A program made the position numbers and the translations under genes. The notes beneath the pieces are model-generated. The model did not search any database. It was given only the letters and a program-made list of their open reading frames with translations, and was not told the DNA's origin. From Spirochaetales bacterium (GTDB lineage: Bacteria > Spirochaetota > Spirochaetia > Sphaerochaetales > Sphaerochaetaceae), in assembly GCA_012838895.1 (NCBI GenBank), contig DUOJ01000060.1, forward strand, positions 1-46,058: a stretch of DNA of 46,058 nucleotides, read 5' to 3'. Of this stretch, positions 1 through 46,058 are shown one piece after another (the first letter of the stretch is position 1; each line of letters opens with the position of its first letter).

Positions 1-2
1 GT

Positions 3-911
3 CAGAAAGTTATCGATTGTGCAATCTCTATGAACTATGGCAGTTATGGGAAACTTGAATCTAGTCGCAATAAAAGAGTTGTTGCTATTTGTGTTCCAAG
101 CGCTATTAGTGGTTTTTCACAATTCTATTCCTCTATCTACTGGACAGTTGAGCGAGAGTTGGCTAGTCGTGGCTATCGCTCCCTATTAACAAGTGTCTCA
201 TCGGAGATGGAGGATTCATTACAACTTCCCCCCGTATTAACCGAAAGTGATGTTTTAGGGGTAATCGTTGTTGGTACATTTGCAGAAAGTTATATTGTTA
301 AGATTTCAAGTGTCTTTAAAAATTTAGTTTTAGTTGATAGCCACTTTGTTAATTTACAAATAAATTCGGTCACAACTGCCAACCTTGAAGGGGGCTATAA
401 GGCAACTAAATTCCTTATAGAGAAAGGGTTTAAACGGATTGGATTTCTTGGGAAAATTGATGTTTTTAGAGCTTATAAAGAACGGTTTTTAGGCTACCAA
501 ATGGCTTTAGAAGAGAGTGGATTTGAAGTTAATCCCAATTTTATCCTCACTGAGGAGAACCTCTTTATCCCAGAACTAAACTTAGAAAGAATCGCCAATA
601 AAATAGAAGCAAATAAACTCTCTTCTGTATTTTGTGCCAATGACCGCCTTGCAATTAGGTTGATGGGAAAACTCCAATCTATGGGGTACAACATTCCAAA
701 AGATATCTCAATTGTCGGTTTTGATGATATTGAAAATGCCGACATTGTCTCTCCTCCACTTACCACAGTACGTGTTTCTAGAACTGAATTAGGGAAAAAA
801 GCTACCCATATTCTTATAGATTTAATCAAAGGTAAAAATTCAAATACCTCTAATATTGCAATTTATCCCAAACTTATAATCAGAAACTCTGTTTTCGATA
901 TAATCGACTAA
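3..911 (+). CDS. LacI-family transcriptional regulator, 5' end cut by window edge
   Basis: DNA-binding repressor of the LacI/GalR type, probably controlling a sugar-uptake or catabolism gene. The frame is open to the window edge, and the residues before the first ATG (position 30) read QKVIDCAISMNYGS. This matches the last helix of a LacI headpiece (V..AI..LNY), so the gene starts outside the window and the ATG at 30 is internal. What is visible is the periplasmic-binding-protein-like effector domain: strands such as RVVAICVPS, the central GGYKATKFLIEKGFKRIGFLG segment, and the C-terminal SIVGFDDIENADIVSPPLTTVRV signature typical of the family. No terminator is visible after it; a promoter begins 31 bp downstream. 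The effector cannot be told from the sequence. Confidence 0.9.
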   Translation, partial: QKVIDCAISMNYGSYGKLESSRNKRVVAICVPSAISGFSQFYSSIYWTVERELASRGYRSLLTSVSSEMEDSLQLPPVLTESDVLGVIVVGTFAESYIVKISSVFKNLVLVDSHFVNLQINSVTTANLEGGYKATKFLIEKGFKRIGFLGKIDVFRAYKERFLGYQMALEESGFEVNPNFILTEENLFIPELNLERIANKIEANKLSSVFCANDRLAIRLMGKLQSMGYNIPKDISIVGFDDIENADIVSPPLTTVRVSRTELGKKATHILIDLIKGKNSNTSNIAIYPKLIIRNSVFDIID

Positions 912-942
912 TTAAAATCGCCTAACATATATCAATTTTAGC

Positions 943-971
943 TTGACAATTGTAAATATAGGTTTTAGCAT
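943..971 (+). promoter_or_regulatory. Sigma70-type promoter downstream of the LacI gene
   Basis: Perfect -35 TTGACA (943-948), 17-base spacer, -10 TAGCAT (966-971; 4 of 6). A strong ribosome binding site (GGAGGA, 1001-1006) and ATG (1013) follow. It would once have driven the gene next to the LacI regulator, which is now only a fragment. I see no clear LacI-type operator palindrome over it. Confidence 0.65.
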
Positions 972-1012
972 CAGATTGTTGATATTTCTATCAAACTATA
1001 GGAGGAAACAAG

Positions 1013-1078
1013 ATGAGGAAAAAGTTGATTCTTGTGATTTTGGTAATCTTAATGGTTGGCCTAAAAATATTGCCTTAA
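1013..1078 (+). pseudogene. 21-residue signal-peptide-like ORF, remnant of an exported protein gene
   Basis: The ATG at 1013 has a very good ribosome binding site (GGAGGA six bases upstream). It encodes MRKKLILVILVILMVGLKI and then LP and stop: positively charged start and long hydrophobic core, like the signal peptide of an ABC-type substrate-binding protein. The frame stops at TAA 1076-1078. Position after a LacI-type regulator fits a lost sugar-binding protein, but that is inference. The downstream sequence continues in another frame with an unrelated protein family, so this looks like the left side of a deletion junction. Confidence 0.5.
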
Positions 1079-1275
1079 TGGGAAATTTACACACAACCGA
1101 CACGATGCTCTATGGGACACCTGATGAGGTCTATAAAGCCTCTCTTAAAGCGATGGAACAGGCCAAAGAGGGGGGTGGGTTTATCCTAAGTACAGGTGAC
1201 CAGTGCCCTTACGCAACTCCTGATGAAAATATCTTTGCTATGCTTCAAGCAGTTGAAGATAGCGGTTATTACTGA
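1057..1275 (+). pseudogene. C-terminal fragment of a uroporphyrinogen-decarboxylase-family protein
   Basis: The translated frame contains GNLHTTDTMLYGTPDEVYKA, then GGGFILSTGDQCPYATPDEN, then a C-terminal helix AMLQAVEDSGYY. This is the closing part of the URO-D/corrinoid-methyltransferase family (a G-N-x-(D/H) strand, a GTPEEV helix, and the GGG-(F/Y)-ILS-(T/P)-G plus TP-EN signature). Only about 70 residues remain of an expected 330-380; the N-terminal barrel is missing and the natural C-terminus is kept. An in-frame ATG at 1078 overlaps the stop of the signal-peptide ORF (TAATG), so the scrap could be translated by re-initiation, but it lacks most of the active site. Best read as a decayed gene. 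Confidence 0.65.
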
Positions 1276-1292
1276 TAAATGGACCCTTCTCC

Positions 1293-1322
1293 TTGACACT
1301 CAAAAGAGCCTTATGGTAGGGT
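1293..1322 (+). promoter_or_regulatory. Promoter of the rpsF operon
   Basis: TTGACA (1293-1298), 18-base spacer, TAGGGT (1317-1322) with an extended -10 TG (1315-1316 region reads TATGG). The same TTGACA-N13-TATGGTAG arrangement precedes the tRNA-Val gene at 38073. It lies directly after the decarboxylase scrap and 55 bases before rpsF. Confidence 0.55.
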
Positions 1323-1329
1323 AAACAGA

Positions 1330-1372
1330 CCTCTTTATCCACTGTGAGTGGATCAATTAGTCCGTAAGGAGG
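1330..1372 (+). promoter_or_regulatory. Structured rpsF leader, candidate S6:S18 autoregulatory element
   Basis: Positions 1330-1337 (CCTCTTTA) pair with 1365-1372 (TAAGGAGG, the ribosome binding site) over 8 bp with one G-U. Inside is a second hairpin, TCCACT/AGTGGA (1338-1343 with 1347-1352; 3-base loop). The 3' internal loop (1353-1364) ends in CCG directly beside the sequestering stem. Known S6:S18-binding leaders of rpsF mRNAs have two stems and a conserved CCG at this side. The pairing is seen in the sequence; the protein binding is inference. Confidence 0.55.
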
Positions 1373-1376
1373 AACT

Positions 1377-1658
1377 ATGCGAAAGTACGAATTTACTATC
1401 ATCTTCAATCCAGATGAAGATGCCACAGAGCAAGGTCTCACCCGAGTATTAGCTGAATTAGAGGCAGCTAAGGTTGAGATTACCAAGCAAGATGACATGG
1501 GGGTCAAAACCTTGGCCTATCCCATCCACAAACACGAGACAGGACACTACTTTTACTTCGAGTTAAATGCTGATCCTGCTACCATTAACACCTTTAACAA
1601 CTCTTTTAGATTGATGCACCCCGTCTTAAAATTCTTGTTTGTCCTTAAGAGTAAGTAA
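1377..1658 (+). CDS. rpsF: Small-subunit ribosomal protein S6
   Basis: S6 binds the central domain of 16S rRNA as a heterodimer with S18. The 93-residue product has the usual start MRKYEFTIIFNPD and the ferredoxin-like fold typical of the family, with KTLAYPIHKHETGHYFYFEL in the middle and the basic C-terminal FRLMHPVLKFLFVLKSK region. Length is normal. Start chosen at the ATG 4 bases after AAGGAGG. First gene of a + strand operon with ssb, rpsR, a membrane protein, rplI and dnaB, the arrangement known in many bacteria. Its leader can fold so as to block translation (see 1330-1372). Confidence 0.97.
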   Translation: MRKYEFTIIFNPDEDATEQGLTRVLAELEAAKVEITKQDDMGVKTLAYPIHKHETGHYFYFELNADPATINTFNNSFRLMHPVLKFLFVLKSK

Positions 1659-1681
1659 AATAATTAAAGGGAGTTAATATT

Positions 1682-2131
1682 ATGGCAAATGACACTAATA
1701 TTGTTGTGCTCATCGGCCGTCTCACCCGAGACTCCGAATTGAAGTACACCAGCGGCGGCACTGCTGTTAGCCGTTTCTCGATTGCTGTTAACCGTATGAA
1801 GAGGTCCGGAGACCAGCGTGAAGAGGAGGTGAGTTTCTTCGATATCGTTGTTTGGGGAAAATTTGCTGAAGTCCTAAACCCCTATTTAACCCGCGGAAAG
1901 CAGGTGTGTGTCGAAGGGGAGTTGCGACAGAGCAGATGGGAACAAGATGGACAGAGTCGTAGTCGGGTAGAAGTAGTGGCTAGAAACCTCCAACTTTTGG
2001 GTGGTGGACCCTCTTCAGATGTCGACATGCCATCAGACAATAGAAGCAGAGAGAGGAACTCCTCTCAAACCGCGTCACCAATGCAGGGCTTTCCCGGCCC
2101 CGAACAATTTGATGACGACATTCCGTTTTAG
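1682..2131 (+). CDS. ssb: Single-stranded DNA-binding protein
   Basis: Binds and protects single-stranded DNA during replication, repair and recombination. The 149 residues contain an OB fold (about residues 5-108, with VVLIGRLTRDSELKYTSGG and the conserved VSFFDIVVWGKFAE strand). A Ser/Arg/Gln-rich flexible linker follows, ending in the acidic tip DDDIPF that recruits partner proteins. Length is slightly short of E. coli SSB because of a short linker. It starts 23 bases after rpsF with a GGGAG ribosome binding site. Placement between rpsF and rpsR is the common bacterial order. Confidence 0.97.
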   Translation: MANDTNIVVLIGRLTRDSELKYTSGGTAVSRFSIAVNRMKRSGDQREEEVSFFDIVVWGKFAEVLNPYLTRGKQVCVEGELRQSRWEQDGQSRSRVEVVARNLQLLGGGPSSDVDMPSDNRSRERNSSQTASPMQGFPGPEQFDDDIPF

Positions 2132-2152
2132 AAACTTAAATAGGAGAAAATT

Positions 2153-2473
2153 ATGCGTGAACGCGATAATAGAGAGATGAACATGGACGACTCCGGCGAC
2201 GGAAGAGGTGGATTTCAACGTGACCGTCGTGGCGGTGGAGCAGCAGCTGGTCCTGGACGCAGAGGTCCGTATCGAAGAAAAGTTTGTAAGTTCTGCACCC
2301 AAAATGTGGTAGCCGATTACAAACACCCCGATTTCCTACGCCGCTATATTACTGAACGGGGGAAAATTCTCCCCAGTAGAATTACCGGGACTTGTGCTAA
2401 ACACCAGAGAGCTTTGACAACCGAGATTAAGCGGGCCAGAGTATTGGCCTATCTCCCCTTTGATCGCAAATAG
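2153..2473 (+). CDS. rpsR: Small-subunit ribosomal protein S18 with long basic N-terminal extension
   Basis: S18 pairs with S6 on the platform of the 30S subunit. The conserved part is residues 43-106 (KVCKFC, then [29 protein letters not shown], and [12 protein letters not shown]). It keeps a CxxC and a CxxH, so it is a C+ (zinc-ribbon-like) S18. The first 42 residues are a Gly/Arg/Asp-rich low-complexity extension not found in most S18 proteins (usually 75-85 residues in total). The ATG at 2153 has a good AGGAGA site, which supports the extension being translated; internal ATGs at codons 10 and 12 are less well placed. Confidence 0.95.
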
Positions 2474-2482
2474 GGGTTAATT

Positions 2483-3433
2483 ATGGACCAGCAAACTGGA
2501 ACGATGATCAAGTCGGGAGTCATAGCTACCATCTTAGCCCTTGTTCTCTATAAGATGGGTGTCTCTTCCCCCTTGTTTATCTTACCGCTGCTGTTTTTTG
2601 CACCTAAGTTTAAACCAAATATCTGGGCAGTTGTTCCGGTAGCTTTGGTTTTGGCGATTTTGTTAGCCTATAACTTGATTGGTACAAGCGACCTGTGGCG
2701 CTCCTCCTCAACAATAGGGGTACTTTTGGTGGGACTCTATTTCCCCATCTCCTCCCTTGTTGGAGCCGGCATTTGGATTTTACTTGGCGAGCGGAGGATG
2801 TTGACTAAACTCCTCTCTGCCTCAGCTTTTGCAACTGCCGCTGGGTTTGGCCTTGTCTATTGGTTGAGTTTAGGGGGACCGGTCGCTACTGCTACTGGAG
2901 AGCTCTATCAGAGGACGATAGGGGTACTTATCTCTACCGTTTTCGGTGGAGAGATGCCAATGGGGCTTACGACTGAGGCAATTTTCCAAGCGATAGTCTC
3001 ACTCTTAAAGAGGGGATTTCTCCCCATGTTTGTGGGACAGTTTGGATTTTGTGCCCTCTTAAGTACCATTCTCATCCACCGAGGAGATAGCTCCTTTCAA
3101 GCTAGGATGACGAATTGGAAGCTGAGTGAGAACTTTGTGTGGCTCTTTTTGGGAGCCTGGAGTCTCGTTTTGGTTTCACTTGTGGTGAAAATCCCATTTT
3201 TCGATATCGTTGGGTGGAATGTTGCTTTGGCGACAACGCTACTCTACATGGTGCAGGGAGTCTCTATTGTAGCCATGTTTTTCAGGAGGAAAAATCCCAA
3301 TGTCACGGCGACAAGGGTTTTTGTCCTCGCCCTTATCTCGGCCTTTTTGCCCGGGATAAACTTGGTCATTTGGATCGCCCTCCCACTTCTTGGGGTGGCA
3401 GAGACATGGATCAACTTTAGAAAGAATAGTTAA
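2483..3433 (+). CDS. DUF2232 (YybS-like) integral membrane protein
   Basis: A 316-residue polytopic membrane protein with about eight hydrophobic segments, several before residue 130 and the rest spread to the C-terminus. Family recognition rests on overall pattern and place: DUF2232/YybS proteins sit between rpsR and rplI in Firmicutes and other phyla, exactly as here. No catalytic motif is visible and the function of the family is not established to my knowledge. Ribosome binding site AGGGGTT; spacing 9 bases after rpsR and 14 before rplI indicate co-transcription. Confidence 0.75.
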   Translation: MDQQTGTMIKSGVIATILALVLYKMGVSSPLFILPLLFFAPKFKPNIWAVVPVALVLAILLAYNLIGTSDLWRSSSTIGVLLVGLYFPISSLVGAGIWILLGERRMLTKLLSASAFATAAGFGLVYWLSLGGPVATATGELYQRTIGVLISTVFGGEMPMGLTTEAIFQAIVSLLKRGFLPMFVGQFGFCALLSTILIHRGDSSFQARMTNWKLSENFVWLFLGAWSLVLVSLVVKIPFFDIVGWNVALATTLLYMVQGVSIVAMFFRRKNPNVTATRVFVLALISAFLPGINLVIWIALPLLGVAETWINFRKNS

Positions 3434-3447
3434 GGAGAGCAGGTTTT

Positions 3448-4053
3448 ATGAAATTAATATTGAATCAAGATGTTCACAACCTCGGTGAAGAGGGCGATGT
3501 GGTCGTTGTTAAAAGGGGTTATGGACGCAACTACCTCTTACCCCAAGGGTTAGCAGTCCCCTTTAATAGACAAAACCAAGCCTTATTTGCCAGTCGTGCA
3601 GAGATTATTGAGAAACGCAAAGAGGAGAAACGCCAAGCTGCCGCTTCCCTCAAAGATCGCATTGATGAGATGACAATTACAATCCTCGTCTCAGCTGGAG
3701 AGTCTGGCAGACTCTTTGGTTCAGTCACCAATACTATGGTCCAAGAGGCCTTAGCTAAAGAGGGGATTGAAGTTGAGAAGAAGAGAATTGAGGTCCCCTC
3801 CCACGCCATCAAAATGGTGGGTGAGTACAAGATCAATGTCAGGCTCTACGAAGGGGAGAATGCAGTTCTCTCTATCGATGTAACTAGTGAAGCCATTCTC
3901 AAGAAGCGTGAAGCTGATAAATTAGCCGCTGAAGAGGCTGCCGCAAAAGCTGCTGCTAAAGAGGCTGCTGCTGAAAAAGCTGCCGTTGAAGAGGTTGTAG
4001 TTGAAGAAGAGAGCGTTGTAGAAGAAGAAGTAGCTGAAGAAAACGAGGAGTAG
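3448..4053 (+). CDS. rplI: Large-subunit ribosomal protein L9 with Ala/Glu-rich C-terminal tail
   Basis: L9 is a two-domain protein projecting from the L1 stalk base and helps keep reading frame. Residues 1-50 are the N-terminal 23S-binding domain (MKLILNQDVHNLGEEGDVVV, then GYGRNYLLPQGLA), followed by the connecting helix (about 50-75) and C-terminal domain (to about 150, GRLFGSVTN present). After residue 150 comes a tail of about 50 residues made almost only of Ala, Lys and Glu/Val, ending in an acidic run, beyond the usual ~148-residue length. Ribosome binding site AAGGAG about 10 bases upstream. Fourth r-protein/replication gene of the operon, 7 bases before dnaB. Confidence 0.96.
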   Translation: MKLILNQDVHNLGEEGDVVVVKRGYGRNYLLPQGLAVPFNRQNQALFASRAEIIEKRKEEKRQAAASLKDRIDEMTITILVSAGESGRLFGSVTNTMVQEALAKEGIEVEKKRIEVPSHAIKMVGEYKINVRLYEGENAVLSIDVTSEAILKKREADKLAAEEAAAKAAAKEAAAEKAAVEEVVVEEESVVEEEVAEENEE

Positions 4054-4060
4054 GGTAGCT

Positions 4061-5452
4061 ATGGCATCATCTGGAAGGATACCTCCCCATAACGATAGTG
4101 CTGAAAGGGCTGTGCTTGGCGCCATTTTAATGAGCGCCAACGCCTATAGCGAAGTTACCGAGGTGTTACGCAAAGATGATTTTTACAAACCTAATCATCA
4201 AGCCCTCTTTGATGCCATCCTCACTTTCCACCAAGATAACGTCTCTCAAGCAATCGACTTAATCACAATCACTGAACACCTAAAGGCCAAAAACCTCCTC
4301 GCCCTGTGCGGGGGCTTGGCCTATGTTGCCTCTCTAACTAGCGATGTTCCAACAACCGCCAATGCCATCTACTACGCTAAGATAGTGAAGGCTAATGCCA
4401 TGCGTCGCTCTCTCTTGGAGTTGAGTGGCAAGATGAGGGAAGATGTCTTTGATGAATCACAAGATATTGCCCTCATTATGGATGAAAATGAGCGACTAAT
4501 GAGCGACTTGCAAGCCTACAGTGGAACCTTCACCGATAGATACGTAGAGAGCTCAACTTTAATTAACGAAACAGTTCAAAATCTGGTTTACCGCGCTGAG
4601 CACGGTAATGAGAACGCAATAAAGTCTGGTTTTAGCCAACTCGATGAGATGACGGGAGGTTTCTTCCCCTCTGAATTTATTGTAATTGGGGCACGCCCCT
4701 CGGTTGGAAAGACCGCCTTTGCCATCTCTATGGCGATTAACATGGCGATTCACAACAAAATTCCGGTAGGCTTTTTCTCAGCGGAAATGACTAGCATGGC
4801 AATAATGGAGCGAATCTTAGCAGCTGAAGCGATGGTTGATGCTAAAAGAATCCGTAAAGCAATTTTACGCTCCCAAGATATGGTGAGCATTGTTGATGCA
4901 GCGAGTAGAATTTACGAGGGAAAACTCTTTATCCAAGACACCCCCAATATTAAACTCCTCGATTTGCGCTCCCAAGCAAGACGGATGAAGCGGGAACAAG
5001 ATATTAAAATCCTTTTTATCGACTATATTGGTCTTATAAACCCCGAAGCGAGCCCTGGAGTGCCCCGCCATGAGCAGGTGGCTGAGATTTCTCGTTCCCT
5101 TAAAGCCCTCTCCCGCGAACTCCAAATACCAATTGTAGCTCTCTCCCAAGTCTCACGCGATGCTGAGGGGAAGGAGCCCAACTTAGCCAATCTTCGTGAC
5201 TCAGGTTCGGTAGAGCAAGATGCTGACGTCGTTATCTTCCTCCACCGCGATCGACTCGCCGATTTAACCGACCACACCTCGGACCGCAATGGAGAGCAAG
5301 AGCGCTCCCCAATCTTTATCGAAGGGTTCCCTGTGCAAGAGACAAAAGTAATTTTAGCTAAACAGCGCCATGGTGAAACGGGAATTATTACGATGGGATT
5401 CCAAAATCAGCTGGTCCGTTTTGTTGAGATGGAGCACCACCTAGCCCCCTAA
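4061..5452 (+). CDS. dnaB: Replicative DNA helicase DnaB
   Basis: Hexameric 5'-3' helicase that unwinds DNA at the replication fork and recruits primase. 463 residues, normal length. N-terminal helical domain (RIPPHNDSAERAVLGAILM signature near residue 5-25) and a RecA-like C-terminal domain with Walker A GARPSVGKTA (about residue 210), Walker B ILFIDYIGL (about 322), and the downstream DADVVIFLHRD and KQRHGETG motifs. Last gene of the rpsF operon; its 3' end overlaps the convergent rseP gene by 12 bp, leaving no room for a terminator. No intein. Confidence 0.97.
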   Translation: MASSGRIPPHNDSAERAVLGAILMSANAYSEVTEVLRKDDFYKPNHQALFDAILTFHQDNVSQAIDLITITEHLKAKNLLALCGGLAYVASLTSDVPTTANAIYYAKIVKANAMRRSLLELSGKMREDVFDESQDIALIMDENERLMSDLQAYSGTFTDRYVESSTLINETVQNLVYRAEHGNENAIKSGFSQLDEMTGGFFPSEFIVIGARPSVGKTAFAISMAINMAIHNKIPVGFFSAEMTSMAIMERILAAEAMVDAKRIRKAILRSQDMVSIVDAASRIYEGKLFIQDTPNIKLLDLRSQARRMKREQDIKILFIDYIGLINPEASPGVPRHEQVAEISRSLKALSRELQIPIVALSQVSRDAEGKEPNLANLRDSGSVEQDADVVIFLHRDRLADLTDHTSDRNGEQERSPIFIEGFPVQETKVILAKQRHGETGIITMGFQNQLVRFVEMEHHLAP

Positions 5453-6811
5453 AAAGAGGAATCTAAAATCTCCTAAAATTACAAAGACCATTAAGAGGAC
5501 TAAAATGATGAGCCCCACTGCTTGTGTTTTAACATAGAGACGCACACTGAGACTGCGCCCCCTTAGCAGTTCAATTAGATTGAGGATAATAGCCCCACCA
5601 TCAAGACCAGGTAGCGGTAAGAGGTTAGCAATAGCCAGTGAAGCACTGACAAGGGCTAAGAGGTGGACCAGTGAGCTGAAGCCACTTCGGCGACTCTCCC
5701 CAATGATATAAGAGATGCGGATTGGTCCCCCCACCACCTCATCAAACTTAAAGGCCCCCTTGAAGATCTTAGGAAAGAGGAGGAGGGTCTCTTTTATGGA
5801 GTGATACTCTTCCAAGAACCCCATTTTAATCGCCTTCCAAAGGGGGGAGCCCGGTTGTTTAACTTGGTTGCGCTCAAAGGTGAAGCCAACCTTAATAAGA
5901 CCTTGGCTATCGATTTGGGGGTTGTAGGTAATCTCTCTAATATTTCCACCAATATCTTCCACTTTAAGTATTATAGGGGCCTCTTGGTGGGTTAACTCTT
6001 CTAAAAAGTCGAGGGCGTTAGTGACAGTAACCCCTTCAATTTCTACAATTTGGTCACCGGGGGTGAGGGAGGCGAGAGCTTCAGGAGAGAGGGGGTCGAC
6101 CTCGGCCACCCGGTTAGAGAGGAAGACACTCACTCCGAACAATACTTTACCAGCAGCTTCATCCCATTCACCGCTAGTCGTTCTTTTAATCTCTTCGCCC
6201 TGGCGTAGGAGGGTGAACTCAACCACCTCTTCCACCCTCTTTTTACTCAACTCTGTTTGAATGGTGTAGAAATCGGGAGTCTCCACTCCATCAATCTTAA
6301 CAATTGTATCACCCGTGAGAATTCCAGCTTCCTCGGCTGCGACCCTCTCATCGCCACTAAGGCCAAAGAGGGTGGGGTAGTCGCTACTCACCACTACCTG
6401 GTTAGAGTCGTCCCAGCCAAGGGAGGGGAGGGCAAAGAAGAGGATAAAGAGGAGAAGGGCAAAGAGAAGATTGAAAAGCGGTCCTCCCAAATAGGTTAAT
6501 ATCCTTTTAAAAGGGTGGGCTTTAAAGAGGGAGCCCTCTTGGGCCCCTTTAAGGTAGTCGTCTCCCCTATCTAGAGCCTCCTTCAGCTCATCGGCCCCTT
6601 TGAGGCGGCAGTATCCCCCAAGTGGAAAGATGTTGAGCCTTATTTCAGTTCTCCCACTTTGCCACTTTTTGAGGGCTTTTCCAAAACCAATGGCAAAGAC
6701 CTCCACCTCAATTTTCAAAAGACGCGCCATCACAAAGTGCCCCGCCTCGTGGATTGTAATCATCAAGGCTAAGGCCAACAACCCAATTAGAAGGGAGAGG
6801 AGGGTTGCCAT
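5441..6811 (-). CDS. rseP: Site-2 zinc metalloprotease of the RseP family
   Basis: Intramembrane protease that cleaves transmembrane anti-sigma factors or signal peptides. Zinc motif HEAGH (residues 21-25) in the first membrane helix and the third zinc ligand region LLPLPGLDGG near the C-terminus. Two PDZ-like domains lie between (around residues 130-310) and a PLWKAIKMGFLEEYHSI segment before the final helices. The frame extends to a TTG at 6829, but the ATG at 6811 is 8 bases after a GGGAG site and 2 bases after the dxr stop, so I take the ATG (456 residues). Last gene of the rpsB-to-rseP run, converging on dnaB. Confidence 0.94.
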   Translation of the reverse strand: MATLLSLLIGLLALALMITIHEAGHFVMARLLKIEVEVFAIGFGKALKKWQSGRTEIRLNIFPLGGYCRLKGADELKEALDRGDDYLKGAQEGSLFKAHPFKRILTYLGGPLFNLLFALLLFILFFALPSLGWDDSNQVVVSSDYPTLFGLSGDERVAAEEAGILTGDTIVKIDGVETPDFYTIQTELSKKRVEEVVEFTLLRQGEEIKRTTSGEWDEAAGKVLFGVSVFLSNRVAEVDPLSPEALASLTPGDQIVEIEGVTVTNALDFLEELTHQEAPIILKVEDIGGNIREITYNPQIDSQGLIKVGFTFERNQVKQPGSPLWKAIKMGFLEEYHSIKETLLLFPKIFKGAFKFDEVVGGPIRISYIIGESRRSGFSSLVHLLALVSASLAIANLLPLPGLDGGAIILNLIELLRGRSLSVRLYVKTQAVGLIILVLLMVFVILGDFRFLFLGG

Positions 6812-6813
6812 AA

Positions 6814-7923
6814 CTACAACTCCCGACAAATTGAAGAGGCTAAAAGGCGCCCCTCTCGGTCAATTAAATCGATCTCATCAACGGTAGTGTAGGGGTAATG
6901 GTTAAAGCTCGCTACAGTCGCTTCAACCACTTCTGCTATCTCAACAAATGATATTTTCTCTTTTAAAAAGGCCTCAACCGCCACTTCATTGGCACTGTTG
7001 TAGATAATAGGGCGACTTTGTCCCTCTTGGGCACATTGATAGGCGAGCTTTAAGAGGGGGAATTTATCGTAGTTGGGGGCCTCAAAGGTGAGGTTAAGGG
7101 GGGTAAAATTGAGAGATGCGATAGCGGGTTCCGTTAAATTTGCCCCCAAAGCAGTCAAGATCGGTAACCGCATATTGGGGCTACTTAGTTGACCAAAGAG
7201 GGCCCCATTTTTAAGGCGCACCAAGGCATCAACCAAACTTTGGGGGTGGATTACCACCTCTATCTGGTCAGGCTTAAACCCAAAAAGATAGGTTGCTTCT
7301 ATCACCTCCAACCCCTTATTGGCTAGAGTAGCACTATCGATGGTAATCTTAGGACCCATCTTCCAAGTGGGGTGTTTAAGGGCCATCGCTACCGTAATCT
7401 TAGCAAAATCTTCCTTGGGGAGTGTCCTAAATGGGCCACCTGAAGCAGTTAAGATAATTGAGGCAACCGCCTCGCGCTTAATTGGTTTAAGGAGCTCGTT
7501 AAGGGCTGAGTGCTCACTGTCGACGGGGATAATAGTAGCATTGTTCTCTCTAGCCACCTTAAAGAGGAGTTCTCCCCCCATCACAACACTCTCTTTATTG
7601 GCTAAGGCGACATCGGTGCCACTTCGAAGGGCAGCGAGGGTCGCTTTAAGACCGGGAGAGCCGGCAATGGCATTTAATACTAAATCTGTTTCTGTCTCTT
7701 CAATTAGTTCAAAGAGGGCGGCTTCTCCCCCCTCTAACCCTGAGTAACACACCTTGGCATTGGGCCAAATCTTTTTAATTATCTCAAAGGGGTAGCTAGA
7801 GGTGTGGGTGGAGGCACCCACAATTTCAAACTTGTCTTGGTGCTCTATAATAGCGTTGAGAGCCGTTGAGCCAACACTGCCACTGGCTCCCAGGAGAATT
7901 ATTCTCTTCTTCTCATTTGTCAC
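6814..7923 (-). CDS. dxr: 1-deoxy-D-xylulose 5-phosphate reductoisomerase
   Basis: Makes 2-C-methyl-D-erythritol 4-phosphate with NADPH, the first committed step of the MEP isoprenoid pathway. Rossmann motif LLGASGSVGS near the N-terminus, ALANKESVVMGG (about 105), metal/substrate residues in VDSEHSAL (about 145), the ASGGPFR flexible-loop motif (about 170), HPTWKMGPKITIDSATLANKGLEVIEA (given in part), and the HPQSLV segment. Frame opens at a GTG at 7932, but the GTG at 7923 is preceded by AGGTGG with 5-base spacing; I prefer 7923. Adjacent uppS uses the pathway's products. Confidence 0.95.
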   Translation of the reverse strand: MTNEKKRIILLGASGSVGSTALNAIIEHQDKFEIVGASTHTSSYPFEIIKKIWPNAKVCYSGLEGGEAALFELIEETETDLVLNAIAGSPGLKATLAALRSGTDVALANKESVVMGGELLFKVARENNATIIPVDSEHSALNELLKPIKREAVASIILTASGGPFRTLPKEDFAKITVAMALKHPTWKMGPKITIDSATLANKGLEVIEATYLFGFKPDQIEVVIHPQSLVDALVRLKNGALFGQLSSPNMRLPILTALGANLTEPAIASLNFTPLNLTFEAPNYDKFPLLKLAYQCAQEGQSRPIIYNSANEVAVEAFLKEKISFVEIAEVVEATVASFNHYPYTTVDEIDLIDREGRLLASSICREL

Positions 7924-7932
7924 ATTAACCAC

Positions 7933-8775
7933 CTATTGTATTATTAAGCGTAAGAAGAGGTAGAAGAAGGGGGTGCTAGCGAGGAGGGAATCGATTGAGT
8001 CGAGTAGACCACCCCGTCCTAGAATTATTTTTCCCGAATCTTTCACATTGGCACTTCGTTTAAATACCGACTCGATGAGGTCTCCCAAATTACCAGTAAT
8101 GGTCACTATTAGACCTAATAGTAGGGCTTGGTAGGGGGCTATGAGAGTTCTCAAAGAGGGGACTAGTTGACTCATTAAGAGGCTTAATATGAGGGTCATA
8201 ACACTCCCCCCTATAAAGCCAATAAGGCTCTTATTGGGACTAACTGCCAAGATATTTCGACTCTTCTTGCCAAAGAGCATTCCAAAGAGATAGGCGAAAG
8301 TGTCGTTACCGAACACAAGGAGGAAAAGCAACAACAGCAATAGCTTAGCTTCACTTAAGAAGAGGATGCGGATAATAAAGGTTAATAAAAGAGCGGGGTA
8401 GAAGAAGAGAAAGACAGTTTTGCTCAAGCGCTCCATAGTAGAGGAGAAGTCATCCTTTGCTCCAACAAAAATCTCTTTCGCCAATCCATAAAGGAGAATA
8501 GCACTAAAGGTGAGTAGGACAAGGGGTAGGGTGGGGAGAAAGGCGAGTTCAAGGTATTGCATCAGAGGCAGAAGGGCTGCTAGCCAAGGGGGAACTTCAC
8601 TCTTAGCGCCATCTTTGAAGAGGAGATGGTGCATCTCATAACTCCCTACAACAGTGGCAATGAGGACTAAAATAGCAAAAGTGAGGTGGTTGTAGTGGGG
8701 GAGGAAGAAGATTAAACAGAAGAGGAGTGGAACTGCTGTGACAGTTAAGATAAGTCTTTTGGCAAAGCTACTCAT
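7933..8775 (-). CDS. cdsA: Phosphatidate cytidylyltransferase (CDP-diglyceride synthase)
   Basis: Converts phosphatidate and CTP to CDP-diacylglycerol, precursor of the anionic phospholipids; integral membrane enzyme. About 280 residues with seven or eight hydrophobic helices. The C-terminal family signature is seen as RSANVKDSGKIILGRGGLLD, followed by IDSLLASTPFFY. The start at 8775 is set by a GGGAGGT site 6 bases upstream and by an ATGA overlap with the uppS stop; a longer frame to 8790 would put the ribosome binding site inside the gene. Standard place between uppS and dxr. Confidence 0.93.
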   Translation of the reverse strand: MSSFAKRLILTVTAVPLLFCLIFFLPHYNHLTFAILVLIATVVGSYEMHHLLFKDGAKSEVPPWLAALLPLMQYLELAFLPTLPLVLLTFSAILLYGLAKEIFVGAKDDFSSTMERLSKTVFLFFYPALLLTFIIRILFLSEAKLLLLLLFLLVFGNDTFAYLFGMLFGKKSRNILAVSPNKSLIGFIGGSVMTLILSLLMSQLVPSLRTLIAPYQALLLGLIVTITGNLGDLIESVFKRSANVKDSGKIILGRGGLLDSIDSLLASTPFFYLFLRLIIQ

Positions 8776-9491
8776 TTTACACCTCCCCATTGGCGTGTCC
8801 GTTGCCCATACTCTTCACACGCCTCTTTAAAGAGCTTTCCATCCCAATCGGGCCAGAGGGTGTCATAAAAGGCAAGTTCAGCATAAGCTGCATCCCACAA
8901 CATAAAGTTACTAAGTCTTTTTTCTCCGCCAGAGCGTACAATTAGATCAACTGGGGGGATAAAGGGGAGGTCAATGTGGTTCCTAATGGCCTCTTCATTG
9001 ATTAATTCATCCCCTTGGCGTCCCTTAAGCCATTGGTTAACAGAGCGGACAATCTCATCGTGACCACCATGGTTTATTGCCAAAACGACTGTAATTTTGG
9101 TGTGGGAAGCGGTCGCTTGTATTGTGGCTTTAAGGGCGTGACGTACCCCATTATTGAGTTTTGAGTAATCTCCCCTCACCAACACTTTAGCCCCCACTTT
9201 TTTCAAAAAATCAATTTCACTAAAGAGGTTATTGGCCAAAAGGTCCATTAAATAGTCAACCTCTTTTTGGGGGCGACTCCAGTTTTCGGTTGAGAAGACG
9301 TAGAAGGTGAGGTAGGGGATCCCTAAAGAGGCCGCTTCACGAGTGACCCGTTTAGCCGCCTTAATCCCCTCATAGTGCCCCTCTTTCCGCTCAAGTGAGC
9401 GTAATGTCGCCCAACGCCCATTGCCGTCCATTATTAGGCCGACATGGTCGGGGTAGAGGAGCGATCTTTTTTCTGAAACAATATTTTCCAC
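8772..9491 (-). CDS. uppS: Undecaprenyl (polyprenyl) diphosphate synthase
   Basis: Cis-prenyltransferase making the C55 lipid carrier for peptidoglycan and surface polysaccharides from farnesyl-PP and isopentenyl-PP. 239 residues. Catalytic HVGLIMDGNGRWA near residue 16 with the essential Asp, TFYVFSTENWSRP (about 82), and DLIVRSGGEKRLSNFMLW (about 190) followed by YAELAFYDTLWPDW. GTG start 2 bases after the frr stop; no good ribosome binding site is visible apart from a GGA, so translation is probably coupled to frr. Confidence 0.95.
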   Translation of the reverse strand: MENIVSEKRSLLYPDHVGLIMDGNGRWATLRSLERKEGHYEGIKAAKRVTREAASLGIPYLTFYVFSTENWSRPQKEVDYLMDLLANNLFSEIDFLKKVGAKVLVRGDYSKLNNGVRHALKATIQATASHTKITVVLAINHGGHDEIVRSVNQWLKGRQGDELINEEAIRNHIDLPFIPPVDLIVRSGGEKRLSNFMLWDAAYAELAFYDTLWPDWDGKLFKEACEEYGQRTRQWGGVK

Positions 9492-9493
9492 CC

Positions 9494-10048
9494 TTAAATT
9501 TCCAAAATCTCTTTCTCTTTCTCGTCAGCTAAAACGTTAATCTCTCCAATATAGGAGTCGGTCAACTTTTGAACTCGCCCTTCAAGGTCCTTTTGTTGGT
9601 CTTCGGAGATCTCGCCCCCCTTCTCCATTTTCTTCACCTCATCGATTGCTTCACGTCTAATGTTACGAATTGCAATGCGACTCTGTTCTGCAATGTTTTT
9701 AGCGCTACGGGCCAACTCTTTGCGTCGGTCTTCAGTGAGGGGCGGGAAGTTAATTCGAAGCAACTTTCCATCATTATTGGGGTTAAGGGAGAGCTCACTC
9801 TTTAGAATTGCCTTTTCAATGGGTCCTAAGAGGGAGCTATCCCAAGGTTGTATTACAACAAGCCTCGCTTCTGGAACCGAGATGCTGGCAACTTGAGAGA
9901 GGGGGGTCTCTTGGCCATAGTACTCAACTTTTATCCGATCAAAGAGGGCTGCGGTTGCCCGGCCGGTCCTCAGTAAGTTGTACTCCTGTTGTAAGGCGCT
10001 GACACTCTTCTTCATCTTGCTTTCACACGTATCCAATACAGCTTGCAT
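9494..10048 (-). CDS. frr: Ribosome recycling factor
   Basis: With an EF-G splits the post-termination ribosome. 184 residues, usual length. Three-helix bundle signatures LRTGRATAALFDRIKVEYYG (residues 27-46), PWDSSLLGPIEKAI, and NIRREAIDEVKKM near the C-terminus. Start has a consensus AGGAGG 7 bases upstream. It follows tsf directly; the pyrH gene found between tsf and frr in most bacteria is absent. A recycling-type EF-G lies at 32437-34464 in the same window. Confidence 0.97.
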   Translation of the reverse strand: MQAVLDTCESKMKKSVSALQQEYNLLRTGRATAALFDRIKVEYYGQETPLSQVASISVPEARLVVIQPWDSSLLGPIEKAILKSELSLNPNNDGKLLRINFPPLTEDRRKELARSAKNIAEQSRIAIRNIRREAIDEVKKMEKGGEISEDQQKDLEGRVQKLTDSYIGEINVLADEKEKEILEI

Positions 10049-10066
10049 AATAATCCTCCTAAATAG

Positions 10067-10087
10067 TGAGCGCCCATAAGGCGCTCA
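10067..10087 (-). other. Hairpin between tsf and frr
   Basis: TGAGCGCC (10067-10074) and GGCGCTCA (10080-10087) form an 8-bp perfect stem with a 5-base loop. On the transcribed - strand it is followed by CTATTTAGGAGG, the frr ribosome binding site, not a T run, so it is not a plain terminator. It may be an RNA processing or partial attenuation site. Confidence 0.5.
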
Positions 10088-10094
10088 AGTGAAC

Positions 10095-10937
10095 CTATCC
10101 TTCAACTCCAACTTTGAAGTTAAGATAGCTTGTAATCTTTAGCTCTGAGTTAACCTCTTTTGAGAGGGCTTTGAGGGCCTGTTTTACCGATAGCGAGTCG
10201 TCTTTAACGAAGGGTTGCTCCAAGAGACAAATTTCACTCAGGTGCTTGTTGAGTTTTCCCTTTACAATCCCCTCTATCACCTTCTCAGGTTTGTCTAAAT
10301 CTTTAGTTTGTTTGAGGAAGATTTCACTCTGTTCTTTAATATAATCGTCATCAACATCCTCAATTGAGAGGTAGAGGGGCGAGAACGCTGCTACATGGAG
10401 GGCACAGTCGAAGGCAAATTCTTTAACAGAATCAAGGGCCAAAACAGCTGCATCCTTAGCTTCAAGAGTCACTAAGACCCCTAAGTTTCCCTCACCATGA
10501 ATATATTGGGAGACAATACTGTTTTCCCCGTAGGTGAAGAACTTTAACCTCTTAAGCGACATATTCTCTTTAATCTTGGTGATTAAATCATCCACCTTAG
10601 CAGTAAGGGGAGGGGTTATCTCGCTGTAGTTGTTGGCTAAAACATCTTCACAAAGCTCTTCGCCTAAGGCGATAAAGTCTTTGTTACGGGCGACAAAATC
10701 GGTCTCACAAGCCATCTCTAAGATGACCGCTTTATTATCTTTAATGAGGGTAAAAATTCTCCCATTGTTGGTAGCGCGATCGGCTCGTTTGGCAACGGCA
10801 GCTAAACCCATCTCTTTGAGGAGTTTCTCAGCCTTAGCAAAATCACCACCTGCTTCAACTAACGCTTTTTTACAATCCATCATGCCAGCATTGGTGGCAT
10901 CTCTCAGTTTTTTTACAATTGCTGCACTAATTTCCAC
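10095..10937 (-). CDS. tsf: Translation elongation factor Ts
   Basis: Guanine-nucleotide exchange factor for EF-Tu. 280 residues. N-terminal UBA-like region with VKKLRDATNAGMMDCKKALVE (residues 8-28, given in part), then the core with ILEMACETDFVARN (about 72-85) and DCALHVAAFSPLYL. GTG start with AAGGAG 8 bases upstream; no in-frame ATG nearby. 17 bases downstream of rpsB. Confidence 0.96.
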   Translation of the reverse strand: MEISAAIVKKLRDATNAGMMDCKKALVEAGGDFAKAEKLLKEMGLAAVAKRADRATNNGRIFTLIKDNKAVILEMACETDFVARNKDFIALGEELCEDVLANNYSEITPPLTAKVDDLITKIKENMSLKRLKFFTYGENSIVSQYIHGEGNLGVLVTLEAKDAAVLALDSVKEFAFDCALHVAAFSPLYLSIEDVDDDYIKEQSEIFLKQTKDLDKPEKVIEGIVKGKLNKHLSEICLLEQPFVKDDSLSVKQALKALSKEVNSELKITSYLNFKVGVEG

Positions 10938-10954
10938 ATCAATCTCCTTAACTC

Positions 10955-11872
10955 TTAGTCTTCGTAAAGAACCTCTTCATCAACTTCAATGCCACCCTCT
11001 GTCACCTGAACCGAGGCCCTAGCAGGCTCTTCATCGGCTACTTTCTCCTCTGATTCTACCTCAAATTTAGTGAAATCGGTGTTTTCATCATCGGTAGCAA
11101 AGACAACTTCTTCATCTTCATCCTTCTCTACTAATTCCTCAATCCCCTCTAAACCCTCTTCTTCTAAGGTCTCAATAATCTCAATACCAATCTCTTTATC
11201 GGCATCGAGGACGGCGTTGGCAATAATTTCAACGAAGAGAGAGATGGCACGAATTGCATCATCGTTGCCTGGGATAGGATAGTCGATAGGGGTTGGATCA
11301 CAGTTGGTATCGACAACGGCAATAACGGGAATCCCTAAGCGGTTAGCTTCGGCAATGGCAATAGCCTCTTTTTTAGTATCGATTACAAAGATTGCTCCGG
11401 GGAGCTCTTTCATCTCCTTAATTCCCCCAAGGTTTTTCTCTAATTTAGCTTTCTCCTTAAGGGTTAGGGCGATCTCTTTTTTGGTATAGCTATCGAAAGT
11501 TCCATCAACCTCCTCTTTTTCAAGTTTCTTGAGGCGGTTAATCGATTTTTTAATGGTAGTGAAGTTGGTCAACATACCACCAAGCCAGCGGTTGTTTACA
11601 TAAGGCATGCCACACCGTTTAGCTTCACTTTCAATTGTTTGTTGAGCTTGTTTTTTTGTTCCAACGAACAAGATTGTTTTACCCTGTTTAACTTGCCCTC
11701 GAGCAGCCTCATAGGCTTCTACAATGCAGGCACTAGTTTTTTGCAGGTCGATGATGTGAATCCCATTTCTCTCAGAGAAAATGAAGCGGGCCATCTTCGG
11801 ATTCCATCTTTTGGTTTGATGCCCAAAATGGACGCCTGATTCGAGCAGGCTTTTCATAGTAACTACGGACAC
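10955..11872 (-). CDS. rpsB: Small-subunit ribosomal protein S2 with acidic C-terminal tail
   Basis: S2 binds the 30S neck and is needed for S1 recruitment. Conserved start [19 protein letters not shown], then [34 protein letters not shown], and [17 protein letters not shown]. From about residue 235 the protein continues in a roughly 70-residue tail dominated by Glu/Asp, longer than the usual ~240-residue protein. GTG start with AGGAGG at 4-base spacing. First gene of the rpsB-tsf-frr-uppS-cdsA-dxr-rseP run. Confidence 0.96.
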
Positions 11873-11887
11873 AATTCCTCCTGTGAC

Positions 11888-11901
11888 GGTCTATTTAGAC
11901 C
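11888..11901 (-). other. Palindrome in the rpsB leader
   Basis: GGTCTATTTAGACC is a perfect 6-bp stem with a 2-base centre, 8 bases upstream of the rpsB ribosome binding site. It could be an operator or a leader hairpin for S2 autoregulation; nothing in the sequence decides between these. No convincing promoter pair was found in the 71-base gap to maf. Confidence 0.35.
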
Positions 11902-11937
11902 ATCCCCTTCGCTATTTCTCACCATACGGCGGATATT

Positions 11938-11955
11938 CTGAGTTCAAAAACTCAG
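11938..11955. other. Inverted repeat at the end of maf
   Basis: CTGAGTT (11938-11944) and AACTCAG (11949-11955) with a 4-base loop spans the maf stop codon. On the + strand it is followed by a T-rich stretch (TTGTTTTAATAT), on the - strand by AATATCC. It could thus stop antisense transcription from the rpsB side better than maf transcription. Confidence 0.35.
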
Positions 11956-12546
11956 TTGTTTTAATATGGCAGAAATTGCCTCGATTGGCAACCCCACGAC
12001 AGTTGAGATCTCCCCCTCAATTGAGTCAATAAAGGGTGCGGCTTCTCCCTGTATCCGATAGGCCCCGGCGGCCCCTTGCCACTCCCCCCCAAAGAGGTAG
12101 TTATCGATCTCTTTTTCACTAAGGGGCTTGAAGGTGACCTTGGTCGCCTCTACCCCTTCGAGGGTGGTCCCTAGGTGGGGTAAATAGAGGGCATAAGCTG
12201 AGTAGACTGTGTGGCTCTTATTTGAGAATTTCTCTAAAATAATTTTAGCTTCAGCGGCTGTTTTTGCCTTGCCAACAATCTCCCCCTTAAAGTCGATTAA
12301 TGTATCGGCGGCCAAAAGGGGGATGAGGGGAGGCGAGTGTTGTTCAAAGTACCCCTCGAGCTTACGCTTGGCTAAGATAGCCACAATTTCAGGCGTCTCT
12401 TTTAGGGGGCGCGTCTCATCAATATAGGTGGGCTTAACAACCACCTGACACCCCATCTCCTCTAAAAGCTGGAGACGTCCACTCGATTGACTAGCCAATA
12501 TGAGGCGAGGAATTAGGCGGCTAAAGGGGGTCTCTTTAGAATCCAT
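11944..12546 (-). CDS. maf: Maf-family nucleoside triphosphate pyrophosphatase
   Basis: House-cleaning pyrophosphatase acting on dTTP/UTP or modified nucleotides. 200 residues. N-terminal LILASQSSGRLQLLEEMG is the family substrate-binding loop (S-x-S-x-R), followed by the ETRPL, AADTLIDFKGEIVGKAKT catalytic segment (Asp near residue 84) and SHTVYSA. C-terminal GAAGAYRIQG is also conserved. Start overlaps the 3' end of the ABC-F gene by 11 bp (ATGGATTCTAA), so the two are coupled. Substrate subtype (YhdE- or YceF-like) not assigned. Confidence 0.92.
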   Translation of the reverse strand: MDSKETPFSRLIPRLILASQSSGRLQLLEEMGCQVVVKPTYIDETRPLKETPEIVAILAKRKLEGYFEQHSPPLIPLLAADTLIDFKGEIVGKAKTAAEAKIILEKFSNKSHTVYSAYALYLPHLGTTLEGVEATKVTFKPLSEKEIDNYLFGGEWQGAAGAYRIQGEAAPFIDSIEGEISTVVGLPIEAISAILKQLSF

Positions 12547-14464
12547 ACAACGCCTTTAACTCTTCAACTTCGTTGTGACACTTAAACCACGCCTCTTCTT
12601 TGTGGTTACGTTCCCTCTCGAGTCTCTCTTTAGCCTCTAAAAGGGGGACTATTTTACCCCTTTCGCTGTAGTTCTCTTCCAACGCCATTGCATCAATTAC
12701 TCGATTGATCTCTTGGTCGAGAAGTTCAATCTCTTCGAGTAGCCTATTCCCCTCTTTTACCAAGTTCTGGTAGCGGTTTTTAAGGCGTTTCTCCTCTTGC
12801 CACTCAAAGGTAGTGTTATTAACAGCTTTTAAGTTAACCTCTTCTTCAACCTCTTCACGCTGGCCCATCTTCCAGGCAAAATAGTTCCAGTCCCCCTCAA
12901 AGAGCTCCTCTTTTGTTTCGCTCAAGTAGAGAATCCGGTTAGCAATGTTCTTTATAAAGTGGGTATCGTGGGAGACAAAGATGAGGGTCCCCTTATAGGT
13001 TTGTAGCGCCTCAAGGAGGACGTTCTTTGCATTTATATCGAGGTGACTGGTGGGCTCGTCTAATATAAGGAGGTTGGCTGGGTGGAGAAGTATTTTAGCC
13101 AAAGCCAAACGACTCCTCTCCCCCCCGCTCAAGACTGAGACCCTCTTATCAACCTCATCTCCCCTAAAGAGGAAAGCCCCTAAGAGCGACCTGAGTGACC
13201 CAAAGTCATCAGTTGATGCCACCCCCTCAACCTCTTGGAGGACTGTATTGGCAAGATTTAAATATTGGACACTATCTTGAGCAAAGTACCCAATTTTAAT
13301 ACCAGGACCCACTTTAACCTCACCTTCATAATCTAAGTCGATTTGAGCTAAGATTCGTAAGAGGGTGGTCTTACCACTCCCGTTCCGTCCAGTAATGGCG
13401 AGGCGGTCCCCTTTGTTGACCAACATAGAGAAGTTATTAAAAATTTCGTGCTCTCCATAACTTTTGGCTAAATTAGCGACCCTCACAACATCGTTGGGGG
13501 AGTGGGGCCCCTCTGGAAAGGAGAATTTAATTCTCTGAAGGTGGGAGGGGATCTCAATAATGGGGACCTTTTCGAGCTGTTTAATTCTACTTTGAACCTG
13601 TCGCGCTTTAGTCGCTTTGTAGCGAAAGCGCTCTATAAACTGCTCTGTTTTAGCAATTTCACGCTGTTGTTCTTTGTAGCGCTTCTCAAGGAGGACCAAC
13701 TCCTCCTCCCTTTGAACTAGATAGTTGGAGTAGTTACCCCGGTAAGGGGTGAGTTTACCATGAAAGAGTTCATAAACTACACTAACTGTCTCATCAAGGA
13801 AGTCTTGGTCGTGGCTTACAAGGATGGCAATTCCTTGGTAGCTTTTTATAAAGGAGCGCAAAAACAGTAAAGAGTCGATATCGAGGTAGTTGGTGGGCTC
13901 ATCAAGGAGCATCACCTCAGCATCTTCTACTAAAACCTTGGCTAGAGCTATACGCATCTGCCACCCCCCGCTAAACTCCTCACAGGGGCGCTCAAGGTCG
14001 TCTGGGGTAAACCCCAATCCCTTTAAAATCTGCTCAATAATTGCCCTTCGCCGATAGTAGGGCCCCTCTAATAACTTCTCTTGGATTTGACTCAACTCAT
14101 TACTTAGTGCCAAGTGGTCCTCATCCTCTGAGAGGGTAGCGAGGATACGTTCAATTTCACCTTGCCGTTTAAGGAGGGGGTTAAAACGGTTAAAGACCAG
14201 TTCCACCTCACCATAAAGGGTGTTGTTGGCGTGGACAATCTCTGCTTGAGGCAGGTAGGCGATACGCATCCCCCTTGAGAGGGTGATGGCACCACTGTCG
14301 CTCTTAAGCTCTCCTTTAATCACCTTTAGGAGGGTTGTTTTACCAGCCCCATTACCCCCGGCTAATGCCACATGGTCGCCACTGGAGAGGGTAAAAGAGA
14401 CCTCATTCAAGAGGGTTAAATCACCAAAGGCGAGGTTAATATTTTGAATCTGTAAGGTGCCCAT
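12536..14464 (-). CDS. ABC-F family ATP-binding protein (Uup/YdiF-like)
   Basis: Soluble twin-ATPase of the ABC-F class, which act on the ribosome rather than in transport. First cassette: Walker A GGNGAGKTT (about residue 36), signature FSGGWQMRIALAKVL, Walker B EVMLLDEPTNYLD. Linker of charged helices (about 240-330, P-site tRNA-interaction motif region). Second cassette: GRNGSGKTT (about 360), LSGGERSRLALAKIL, LLILDEPTSHLD. A coiled-coil C-terminal extension (about 535-642) resembles Uup/YdiF. No membrane segments. Which ABC-F subgroup, and whether it gives antibiotic protection, is not decidable here. Ribosome binding site AGAGGT. Confidence 0.93.
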   Translation of the reverse strand: MGTLQIQNINLAFGDLTLLNEVSFTLSSGDHVALAGGNGAGKTTLLKVIKGELKSDSGAITLSRGMRIAYLPQAEIVHANNTLYGEVELVFNRFNPLLKRQGEIERILATLSEDEDHLALSNELSQIQEKLLEGPYYRRRAIIEQILKGLGFTPDDLERPCEEFSGGWQMRIALAKVLVEDAEVMLLDEPTNYLDIDSLLFLRSFIKSYQGIAILVSHDQDFLDETVSVVYELFHGKLTPYRGNYSNYLVQREEELVLLEKRYKEQQREIAKTEQFIERFRYKATKARQVQSRIKQLEKVPIIEIPSHLQRIKFSFPEGPHSPNDVVRVANLAKSYGEHEIFNNFSMLVNKGDRLAITGRNGSGKTTLLRILAQIDLDYEGEVKVGPGIKIGYFAQDSVQYLNLANTVLQEVEGVASTDDFGSLRSLLGAFLFRGDEVDKRVSVLSGGERSRLALAKILLHPANLLILDEPTSHLDINAKNVLLEALQTYKGTLIFVSHDTHFIKNIANRILYLSETKEELFEGDWNYFAWKMGQREEVEEEVNLKAVNNTTFEWQEEKRLKNRYQNLVKEGNRLLEEIELLDQEINRVIDAMALEENYSERGKIVPLLEAKERLERERNHKEEAWFKCHNEVEELKALYGF

Positions 14465-14487
14465 AATTACCTCTTTTAGGGAAGGTG

Positions 14488-14516
14488 TTGCAGATTTGTA
14501 GAGTAACAGGTATGAT
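14488..14516 (+). promoter_or_regulatory. Promoter of the aroDE fusion gene
   Basis: TTGCAG (14488-14493), 17-base spacer, TATGAT (14511-14516; 5 of 6). About 70 bases of leader follow. Near its end the ribosome binding site lies inside a small inverted repeat, GGAG-GAA-CTCC (14582-14592), which may dampen translation. Confidence 0.65.
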
Positions 14517-14593
14517 GAAACTTACCATAACGACGCCTAGGGATGCAAGGAGTCCTCCCACGCGTCCTACCCGTTCTTTTTGGAGGAACTCCG

Positions 14594-16051
14594 TTGATTT
14601 GTTTAGTTCTTACCGGCCAGACCATCCAAGACAACCTAGAACAGCTCACTAAAAACCGTCCTTATATCGACTTGTGTGAATTGAGGGTCGACCTTCTAAA
14701 TCCTGAAGAGTACCCCTTTATCCCCTCTTTTCCTGAAGTAGCGGGGATTCCGGTTATCTTAACTTGTCGACGCTTAGCTGATGGAGGGATGTATGTGGGG
14801 AGTGAGAAGGAGCGATTAGCCCTTCTTGAAGAGGCTCTTGAAGGTAATTTTGCCTATATTGATCTCGAAACAGATTTCAAACGCCTCTCTTTAGAGCAGA
14901 AAGCGACAATGAAAGGGGCTAAAATAATAAGAAGTCTCCACGATTTTAATGAAATCCCCTCCGATATCTTCCATAGGATGGCAAAAATAGCGGCAAGGGG
15001 AGAGATTCCTAAGATGGCCGTTATGGTCAACTCGGTCGCCAATCTTATCACCCTTTTTAGGGCTAAAGAGGAGTTGAGAGAAGTTGGTGAAAAGATAGTG
15101 GTGGGGATGGGGGATTTTGGTTTCCCCTCCCGTATCCTCTACAAGAGGGTTGGCTCTCTTTTAACCTACTGCAGTGAAGAGGCGGTGGCTCTTGGCCAGA
15201 TTTCTGCTAGGGCGATGAAAGAGCTCTACCGGGGTGACAGAGTTGATGAGAAGACAAAAATATTTGGGGTCATTGGTAACCCTGTCCTCCACTCCTTCTC
15301 CCCAATAATTCAAAACCAAGGATTTCATGAGATTAAATTTAATGCTATCTACCTCCCATTCCCCGTCGATAATGTACGCTCCTTCTTTATATTAGCCGAG
15401 ATGTTAAAGATTACCGGCTTTTCAGTAACAGTCCCCCACAAGCAACAAGTGCTCCCCTATTTAGGGAAGATAACCCGTGAAGTGAAGCAGATTGGGAGTT
15501 GTAACACAGTGGTGCGGGCGAACAACTTATGGAAAGGGACCAACACCGACTACTATGGCTTTATTGCACCTCTTATTAAGGAGATCGACTCTCAGCGGGT
15601 TCAAAGTGCCCTTGTGGTGGGAGCTGGTGGAGCTGCGAGGGCTGTGGTGTGGGCCTTAAGGAACCATGGGTGTAAAGTGACAATTGTAAATCGCGACCTC
15701 AAACGGGCCGAACAATTGGCCAATGAGACGATGAGTAGTTGGGATTCACTGGAGAATGCTCCCCTCTATAAAGATGTTGATCTAATTGTCCAAACTACCC
15801 CCTTAGGGATGGCCCCCTATGAGGGGGTCGACCCTATCCCAAGTTTTGAGTTTAAGAGGGGGCAAGTTGTCTATGAACTTATCTATCGTCCCCACCTTAC
15901 CCCCCTCTTGAAGAGGGCCCAGGAGAGGGGCTGTTTACTCCTCTTTGGAATCGATATGTTACTCAGACAAGGGAAGTTGCAATTTGAGTCGTTTAGTGGT
16001 TACCACTACCCCAAGCGGCTCGAAGTGGAGCTAACCCTGGAAGAAGATTGA
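14594..16051 (+). CDS. aroDE: Bifunctional 3-dehydroquinate dehydratase (type I) / shikimate dehydrogenase
   Basis: Catalyses two successive shikimate-pathway steps. Residues 1-220: type I dehydroquinase, MICLVLTGQ start, ELRVDLL, catalytic His in IIRSLHDF (about 116), Schiff-base Lys in PKMAVMV (about 140), and VGMGDFGFPSR. Residues 223-485: AroE, with VIGNPVLHSFSP, catalytic Lys in TVPHKQ (about 283), Asp in GTNTDYYGF (about 319), NADP motif VVGAGGAARA (about 343), and GIDMLLRQG at the end. The frame is open from 14543, but TTG at 14594 has GGAGG 7 bases upstream and gives the family N-terminus. Its 3' end overlaps the convergent gene by 21 bp. Confidence 0.93.
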   Translation: MICLVLTGQTIQDNLEQLTKNRPYIDLCELRVDLLNPEEYPFIPSFPEVAGIPVILTCRRLADGGMYVGSEKERLALLEEALEGNFAYIDLETDFKRLSLEQKATMKGAKIIRSLHDFNEIPSDIFHRMAKIAARGEIPKMAVMVNSVANLITLFRAKEELREVGEKIVVGMGDFGFPSRILYKRVGSLLTYCSEEAVALGQISARAMKELYRGDRVDEKTKIFGVIGNPVLHSFSPIIQNQGFHEIKFNAIYLPFPVDNVRSFFILAEMLKITGFSVTVPHKQQVLPYLGKITREVKQIGSCNTVVRANNLWKGTNTDYYGFIAPLIKEIDSQRVQSALVVGAGGAARAVVWALRNHGCKVTIVNRDLKRAEQLANETMSSWDSLENAPLYKDVDLIVQTTPLGMAPYEGVDPIPSFEFKRGQVVYELIYRPHLTPLLKRAQERGCLLLFGIDMLLRQGKLQFESFSGYHYPKRLEVELTLEED

Positions 16052-18028
16052 GCGCCTAAGCTTCCTCACCCTAAAAACTTTAGCTATTGAAATCACTTTC
16101 TCCTCTTTACCAGGGAGAATAGAGACCCTGACGGCTGTCTCTTGGGTCGTTGAGCCACTAATAATCTCTTTCACCTCGCTCAATATTGTCCTTGAGTTCC
16201 CCTCATCGTCTAGAAGGTGTAACTCAAGGAGATCTAGGGGGGAGTTGAGGGTGGTTTTACACAAGTTGACCTTCCCTTGGAAATCGAAGCCACTCGCTTC
16301 CATTGTTTTGCTATAGCGCTCAATATTGACCACTTGGGAGGGGAGGAGAATCAATTTTTGCTCAATACGAGCCTCCAACTCTTCCCGCTCCCCTTTAGAA
16401 GAACCCCTCTTTTTAGCTAAAGCGAGAAGCGACTCTTTAAAATCATCAACCACGGGGAGGGGAGGGAGCTTCTTGGGAAGCCTCTTAAGGGCGTGCGAGA
16501 GGGAGTCGATTGAATTGTCTTCAATTTTGAGGGGCTCTGCAATTGGTGGCACCTCCTCCTCTTTTGTCCCAATACTTGAGGGTAACAAGCCGATACCGGT
16601 TGAGGTGAGCACCTCGCGCCACTGAGATTCCTCTTCCCGTTTGAAGAGGTAGATCCCCTTCTCAATCTTGGCAATTAGAAAGTCTTGGAGATTGGGGAGA
16701 GCTTCGATTATACGGGAGAGTCGCTCATCAGCTTTGACAACAATCCCATCATAGATTGTAATGGCTGAGTACTCCTCCTTCCACTCTCCCAAAAGGTCGC
16801 GGAGTGTTTGAGGAATTGTGGGGGTGAGTTGCTCAAGATAACCCAAGATTTCACTGTTGGAGAGACCACCATCGAACGCTTTAAGGAGGCTCTTCTTATT
16901 GAGTTCATACGAATTGACTAAATCATAACGTTTAATGATACCCAACATATAGAGGTCTACCCGCCCCTCAACGACTTGGAGGTCGTGACTGAAAGAGAGG
17001 GTTAAATCGCTATCTATCGTCGGTTTAAGGTGTTCATTCTGATTGGTACTATTGGTGAGAGGCTCCTGACTAGAGAGCCCGATGTCAAACAAAAGGTTAA
17101 CAAGAAGCTCCCAATCATCAACCTCTAAGCGGTGTTTAAGGGCCACTAGGCGACAGATGAAGAGGAGTTGTTGACGGTTGGTTATAACGCACTCCTCTAA
17201 AATTTGACTTATTGAGGTGTAGAATGCGTTAAGGGTTGTGGGATGAACTACCTTTTTATTTAAGCTCTCTTGGGAGTACCAACTCGATTGAAAGAGGAGC
17301 TGTTGAATCTCAAATGGCTCAAGGGAGAGGAGATTCATGGCCTGTTTATGGATTACAACCGAATTACGGCCCCTCTCCTTTACCGCTTTGGTGTAGAAGA
17401 GGAGTTGGTTGAAATTGAGAATTAAAGCTCTCTGTTCCTCATTAAAGACACTTTTTATCAATCTATTTTGTAAGGTACGTGCACTGCGCTCTTGGGTGGT
17501 GAGGAGGTCGTGAAAATGGAGTGAGAGGAGTCCTCTGACAATGGAGCGTTGTCCATTACCAAATGTGAGACGTTTCTCCTCCTCCCCACTAGTGGGAAAA
17601 AGCTCCTCAAGCGAAAGGGAGTACTTTAGGAGACGCTCCCTTAAAAGGGGATTCACCATCAACTCCCCCCCCTTCACCTGTGAGTTGGGGTGGGGGACTA
17701 AGAGAAGTCGCTCTTCAAGGTTGACAACATTTTGTTGCAGAGCTACATAGTCGACCTCTTTTTCGAAGAGGGAGCAAAGTTCGTTTTGGGTGGGGCTCTC
17801 TAGAAGGAAAGCACTCGTTAAAATTTTGCGATCAATGGGGGAGAGCGATTGCTCTATGCGCTCTATAAACTCTTCACTTGAGAAGAGGTTCGTCATCCTC
17901 TTATTGAGGAGTGGTTTATGGAAAGGGGTGGGGACTTTCCCTAAAAAGTTCCGCACCAAATCGAGGTAAACCTCATCATTTAGGAGTGCGAGGGCGTGTT
18001 CCCATAGTTCAATATTTTTAATCATCAT
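16031..18028 (-). CDS. Large XPB-associated protein, Helicase_C_3-like
   Basis: A 665-residue protein without nuclease or Walker motifs that I can see. It is coupled to the XPB helicase gene by an ATGA overlap (GGAGG 7 bases upstream), so the pair is surely co-expressed. N-terminal half: leucine-rich winged-helix-like repeats. Around residues 400-510 the pattern of an L..W..EYSAITIYDGIVVKADE strand followed by RIIEALPNLQDFLIAKIEKG and a STGIGLLPS end resembles the domain shared with bacterial and yeast XPB/Ssl2 N-termini (Helicase_C_3), found in a protein next to XPB in mycobacteria too. A charged linker (about 510-570) and a small C-terminal domain follow. Role in DNA repair is inferred from pairing. 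Confidence 0.6.
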   Translation of the reverse strand: MMIKNIELWEHALALLNDEVYLDLVRNFLGKVPTPFHKPLLNKRMTNLFSSEEFIERIEQSLSPIDRKILTSAFLLESPTQNELCSLFEKEVDYVALQQNVVNLEERLLLVPHPNSQVKGGELMVNPLLRERLLKYSLSLEELFPTSGEEEKRLTFGNGQRSIVRGLLSLHFHDLLTTQERSARTLQNRLIKSVFNEEQRALILNFNQLLFYTKAVKERGRNSVVIHKQAMNLLSLEPFEIQQLLFQSSWYSQESLNKKVVHPTTLNAFYTSISQILEECVITNRQQLLFICRLVALKHRLEVDDWELLVNLLFDIGLSSQEPLTNSTNQNEHLKPTIDSDLTLSFSHDLQVVEGRVDLYMLGIIKRYDLVNSYELNKKSLLKAFDGGLSNSEILGYLEQLTPTIPQTLRDLLGEWKEEYSAITIYDGIVVKADERLSRIIEALPNLQDFLIAKIEKGIYLFKREEESQWREVLTSTGIGLLPSSIGTKEEEVPPIAEPLKIEDNSIDSLSHALKRLPKKLPPLPVVDDFKESLLALAKKRGSSKGEREELEARIEQKLILLPSQVVNIERYSKTMEASGFDFQGKVNLCKTTLNSPLDLLELHLLDDEGNSRTILSEVKEIISGSTTQETAVRVSILPGKEEKVISIAKVFRVRKLRRSIFFQG

Positions 18029-19677
18029 TGCCAAACCTCCACACGGTAACTGTACCCCTGCTCAGTTAAAAATTTTTGTCTATTTGCACTAAAGTCTTCT
18101 TCGCTCGAGTAGCGGGTCACAAGGGTATAAAAGTAGCTACTCTTCTGCTTAGGTCTCAAAATCCTCCCTAGGCGTTGGGCCTCTTCTTGGCGGGAGCCAA
18201 AAGTCCCCGAGACTTGAATCGCTACCGAGGCATCGGGGAGGTCAATGGCAAAATTGGCCACCTTTGAGACGACAAGGAGCTTAATCTCCCCACCTCTGAA
18301 GCTGTTGTAGAGCTCCTCCCTCTTTTCGGTGGGTAGAGCGCCGGTTATTAGAGGGGCGTTCAACTCTTGGGCTATAATCTTTAGTTGGTCAAGGTATTGT
18401 CCAATCACTAAAATGAAATCTTCACTGTGATTAGCAATCAACTCCTTAACAATCTCAATCTTCAAGCGATTCTCACTCGCAATGCGGTATTTCTCCCGCT
18501 TTGTCCCAATAGCGTAGGGGATCTCTAAATCTTCGGGAAGGGGGACCCTGATTTCGGTACAAATTGCCTCAGCAATCCACCCCTGACTCTCCAACTCGCT
18601 CCACGGTACATCGTAGCGTTTAGGTCCCACTAGGGAGAAGACCTCACCTTCACGGTTGTCTTCCCGAATGAGAGTTGCCGTTAATCCCACCCGATATATA
18701 GCTTGCAGTTCAGCGGTAATTTTAAAGACAGGGGCCGGCAACATATGAACTTCATCGTAGATTATTAGGCCCCAGTTCCCCTCTCTTAAGAGGCGCATAT
18801 GGGGGAAATCACCCTCTTTATCGGGGCGCCAAGTTAACACCTGGTAGGTGGCAACAGTAATTGGTTTAATCTCTTTATGCTTTCCCGAGTATTCTCCGAT
18901 TAAATTTTCATCAACATCGAGTTTATCGACAATTTCAGCCATCCATTGGTGAATGGCCGCGATATTAGTTGTTAGTATGAGGGTGCGCGTCGATAAGCGA
19001 CTCATAATCTCCATCCCAACGATGGTCTTTCCCGAGCCACAGGGGAGGACAATAGTCCCATAGCCACTTCCTGGCCCACCATCACCTAATACCGAATAGG
19101 CGGCTAGGCGTTGGTAGTCGCGTAAGATAAAGGGGATTCCACCTTTTGAGACCTCTCTAAAAGTTATAGGGAGGCTCTCTCCACGATTGAGAGGGACTTG
19201 GTCATCAACGGGGAGGTTCATCTTGATAAGCTCAACCTTCACCTCTCCGCGCCGGTAGTGGGGGACTATAAAGCCGTTGTCGGCTAACCCAATACTCTTA
19301 GAAAGACTTTTGTTGCCCATAATCTCACGACGGAAGCGCTCTTGTTCCACCTCTAAGAGGTAGTTCTCCTCATCGTAGGGGAGGAGCTTAATTGAACCAA
19401 AGCGCCCACCAATCTCGTTGATATGAAAAATAACGTTCTCAGGGAGGGGGTAACGTGACCACTTCTCTAACCGTCTCAACACCTCACCACTATCGATTCC
19501 TAATGAGGCTGCGTTCCAGAGGCTGATGTTGGTAACCGCATAGGTGTGGACGTGCTCCGGGGACTTAACCAGTTCCGCAAAGGGGAGGAGGTCGTTACGG
19601 GTTGCTTCACTCGAGGAGCTGTGAACATCGAGGAGGAGGCTCAAATCACTTTGAACGATTAGGGGTTTATCGACCAT
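18025..19677 (-). CDS. XPB/ERCC3-type DNA repair helicase
   Basis: Superfamily 2 3'-5' DNA helicase related to eukaryotic TFIIH XPB. About 550 residues from the ATG at 19677; the frame opens further upstream but the first part has no conserved features. N-terminal damage-recognition/XPB-N region (about 1-185). Helicase domain 1: motif I LPCGSGKT (about 213), IIYDEVHMLPAP (motif II, DEVH, about 308), the RED motif in LTATLIREDNREGE (about 338), hallmark of XPB. Helicase domain 2: QRLGRILRPKQKSS (about 518, motif VI). Overlaps aroC by 11 bp upstream and its partner gene downstream. Found in a few bacterial groups, including spirochaetes and actinobacteria. Confidence 0.92.
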   Translation of the reverse strand: MVDKPLIVQSDLSLLLDVHSSSSEATRNDLLPFAELVKSPEHVHTYAVTNISLWNAASLGIDSGEVLRRLEKWSRYPLPENVIFHINEIGGRFGSIKLLPYDEENYLLEVEQERFRREIMGNKSLSKSIGLADNGFIVPHYRRGEVKVELIKMNLPVDDQVPLNRGESLPITFREVSKGGIPFILRDYQRLAAYSVLGDGGPGSGYGTIVLPCGSGKTIVGMEIMSRLSTRTLILTTNIAAIHQWMAEIVDKLDVDENLIGEYSGKHKEIKPITVATYQVLTWRPDKEGDFPHMRLLREGNWGLIIYDEVHMLPAPVFKITAELQAIYRVGLTATLIREDNREGEVFSLVGPKRYDVPWSELESQGWIAEAICTEIRVPLPEDLEIPYAIGTKREKYRIASENRLKIEIVKELIANHSEDFILVIGQYLDQLKIIAQELNAPLITGALPTEKREELYNSFRGGEIKLLVVSKVANFAIDLPDASVAIQVSGTFGSRQEEAQRLGRILRPKQKSSYFYTLVTRYSSEEDFSANRQKFLTEQGYSYRVEVWQ

Positions 19678-20716
19678 ATTGCTCGTACCACAGAGAGAGG
19701 AGGGTGACAGCACTCATTGCTTCAATTACTGGCACTATGCGGATACATATCGAGGGGTCGTGGCGTCCAACAACTTTGATTGTGGTCTCCTCTCCCTCTA
19801 GGTTTATAGTTTTTTGTTCTCTCTCAATTGAAGCTGTCGGTTTAACTGCAACCCTAAAGATAAGGGGCTCGCCATTGGTAATTCCACCATTGACCCCGCC
19901 GGCGTGGTTGGTTAAAAACCCCTCTTTGCCTAACTGGTCGTTGTTTTGAGAGCCATAAGCGGTCGCAACCTTAAAACCGTCGCCAAACTCAATCCCCTTG
20001 ATCGCTCCAATCGACATAATCGCATGGGAGAGGAGGGCATCAACTTTATCAAAGAGAGGTTCACCTAATCCGGCAGGGAGGCCGGTTATTTGACACTCAA
20101 CAATGCCTCCCACACTCTCATTCTCCCCCCTCATCCGCTCTATCAAGTTAGCCATCTCTTCAGCGGCCTTCTTGTCGGGGGTGCTGGTGTTATTAAGGGG
20201 CACTTGTGAGAAGTCCCTCTCATGGGCAACTACATCCCCAAGTTGGGTGGTGTAGGCGATGATATTTATCCCCTTAGCGGCCAATATTTGACGGGCGATT
20301 GCCCCGGCAGCTAGACGGGCAGCGGTCTCTCGGCCACTGGAGCGTCCCCCTCCACGCCAATCCCTAATTCCAAATTTCTTGTGCCAAGTGTAATCGGCAT
20401 GTCCGGGGCGGAAGAGCTCAGAGATGTTATTGTAGTCATCAGAGCGTTGATTGGTGTTACGAATAATTATAGCGAGGGGAGTGCCAGTGGTCTTGCCTTC
20501 AAAAATCCCACTCAAAATCTCAAAAGTATCGCTCTCATTACGTGTTGTCCCTAAGGGGTTGCCACCAGGGCGCCGTCGGTCGAGCTCTTTTTGGATTGCC
20601 TCTAAGTCGAGGGTAAAATTACTCTCCAATCCATCTATAACAACCCCTAAAGCGACACCATGCGACTCGCCAAAGGTGGTTATTTTAAGGGCTGTTCCGA
20701 AACTGTTTTTTGACAT
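19667..20716 (-). CDS. aroC: Chorismate synthase
   Basis: Last step of the shikimate pathway: EPSP to chorismate, using reduced FMN. 349 residues. Signatures: TFGESHGVALGVVIDG (residues 13-28), RRPGG, HADYTWHKKFGIRDWRGGGRSSGRE (seen, given in part), EMANLIERMRGENESVGG, and GSQNNDQLG with NHAGGVNGGITNG towards the C-terminus. Its start lies inside the 3' end of aroK (37-bp overlap) and its end inside XPB's start, so the block is translated as one coupled run. Confidence 0.96.
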   Translation of the reverse strand: MSKNSFGTALKITTFGESHGVALGVVIDGLESNFTLDLEAIQKELDRRRPGGNPLGTTRNESDTFEILSGIFEGKTTGTPLAIIIRNTNQRSDDYNNISELFRPGHADYTWHKKFGIRDWRGGGRSSGRETAARLAAGAIARQILAAKGINIIAYTTQLGDVVAHERDFSQVPLNNTSTPDKKAAEEMANLIERMRGENESVGGIVECQITGLPAGLGEPLFDKVDALLSHAIMSIGAIKGIEFGDGFKVATAYGSQNNDQLGKEGFLTNHAGGVNGGITNGEPLIFRVAVKPTASIEREQKTINLEGEETTIKVVGRHDPSICIRIVPVIEAMSAVTLLSLWYEQYGR

Positions 20717-21273
20717 TGGTCCTCACTTCCGGCTACCTCGAGGAGAAGTTTGGCCACAATCAGCCCATTCTCCTCGACTGACCGACAATCGGATAATTGT
20801 AGCACATAATCGGAAAGTTTCCTATATTGTGCATCCCTTTGCCGGTATAGGGTATCAAATGAGGACGCTGGATCGTCACTATCTAAGAAGGGGGGGAGCC
20901 CCCCTTTGACTATCCTTTTAAAGAGAGTTTCAGAGTCTACCTGGAGATAGATTATCTTACCCACTCTTTGCATCAAGGTTATTAGGGGGGTGTTATCACA
21001 AGCGCCACCCCCTAGGGCAATAATAGCTAACTCCCCCTCAGCTTGTTGTAGTATTGATTTAACAGCCTCTAGCTCTAAGGCCATGAAAGCAGCTTGTCCT
21101 TCAGAGCCATAAAACTGGCGAATTGAGGTGTAGGGGGGGGCAAGAAGGGGAATCACATAATCGTCACTATCGTAGAAAGTTGCATTAGGGATAACAGAAG
21201 AGGCCAAACGACCCAGGGCACTTTTGCCTGAGTGTTTAATGCCCACTAAAAAGAGAATGCTAGTTGAACTCAT
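20680..21273 (-). CDS. aroK: Shikimate kinase
   Basis: Phosphorylates shikimate with ATP. 197 residues. P-loop GIKHSGKSALG (12-22; the usual G-x4-GK-S/T), DSDDYVIPLL at the position of the Mg/shikimate-binding Asp pair, and ALGGGACDN (about 91) corresponding to the GGG shikimate motif. The substrate-binding Arg near the FYGSEGQAAFMALE segment is not obvious (FYG-SEG in place of F-R-x-x-E), so affinity may differ and another small-molecule kinase is possible, but position before aroC supports AroK. Contains long G/C runs (20890-20904 and 21133-21140). Confidence 0.82.
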   Translation of the reverse strand: MSSTSILFLVGIKHSGKSALGRLASSVIPNATFYDSDDYVIPLLAPPYTSIRQFYGSEGQAAFMALELEAVKSILQQAEGELAIIALGGGACDNTPLITLMQRVGKIIYLQVDSETLFKRIVKGGLPPFLDSDDPASSFDTLYRQRDAQYRKLSDYVLQLSDCRSVEENGLIVAKLLLEVAGSEDQCQKTVSEQPLK

Positions 21274-21757
21274 CGTAGAGGGCTACCCACTCTAATGGAT
21301 AGGTCTTTCCCTGCACCTCGCGGGCCTCTTTAGCCGCTTTGCGTCTCAATTTATGTGCTTCTTTTCGGTACAGTTTGAGCTCTAGGTAGTTAACATAGCG
21401 CGCTTCAGCTAGGTTGCGTTTGGTATCAATCAGGTGTTTGTTTTCTGGAACAGCAATCCGCAAAGCGATGCGCAATGAGATAACCAAGAGGAACCAGAGG
21501 ACAACCACAATGAGAGGGAAAATTCCATCGATTGAGCGGTAGGGTGAGAGTTGAATTTGGTAGGCCTCTCCAATGTTCCCAAAGGCGACCCTAAAGAGGG
21601 GACCCAAGCTAAGGTAGAGGAAGATGAGGGAGATAAAGGAGGGGATTATCCAAAACCACCCCTGCCTGGAGAAGATGTAACGGATGGAGAGGACGGCAGA
21701 GAGAAAGCATACGAGTGTTGTCCCAATAGCAATTAGTAGCATCATCATGGCAAACAT
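21260..21757 (-). CDS. Small membrane protein of unknown function
   Basis: 165 residues with three hydrophobic segments (about 2-25, 35-58, and 76-100), then a strongly basic, helical C-terminal half (KRNLAEARYVNYLELKLYRK, then a Lys/Arg/Ala-rich stretch), probably cytoplasmic. I do not recognise the family. It overlaps aroK by 14 bp. The start codon lies in a 12-bp palindrome (CATGGTACCATG, 21755-21766) and no clear ribosome binding site is visible; ATGs at codons 4-6 are alternatives. Confidence 0.7.
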   Translation of the reverse strand: MFAMMMLLIAIGTTLVCFLSAVLSIRYIFSRQGWFWIIPSFISLIFLYLSLGPLFRVAFGNIGEAYQIQLSPYRSIDGIFPLIVVVLWFLLVISLRIALRIAVPENKHLIDTKRNLAEARYVNYLELKLYRKEAHKLRRKAAKEAREVQGKTYPLEWVALYDEFN

Positions 21758-21812
21758 GGTACCATGAAAGGGCCTACTTGGCTAGTAGAGTAATCTGTTT
21801 ATAGGGGTCGTT

Positions 21813-22979
21813 ATGGCTAGGGAGAAACAATTTGTCAACGCCTTAAGTGAGGCTGTTTTAAAACAGCGCCAACATGAGCGCAAAAGCGATGTTCGTGGCG
21901 ACTACTACCGTGATACAACTGCCATAATCCACTCCTCCCCCTTTAGGCGTCTCAAGCACAAAACCCAAGTCTTTTTCTCCCCCGCTAACGACCATATCTG
22001 TACCCGAATGGAGCACTCTCTCCATGTTGCTTCAGTGGCTAGTGCAGTGTGTCGTGGACTTAACCTCGACTCGGAGTTGGCCTGGGCGATTGGGATGGGG
22101 CACGATTTGGGTCACACCCCCTTCGGTCATGTAGGGGAGACTATCTTAACTGAGATGATGGAGAGGGAGGGCTTTAGGGGGTTTGAACACGAATTAAACT
22201 CCCTCAGAGTGGTCGATTTTCTGGCCAATCAGGGGCGTGGGCTCAACTTAACCTACGCAGTAAGAGATGGAATAGCGTGTCACAATGGGGAGGTTTTTGA
22301 GCAAACCCTTATACCGACAGGCCAAGAGAAGGACCTTTCAGCCCTTAAGAGTCGCAAGGATGCGGTTCCAGCTACCTGGGAGGGGGCCGTTGTCCGGTTT
22401 TGCGATCAAGCAGCCTATTTAGGGCGTGATTTTGAAGATGCTTGTCGTCTCTCGATTATTGAAAAAGAGTCGCTGCCAGAGTTGGTGGGGGAGAGGTTGG
22501 GTAAGAACAATGCTTCGATTATAAACACCCTGGTAAACGACCTAATTGATACCTCATCGCCAGAGAGGGGGATTGCCTTCTCTGACCCCATCTTTGAAGC
22601 AGTCTTAGAGATGAAAGAGTTCAACTACAAAAATATCTACCTATCGCCCCTTCTGCAGGGGTATGGTCCCTACTTTAAACGCCTCTTTGTCTTGGTAGTC
22701 GACTACCTAAAGGGGTTGTTGAAGAATTATCAACTCAATGAGGCGCTCTACCACACGGAGAAGAATATGTTGGCCAGTGGCTTTGCCCACCACGTTAGTG
22801 AGATGTATGACCCCTATATTAAACACGATGGGAATATAGAGCGTCTCGTTTATGACTATGTGGCGGGGATGAGTGACAATTTCTGCCTCGATTGTGCCAA
22901 CGAGATCTTAAAACCTGAACGGCTCAATGAGGAGATAGAGAAATCAATTACTGGAAAATGGTTCGACGTTAAGCACTAA
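21813..22979 (+). CDS. dgt: Deoxyguanosinetriphosphate triphosphohydrolase (dGTPase-like, HD domain)
   Basis: Hydrolyses dNTPs to deoxynucleoside and triphosphate, controlling dNTP pools. 388 residues. HD-domain metal ligands: H in TRMEHSLHVASVA (about 71), HD in GMGHDLGHTPFGH (about 94-99), and D in RFCDQAAYLGRDFEDA (about 198). The N-terminal SPFRRLKHKTQVF motif is typical of the family. Residues for subtype assignment are not clear; dGTP specificity is by analogy. A -35/-10-like pair (TTGGCT at 21778, TATAGG at 21800) lies so near the ATG that it would leave almost no leader. Converges on nrdR with a 1-base gap. Confidence 0.93.
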   Translation: MAREKQFVNALSEAVLKQRQHERKSDVRGDYYRDTTAIIHSSPFRRLKHKTQVFFSPANDHICTRMEHSLHVASVASAVCRGLNLDSELAWAIGMGHDLGHTPFGHVGETILTEMMEREGFRGFEHELNSLRVVDFLANQGRGLNLTYAVRDGIACHNGEVFEQTLIPTGQEKDLSALKSRKDAVPATWEGAVVRFCDQAAYLGRDFEDACRLSIIEKESLPELVGERLGKNNASIINTLVNDLIDTSSPERGIAFSDPIFEAVLEMKEFNYKNIYLSPLLQGYGPYFKRLFVLVVDYLKGLLKNYQLNEALYHTEKNMLASGFAHHVSEMYDPYIKHDGNIERLVYDYVAGMSDNFCLDCANEILKPERLNEEIEKSITGKWFDVKH

Positions 22980-22980
22980 G

Positions 22981-23445
22981 TTACCCCATCTTGTGGGTAA
23001 TGCGCTCAATCTCTTCGATAAATTGGTCGACGTTGTTAAATGCACGGTAGACCGAAGCGAATCTGATATAAGCTACGGTATCTAGCTTGTAGAGTTGCCT
23101 GAGGGCAGCTTCCCCAATCTCTTGTGAGGATATTTCCCGCTTTGACCCGGCTAGATGGACAATTTCATCCTCAATGTCTTGGAGAATTTGTTCAATCGTC
23201 TCTTGGCTCACGTGCCTCTTTTCGGTTGTTAGGCGGAGGCCTCGCTCAATCTTGCGGATATCAAAGGGTTCGCGCCGCCCATCTTTTTTGACAACTAAAA
23301 GAGGTTTTTCTTCGATTCGCTCATAGCTGGTGAAGCGGTAGCCACAGGCTAAACACTCGCGACGGCGTCTAATGGTCGATCCACTACTATTTTGGCGAGA
23401 TTCTAAAACTTTATCTTCCATTTTACCGCAATAAGGGCACAGCAC
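22981..23445 (-). CDS. nrdR: Transcriptional repressor NrdR
   Basis: Zinc-ribbon/ATP-cone repressor of ribonucleotide reductase genes that senses dATP/ATP. 154 residues, normal. Zinc ribbon: CPYCGKMEDKVLESR then RRRECLACGYRFTSYER (two CxxC). ATP cone from about residue 49 (VVKKDGRREPFDIRKIERGL). GTG start with AGGAGG 11 bases upstream. Convergent with dgt, which also acts on dNTP supply. No ribonucleotide reductase gene is in the window. Confidence 0.96.
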   Translation of the reverse strand: MLCPYCGKMEDKVLESRQNSSGSTIRRRRECLACGYRFTSYERIEEKPLLVVKKDGRREPFDIRKIERGLRLTTEKRHVSQETIEQILQDIEDEIVHLAGSKREISSQEIGEAALRQLYKLDTVAYIRFASVYRAFNNVDQFIEEIERITHKMG

Positions 23446-23476
23446 AGGCTTAAGTTCCTCCTTTATCTACACAACG

Positions 23477-23504
23477 ACTATAACACACAAAAAGGGTTGT
23501 GCAA
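23477..23504 (-). promoter_or_regulatory. Promoter of nrdR
   Basis: On the - strand TTGCAC (23504-23499), 16-base spacer, TATAGT (23482-23477; 5 of 6). The -10 is flanked by CACAAC (23470-23475) and GTTGTG (23496-23501), a 6-bp inverted repeat that could be an operator, though it does not match the NrdR box well. Confidence 0.6.
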
Positions 23505-23531
23505 ATTGGGAAAGGAATAAAACGGTTTACT

Positions 23532-23561
23532 TTGTAGCAATCTAAATATTATTGTTATAAA
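23532..23561 (+). promoter_or_regulatory. Candidate promoter of the ACT-THEP1-yhhQ operon
   Basis: TTGTAG (23532-23537), 18-base spacer, TATAAA (23556-23561). A 9-bp inverted repeat, TTATTGTTA (23549-23557) and TAACAATAA (23588-23596), overlaps the -10 and extends into the leader; it might be a regulator site. AGAGGTG precedes the ATG at 23612. Confidence 0.4.
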
Positions 23562-23611
23562 TGATTGAAAAATTACACTTTTCGTGCTAACAATAACAGA
23601 AGAGGTGACTT

Positions 23612-24274
23612 ATGGAATCAATTAGCAGTTGTGTTAAACATATCATCGACCGCACCCCTTTCCTCTACGAGATGTTAATTCAGGGGATTTTAAGTTACAG
23701 CAATTATGCCCAGTCGATTCAAAGTAATGTTGAAGAACTCTACGGAAAGCCGGTTAAAACGGCAGCTATAGTGATGGCTATTCGTCGCTATGGAGAAGAG
23801 CTGCGCAAAAGGGAGATGGAACAAAAGAGCTATAACCTAAAACATGAGATTGTGATGAAGACCAATATCTTCAGCGTTAATTTGGTACTAAGTGATTCTG
23901 TTATGGTGAAGCTAGGAGCCCTCTACAACAAGGTGAAACCCACCTCGAGTGATTTTCTCAATGTCACCGTGGGGAGTCACGAGGTAAGTATCTCAATCAG
24001 TGAGAAGAACATTAGCCTTCTTGACCCCTTCTTTAGGGAGGAGAAGGTGCTCCATAAGATGGGGGACTTAGTGGCCCTTTCTCTCGTTTTCAGTGGGGAC
24101 TTTATGTCAACGCCCGGCATTGTCTATGAAGCGGTGCGTAAATTGGCGTGGGAGGAGATTAACGTCAACGAGATTGTCTCTACAATGAATGAACTCACCT
24201 TTGTTATCAGCCGTGAAGATTCTATGGCCGCCTTCAGTGTTTTGCAAAGCTTTTTAGCTGAAAGTGACGACTGA
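23612..24274 (+). CDS. ACT-domain-containing protein of unknown function
   Basis: 220 residues, no signal peptide or membrane segment. N-terminal 60 residues form helices reminiscent of a small helix-turn-helix (LYEMLIQGILSYSNYAQSI, then KTAAIVMAIRRYGEEL). The rest looks like two ACT-like units: KTNIFSVNLVLSD... (about 88-145), and a clearer one at 155-215 (VALSLVFSGDFMSTPGIVYE, then INVNEIVSTMNELTFVISRED). This is the beta-alpha-beta pattern of aspartokinase-type ACT domains, which bind amino acids or other small ligands. So a ligand-sensing regulator is possible. First of three genes joined by 1-base stop/start overlaps. Confidence 0.6.
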   Translation: MESISSCVKHIIDRTPFLYEMLIQGILSYSNYAQSIQSNVEELYGKPVKTAAIVMAIRRYGEELRKREMEQKSYNLKHEIVMKTNIFSVNLVLSDSVMVKLGALYNKVKPTSSDFLNVTVGSHEVSISISEKNISLLDPFFREEKVLHKMGDLVALSLVFSGDFMSTPGIVYEAVRKLAWEEINVNEIVSTMNELTFVISREDSMAAFSVLQSFLAESDD

Positions 24275-24807
24275 TGTTAGCCCTAATAATTACCGGCGAT
24301 AAACATAGTGGCAAATCGAGCTTTACCAAGATCCTTTGTTCCCGTATCTTAGGTCTTGAATTGGGAACCCCTATTTGCGGGTTAATCCAAGTCCCACCCC
24401 TTGCTGGAGAAGAGCAAAAAGAGTGGTATCTCTGCGACATGGTTAGTGGGGAGGAGAGACTCCTCTTAACAACCATAGAGAGAGAGGGGTGGCCTCAAAG
24501 GGGGCGCTTTTGGATTAATCAAGCCACTTTTGAGTGGGCCAATGAGCGCCTCCTTGACTCTATTGGAAAATCCGTTTTTCTTGTTATCGATGAAATTGGC
24601 CCCTTGGAGTTGGAGGGGGGTGGCTACCATGAGGCGTTAAGTGAACTTCGCCGGATCGATGAGGCCGAGGGCGACATCCCCATTCTTATTGTTGTCGTGA
24701 GGCGTGAACTAGTTGATGCGGTTATTGAGCGCTACTCATTAGAGTGGACTAAAATGTTAGATACCAGTCGACCTTGGGAAGAGGAGTTTGGGGAGTTTGT
24801 CTATTAG
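24274..24807 (+). CDS. THEP1-like P-loop nucleoside-triphosphatase
   Basis: 177 residues. Walker A GDKHSGKSS (8-16), Walker B with the family-typical VIDEIGPLEL (about residues 105-114), and a preceding strand containing a glycine-rich ICGLIQVPP segment. This combination is that of THEP1/NTPase_1 (broad nucleoside-triphosphatase) and related DUF2478 proteins. It starts with ATG overlapping the previous TGA by one base (TGATG), with no strong ribosome binding site, so translation is coupled. Natural substrate unknown; the link to the next gene, a queuosine-precursor transporter, may be meaningful. Confidence 0.65.
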   Translation: MLALIITGDKHSGKSSFTKILCSRILGLELGTPICGLIQVPPLAGEEQKEWYLCDMVSGEERLLLTTIEREGWPQRGRFWINQATFEWANERLLDSIGKSVFLVIDEIGPLELEGGGYHEALSELRRIDEAEGDIPILIVVVRRELVDAVIERYSLEWTKMLDTSRPWEEEFGEFVY

Positions 24808-25493
24808 TGAATGAACTTTTATGGTTTCTCATGCTAATTCTCAATTTTGGGGCTATTATGGTAGCCTTTCGCCTTTGGGGGAGGGTGGGGCTCTTTGTGT
24901 GGATTCCCATTTCGATTATTGTAGCCAATATCCAAGTGACTAAAACAATAGAGATCTTCACCCTTGAGGCGACCTTGGGCAACATTGTCTATGCTACTAG
25001 CTTCCTAGCAACCGATATCTTGAGTGAGTGTTACGGCAAAGAGGAGGCCTATAAGGGGGTAGGGATTGGATTTTTTGCCCTCCTAGTGATGACCCTCTTA
25101 ATGAATACAGCCCTCCTCTTTAAACCGGCTCCTTCCGATTTAGTACAAGAGAGTCTCGTCACTATCTTCTCCCTCATGCCCCGGATTGCTTTGGCAAGTT
25201 TAGCCGCCTACCTCGTCTCACAGCTCAACGATGTGTGGTCTTACGAGTTTTGGCGTAAAAAAAGACCCAGTGTCGGGTGGCTTTGGCTCCGTAACAACGC
25301 CTCTACTATGGTGAGTCAATTGATAGATACCCTCATTTTTACCCTTATCGCCTTTTGGGGGCGCTACCCTTGGGGGGTTCTGTGGCAAATAATGGTCACC
25401 ACCTACGCCCTAAAGTGGGTCGTGGCAGCTTTAGACACTCCATTTATCTATCTGGCCAAGCGGTGGCACACTAGAGGCGTTGTCACCAATTAG
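24807..25493 (+). CDS. yhhQ: Queuosine precursor transporter (YhhQ/VUT family)
   Basis: Inner-membrane transporter for preQ0/preQ1-type 7-deazaguanines used in tRNA queuosine. About 228 residues with six hydrophobic helices. Family signatures: an IVANIQVTKTIEIF segment, GNIVYATSFLATDILSECYG (about 57-76), and near the C-terminus RNNASTMVSQLIDTLIFTLIAF. The frame opens further upstream, but GTG at 24807 shares its G with the preceding TAG stop (TAGTG) and gives the usual MNELLWF start with a GGGGAG site upstream. 3' end overlaps the convergent IMPase gene by 4 bp. Confidence 0.9.
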   Translation: MNELLWFLMLILNFGAIMVAFRLWGRVGLFVWIPISIIVANIQVTKTIEIFTLEATLGNIVYATSFLATDILSECYGKEEAYKGVGIGFFALLVMTLLMNTALLFKPAPSDLVQESLVTIFSLMPRIALASLAAYLVSQLNDVWSYEFWRKKRPSVGWLWLRNNASTMVSQLIDTLIFTLIAFWGRYPWGVLWQIMVTTYALKWVVAALDTPFIYLAKRWHTRGVVTN

Positions 25494-26275
25494 GAAAAAA
25501 GGGTTACCAACTCTTTAATAAACTTAGGTTGACTCGAATAGATAACCCCCTTGAATTTCTCTCTTTTAATTAAAAGGTCATCGCTATAGATGAAGGGGGA
25601 ACCATCGCTATAGACCACCTCATACCCTTGCAGAGATAAGAGGGCGTGTGCTCCACAGAGATCCCACACATAACAGGGGGTTGAGACTGCCCCTTGAATC
25701 AGGGGGTGAACTAGTGGTGAGACCATATGGAGGATATTTGAACCAAAAATCCTAATTTTCCCCTTAAAGCGCTCTAAAGGGAGGTAGCGGGCTGAGTAGG
25801 AGCTCATTGTAAGCTGCTCTAGAGAGTCACTCGAGGCGCGCCCCTTAAAGGGGGAGCCGTTAAGGAGGAGGGGGGCGTGGGGCGCTTGGTATAGAAATAG
25901 CCCCTCTTGGTAGTTTAGTCCCCACCTAGGGGCATTTATAATAGCTCCAATGGGCTCCCTCTTCTGGTTTAAAATGCCAACACTGATACACCATCCGGGG
26001 AAACCCTGGGAGTAGACATCGGTCCCATCGATGGGGTCGATGACAAAGGTGTAGGGGGCGTCGTTATCGAAAGGGGAGAGCTCCTCTTCACTGACGATAT
26101 TTGAACCGGGAAAGAGGTGATTAATTGTCCCCATAAGGGTTGATGAAATCTCGGTATCGGTTGAGGTGACTATTGAGCCATCTTCTTTGTAATGGGGAGA
26201 AATAGTAGCTTGGCGCTCATTAGCCAACTCCCCCATTTCTAATACAACTTGAGCTAATGTTCCAAATGAATCCAT
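25490..26275 (-). CDS. Inositol monophosphatase-family phosphatase
   Basis: Mg-dependent, Li-sensitive phosphatase of the IMPase/CysQ/FBPase superfamily. 261 residues from the ATG at 26275, which has AAAGGT five bases upstream; the frame stays open to 26392 without conserved features. Metal ligands: Glu in IVSEEEL (about 60), and FVIDPIDGTDVYSQG (about 77-91). C-terminal motif is VWDLCGAHALLSLQG (about residue 205). Substrate (inositol phosphate, PAP, or another sugar phosphate) not decidable. Divergent from mfd with 36 bases between. Confidence 0.85.
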   Translation of the reverse strand: MDSFGTLAQVVLEMGELANERQATISPHYKEDGSIVTSTDTEISSTLMGTINHLFPGSNIVSEEELSPFDNDAPYTFVIDPIDGTDVYSQGFPGWCISVGILNQKREPIGAIINAPRWGLNYQEGLFLYQAPHAPLLLNGSPFKGRASSDSLEQLTMSSYSARYLPLERFKGKIRIFGSNILHMVSPLVHPLIQGAVSTPCYVWDLCGAHALLSLQGYEVVYSDGSPFIYSDDLLIKREKFKGVIYSSQPKFIKELVTLFS

Positions 26276-26311
26276 TGAATACCTTTGTCCTCTATGATAG
26301 TGTGAGCATCG

Positions 26312-29300
26312 ATGCAACAACCCATCAATAAACTTGTACAATCTTATCTTAAAAGGGGAGCCCCTTACAAGGCATTCAAAGATAATCGCCACACTCGTCA
26401 GTGGGTAGAAGGGCTTGAGGGGTACCCCTTAGCTCTCACTCTCAACCTCTACAACCAGCTAGTTGAGGGGCGCCTCTGGGTAATTGCCCCCACCGAAGAG
26501 GGGGCGCGCCAACTAACCAAAGACCTTGAAAGTGGGGGGGTCCCTTTCACCTATCTCCCGAGTAGCGGAAAACTCCTTTATAGCCCTTGGCAAGGGAGTG
26601 AGCGTGAGTATGCCCAACTTAGGGCCTTGGTAGCGATTGAGGAGAATAAAAGGCGTATTGTTGTGACCCATTTGAGGGCCTTTGTCTCCCCCTTAATCTC
26701 TAAAGAGTCGCTCTCTAACTCAACTTTTAAGTTGAAGGTGGGGGACCCTTTCAACCCCAATAAAATTGCCGAAGCTCTCTCCCTATCGGGTTACTTTAGA
26801 TCCCCTAGTACAACAATGCAGGGGGAGTTCTCAATCCATGGTGAAGTGATCGACTTCTTCTTAAAAGATGAGCCCTATCCGGTGAGAATTACAGGGGACT
26901 GGGATACAATTGAGAGAATCACCTATTTTGACCCTTTTAAGCAAGATACCGTCAAGTCTCTCTCCCACTTCTCCTACACCCTTCTAGGCGATGAAGAGCG
27001 CCTTAAGAGCTCCAGTGTTGAACCCTATCTCAATAAAGATGATTATATCTTCTTCCAAGGCAAAGAGCGCCTTGAGGCCTCCTACCACTCTCTAATGGTT
27101 GAAGCTAAGAGTCTCTATCGCGGGGCTTTCTTAGAGGACCGCAGTTCCCCTAAACCCGATCAACTCCTCTACAACTACAGCGACCTCTTTGAGCGCTGGG
27201 ACTCCTCCACCGTCTTATTAGATGTGAGGGGGCAACAAAAGGGGGCCCTTGCCTACTCTTTAGATGGACCTCGCTCCTATTTTGGCAACTTCACCATGTT
27301 CAAGGAGTCACTTAGCCAGTTTTTAGAGAATGGGTATAAGGTCTTTATTTATGGTGGCTCTCAACTTCAAAAGAGTCGTCTTACTAACATGCTCTCCCAA
27401 TTCCCAGAGGTGACTATCTTTGAGGAGAGTATCAGCAGTGGCTTCTCGATTATTGAGGAGAAGTTGGTTGTAATTTGTAACCACGAGATCTTTGGCAGAC
27501 GCAAAGAGGTTGTTAAGACCCTCCATAAAGTACAAACATCTCCCCTCGACTCCTTTGTTGACCTTGAGGAGGGGGACTATGTGGTGCATGTCAACTATGG
27601 GGTGGGGCAGTTTATAAAGATTGACCGCATTACGATGGCGGCTAAAGAGCGCGATTACATCAAGATAGTCTACGCCGATGAGGAGTTCCTCTTTGTCCCT
27701 ATTGAACAAGCCAACCTTATTCAACGCTACGTAGGGGGAGGGGGAGTTGCCCCCCGACTCGATAAATTGGGAGGCCAGGGGTGGGAGAATAAGAAAGCGA
27801 GAGCTCGTAAAGCGGCCGAAGAACTGGCAACTAGGTTAATAAATCTCTACGCTAAGCGGAAGAGTTCAAAAGGGTTCCCATTCCCTAAAGATACCGATTG
27901 GCAACTCGAGTTTGAAGCCTCTTTCCCCTTTGAAGAGACCGAAGACCAGCTCCTCTGTATCGAAGACGTGAAACAAGATATGGAGAGCCCCATGGTGATG
28001 GATCGCCTCATTTGTGGTGATGTGGGGTATGGGAAGACCGAGATAGCCTTCAGGGCCGCCTTTAAAGCGGTAATGGCGGGCAAGCAGGTTGCGTTTTTAG
28101 CACCAACAACCATCTTAGCGGAGCAACACTACACCACCCTTGTCGAAAGATTGGGACACTTTCCAGTGGAAGTAGCCCTCCTCTCGAGGATGGTCTCAAA
28201 GGGGGAGCAACGTAATATTGTCAAACGCCTTAAAGAAGGGGAGGTCGATATCCTTTTGGGGACCCACCGTATTATCCAAAAAGATATCCATTTCAAAGAT
28301 CTAGGGCTTCTAATAATTGATGAAGAGCAACGCTTTGGAGTTAAAGATAAAGAGAGGATTAAGGAGTTAAAGACCAATGTTGATACCCTCGCCCTCTCAG
28401 CTACCCCCATTCCCCGCACCCTCTATATGTCGCTTCTAAAGATTAGAGATATGTCCCTTTTAGCCACCCCACCCATGTCGAGGCGCCCCATTAAGACTAT
28501 CATAGGGGAGTTTAACTTAGAGAAGATAGTAGAAGCGATAAGATTCGAAATAGGGCGAGGTGGGCAAGTCTACTTCCTCCACAACCGCATTGAGAGCCTT
28601 AATGAGGTGGTGATGATGATTCGTCAGCAACTCCCTTCCCTCCTCATTGAGTCGATTCACGGGCAGATGGACCCCATCCTAATAGAGGATGTGATGCACC
28701 GCTTTGTCCACCAAGGGATCCAAGTTTTAGTCTCTACCACCCTAATTGAGAACGGAATTGATATCCCCAACGTCAATACGATTATTATCGACCGCGCCGA
28801 CCGGTATGGGATATCGCAACTCTATCAACTGCGGGGGAGGGTGGGACGCAGTGACCAAGAGGCGTTCGCCTACCTCTTCTATCCAGCTCAAACAGCTTTG
28901 AGTGAAGTGGCTATCAAAAGGTTAAAGGTGATTTCAGAAAACACCTCACTTGGCAGTGGCTTCAAAATTGCCCTTAAAGATATGGAGATTAGAGGGACCG
29001 GGAACCTCTTAGGTAGAGAGCAGAGCGGCCAACTGGCTTCAGTGGGACTCGACATGTATATGCGTATCTTAGATGAAACAATTGCCGAGATGCTCAAAGA
29101 GGGGGAGATAGAGGAGTCAAAAGAGGTCTACCTCGAACTCGATTACAGCGGCTTTATCCCCGACAGCTACATCGATGAGCCCTCAATTAAGTTTGAGATC
29201 TACAAGAAATTGGCCTCGATTAATAGCGATAGTCAGCTCCAGAGTTTAACAGCTGAGATGGAGGACCGCTTTGGCCCCATGCCCGAAGTTGTGGCCAACC

Positions 29301-29560
29301 TCCTCTATATTGCAGAGTTGAAGATTATCTCTCAAAAGCTCTCTATTAGCCACCTGAAAGAGCGTAATGGGGTCGTTACCATCGAATTTGCCAAAGTTAA
29401 AGATGTCGCTATCGATAAGTTGATGGAGCTAATTAGGCTCAGCAATGGAACTGTCCGCTTAAATCCCAAGCGGATGAATGAGTTAACACTCAACACCGAT
29501 GCTGTCTCCCTCAAGGATAAGTCACTCTTTATCCTCGAGACACTACAGCGTCTGGTTTAG
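26312..29560 (+). CDS. mfd: Transcription-repair coupling factor Mfd
   Basis: Removes stalled RNA polymerase at lesions and recruits UvrA. 1082 residues. N-terminal UvrB-homology region (to about 340), RNA polymerase interaction domain around 420-480 (DYVVHVNYGVGQF), and RecG-like translocase: Walker A GDVGYGKTE (about 569), LLIIDEEQRFGVKDKER (DEEQ, about 668), SATPIPRTLYMSL, IIDRADRYGISQLYQLRGRVGRS (seen, in part). C-terminal D7/TRCF domain ends the protein. A -10-like TATGAT lies at 26293-26298, only 13 bases before the ATG, so the leader may be very short. Six bases before trmB. Confidence 0.96.
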   Translation: MQQPINKLVQSYLKRGAPYKAFKDNRHTRQWVEGLEGYPLALTLNLYNQLVEGRLWVIAPTEEGARQLTKDLESGGVPFTYLPSSGKLLYSPWQGSEREYAQLRALVAIEENKRRIVVTHLRAFVSPLISKESLSNSTFKLKVGDPFNPNKIAEALSLSGYFRSPSTTMQGEFSIHGEVIDFFLKDEPYPVRITGDWDTIERITYFDPFKQDTVKSLSHFSYTLLGDEERLKSSSVEPYLNKDDYIFFQGKERLEASYHSLMVEAKSLYRGAFLEDRSSPKPDQLLYNYSDLFERWDSSTVLLDVRGQQKGALAYSLDGPRSYFGNFTMFKESLSQFLENGYKVFIYGGSQLQKSRLTNMLSQFPEVTIFEESISSGFSIIEEKLVVICNHEIFGRRKEVVKTLHKVQTSPLDSFVDLEEGDYVVHVNYGVGQFIKIDRITMAAKERDYIKIVYADEEFLFVPIEQANLIQRYVGGGGVAPRLDKLGGQGWENKKARARKAAEELATRLINLYAKRKSSKGFPFPKDTDWQLEFEASFPFEETEDQLLCIEDVKQDMESPMVMDRLICGDVGYGKTEIAFRAAFKAVMAGKQVAFLAPTTILAEQHYTTLVERLGHFPVEVALLSRMVSKGEQRNIVKRLKEGEVDILLGTHRIIQKDIHFKDLGLLIIDEEQRFGVKDKERIKELKTNVDTLALSATPIPRTLYMSLLKIRDMSLLATPPMSRRPIKTIIGEFNLEKIVEAIRFEIGRGGQVYFLHNRIESLNEVVMMIRQQLPSLLIESIHGQMDPILIEDVMHRFVHQGIQVLVSTTLIENGIDIPNVNTIIIDRADRYGISQLYQLRGRVGRSDQEAFAYLFYPAQTALSEVAIKRLKVISENTSLGSGFKIALKDMEIRGTGNLLGREQSGQLASVGLDMYMRILDETIAEMLKEGEIEESKEVYLELDYSGFIPDSYIDEPSIKFEIYKKLASINSDSQLQSLTAEMEDRFGPMPEVVANLLYIAELKIISQKLSISHLKERNGVVTIEFAKVKDVAIDKLMELIRLSNGTVRLNPKRMNELTLNTDAVSLKDKSLFILETLQRLV

Positions 29561-29568
29561 GAGGGGTG

Positions 29569-30261
29569 ATGGGAAAGGAAGAAGTGAGTTCTAAGCGCGA
29601 TGTGAAGAGTTTTGTGCTACGCCAAGGGCGACTCAAGAAGAGCCAAGAGGAGGCACTTACCCTCTACTCTAAAGAGTATGTTCTCCCTTTTAAAGAGGAA
29701 AAGATAGACTTTGAGGAGCTCTTTGGTAACCCAAACCCGGTCGTTATCGAAATTGGGTTTGGGATGGGGAGCGCCACTTTCCAAATAGCCCAAGCGAGGC
29801 GTGACTTAAACTTCTTAGCAATTGAGGTCTTCTTAACCGGTTTTGCCAAACTCTTAAATTGGGTGGGGCAAAGTGAGTTAAATAATATTAGACTTATCCG
29901 CTTCGATGCCGTTGAAGTCTTAACTTCTATGATTGAAGATAATTCAGTAGCTGGCTTTCATATCTTCTTCCCCGACCCATGGCCCAAAAAGAGGCACCAC
30001 AAAAGGCGCTTAATTCAACCCCCTTTTGTTGAGTTACTAACTAAAAAGTTAAAGAGTGGAGGCTATATCTACGCCGTCACCGACTGGCAAGAGTATGGGG
30101 AGCAAATTTTAGAGGTGTTGGGAGGAAACTCTCAATTAGTTAACCCCTCTAAGGGGTTTGCGGTGAGAAAAAATTGGCGCCCCGTCACCTCTTTTGAACG
30201 TAAAGGGGTGGCTCAAGGGCACCAAATATGGGAAGTTTGGGTTGAGAAGCCGGGAGATTAA
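29569..30261 (+). CDS. trmB: tRNA (guanine-N7-)-methyltransferase
   Basis: Methylates G46 of tRNA with S-adenosylmethionine. 230 residues. SAM-binding VIEIGFGMGSATFQIA (about 63-78), and the diagnostic FPDPWPKKRHHKRRL (about 137-151). N-terminal charged segment of about 45 residues. ATG at 29569 has AGGAGG at 4-base spacing; the GTG one codon earlier is too close. The stop lies in the loop of an inverted repeat that separates it from the convergent EF-G-like gene. Confidence 0.95.
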   Translation: MGKEEVSSKRDVKSFVLRQGRLKKSQEEALTLYSKEYVLPFKEEKIDFEELFGNPNPVVIEIGFGMGSATFQIAQARRDLNFLAIEVFLTGFAKLLNWVGQSELNNIRLIRFDAVEVLTSMIEDNSVAGFHIFFPDPWPKKRHHKRRLIQPPFVELLTKKLKSGGYIYAVTDWQEYGEQILEVLGGNSQLVNPSKGFAVRKNWRPVTSFERKGVAQGHQIWEVWVEKPGD

Positions 30262-30270
30262 CCCCGGCTT
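30247..30270. terminator. Bidirectional terminator-like hairpin between trmB and the EF-G-like gene
   Basis: AAGCCGGG (30247-30254) and CCCGGCTT (30263-30270), 8-bp perfect stem, 8-base loop holding the trmB stop. T run is weak on both sides (TTTAA on +). It sits between two convergent genes, which fits a shared terminator. Confidence 0.55.
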
Positions 30271-30276
30271 TAACCA

Positions 30277-32349
30277 TTAATCTTCGGCAGCCTCTTTAGC
30301 GGCTTTAATAACGTCATCGGCAATTCGGCCACTGATAGTCTCGTAGTGGTCAAATTCAATCTCAAATGAGCCGGTACCACTCGTCATCGACTTGAGGTCG
30401 ATAGCGTAGTTGAGCATCTCCGCTTGGGGTACATCGGCTTTAACCATCTGGATACCGCCACCCATATCTTCTTGACCCAAGACACGTCCCCGCTTTCCGC
30501 TAAGGTCGGAGAGGATATCGCCTAGGTATTGGTCTTCAACATAGACTGAGAGCTTCATAAAGGGCTCTAATAGGAGGGCACCAGCCTTCTCCAGTCCCGC
30601 TTTCATTGCCCCTTTGGCAGCTAGCCTAAAGGCCATCTCACTTGAGTCGACTGGGTGCTCTTTTCCATCAACAATGGTGATTCCGATATCAACCATCGGA
30701 TAGCCGGCTAAGAATCCTTCAGCCATAGCATCTTGCAGTCCCTTCTCAATCCCGGGCATATACCCTTTAGAGACGTTACCACCGCGAATAGCGTTGGTGA
30801 AGGAGTAGAACTCGCCTCTTTCGAGGGGTTCAATCTCAATAAGGACCCTACCATACTGGCCATGTCCACCCGATTGTTTCTTATGGGTATACTCAACAAT
30901 CCCCGATTTCTTGGTAATTGTCTCACGATAGGCAATTTTGGGGAGTTCAGTATTAATTGTAACCTTCTGCTTCTCTCTAATCTTGTCGAGAATCATGTTG
31001 AGGTGGAGTTCACCCATTCCACTGATGGTCGCCTGTTTTGTCTCATCGTTGTAGGAGCGTCGCAAGGTGAGGTCCTCTTCAATCATTTTCGAGAGGGCTT
31101 CGTTCATCTTATCTTCCGACTTCTTATCACCAGCTTGGATAGCGAGTGAGTAGACAGGTGAGGGGAGGGAGAGGGGGGCAAAGGCAAATCCAGCATCGCC
31201 CGTTAAGAGGGAAGCGTTGGTGTAGGTGAGGTTTCCTTTGGTAATTACCCCTACATCGCCGGCCTCAAGGGCATCAACTTCTACCAGTTTTTTACCCACC
31301 ATTCTAAAGACCTTTCCAGGGCGCTCCCTTTTGCCCATCTCTGGGTTGGTAAGTTCACTTTCACCACTGACTTTCCCTTGAACTACTTTCACAAAGGAGA
31401 GTTTTCCAGAGAACTGGTCAATGGTTGTTTTAAAGATAAATGCCGCTGCTGGCTCGTTGGGATCAATTAAAACAGTCTCCCTCTCTTCCCCTTTAATGAT
31501 GGGGAACTCTTTTCCAGCGGGGTGGGGGAAGTCGTCACGAATAAAGTTTAAGAGGGTTGTCAGTCCCGATGAGTGCTGGGCACTTCCGGCAAAGACGGGG
31601 ACAATACGGTTGGTATTGAGCCCTTCGTGGAGCCCCTTTCGAATATCTTCTACCTCTAAGGACCCCTCTTCAAGGTACTTCTCAATTAACTCATCCGCCC
31701 CTTCAGCCGCGGCCTCAATCAAGAGCATGTTGTACTCTTCCACTAAATCGTTGTACTCAGTGGGAATCGCCCCCTCTTTCTCAACGCCATTGGCGTCGAA
31801 GAAGTAGGCTTTCTTATCGATTAAATTGATAACCCCTTTGAAATCTTCCCCATAGCCCATCGGAATGGTGATTGGGACATAGGTGGCGGGTAGTTGCTCC
31901 CCAAGGTGGGAGAAGGCGTTGAAGAAATCGCCCCGTTCACGGTCAACTTTGTTGATAAAAACAGCGCGTGGCTTGTCCATATCATTCAACTTCTTCCAAA
32001 GTTTAATGGTCTCAATTTGTGCTCCGTCGCGGGCATCAACGATAACGAGAGCCGTTTCAGAGGCACTCAATCCGCTGATAACTTCACCAATAAAGTCGGC
32101 TGTTCCAGGTGTGTCAAAAAAGGTTAAAATTTTCCCATCAAAGTCGAATTGCACCATCGAAGTGTGAATTGAGATCTGTTTAGCAATCTCCTCTTCAGTG
32201 TAGTCGCTGGTTGTTTTCCCAGACTCAATTGTTTCGGCACGGCTGATTAATCCACGTTGAAACAAAATATGTTCTAATAGGGTTGTCTTTCCAGTTCCAT
32301 TGTGTCCAATAATGGCAATGTTCCTTAGGTCAGTGGTCGATACGCTCAT
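30277..32349 (-). CDS. EF-G-like GTPase (divergent elongation factor G paralogue)
   Basis: 690-residue translational GTPase with full EF-G domain layout. G1 is GHNGTGKTT (residues 15-23) rather than [10 protein letters not shown]2 is changed (QISIHTS); G3 is FFDTPGTADF (about 73), so the catalytic His after DTPG is Thr; G4 is INKVDRE. Domains III-V carry [25 protein letters not shown] (in part), HKKQSGGHGQYGRV, GGNVSKGYMPGIEKGLQDAM (about 522), and ILSDLSGKRGRVLG. This matches the EF-G II type paralogue known in Thermus and other bacteria, whose role is unclear. Strong AGGAGG start and its own promoter. Confidence 0.88.
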   Translation of the reverse strand: MSVSTTDLRNIAIIGHNGTGKTTLLEHILFQRGLISRAETIESGKTTSDYTEEEIAKQISIHTSMVQFDFDGKILTFFDTPGTADFIGEVISGLSASETALVIVDARDGAQIETIKLWKKLNDMDKPRAVFINKVDRERGDFFNAFSHLGEQLPATYVPITIPMGYGEDFKGVINLIDKKAYFFDANGVEKEGAIPTEYNDLVEEYNMLLIEAAAEGADELIEKYLEEGSLEVEDIRKGLHEGLNTNRIVPVFAGSAQHSSGLTTLLNFIRDDFPHPAGKEFPIIKGEERETVLIDPNEPAAAFIFKTTIDQFSGKLSFVKVVQGKVSGESELTNPEMGKRERPGKVFRMVGKKLVEVDALEAGDVGVITKGNLTYTNASLLTGDAGFAFAPLSLPSPVYSLAIQAGDKKSEDKMNEALSKMIEEDLTLRRSYNDETKQATISGMGELHLNMILDKIREKQKVTINTELPKIAYRETITKKSGIVEYTHKKQSGGHGQYGRVLIEIEPLERGEFYSFTNAIRGGNVSKGYMPGIEKGLQDAMAEGFLAGYPMVDIGITIVDGKEHPVDSSEMAFRLAAKGAMKAGLEKAGALLLEPFMKLSVYVEDQYLGDILSDLSGKRGRVLGQEDMGGGIQMVKADVPQAEMLNYAIDLKSMTSGTGSFEIEFDHYETISGRIADDVIKAAKEAAED

Positions 32350-32389
32350 AACTCCTCCTGCAGAGAGAATCTAGTAATAGTCAGAGGAC

Positions 32390-32418
32390 ATGGTAAAGAA
32401 GTAGCTCCTTTATGTCAA
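32390..32418 (-). promoter_or_regulatory. Promoter of the EF-G-like gene
   Basis: On the - strand TTGACA (32418-32413), 17-base spacer, TACCAT (32395-32390; 4 of 6). It gives a leader of about 35 bases to the ATG at 32349, so the gene can be expressed independently of the EF-G2 gene upstream. Confidence 0.6.
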
Positions 32419-32436
32419 ACCTCTGGTCATTTGGTT

Positions 32437-34464
32437 CTATGTTTTTTGGGCAAAATGTGAGAATTCCATCGTAAAAGTTCCTCGCCCTTGGGTTGAGGAG
32501 CGTAAGTTGGTGGAATACCCAAACAGTTGTGCTAAGGGTGCCTTAGCTAATATGTGCTCAGCAGTTGCCCGACTCTCAATACTATTGACTATTCCACCCC
32601 TCGCCGTCAAGCTCCCAATAACCTCTCCCACATATTGATTGGGGACAATTATATCTATTTTCATAATTGGCTCAAGAAGAATAGGGTCTGCCTCACGGCA
32701 GGCAGCCTCAAAACAGAGGGTAGTGGCGGCTTCAAAAGCGAAGGGGGTGCTGAAGAGCTCACTATAATCGACCGCTTCAAGGGTCGCCTCGATATCGACT
32801 GCTTCATAGCCAAATTTAATACCTGAGCGACGCGAGTTATCAATTCCCCTCTCAATCGCCTCAAGCATCGGCGGTGGAAGCTCTTTATGGCTAACTTTCG
32901 AGATAAACTTAACTCCACTACCGGTGGGTAGGGGTCTCACCTTTAGGGTGACTCCTCCACTATTCTCTTTTCCAGCTAACACCTTCGAGAAGTATTCACT
33001 CTTCACAACCTCTTTTAGAATCGATTCGCGGTAGGTGACTTGAGGATTACCGACACGCGCTTCAACTCGCATCTCTTTAGTGAGCCTAGTAACTAGAACT
33101 TCGAGGTGGAGTTCTCCCATCCCCGAGATAATCAACTGTCCAGTATCTAAATTCTCGCGCCAAGAGAAGGTGGGGTCCTCCTGCATTAGAATCATCAAAG
33201 CAGCCTTCAACTTATCTTGATCACTCAAGGTTTTAGGCTCAATAGCCACAGAAATTACCGGCTCGGGGAAGTTCATCTCCTCTAGGAGGATTTGGACCCC
33301 TTCACTACCAATAGTATCACCAGTTTGGGCCACCTTAAAGCCAACTATAACGCCAATATCACCGGCGGAGAGGGTCTCAATGGGTTGTTGGCGGTTGGCG
33401 TGCATCCTAAAGAGGCGGTTGATCCGCTCCCGTTTCTTCTTTGAGATGTTGAAGATTGCACTCCCTTTTTTAATAACACCTGAATAGACCCTTATAAAAC
33501 ACAAAGGGCCCGCCTCGCGGTCGTGAGTAATCTTAAATATTAGGGCCAAAGGGGGGCCATTGGGGTCGTGCTTAACTTCAACCGCCTCGTTGTTCTTCAC
33601 CGTTATACCCCGCATGGGGGGGATGTCGAGGGGGGAGGGGAGGTAACGCACTATCCCATCAAGGAGGGGTTGCACCCCAATGTTTTTAAGGGAGGCCCCC
33701 ACAAAGAGGGGGACTAGGGTGCGCTCAAGGGTACATTTGCGCAATGTCTTAAAAATTAACTCGTGGGGAATCGCCTTGCCGGCAAAGTAGAGCTCGGTAA
33801 TCTCATCACTGTAGATGGCTAATGCGTCAATTATATTCTCATACCACTCCTCACTCTTATCGACCAGGTCAGCGGGGATGGGGTGGGTAACCATACTGCT
33901 CCCCCAATCGGTCTCTTCAAAGGTGACCATATTCATATTGAGGAGATCAATAATCCCATTAAAGCTCGACTCAGCGCCCACAGGGAGAAACAGAGGGACA
34001 GTTTTAATGTTAAATTTAGATTCAAGCTCTTCCACCACTTGGTAGAAGTTGGCTCCGAGGCGATCCATTTTATTGACAAAGATAATACGGGGTACTTTAT
34101 AGGTATCAGCTTGGCGCCAGACAGTCTCGGTTTGGGGCTCAACACCACTAACGCCACAAATGACAGCTACCGCTCCATCTAAGACCCGTAGTGAGCGTTC
34201 AACTTCAGCGGTGAAGTCGACGTGCCCTGGGGTGTCGATGATATTAATCTTGTAATCATTCCAAAAGCAGGTGGTAGCAGCACTGGTGATAGTAATACCG
34301 CGGTTTTGCTCCTCTTCAAGGAAATCCATGAAAGCTTCACCGTCATCCACCTCACCGATGCGGTGACTCTCTCCTGTGTAGAAAAGAATCCGCTCAGTGG
34401 TTGTGGTCTTACCGGCGTCAATGTGGGCCATAATCCCTATATTACGAATATGTGAGTCATCCAT
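32437..34464 (-). CDS. Elongation factor G of the recycling (EF-G2/mtEFG2) type
   Basis: 675-residue translational GTPase with intact motifs: [18 protein letters not shown] (residues 10-27), [13 protein letters not shown] (G2), [10 protein letters not shown] (G3), [12 protein letters not shown] (G4). Domain layout II-V is complete ([12 protein letters not shown]; domain IV region GGVTLKVRP...; [12 protein letters not shown]-terminal [15 protein letters not shown]). The [20 protein letters not shown] region resembles mitochondrial EFG2 and spirochaetal EF-G2, reported in Borrelia as a ribosome-recycling factor partner rather than a translocase. A translocation-type EF-G should lie elsewhere in the genome. 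Subtype is a judgement from motifs. Confidence 0.85.
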
Positions 34465-34503
34465 GGTTCACCCCTTGTTCAGATACGCCACTGATAATAG
34501 CAC

Positions 34504-34532
34504 AAAAAAAGGAGTGCTTAAAGACGTTTAAG
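34504..34532 (-). terminator. Weak terminator after the P1B ATPase gene
   Basis: On the - strand CTTAAA-CGTC-TTTAAG (34532-34517) overlaps the stop codon. It is followed, six bases later, by seven Ts (34510-34504). The stem is short and AT-rich, so efficiency is doubtful. Confidence 0.4.
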
Positions 34533-36560
34533 AGCCCTAAGCCCATTTAGGATAGCCAAGAGGGCCACGCCGGTGTCTCCAAAGACCGCCATCCACATGG
34601 TGGCCCACCCTAACGCCCCTAGAATTAAGATGGCACCTTTGACAATTAGAGCGAGGGCAATGTTTTGACGCACAATAGAGAGGGTGCGACGACTACTCCT
34701 AATAGCTTGCGGGAGCCGTTTTAAATGGTCCTCCATGATTACCACATCTGAGGCCTCAATGGCTGCATCCGACCCTAGTTGTCCCATTGAGACTCCAATG
34801 TCACTTCTCGCTAAGACAGGGGCATCGTTGATTCCGTCCCCTACAAACACGAGGGATGATTTGGGTGATTTTTCACCCAAAAGGCGCTCAATGTGGGCCA
34901 CCTTATCTTGGGGAAGGAGACGTGAATAGTACTCCTCAATACCTACTGCCTGGGCCACCTGAGCGACAGCTGGTGCGCTATCACCCGAGAGGAGAACTAC
35001 CCTTTCAACGCCTAGTTTGCGTAGCTCTTCAACACTCTCTTTAGCCTCCTCTTTAATAGAATCGGCTACAAAAAGGGTCGCTTCCACAACACCATCAACA
35101 CTGATTGAGAGCTCTTTTCCCTCTCCTAAACCTACTTTGACATAGTGCTCTTCAAAGTGCCCCTCAATTCCTACACCGGGAAGTTCAACTACATTAGTAA
35201 CCTCTAATAGGTCTCCATTAAAAGAATCAACAATGGCCCGCCCTATGGGGTGGGTTGAGTTGTGCTCTAAAGAGGCTGCCCATTGGAGGAGCTCCTCTTC
35301 ACTATAGGGGGAGTTTTTGCGAACTTTCATCCCATTGTAACTAAATTGTCCTTTAGTGAGGGTTCCAGTTTTATCAAAGACGACCACTTTAGTCTCACTT
35401 AAGAGTTGAAGATAGTTACTCCCTTTCACTAAAACTCCCATCCTCGCTAATGCCCCTATTCCGGCAAAGAAGGCGAGGGGAACTGAGACTACCAAGGCAC
35501 AAGGGCACGAGATTACTAAAAAGACGAGAGCCCGGTAGAGCCAGAGTGCAAAGGGGAGAGGTGAGAAGAGGGGAGGAATGGTAGCTAACAACAGAGCGAG
35601 TAGGACGACGATTGGGGTGTAGACCTTAGCAAACCTTGTTATAAACCGCTCTGATTCGGTCTTACGACTTGTCGACTCCTCAACCATCTTTAAAATTAGG
35701 GCCACCGTCGACTCGGCGTAGGTGCCACTTGCCACCACTTGAAGAGCACCACTACCATTAATTGATCCACTTAGAACCTTGGAGCCAACGCTGACCGCCA
35801 CCGGTAGCGATTCACCCGTTAGGGCGCTGGTGTTTAGGAGGGAAGAGCCACTCTTTACAATCCCATCGAGGGGAATTTTCTCACCGCTTCGCACAACAAA
35901 GGTCTCCCCTTTCTCAATCTCTTCAACGGGGACAGTTACATATTGTCCCTCTCTTAGCACTGTAGCAGTAACAGCTTTTAGGTCTATGAGGGCCGAAATT
36001 GACCTCTTTGAGCGGTAGACAGCTAGGCTTTGGAAAAACTCTCCCACTTGGTAAAAAGCCATCACAGCGACAGCTTCAGAGTGTTGCCCAATGGCAAAAG
36101 CCCCTATGGTAGCAATGGTCATGAGGAAGTTTTCATCAAAGACAACCCCCCTAAAGAGGTTTTTGAGAGCTTTTAGGAGGATATCGTAGCCACTGGCTAA
36201 ATAGGAGAGTAGATAGAAGAGGTAGGCTAAATTAGAATTTTGAAAGTAGATAGCAAGGCCTAAAAGGGTAAGAGATACAACAACTCTAGCGGGAATTACT
36301 AGGAAGCTGGTCCACTCTCTTTTTAATGGTTTATCGCCATTTTGAGTGGTTATCGCGGGATCAACTTTAGCAATTGTCTCTTTAACAAGATTATCGAAAA
36401 TACCAACTTCTTGATGGGTTGTAGAGACCTCAAAGCGGCCATTAAGAGGGTTTAAATTGAGTGATTCAACTCCATCAATTTTTTTAACCGCCTCTTCAAT
36501 CTTTATCGCACAAGATGGGCAATCAATCCCTTTTAAGTTGTAGACTCTAATGTTACGCAT
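34518..36560 (-). CDS. Heavy-metal-exporting P1B-type ATPase (Zn/Cd/Pb type)
   Basis: Pumps soft divalent metal ions out of the cytoplasm. 680 residues. One N-terminal HMA domain with CPSC (GIDCPSCAIKIE, about 12-23), then paired membrane helices, actuator domain TGESLP (about 247), CPC metal site in VISCPCALVVSVPL (about 350), DKTGTLTKG (about 396), HP motif NSTHPIGRA, and GDGINDAPVLARSDIGVSMG (about 595). The last helix carries DTGVALLAILNGLRALKRL, hallmark of the Zn/Cd (P1B-2, ZntA/CadA) group with its Asp ligand. Its promoter region carries an ArsR/SmtB-type operator, so metal induction is likely; no regulator gene is adjacent. Confidence 0.93.
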   Translation of the reverse strand: MRNIRVYNLKGIDCPSCAIKIEEAVKKIDGVESLNLNPLNGRFEVSTTHQEVGIFDNLVKETIAKVDPAITTQNGDKPLKREWTSFLVIPARVVVSLTLLGLAIYFQNSNLAYLFYLLSYLASGYDILLKALKNLFRGVVFDENFLMTIATIGAFAIGQHSEAVAVMAFYQVGEFFQSLAVYRSKRSISALIDLKAVTATVLREGQYVTVPVEEIEKGETFVVRSGEKIPLDGIVKSGSSLLNTSALTGESLPVAVSVGSKVLSGSINGSGALQVVASGTYAESTVALILKMVEESTSRKTESERFITRFAKVYTPIVVLLALLLATIPPLFSPLPFALWLYRALVFLVISCPCALVVSVPLAFFAGIGALARMGVLVKGSNYLQLLSETKVVVFDKTGTLTKGQFSYNGMKVRKNSPYSEEELLQWAASLEHNSTHPIGRAIVDSFNGDLLEVTNVVELPGVGIEGHFEEHYVKVGLGEGKELSISVDGVVEATLFVADSIKEEAKESVEELRKLGVERVVLLSGDSAPAVAQVAQAVGIEEYYSRLLPQDKVAHIERLLGEKSPKSSLVFVGDGINDAPVLARSDIGVSMGQLGSDAAIEASDVVIMEDHLKRLPQAIRSSRRTLSIVRQNIALALIVKGAILILGALGWATMWMAVFGDTGVALLAILNGLRALKRL

Positions 36561-36575
36561 AGCACTCCTCTAATA

Positions 36576-36602
36576 TTCATATATGAACAACTGTTCATAT
36601 AT
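36576..36602. promoter_or_regulatory. ArsR/SmtB-type operator upstream of the metal ATPase
   Basis: ATATATGAAC (36579-36588), AACT, GTTCATATAT (36593-36602): perfect 10-bp inverted repeat of the TGAAC-N4-GTTCA class used by SmtB/CzrA/CadC repressors. A second, overlapping 12-bp palindrome TTCATATATGAA starts at 36576. It lies just downstream of the -10, over the predicted transcription start, where a repressor would block initiation. Confidence 0.7.
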
Positions 36603-36631
36603 AAGATAGGTATTTGTGCCCCTAGTGTCAA
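36603..36631 (-). promoter_or_regulatory. Promoter of the metal ATPase gene
   Basis: On the - strand TTGACA (36631-36626), 17-base spacer, TATCTT (36608-36603). Directly abuts the inverted repeat operator. Confidence 0.65.
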
Positions 36632-36672
36632 TAAGATTTAAGCTCTCAATTAAGCAATAAATGAACCTACTT

Positions 36673-36703
36673 AAAAAAGAACGCCTAGAGAATTCTCTAG
36701 GCG
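36673..36703 (-). terminator. Rho-independent terminator of the aldolase-domain gene
   Basis: Perfect 22-bp palindrome CGCCTAGAGAATTCTCTAGGCG (36682-36703; the stem can extend to 9-11 bp), followed on the - strand by TTCTTTTTTAAG. 20 bases after the stop of the double-aldolase gene. The strongest terminator in the window. Confidence 0.85.
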
Positions 36704-36723
36704 CCCAGATAGAGGGTTTACTT

Positions 36724-38013
36724 CTACTCTAACTTAAAGGCTTTGTTGATGGCTACAATCTCTTCATCCTTAATGTGGACCACCTCTCCAACTGATTGGG
36801 AGATGTAGAGACTGGCAGCGGTTGCTTCGGCCACCTCAAGGCGGTCAAAGGCTTGGAGGAGCGATTCCCCGGTAGTAATAATTGAATCGTTGTCGATGAG
36901 GAGGGTGGGGCTTTGGGGTGAGAAAGAGTCGGCAATCGCTTGGTAGTCGGTATAGAGCATCTCATAGGGGACCCTCTTCACATCTCTCAGTAGGATATAA
37001 GATTCGGGAATTGTGCGGGGGTCAAGTTTTGCCCCTGTTATAGCGAAGGCCATTAGGTGCATTGGGTGGGCAACTAAAATTGCTTTAATGTGGGGATTCT
37101 TCTCATAGATCTTGGCGTGAAGTTTTATAGCCCTAGAGGGGGTTTTGCCCCGTTCTTTCATCCCATCTTTCACCCTCACAATATCTTCAACTTCAACATA
37201 GGCTCGATCTTTATTGAAAGGGGTAATCAAAATAGAGCCGTCGGCTAGCCTGACCGAATAGGTCCCATTGGTGGCATTGAAGAGTCCTAACCGGTAGGAG
37301 CGCTGAATAAGGGTCACCATCTCTCTTCTAGCCGTCAACTCCTCAGTTGTCCGCAGCTTGAATTCGATGTCATCCATTAAAAGGTGGTGGCGGGTGTCAG
37401 AGAGGGAGAGCTGTGTTGAAGTTAGCTCTTTTACAACTCCAAGACGGTTAGCGAGTGACTCTAGACGGGCACTCGACTCGAGGGTCTCAAAGGTCATAAA
37501 GGCTTTAAAGAGGTTATCAGCCCCAATTACGACTCCGTGGTTCTCTAATAATACAATATCGCTTCCAGAGGCAAACTCGTGGGCTATTTTAGCGCCTAGA
37601 CCATCACTGCCTGGAAGGTCGTAAGGGGCCAGCTTTATCCCCTTACAGGTACGGGCGACCGAGGGGAAGAGGGAGAGGGAGGGGATTTTCCTCACAATAG
37701 AGAAGGCAACTAAGGCATTGGGGTGGGCGTGAAGCACCGCATTAATGTCGGGGCGTGCCTTGTAGACCGCAAGGTGGAAAGGTAACTCCGAAGAGGGGCG
37801 ATGAATCCCATCGACACTGCCATCTTTAGTAATTCTAATAATATCACCGCGAGTGAGACTCCCTTTGTCAATTCCGGCTGGGGTAATCCACACATCACCC
37901 GAGTCGTCTTTAATGGAGAGATTGCCTCCGCTAGTAGTTGTCATACCACGACTATAGATACGATTCATAATCATCACTAATTGATCAGCTGGATGTAGTA
38001 GTGAAAAGTCCAT
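36724..38013 (-). CDS. Tandem class II aldolase/adducin-domain protein
   Basis: 429 residues, two class II aldolase/adducin domains. Domain 1 (1-210) is intact: MTTTSGGNLSI, VWITPAGIDKG, SSELPFHLAVY (catalytic Glu), AVLHAHPNALVAFS (two zinc His), VLLENHGVVIGA (third His), as in fuculose-/ribulose-phosphate aldolases and epimerases. Domain 2 (about 225-429) keeps the fold pattern (NATNGTYSVRLADGSILITP, SRAIKLHAKIY, ILVAHPMHLMAF) but has only one His of the HxH pair, no catalytic Glu at the usual place, and IDNDSI in place of ENHG; probably not a second active site. Substrate not decidable. Strong GGGAGG site and terminator; single-gene unit. Confidence 0.85.
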   Translation of the reverse strand: MDFSLLHPADQLVMIMNRIYSRGMTTTSGGNLSIKDDSGDVWITPAGIDKGSLTRGDIIRITKDGSVDGIHRPSSELPFHLAVYKARPDINAVLHAHPNALVAFSIVRKIPSLSLFPSVARTCKGIKLAPYDLPGSDGLGAKIAHEFASGSDIVLLENHGVVIGADNLFKAFMTFETLESSARLESLANRLGVVKELTSTQLSLSDTRHHLLMDDIEFKLRTTEELTARREMVTLIQRSYRLGLFNATNGTYSVRLADGSILITPFNKDRAYVEVEDIVRVKDGMKERGKTPSRAIKLHAKIYEKNPHIKAILVAHPMHLMAFAITGAKLDPRTIPESYILLRDVKRVPYEMLYTDYQAIADSFSPQSPTLLIDNDSIITTGESLLQAFDRLEVAEATAASLYISQSVGEVVHIKDEEIVAINKAFKLE

Positions 38014-38072
38014 ATTCTTCCTCCCTGATAAGAGGAGTATAATACATTACCCCCCTAAGAGACCACACTCTG

Positions 38073-38102
38073 TTGACAAAGAGTTGCCCATTATGGTAGT
38101 TT
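38073..38102 (+). promoter_or_regulatory. Promoter of the tRNA-Val gene
   Basis: TTGACA (38073-38078), 18-base spacer, TAGTTT (38097-38102) with TG one base upstream of the -10. Spacing TTGACA-N13-TATGGTAG equals that of the rpsF promoter. Start point would be about 10 bases before the mature tRNA. Confidence 0.55.
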
Positions 38103-38118
38103 CTCACACGAAACGAGA

Positions 38119-38190
38119 GGGGGGTTAGCTCAGCGGGAGAGTCCCTGGTTTACACCCAGGTTGTCGTGGGTTCAAATCCCTCACCCCCCA
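38119..38190 (+). tRNA. tRNA-Val (anticodon TAC)
   Basis: 72-base cloverleaf: acceptor GGGGGGT with ACCCCCC and discriminator A; D arm GCTC...GAGT (G-U closing pair); anticodon stem CCTGG/CCAGG with loop TTTACAC, anticodon TAC (Val). The variable loop is 5 bases and the T loop is TTCAAAT. The T stem GTGGG/CCCTC holds a T-T mismatch at position 50:64. CCA is not encoded. It ends 8 bases before the convergent lipoprotein gene. Confidence 0.93.
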
Positions 38191-38198
38191 TTTTACCC

Positions 38199-38807
38199 CT
38201 AATAGAGTATTACCATATAGTCCTCTTCTCCCATAAAGAGGAGGACCATGGGGATTTCAACGACCATCAATTTATCTTGTATTATGACATTAACCCCATC
38301 ATCTTCACCCAAAAGGTAGTCATCGCCAACGTAAACTTCAGCATGCCTTATATCACTCAAAACATCGGTGAGACTCAAGATCATCCTATACTTTGTCCCA
38401 GAGAGGAAGTCAATGGTATCTTCATCCATCTCATCACCCCCTAGTGAGGGGAGGGTGACAATAAAGTAATCGCCCACCTTATGGGGGACAAAGGGGACAT
38501 CATCGTCGTAGGAACTTATAATGGTAATCTCGGCTCCAAAGTCGTAGGGGCTGTCTATTTTCCTTAAAGAAGCGAACCCCTCGGGGATATCTTCGAAGAT
38601 CTCCTCTCCTATGTCAAAAACATCACTGGCGTTTACACCATCAGTACTAAATAGTGATAACATGTCAAAAAGGTACTTTTGCGCTGTATAGCGGATTTGG
38701 GTGGAGACCACTCCGTTGGAGATTGTTATCACGTGGATAACTTCAATACAACTCGTTAAAGTTAAGACCACTAAGGCCATAACTATAAATAGGGCAACTT
38801 TTTTCAT
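38199..38807 (-). CDS. Predicted lipoprotein of unknown function
   Basis: 202 residues from an ATG preceded by GGAGGAGGG; the frame opens six codons earlier, but this start gives a proper signal sequence, MKKVALFIVMALVVLTLTSC. The lipobox LTSC puts the lipidated Cys at residue 20, so the mature protein is membrane-anchored. The mature part is acidic with short beta-prone stretches and no recognised domain; no close relative comes to mind. Monocistronic, ending next to tRNA-Val. Confidence 0.75.
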   Translation of the reverse strand: MKKVALFIVMALVVLTLTSCIEVIHVITISNGVVSTQIRYTAQKYLFDMLSLFSTDGVNASDVFDIGEEIFEDIPEGFASLRKIDSPYDFGAEITIISSYDDDVPFVPHKVGDYFIVTLPSLGGDEMDEDTIDFLSGTKYRMILSLTDVLSDIRHAEVYVGDDYLLGEDDGVNVIIQDKLMVVEIPMVLLFMGEEDYMVILY

Positions 38808-38930
38808 AATTCCCTCCTCCAACAACCCTTGTGGCTTAACTATAAACCATCTTTCTATAAAATAAAGGGTTAAATAAGTAACTTGCTAACCAAAGGTCTA
38901 TTCGCTATGCTACCCATTAAGGAGTGCGCG

Positions 38931-39605
38931 GTGTACAAAGAGATAATTGCTAAACTGCTAGAGGAGATTGCCACAGCCAGTGAAGGGAGAAAAGTTGATT
39001 TAATGGCTGTCTCAAAAACCCACCCTATCACCACTATTTTAGAGGCTGTCAAAGGGGGACAACTCCTCTTTGGGGAGAATAGGGTGCAAGAGATTGAGGA
39101 GAAGTTCACCACCGACCGCAGCGGTTATTCTCTCCACATGATTGGTAATCTCCAATCAAATAAGGTGAAAAAGGTGGTCCCATTAGTCGACTCAATCGAT
39201 TCGGTTGACTCGCTGAAACTTGCTAAGAAAATTAGTAGTGTTGCCCTCTCACTCCACAAAGTTATGCCCGTCTTAATTGAGATCAACACCACTGAGGAGG
39301 AGTCTAAGGGGGGTTTTAAGTCGCTTGATGACTACTACCGACTCCTTGAGGAAGTCCCTAATCTTAGGGGAATCAAAATAGAGGGGTTGATGACAATAGG
39401 CCCCTTGGGGGGCAGTGAGAAGGCGACCAGGCGCTCTTTTGCCTCCTTACGAAATATTGCACAAGAGAGTAGAGTACGTTATCCTGAACTTAACTTTGAA
39501 ACCCTATCGATGGGGATGAGTGGTGACTACCTCTGGGCGATAAAAGAGGGGTCGACCCTAGTGCGTCTAGGGAGTGCCATCTTTGGAAGACGAGGAGAGA
39601 GATGA
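38931..39605 (+). CDS. yggS: YggS-family PLP homeostasis protein
   Basis: PLP-binding, non-catalytic protein that buffers pyridoxal phosphate and affects amino-acid pools (YggS/PROSC/YlmE). 224 residues from a GTG with AAGGAG six bases upstream; the frame is open to 38883, but that gives an atypical N-terminus. PLP-binding Lys in LMAVSKTHP (about 30), FGENRVQEIEEK, LHMIGNLQSNKVK, INTTEEESKGGF, GLMTIGPLGG, LSMGMSGDYLWAIKEGSTLVRLGSAIFG (in part). Stop overlaps the next ATG (ATGA). Confidence 0.93.
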   Translation: MYKEIIAKLLEEIATASEGRKVDLMAVSKTHPITTILEAVKGGQLLFGENRVQEIEEKFTTDRSGYSLHMIGNLQSNKVKKVVPLVDSIDSVDSLKLAKKISSVALSLHKVMPVLIEINTTEEESKGGFKSLDDYYRLLEEVPNLRGIKIEGLMTIGPLGGSEKATRRSFASLRNIAQESRVRYPELNFETLSMGMSGDYLWAIKEGSTLVRLGSAIFGRRGER

Positions 39606-39919
39606 AAAAAGTTATTGCCCTCCTTTTAATTGCTGTATTTTCTCTTCAAATGGTAGTAGCGGCCGATTATGAACCCTACCGGAGTGATGAGTTTCCCCAG
39701 TGGAGTATAAAGCTGAGGCGCGCAGAGACCCTTTTTTTTGGGGCCATCCCCCTAACGTTAGGGGCTACCGGGATAGTCTACTCTGTAGCGCGCTCCTTTG
39801 GAGCCGGTCAACTCCATACCGACTCTAATAAAGAGACTCTAGCCCTCCTCGGCATTGCCGGAGGGGTTGCTCTCATAGTTGCCTTAACCGATTTCATTAT
39901 CGGTGAGGTTCAAAAGTGA
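39602..39919 (+). CDS. Small exported or membrane protein, unknown
   Basis: 105 residues: signal-peptide-like start (MKKVIALLLIAVFSLQMVVA, cleavage likely after VVA), a short charged stretch, then two hydrophobic segments (about 45-66 and 79-98). Overlaps yggS (ATGA) and rluD (GTGA), so translation of all three is coupled. No recognised domain. A run of eight Ts (39731-39738) lies in its coding sequence. Confidence 0.7.
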   Translation: MKKVIALLLIAVFSLQMVVAADYEPYRSDEFPQWSIKLRRAETLFFGAIPLTLGATGIVYSVARSFGAGQLHTDSNKETLALLGIAGGVALIVALTDFIIGEVQK

Positions 39920-40827
39920 GTTCTAATCATCTAGAGAGAGATTCCTTTATTGTCCCCCCTGAGGCTAAAGGTGATCGAGTAGATCGTCTCTCTACAATTT
40001 ACCTTTCCAATTTTAGTCGCCCTTTAGCTTCTGATTTCAGAACTATTTTCTCCATCAACGGTGTAAGGGTTAAGAAGGGCAAAGTTGCTAACCCCGGTGA
40101 TAGGGTAGAGGTTGAGTGGTGGATTGAGGAGGCTAAAGCGCTAAGCGGAGAACCTATCCCTTTAGAGATTATCTGGGAAGATGAGTCGATTGCCCTTATA
40201 AACAAGAGTGCCGGTCTTGTGGTCCATCCAGCAGCTGGAAATTCCCATGGAACCCTCTTAAATGGATTAATTTACCACTATGGGGGGGAGTTCTTTGGAA
40301 CAGGCGAGTGGGAACGAAACGGCATTGTCCACCGTTTAGATAAAGAGACTTCAGGTATCTTGGTGGTCGCCAAAACCTTAGAGGCTCAAACATCGCTCTT
40401 AGCCCAATTTAAGGGGCGTAGTGTCGAAAAGGGCTACACTGCAATAGTGAGAGGGCGCCTACTGCCTATGCAAGGGGTCATTGATGAGCCCATTGGGCGC
40501 GATCCGAGAAGCCGACAGCGCTATAAGGTGAGCGAGGAGGGGAGAGCGAGCTACTCTGAGTTCAGAGTGTTGCGCCATTATGGTAGTACAACGCTAGTGC
40601 ACTTAAATCTAGTTACCGGACGCACCCATCAACTTAGGGTCCACCTCAAACATATCGGTTTCCCTATAGTGGGAGACACCCTCTACGGAGGACGCAATGA
40701 GCAGCTCCCCATGTTACTCCATGCCACCCAAATAACCTTTAACCACCCCTTAACCGCTGAGAGGCTCACCTTTAGGGCACCTCTTCCCGCCACTTTTAAG
40801 GAGTTCCTTAGTAGTGATAGAGAATAG
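39916..40827 (+). CDS. RluD-family 23S rRNA pseudouridine synthase
   Basis: 303 residues. N-terminal S4 RNA-binding domain (about 18-75: DRVDRLSTIYLSNFS, then INGVRVKKGKVANPGDRVEV). Catalytic domain with GIVHRLDKETSGILVVAKT (catalytic Asp about residue 140) and TGRTHQLRVHLKHIGFPIVGD (in part). Closest by pattern to RluD/RluC; target uridines are not deducible. GTG start overlapping the previous TGA. A short hairpin (40820-40835) at the stop has no T run, so transcription may read on. Confidence 0.9.
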   Translation: MSSNHLERDSFIVPPEAKGDRVDRLSTIYLSNFSRPLASDFRTIFSINGVRVKKGKVANPGDRVEVEWWIEEAKALSGEPIPLEIIWEDESIALINKSAGLVVHPAAGNSHGTLLNGLIYHYGGEFFGTGEWERNGIVHRLDKETSGILVVAKTLEAQTSLLAQFKGRSVEKGYTAIVRGRLLPMQGVIDEPIGRDPRSRQRYKVSEEGRASYSEFRVLRHYGSTTLVHLNLVTGRTHQLRVHLKHIGFPIVGDTLYGGRNEQLPMLLHATQITFNHPLTAERLTFRAPLPATFKEFLSSDRE

Positions 40828-40849
40828 AAATTCTCCAACTCATCAAGTG

Positions 40850-40878
40850 TTGAATAGCTATAAAAGTAAAATTAGAAT
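40850..40878 (+). promoter_or_regulatory. Promoter upstream of rsgA
   Basis: TTGAAT (40850-40855), 17-base spacer, TAGAAT (40873-40878; 5 of 6). A second TTGCAC-N17-TAGAGT pair lies at 40882-40910 and would start transcription almost at the ATG. Confidence 0.55.
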
Positions 40879-40881
40879 TGG

Positions 40882-40910
40882 TTGCACACCGTTGCAATTA
40901 TGGGTAGAGT
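40882..40910 (+). promoter_or_regulatory. Second candidate rsgA promoter, near-leaderless
   Basis: TTGCAC (40882-40887), 17-base spacer, TAGAGT (40905-40910), with TATGGG before the -10 as in the rpsF and tRNA promoters. Predicted start lies at about 40917, the rsgA ATG itself, giving a leaderless mRNA. Confidence 0.35.
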
Positions 40911-40916
40911 AGGGGC

Positions 40917-41858
40917 ATGCAGACGTACACTGGGGTTGTTACACGGGGAATTAATAACATCTATTCAGTCATCCCTTTCGATGAGTTAAAGCTACTTTCA
41001 GCTGAACGCCTCTTTGAGTGTAGGATTAAAGGGAAAGTGCTCCAAGGGGTTGATGATACCTATAATCCACTCGCTGTTGGCGACAAAGTTGAATTTACTG
41101 TTCACCACAAGGGAGAGGGGTTAATTACTAGTCGCTTAGAGAGAATTAACTCCTTTGAGAGGTGGAATGCGAAGCGGGAGATGAACCAAACTTTGGTGGC
41201 CAATATGGACCAAATATTAATTATCACAAGCAGTGACGATCCCCCCTTTAGACCCAGGTTTCTAGATAGGGCGATTGTGTGTGCTGCCAACACTCCTCTC
41301 CTTTTAGTTCTCAACAAGTGTGACCTTCCTATGCGAGAAGATATGATTGAACGCTTTGAACACTACAAAGCTTTAGGTTACCAAACCTTCGCGATGTCGG
41401 CCTTTGATGAGGAGGGGATAGTTGCCCTTAGAGAGCACCTTAAAGGGAAGGTGAGTGCCTTCATAGGGCAGTCAGGGGTGGGTAAGTCAACGATAGTCAA
41501 TGCCCTGTTGGGGGGAGAAGAGGTGCAAAAGGTGGGCCAAATTTCCCATAAGTATCAAAGGGGACGCCACACTACCAACCACGCTGTTATGTTTAATTTG
41601 GACGATTCAATCATTGTTGATACCCCTGGTATGCGAGAGATTTTAGTTCCCCACAACGACCCGGTTCTTTTAGGTCATTCCTTTCCTGAATTTAGAGAAC
41701 CGTCACAGAAGTGCAGTTTTCAACCGTGTTTGCACTACCATGAGCCCGATTGCCACGTTAAAATTGCCCTAGAGAAGGGGGAAATTCATAGCGATCGTTA
41801 CGAGAGTTATTTGAGGATGTTAGATTCAATTACACAGAGGCCAAAAGAGTGGGAGTAG
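40917..41858 (+). CDS. rsgA: Ribosome small-subunit-dependent GTPase A
   Basis: 30S-maturation checkpoint GTPase. 313 residues: N-terminal OB fold (about 1-85, TGVVTRGINNIYSVI...), then a circularly permuted GTPase with G4 LNKCDL (about 131) before G1 GQSGVGKSTIVNALLG (about 183) and G3 VDTPGMRE (about 238). C-terminal zinc motif C-x4-C-x-H-x5-C (CSFQPCLHYHEPDC). The only GGGG stretch upstream is 1 base from the ATG, too close for a normal ribosome binding site. Its 3' end overlaps mutS2 by 10 bp. Confidence 0.95.
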   Translation: MQTYTGVVTRGINNIYSVIPFDELKLLSAERLFECRIKGKVLQGVDDTYNPLAVGDKVEFTVHHKGEGLITSRLERINSFERWNAKREMNQTLVANMDQILIITSSDDPPFRPRFLDRAIVCAANTPLLLVLNKCDLPMREDMIERFEHYKALGYQTFAMSAFDEEGIVALREHLKGKVSAFIGQSGVGKSTIVNALLGGEEVQKVGQISHKYQRGRHTTNHAVMFNLDDSIIVDTPGMREILVPHNDPVLLGHSFPEFREPSQKCSFQPCLHYHEPDCHVKIALEKGEIHSDRYESYLRMLDSITQRPKEWE

Positions 41859-44197
41859 TAGTACCAAACAGAAGTCTGAGTGACTTAGAATACAATACCA
41901 TTTTAGAAGAGGTATCAACTTACTGTCTCAGTGAAGAGGGGCGCGAGGAGTTGGTCAAACAAGGCTTCAGTGCTGATAAAACTCTAATAGAGGAGCGCCA
42001 GCGGATTATCGACCAGTTCCTCTTTGTAGCGAGCCGTATAGCGAATCGTCCCCACGCTTTCCCCCCTATCGAAGAAATTTGTGACACCCTCAATCTTAAA
42101 GAGAAGAGCTTAGATGGCATTGAGCTCTACACCTTAGCCCTCTACCTAAAAGCGGGGGAGGCCTTTATAACCTATTGTCACAGCCACTCTTCTGAGGAGG
42201 AAAAGGACCCCCTATACCACCTTTTTAAGCCATTAGACCAAGTTTTGAGAAACCTCTTAAAAGAGATAGAGTCAACTCTGGAAGGTGACGGGAGTGTTAA
42301 AGCTAGCCATCCAGCTATCGCCCACTTGATGAAACAAGTTGACCTGCGTCGAAGTGAGAGAAGCAGTTATAGCAACGACTTCTTACGGCGTCACGCGGGG
42401 GAGGCCGCAGCCCAACTCCCAGTCTATCGCGATGGGCGAGTTGTCCTCCCCATTCGAAGTGACCAGAGTTCACAAGTTAAGGGGGTTATCCACTCCAGCA
42501 GTGCTTCAGGGGCAACCCTTTTTATAGAGAGCTATCGCCTAGTAGAGCTCAACAACCAAGTGATCCTTGCCCAACAAGCGATTGCCATAGAGACAGCCCG
42601 TATTTTGAGAGAGTTAACAGCTAAAGGACGCTTAGCCCTCGATGCAATCTACACCTTAAGGCGCGAGGTCGCCTATGGAGACTCCCTCTATGCCCGCTCT
42701 CTATGGGTGGAGAGGCACGGGTGTGTTAAACCCCTAATAACCCCAGAGGGGGACTTAATACTACGCGAGGCGCGTCACCCCCTATTGGGAGTGAGGGCCG
42801 TTCCCATCTCTTTAGAGGCCGACTCTGCCATTAAAGCGGTTGTTATTAGTGGCCCTAATGCTGGAGGAAAGACCGTTACCATTAAGACTGTAGCCCTCTT
42901 TGTCCTCCTCCATCAAAGCTTCTACTACATCCCTGCTAAAGAGGGGAGTGCGCTTCCCCTCTATAAGAGCCTCTATACCGATATAGGGGATGAGCAATCG
43001 ATTAGTGAGTCGCTTTCAACCTTTAGTGGCCACATGCGCAATATTAGCTCTATTTTGAGGAGTATTGATAACAACTCCCTCATCCTCCTCGATGAGCTCG
43101 GTAGTGGCACCGACCCCCTCGAAGGGGCTGCCTTAGGGAGGGCTATCTTAGAGTACTGCGTTGAGAAGGGGGGGCTCACCTTTGTCAGCTCCCACCACAA
43201 CCTCTTAAAACAGTACGCCTATGGTGATAACCGCCTCCTTAATATGGCAATGGAGGCCGACGCCAAGAGCCACCAACCCACCTTTAGGGTGATTAAAGGG
43301 GTTCCTGGCGAGTCGTATGCCCTCGAGACCGCTAAGAGGATGGAGATTCCCCCTCCGGTCTTAGATAAAGCCTCCTCTTATATTGGGGCCGAAGCGGCTG
43401 AAATCTCCTCAATTATCAAGGGGCTTCGCCAAAAGGAACAAGAGTTCATTATTCGTGATAAAGAGATCAAAGAGAGAGAGAAAACTATCGCTGAGAAACA
43501 ACGTGAAGTGGAGTTGAAAGAGCTCTCATTAGACCAGAGAGAACATCTAATACGAAAGGGACAACTGGGGGATTTAACCCATTTCATTGCTGAAAAGCGC
43601 TCTGAATTGGAGAATTTAGTGGCACGGCTGAGAGAGGGAGAAATTACCCGTGATAAAACAAGAGAGGTTAAGAGTTATCTTAACTCTCTCGATCTAAAAC
43701 ACGAGGAGGCCTTGAAACGGGCTAATACCCTTAAGGTCAAAGAGAAGCGGCAACCTTCTAAGCTCCCTTTGGGGGTTGGCTCTAGCGTCCTTGTCAAGAA
43801 GTCTAAAAGAGAGGGGCGCATTGTACGCCAAGAGAAAGATGGGAAGTGGGTTGTCGCAGTCGGTGCGATGAAGTTTACCCTCTCTGAGGGTGAGATTGAG
43901 GCGGTTCAAGAGCGTGAAAAGAAGCCAATGGTCTCCTATGAGACGAGTTCTGTTAGACCGATGACTCAAATTGATGTGCGTGGTCTCACCCTAGATGAGG
44001 CGCTCGATAGGGTCAACCTCCAACTAGAAGGCGCTTTAGTGCACGACCTAAAGAGCTTCTCGATTATCCACGGGCTGGGGGATGGAATCCTCTCTAACGG
44101 AATTCAAACCTACTTGCGAAGTCTCGCCTATGTCTCTAAGTTCTACTTTGCCCTCCCAGAAGATGGGGGACACGGAAAAACCTACGTTGAGCTCTAA
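41849..44197 (+). CDS. mutS2: MutS2 (ribosome-rescue/recombination ATPase)
   Basis: 782 residues. Lacks the mismatch-recognition domains of MutS; has core/clamp (1-310), ATPase with VISGPNAGGKTVTIKT (about 330-345), LILLDELGSGTDPLEGAALG (about 412), SSHHNLLKQYA, a long coiled-coil (about 510-630), a KOW-like segment around 650-690, and a C-terminal Smr endonuclease domain (about 705-782: IDVRGLTLDEALDRVN, then IIHGLGDGILSNGI). MutS2 proteins act on collided ribosomes and on recombination intermediates. GTG start inside the end of rsgA, which is also ribosome-related. Confidence 0.95.
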   Translation: MGVVVPNRSLSDLEYNTILEEVSTYCLSEEGREELVKQGFSADKTLIEERQRIIDQFLFVASRIANRPHAFPPIEEICDTLNLKEKSLDGIELYTLALYLKAGEAFITYCHSHSSEEEKDPLYHLFKPLDQVLRNLLKEIESTLEGDGSVKASHPAIAHLMKQVDLRRSERSSYSNDFLRRHAGEAAAQLPVYRDGRVVLPIRSDQSSQVKGVIHSSSASGATLFIESYRLVELNNQVILAQQAIAIETARILRELTAKGRLALDAIYTLRREVAYGDSLYARSLWVERHGCVKPLITPEGDLILREARHPLLGVRAVPISLEADSAIKAVVISGPNAGGKTVTIKTVALFVLLHQSFYYIPAKEGSALPLYKSLYTDIGDEQSISESLSTFSGHMRNISSILRSIDNNSLILLDELGSGTDPLEGAALGRAILEYCVEKGGLTFVSSHHNLLKQYAYGDNRLLNMAMEADAKSHQPTFRVIKGVPGESYALETAKRMEIPPPVLDKASSYIGAEAAEISSIIKGLRQKEQEFIIRDKEIKEREKTIAEKQREVELKELSLDQREHLIRKGQLGDLTHFIAEKRSELENLVARLREGEITRDKTREVKSYLNSLDLKHEEALKRANTLKVKEKRQPSKLPLGVGSSVLVKKSKREGRIVRQEKDGKWVVAVGAMKFTLSEGEIEAVQEREKKPMVSYETSSVRPMTQIDVRGLTLDEALDRVNLQLEGALVHDLKSFSIIHGLGDGILSNGIQTYLRSLAYVSKFYFALPEDGGHGKTYVEL

Positions 44198-44201
44198 AAG
44201 T

Positions 44202-44230
44202 TTGACAACCTCCCTCCCTAGTGGTACCTT
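44202..44230 (+). promoter_or_regulatory. Promoter of the uridine phosphorylase gene
   Basis: TTGACA (44202-44207), 17-base spacer, TACCTT (44225-44230) with TG one base upstream (extended -10). Gives a leader of about 14 bases carrying AGAGGGGG. It starts 4 bases after the mutS2 stop. Confidence 0.6.
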
Positions 44231-44250
44231 TTTTTCAAGAGGGGGAAGCT

Positions 44251-45027
44251 ATGAGCGTCTATATGGATGATAAAAGCCTGCAGTACCATCTTCACACCCG
44301 TCGTGGTGATGTTGGTCGTTATGTAATTTTGCCCGGCGATCCCAAACGGTGTAAGAAGATTGCCGCCTACCTGGATGACCCCATACTAATTGCCGATAGC
44401 CGTGAATTTGTCACCTATACTGGTTATCTTAACGACCAGATGGTGAGTGTCACCTCAACCGGAATTGGAGGCCCTTCAGCTGCTATTGCCATGGAGGAGC
44501 TCTTCCAGTGTGGCGCTGACACTTTTATAAGGATGGGAACCTGTGGTGGAATGGCACTAGAGGTCCTTGGCGGCGATATTGTAATTGCCACCGGGGCGGT
44601 GCGCCAAGAGGGGACGAGTCACGAATATGCCCCTCCTGAGTTTCCCGCAGTGGCTAATATTGAGGTTGTTAACGCCCTAGCAAAAGCGGCTGAGGATCTG
44701 GAGCGCTCCTACCATGTGGGGGTGGTGCAGTGTAAAGATTCATTCTATGGACAACACTCCCCTGAAACTAAGCCCGTCTCTAACATGCTAGAGGCCAAAT
44801 GGGAGGCCTATAAGCGCTTAGGGGTTTTAGCAAGCGAGATGGAATCAGCGGCCCTCTTTGTGGTAGCGAGTTACCTTGGAGTGCGCTGTGGCTCAGAATT
44901 TGTGGTGGTGGGGAACCAAGAGCGGGAGAGGTTAGGATTAGATAACCCTATAGTGCACGAAACAGAGGCGGCAATCGAAGTCGCCATCCAAGGGGTACGC
45001 AACCTGATTGCCGCCGATATGGCCTAA
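44251..45027 (+). CDS. udp: Uridine phosphorylase
   Basis: Phosphorolysis of uridine to uracil and ribose 1-phosphate in pyrimidine salvage. 258 residues from the ATG at 44251 (AGAGGGGG 5 bases upstream); a GTG ten codons earlier has no ribosome binding site. Family motifs: [14 protein letters not shown] (phosphate site, about 22), [16 protein letters not shown] (about 70-85), [30 protein letters not shown] (in part), [11 protein letters not shown] (about 167), and [16 protein letters not shown] with the ribose-binding Glu. Nucleoside phosphorylase-I fold. Ends one base before the convergent flavodiiron gene. Confidence 0.93.
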
Positions 45028-46056
45028 TTAAGCTTTAGCGAGTCGTTTCCCAAATTCTCGAGCGGCCTCAAGGTCACTCAAATTGGGGTTCCAAAGCTGT
45101 TTTAATGGAACATCGACAACTTCAAGTCCCGCTTTTGTGAGAGCCTCGCCAATCTTGGCAGGGGCTTCTCCTGTCCAGCCGTAACAACCAAAAGAGGCCC
45201 CTTTCTTCTTCTTCATTTTGAGCATCTTAAGGAAGTGGATGAAGCTGGCGACACTGTCGAGCATGTCATTGCCTACTGTTGGGGAGCCAACAATCAACAT
45301 CTTTGACTTAAAGACCTCACTCATGATGTCGTTTTTATCGGTCTTAGAGATGCTGAAGACTTTGATGGCAACCTCGGGGTCAGCTTCGTGAATGCCGGCT
45401 GCAATGGCATCAGCCAAGGTGCGCGTCCCATCCCACATCGTATCGTAGGCGATAGTGATTTGGTTCTCTTGGTAGTCGTCACACCAGGCAGCATACTTTT
45501 CAACAATCTGGAGGGGGTTATCACGCCAGATGACTCCGTGACTCGGGGCAATAATGTCAAAGGTGAGGTTTAATGATAACACTTCGGCCAGTTTTCTCTT
45601 CAAGATGGCGCTAAAGGGGGTCAAGATATTGGCGTAGTACTTTAGGGCCTCTTCAAAGAGCTGACACTGGTCGGCGGCGTCGTTAAACATCGTGTTACTG
45701 GCATAGTGTTGCCCAAAAGCGTCGTTACTGAAGAGGATATTATCCCCGGTTAGGTAGACAGCCATGCTGTCGGGCCAGTGGAGCATCGTCATCTCAACAA
45801 AGATAAGTTGTTTACCGTTACCGATATCGATGGAATCACCGGTTTTAACCACTCTGAAGTCCCAATCTTTGTGGTATTGTCCCTTAAGAGAGTCGACCCC
45901 CTTAGCGGTACAATAGATTGGTGTATTGGGGATCTTCTCCATCAAAGCGGGGAGGGCACCACTGTGGTCCACCTCACCGTGGTTGGCAATGATGAAATCG
46001 ATCTTTTTTAAATCGATTTCACTTTCAAGATTTTTTACAAACTTATCGGCAAAGGG
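45028..46056 (-). CDS. Flavodiiron protein (A-type flavoprotein), 5' end cut by window edge
   Basis: Reduces O2 to water and/or NO to N2O using a diiron site and FMN; found in anaerobes as a detoxifier. The frame is open to the right edge, so the apparent GTG start at 45972 is internal. Upstream residues FIIANHGEVDHSG carry the H-x-E-x-D-H iron ligands. Further visible: metallo-beta-lactamase fold with WPDSMAVYLTGDNILFSND (Asp ligand), IIAPSHGVIW (His ligand), then a flavodoxin domain from about 150 residues before the end (ITIAYDTMWDGTRTLADAI, LIVGSPTVGNDM, GASFGCYGWTGEAP). The C-terminus is complete. About 342 of ~400 residues are present. Confidence 0.93.
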   Translation of the reverse strand, partial: PFADKFVKNLESEIDLKKIDFIIANHGEVDHSGALPALMEKIPNTPIYCTAKGVDSLKGQYHKDWDFRVVKTGDSIDIGNGKQLIFVEMTMLHWPDSMAVYLTGDNILFSNDAFGQHYASNTMFNDAADQCQLFEEALKYYANILTPFSAILKRKLAEVLSLNLTFDIIAPSHGVIWRDNPLQIVEKYAAWCDDYQENQITIAYDTMWDGTRTLADAIAAGIHEADPEVAIKVFSISKTDKNDIMSEVFKSKMLIVGSPTVGNDMLDSVASFIHFLKMLKMKKKKGASFGCYGWTGEAPAKIGEALTKAGLEVVDVPLKQLWNPNLSDLEAAREFGKRLAKA

Positions 46057-46058
46057 GA

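Follow-up and report, generated by a model that had tools for sequence, protein, structure and literature searches.

A leader in front of rpsF in a Spirochaetales genome, probably of the S6:S18-binding kind and in a form found in many spirochaetes

Does the short leader in front of rpsF in the Spirochaetales draft genome GCA_012838895.1 (labelled G000) belong to the family of RNA elements through which ribosomal proteins S6 and S18 control their own operon? The question was raised by a sequence-only reading of the window, i.e., the whole stretch of 46,058 nucleotides analyzed here (contig DUOJ01000060.1, contig 13 of the draft), which proposed that the leader sequesters its own ribosome binding site, carries a CCG next to the closing stem and, if bound by S6:S18, would repress an operon including ssb and dnaB. 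Our analysis puts the probability that the element acts in cis as an S6:S18-binding leader (rpsF leader) at roughly 88%. The proposed gene content was borne out by NCBIfam matches. On the forward strand, rpsF (S6, 1377-1658; TIGR00166, 61.6 bits) is followed by ssb (1682-2131; TIGR00621), rpsR (S18, 2153-2473; TIGR00165), a gene for a hydrophobic, probably membrane protein without NCBIfam match at E ≤ 0.001 (2483-3433), rplI (L9, 3448-4053; TIGR00158) and dnaB (4061-5452; TIGR00665). Neighboring genes are separated by gaps of 7 to 23 bases, which is consistent with rpsF to dnaB forming a single operon.

By direct reading, CCTCTTTA (1330-1337) pairs with TAAGGAGG (1365-1372) through C1330-G1372, C1331-G1371, T1332-A1370, C1333-G1369, the wobble T1334·G1368, T1335-A1367, T1336-A1366 and A1337-T1365, so that the eight-base stem pairs as had been described, with one G·U. 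The second perfect hairpin reported inside it can also be read directly as six pairs between ATCCAC (1337-1342) and GTGGAT (1348-1353) around the loop TGTGA (1343-1347), a segment whose length and sequence vary among leaders. The two helices compete for A1337. Because this base pairs in the inner helix (P2) across relatives, we count seven pairs in the outer helix (P1), one fewer than originally suggested, and let T1365 end the bulge. P1 thus joins the 5′ strand CCUCUUU (1330-1336) to AAGGAGG (1366-1372), identified by sequence and alignment as the Shine-Dalgarno (SD) sequence, which therefore sits inside the helix as in the rpsF leader motif. Between the 3′ strand of P2 and that of P1 lies a 12-nt bulge, CAAUUAGUCCGU (1354-1365), that ends in CCGT and places CCG (1362-1364) against the SD strand, on the side where the sequence-only reading had it.

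To evaluate this layout in relatives, we surveyed 81 genomes, 79 of which gave an rpsF match, and read 78 upstream regions; the remaining locus, L054, has a partial rpsF and entered solely the scan of 79 loci with the covariance model described below. The 5′ strand of P1 was found 35 to 80 nt before the start codon in 69 of the 78 regions, as CCTCTTT in 68 and CCCCCTT in one. We aligned 46 of these 69 leaders with plain MAFFT (A1), omitting near-duplicates and several divergent leaders; the alignment has seven pairs in P1 and seven in P2, and RNAalifold predicts the same structure from it. Six of the seven P2 pairs covary in A1: doubly changed cells number 58, where shuffles give 15.0, and pairing extends to 98.3% of cells, compared with 45.8 to 58.0% when the strands are slid. 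A covariance model built from A1 (R1) matched 73 of the 79 loci at E ≤ 0.05, including 27 of the 33 outside its training set, a group that contains close duplicates of rows in that set; the six loci without a match at this threshold were L070, L071, L074, L075, L078 and L079. In two of these, from distant class members (L075, 450-503, genome G071, scored by R1 at 12.0 bits; L079, genome G066, without an R1 score), a P2-like hairpin, a CC before the SD and a short P1 can be made out by eye.

A second alignment (A2), with rows picked by R1 and aligned to its structure, so that its counts lean towards R1, gave the same picture for P2. Among 70 distinct rows of 74, all seven P2 pairs covary, each with at least one doubly changed row; there are 94 doubly changed cells, compared with 24.7 (sd 6.7) after shuffling, and pairing covers 98.3% of P2 cells, compared with 46.7 to 58.8% when slid. 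The plain alignment and the model-fitted one thus agree on P2 covariation. When the P2 pairs are mapped on a quick rpsF protein tree, pairs 2 to 6 switch type at least 8, 6, 7, 16 and 17 times, respectively, and on supported branches the two sides of these pairs never moved in opposite ways; in this tree test, no single P2 pair reached p < 0.05. The covariation predicted for the leader therefore holds for the inner helix and not for the outer one: none of the seven P1 pairs is doubly changed in A2, where 99.4% of P1 cells are paired, because P1 is nearly invariant. Its 5′ strand is identical in 69 of the 72 rows used for base counts (two rows of L031 omitted, all rows picked by R1), and its 3′ strand would stay conserved as the SD anyway. 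Although C would pair better, 67 of 69 rows retain the U·G pair at the fifth position of P1, and at the four P1 pairs with a G partner, C/U exchange occurs in one row only. This invariance and the retained U·G suggest that a slightly weak helix has been selected or that the strand plays a second role at the 5′ end of the transcript. The bulge shows a different kind of constraint. Its two cytosines (1362-1363 in the window) are present in all 72 aligned rpsF leaders, and the base after them is G in 43 and A in 29, so that the full CCG of the window corresponds, across relatives, to CC followed by a purine. A bulge of 12 nt, as in the window, is the commonest length (28 of 72 rows).

The Rfam model for the S6:S18 leader (RF02893), proposed as a check, did not reach its threshold. 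It aligns with 1316-1379 at 16.4 bits against a gathering score of 37 (E = 0.3), in the right register and end to end, through UCCGUAAGGAG and the AUG; at gathering scores, Rfam reported tRNA only in the whole window and nothing in the leader. Over 248 genomes of the class, searched with stricter filters, RF02893 gave a match at E ≤ 10 in 56 and none over the cut-off, so that annotation relying on it would overlook the element. In a scan of the whole draft genome, the only place listed was on another contig (C77, 20.5 bits) rather than at this leader, and Rfam alone would thus not have found the leader of the window. The model is narrow, and its consensus is nearly the sequence of E. coli itself: the E. 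coli leader scores 110.1 bits, and in a set of 14 well-known control genomes three give a match at E ≤ 10, a single one passing the cut-off. Conversely, the E. coli leader is not detected by R1 at E ≤ 10. The link across phyla therefore rests on the layout and a short shared string, and membership of the wider motif on layout, CC, gene context and bulge length.

These points of comparison are close, and the claim that the window has the layout of S6:S18-binding leaders held up in both arrangement and bulge length. In the Rfam alignment, the E. coli leader consists of P1 (GUUCCUU with AAGGAGC), P2 (GCCUCC with GGAGGC) around an inner hairpin, and the bulge UGAAUAAUCCGU next to AAGGAGC, 12 nt long as in the window. 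Both elements stand in the 5′ untranslated region of an operon with rpsF and rpsR, both hold the SD in P1, and both carry a P2, a 3′ bulge and a CC(G) just before P1, the string UCCGUAAGGAG being common to the two. They differ in the 5′ strand of P1 (CCUCUUU instead of GUUCCUU), in P2, which is short and simple in the window and holds an inner hairpin in E. coli, in the predicted transcription start of the window 1 to 2 nt before P1, in ssb standing where E. coli has priB, and in the presence of dnaB downstream. A further difference is the third base of the CCG, which is G or A in relatives. In the Chlorobi, a candidate S6:S18 leader precedes rpsF, ssbA, rpsR and rplI and is reported not to resemble the rRNA (PMC7247131).

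The ribosomal counterpart of the leader cytosines can be followed in the same genomes. E. coli 16S rRNA (rrsB) has CC at 719-720, and in 16S genes from 15 relatives the corresponding S6:S18 site reads CC followed by G or A. We considered whether the third leader base tracks that of the host's own 16S rRNA and rejected this idea, as the two were equal in 6 of the 15 genomes by hand tally (16S/leader G/G 6, G/A 4, A/G 5, A/A 0). Four genomes were left out of the tally: G054 (short 16S string not matched), G004 (an odd CCT match and no rpsF), G056 (no leader) and G071 (leader not aligned; by eye CCA against CCG in 16S). The 16S patterns had no match in most of the 81 genomes, and the 16S segment had none in 8 of 18, including the source genome. 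Independence of the third base from host 16S fits a contact that involves the two cytosines only. On the protein side, the IKRAR stretch of S18 is invariant in a four-sequence alignment that includes E. coli, and the S18 of the window keeps the residues equivalent to E. coli K60, R61, R63, Y23 and K24.

The position of the motif was next considered without reference to genes. A DNA-only pattern of the motif, run over species genomes, returned at least 117 stretches; in each of the 117 matches listed, the motif lies directly upstream of rpsF, and all 117 carry spirochaete titles; the matches listed do not prove restriction to one phylum. R1 matched 282 of 394 class genomes at E ≤ 1, the weakest of which may be chance matches, and about 247 at E ≤ 0.01 (hand count); it gave no match at E ≤ 1 in the other 112. 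In a sample of 198 genomes from the phylum, R1 matched 28 at E ≤ 0.1, and 16 of these belong to other classes. Of 20 such places examined, 13 had an rpsF match in the stretch, and among the weak matches outside the class, rpsF (E ≤ 0.001) was found in 8 of 14 examined and was absent from the other 6. In contrast to the full motif, the SD-hiding half is not specific: RCCTCTTT...AAGGAGG alone matched 64 times in 41 genomes. By hand count, 31 of these are rpsF leaders, which leaves 33 matches, no more than the 51 obtained with a reversed-pattern control. Two further places in the source genome carry this bare pattern.

We also examined the sequence upstream of the leader by stacking 68 leaders, gap-free, on CCTCTTT. 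An extended -10 element, TGgTAGGGT in the window (1314-1322), recurs at a fixed distance from this string (T-16 in 50, G-15 in 49, T-13 in 51, A-12 in 53 and T-8 in 52 of 68), and a -35 element, TTGACA (1293-1298), lies 18 nt before it, T at -36 being found in 54 of 68 leaders. A general consensus promoter scan passed over this site, as TGgTAGGGT does not satisfy its -10 rule. From this register and a purine at -1 (1329) in 67 of 68 leaders, the transcript is predicted to begin at 1328-1329, 1 to 2 nt before P1. Such a start would make nearly all of the 48-nt 5′ untranslated region structured and the SD-hiding strand the first part to be synthesized. Just 5′ of the promoter, an open reading frame at 943-1272 looks like a gene remnant, with its C-terminal residues 41-106 matching only the last ~60 positions of MtaA/CmuA-type methyltransferases. 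A further frame (30-908), starting 30 bases from the contig end, encodes a LacI/PurR-like ligand-binding regulator whose best profile matches start near position 60-70 and whose DNA-binding part was not seen.

Folding of the single sequence is no clean guide for this leader. Its z-score was -1.98 for 1330-1372, where 11 of 200 shuffles fold as well, and weakened to -1.47 (1328-1379), -0.84 (1328-1390) and -0.23 (1293-1390) in longer stretches, so that the window alone has a mildly unusual fold. In short stretches, the minimum-energy fold keeps P1 and replaces P2 by another inner hairpin, the P2 pairs having probabilities of 0.23 to 0.64 in the two shorter stretches folded. The probability that the SD is unpaired is 0.02 for 1328-1379, 0.04 when the stretch is extended to 1410 and 0.61 when extended to 1450, where P1 drops to 0.06. 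Upstream sequence that competes with P1 in some folds would stay untranscribed if the transcript starts at 1328-1329. What lifts the leader above chance is its conservation, with the 5′ strand found in most upstream regions and all listed pattern matches standing before rpsF.

How such a leader could act is suggested by the work of Babina et al. 2015 on E. coli (PMC4647458). In that study, a leader fusion is repressed fourfold at the translational level when S6 and S18 are overexpressed together, and the putative SD lies within the first stem. Changing the strand opposite the SD almost abolishes control, and mutation of the two conserved cytosines abolishes it. K60 and R63 of S18 contact C719/C720 of 16S rRNA, K60A or R63A weakens control, and the native transcript falls about 4.5-fold, as measured at rplI (PMC4647458). 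By analogy, S6 and S18 most likely shut off their own synthesis through the spirochaete leader. In this scheme, P1 pairs CCUCUUU with the SD AAGGAGG, P2 stacks on P1, and the 12-nt bulge presents CC-purine next to P1. When S6 and S18 are in excess of free 16S rRNA, the S6:S18 heterodimer would grip the leader CC through S18, these cytosines being the putative counterpart of 16S C719/C720. The bound complex would then hold P1 closed and block loading of the 30S subunit on rpsF, while plentiful rRNA would draw S6 and S18 off, allowing P1 to open and the operon to be translated. Repression could spread to ssb, rpsR, rplI and dnaB by coupling or by faster decay of untranslated mRNA. This spread is plausible because the E. 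coli transcript falls at rplI, and we infer on the same analogy that repression reaches ssb and dnaB.

Other readings of the locus were weighed against an S6:S18 leader. A leader that hides the SD could control rpsF translation without S6:S18, for example by sensing temperature as an RNA thermometer or by responding to some other ligand. The low unpaired probability of the SD in the 1328-1379 fold, where P1 covers it, suggests that hiding the SD calls for no protein. However, a thermometer would not require the CC to be invariant (72 of 72 rows) or its bulge to keep a conserved position, nor would it call for the E. coli layout or the placement before rpsF alone seen in the 117 matches listed; we consider this reading improbable. 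Chance pairing in a short leader would agree with the weak single-sequence z-scores (-0.23 to -1.98) and with the commonness of the bare RCCTCTTT...AAGGAGG pattern (33 matches away from rpsF against 51 for the reversed control), but conservation throughout the class and covariation in relatives already refute it, and we give it next to no credence.

CCTCTTT could also be mainly an initial-transcribed or promoter signal, with SD pairing secondary. It stands at a fixed distance from a conserved extended -10 element, beside the predicted start, and varies less than pairing would allow, as seen from the near absence of C/U exchange opposite G. Against this, 99.4% of cells have the string paired to the SD strand, and P2 covaries immediately beside it; in E. 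coli, control is nearly lost when the strand facing the SD is mutated (PMC4647458), and a promoter signal leaves both P2 and the CC unexplained. We regard this reading as very improbable. A related idea, which we think unlikely, keeps the S6:S18 leader and fuses it to the promoter: CCUCUUU, closely resembling the anti-Shine-Dalgarno apart from one selected G·U wobble and conserved beyond what pairing with the SD demands, would do two jobs. If true, the 5′ strand would set transcription initiation and at the same time keep the SD in a helix so weak that it opens when S6:S18 does not clamp it.

Taken together, an S6:S18-binding leader remains our preferred reading, and the element would be an established type of switch, here in a version that many spirochaetes share and that the Rfam model does not recognize. 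Matelska 2013 and Fu 2014 are reportedly the founding papers on the S6:S18 complex-binding motif, and their lists may include spirochaetes. Among the titles and abstract beginnings searched, we found none describing an rpsF leader in spirochaetes, and in the passages of PMC7160235 consulted, rpsF occurs only in the reference list. The leader would extend a well-tested ribosomal feedback switch to this group. The leaders compared suggest that the essentials are the CC pair and P1, which hardly change, whereas P2 and the third base vary. Moreover, the presence of genes for the single-strand binding protein and the replicative helicase (ssb and dnaB) behind the same leader suggests a connection, open to testing, between the supply of ribosomes and proteins of replication.

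In a search for further copies of the leader, the source genome showed a single R1 match at E ≤ 1, and some other genomes contain two to four at this threshold. G249 has two strong matches (L227, 1327-1383, reverse strand; L228, 965-1021, forward strand), each before its own rpsF operon, which most likely represent two strains in one metagenome-assembled genome. In G009, a second, weak R1-like element (L031, 445-491, reverse strand; 24.7 bits) precedes a short open reading frame, and a divergent rpsF leader follows about 60 nt downstream. The species name of a metagenome-assembled genome titled Borreliella garinii, which carries the canonical motif (L103), looks doubtful, since the small genomes of family f19 gave no R1 match. 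Finally, L054 (205-259, reverse strand, genome G036) has the leader motif at the expected place, with rpsF matched only from residue 34 and too little space after the motif for a complete gene, as would result from a deletion, a frameshift or an assembly fault.
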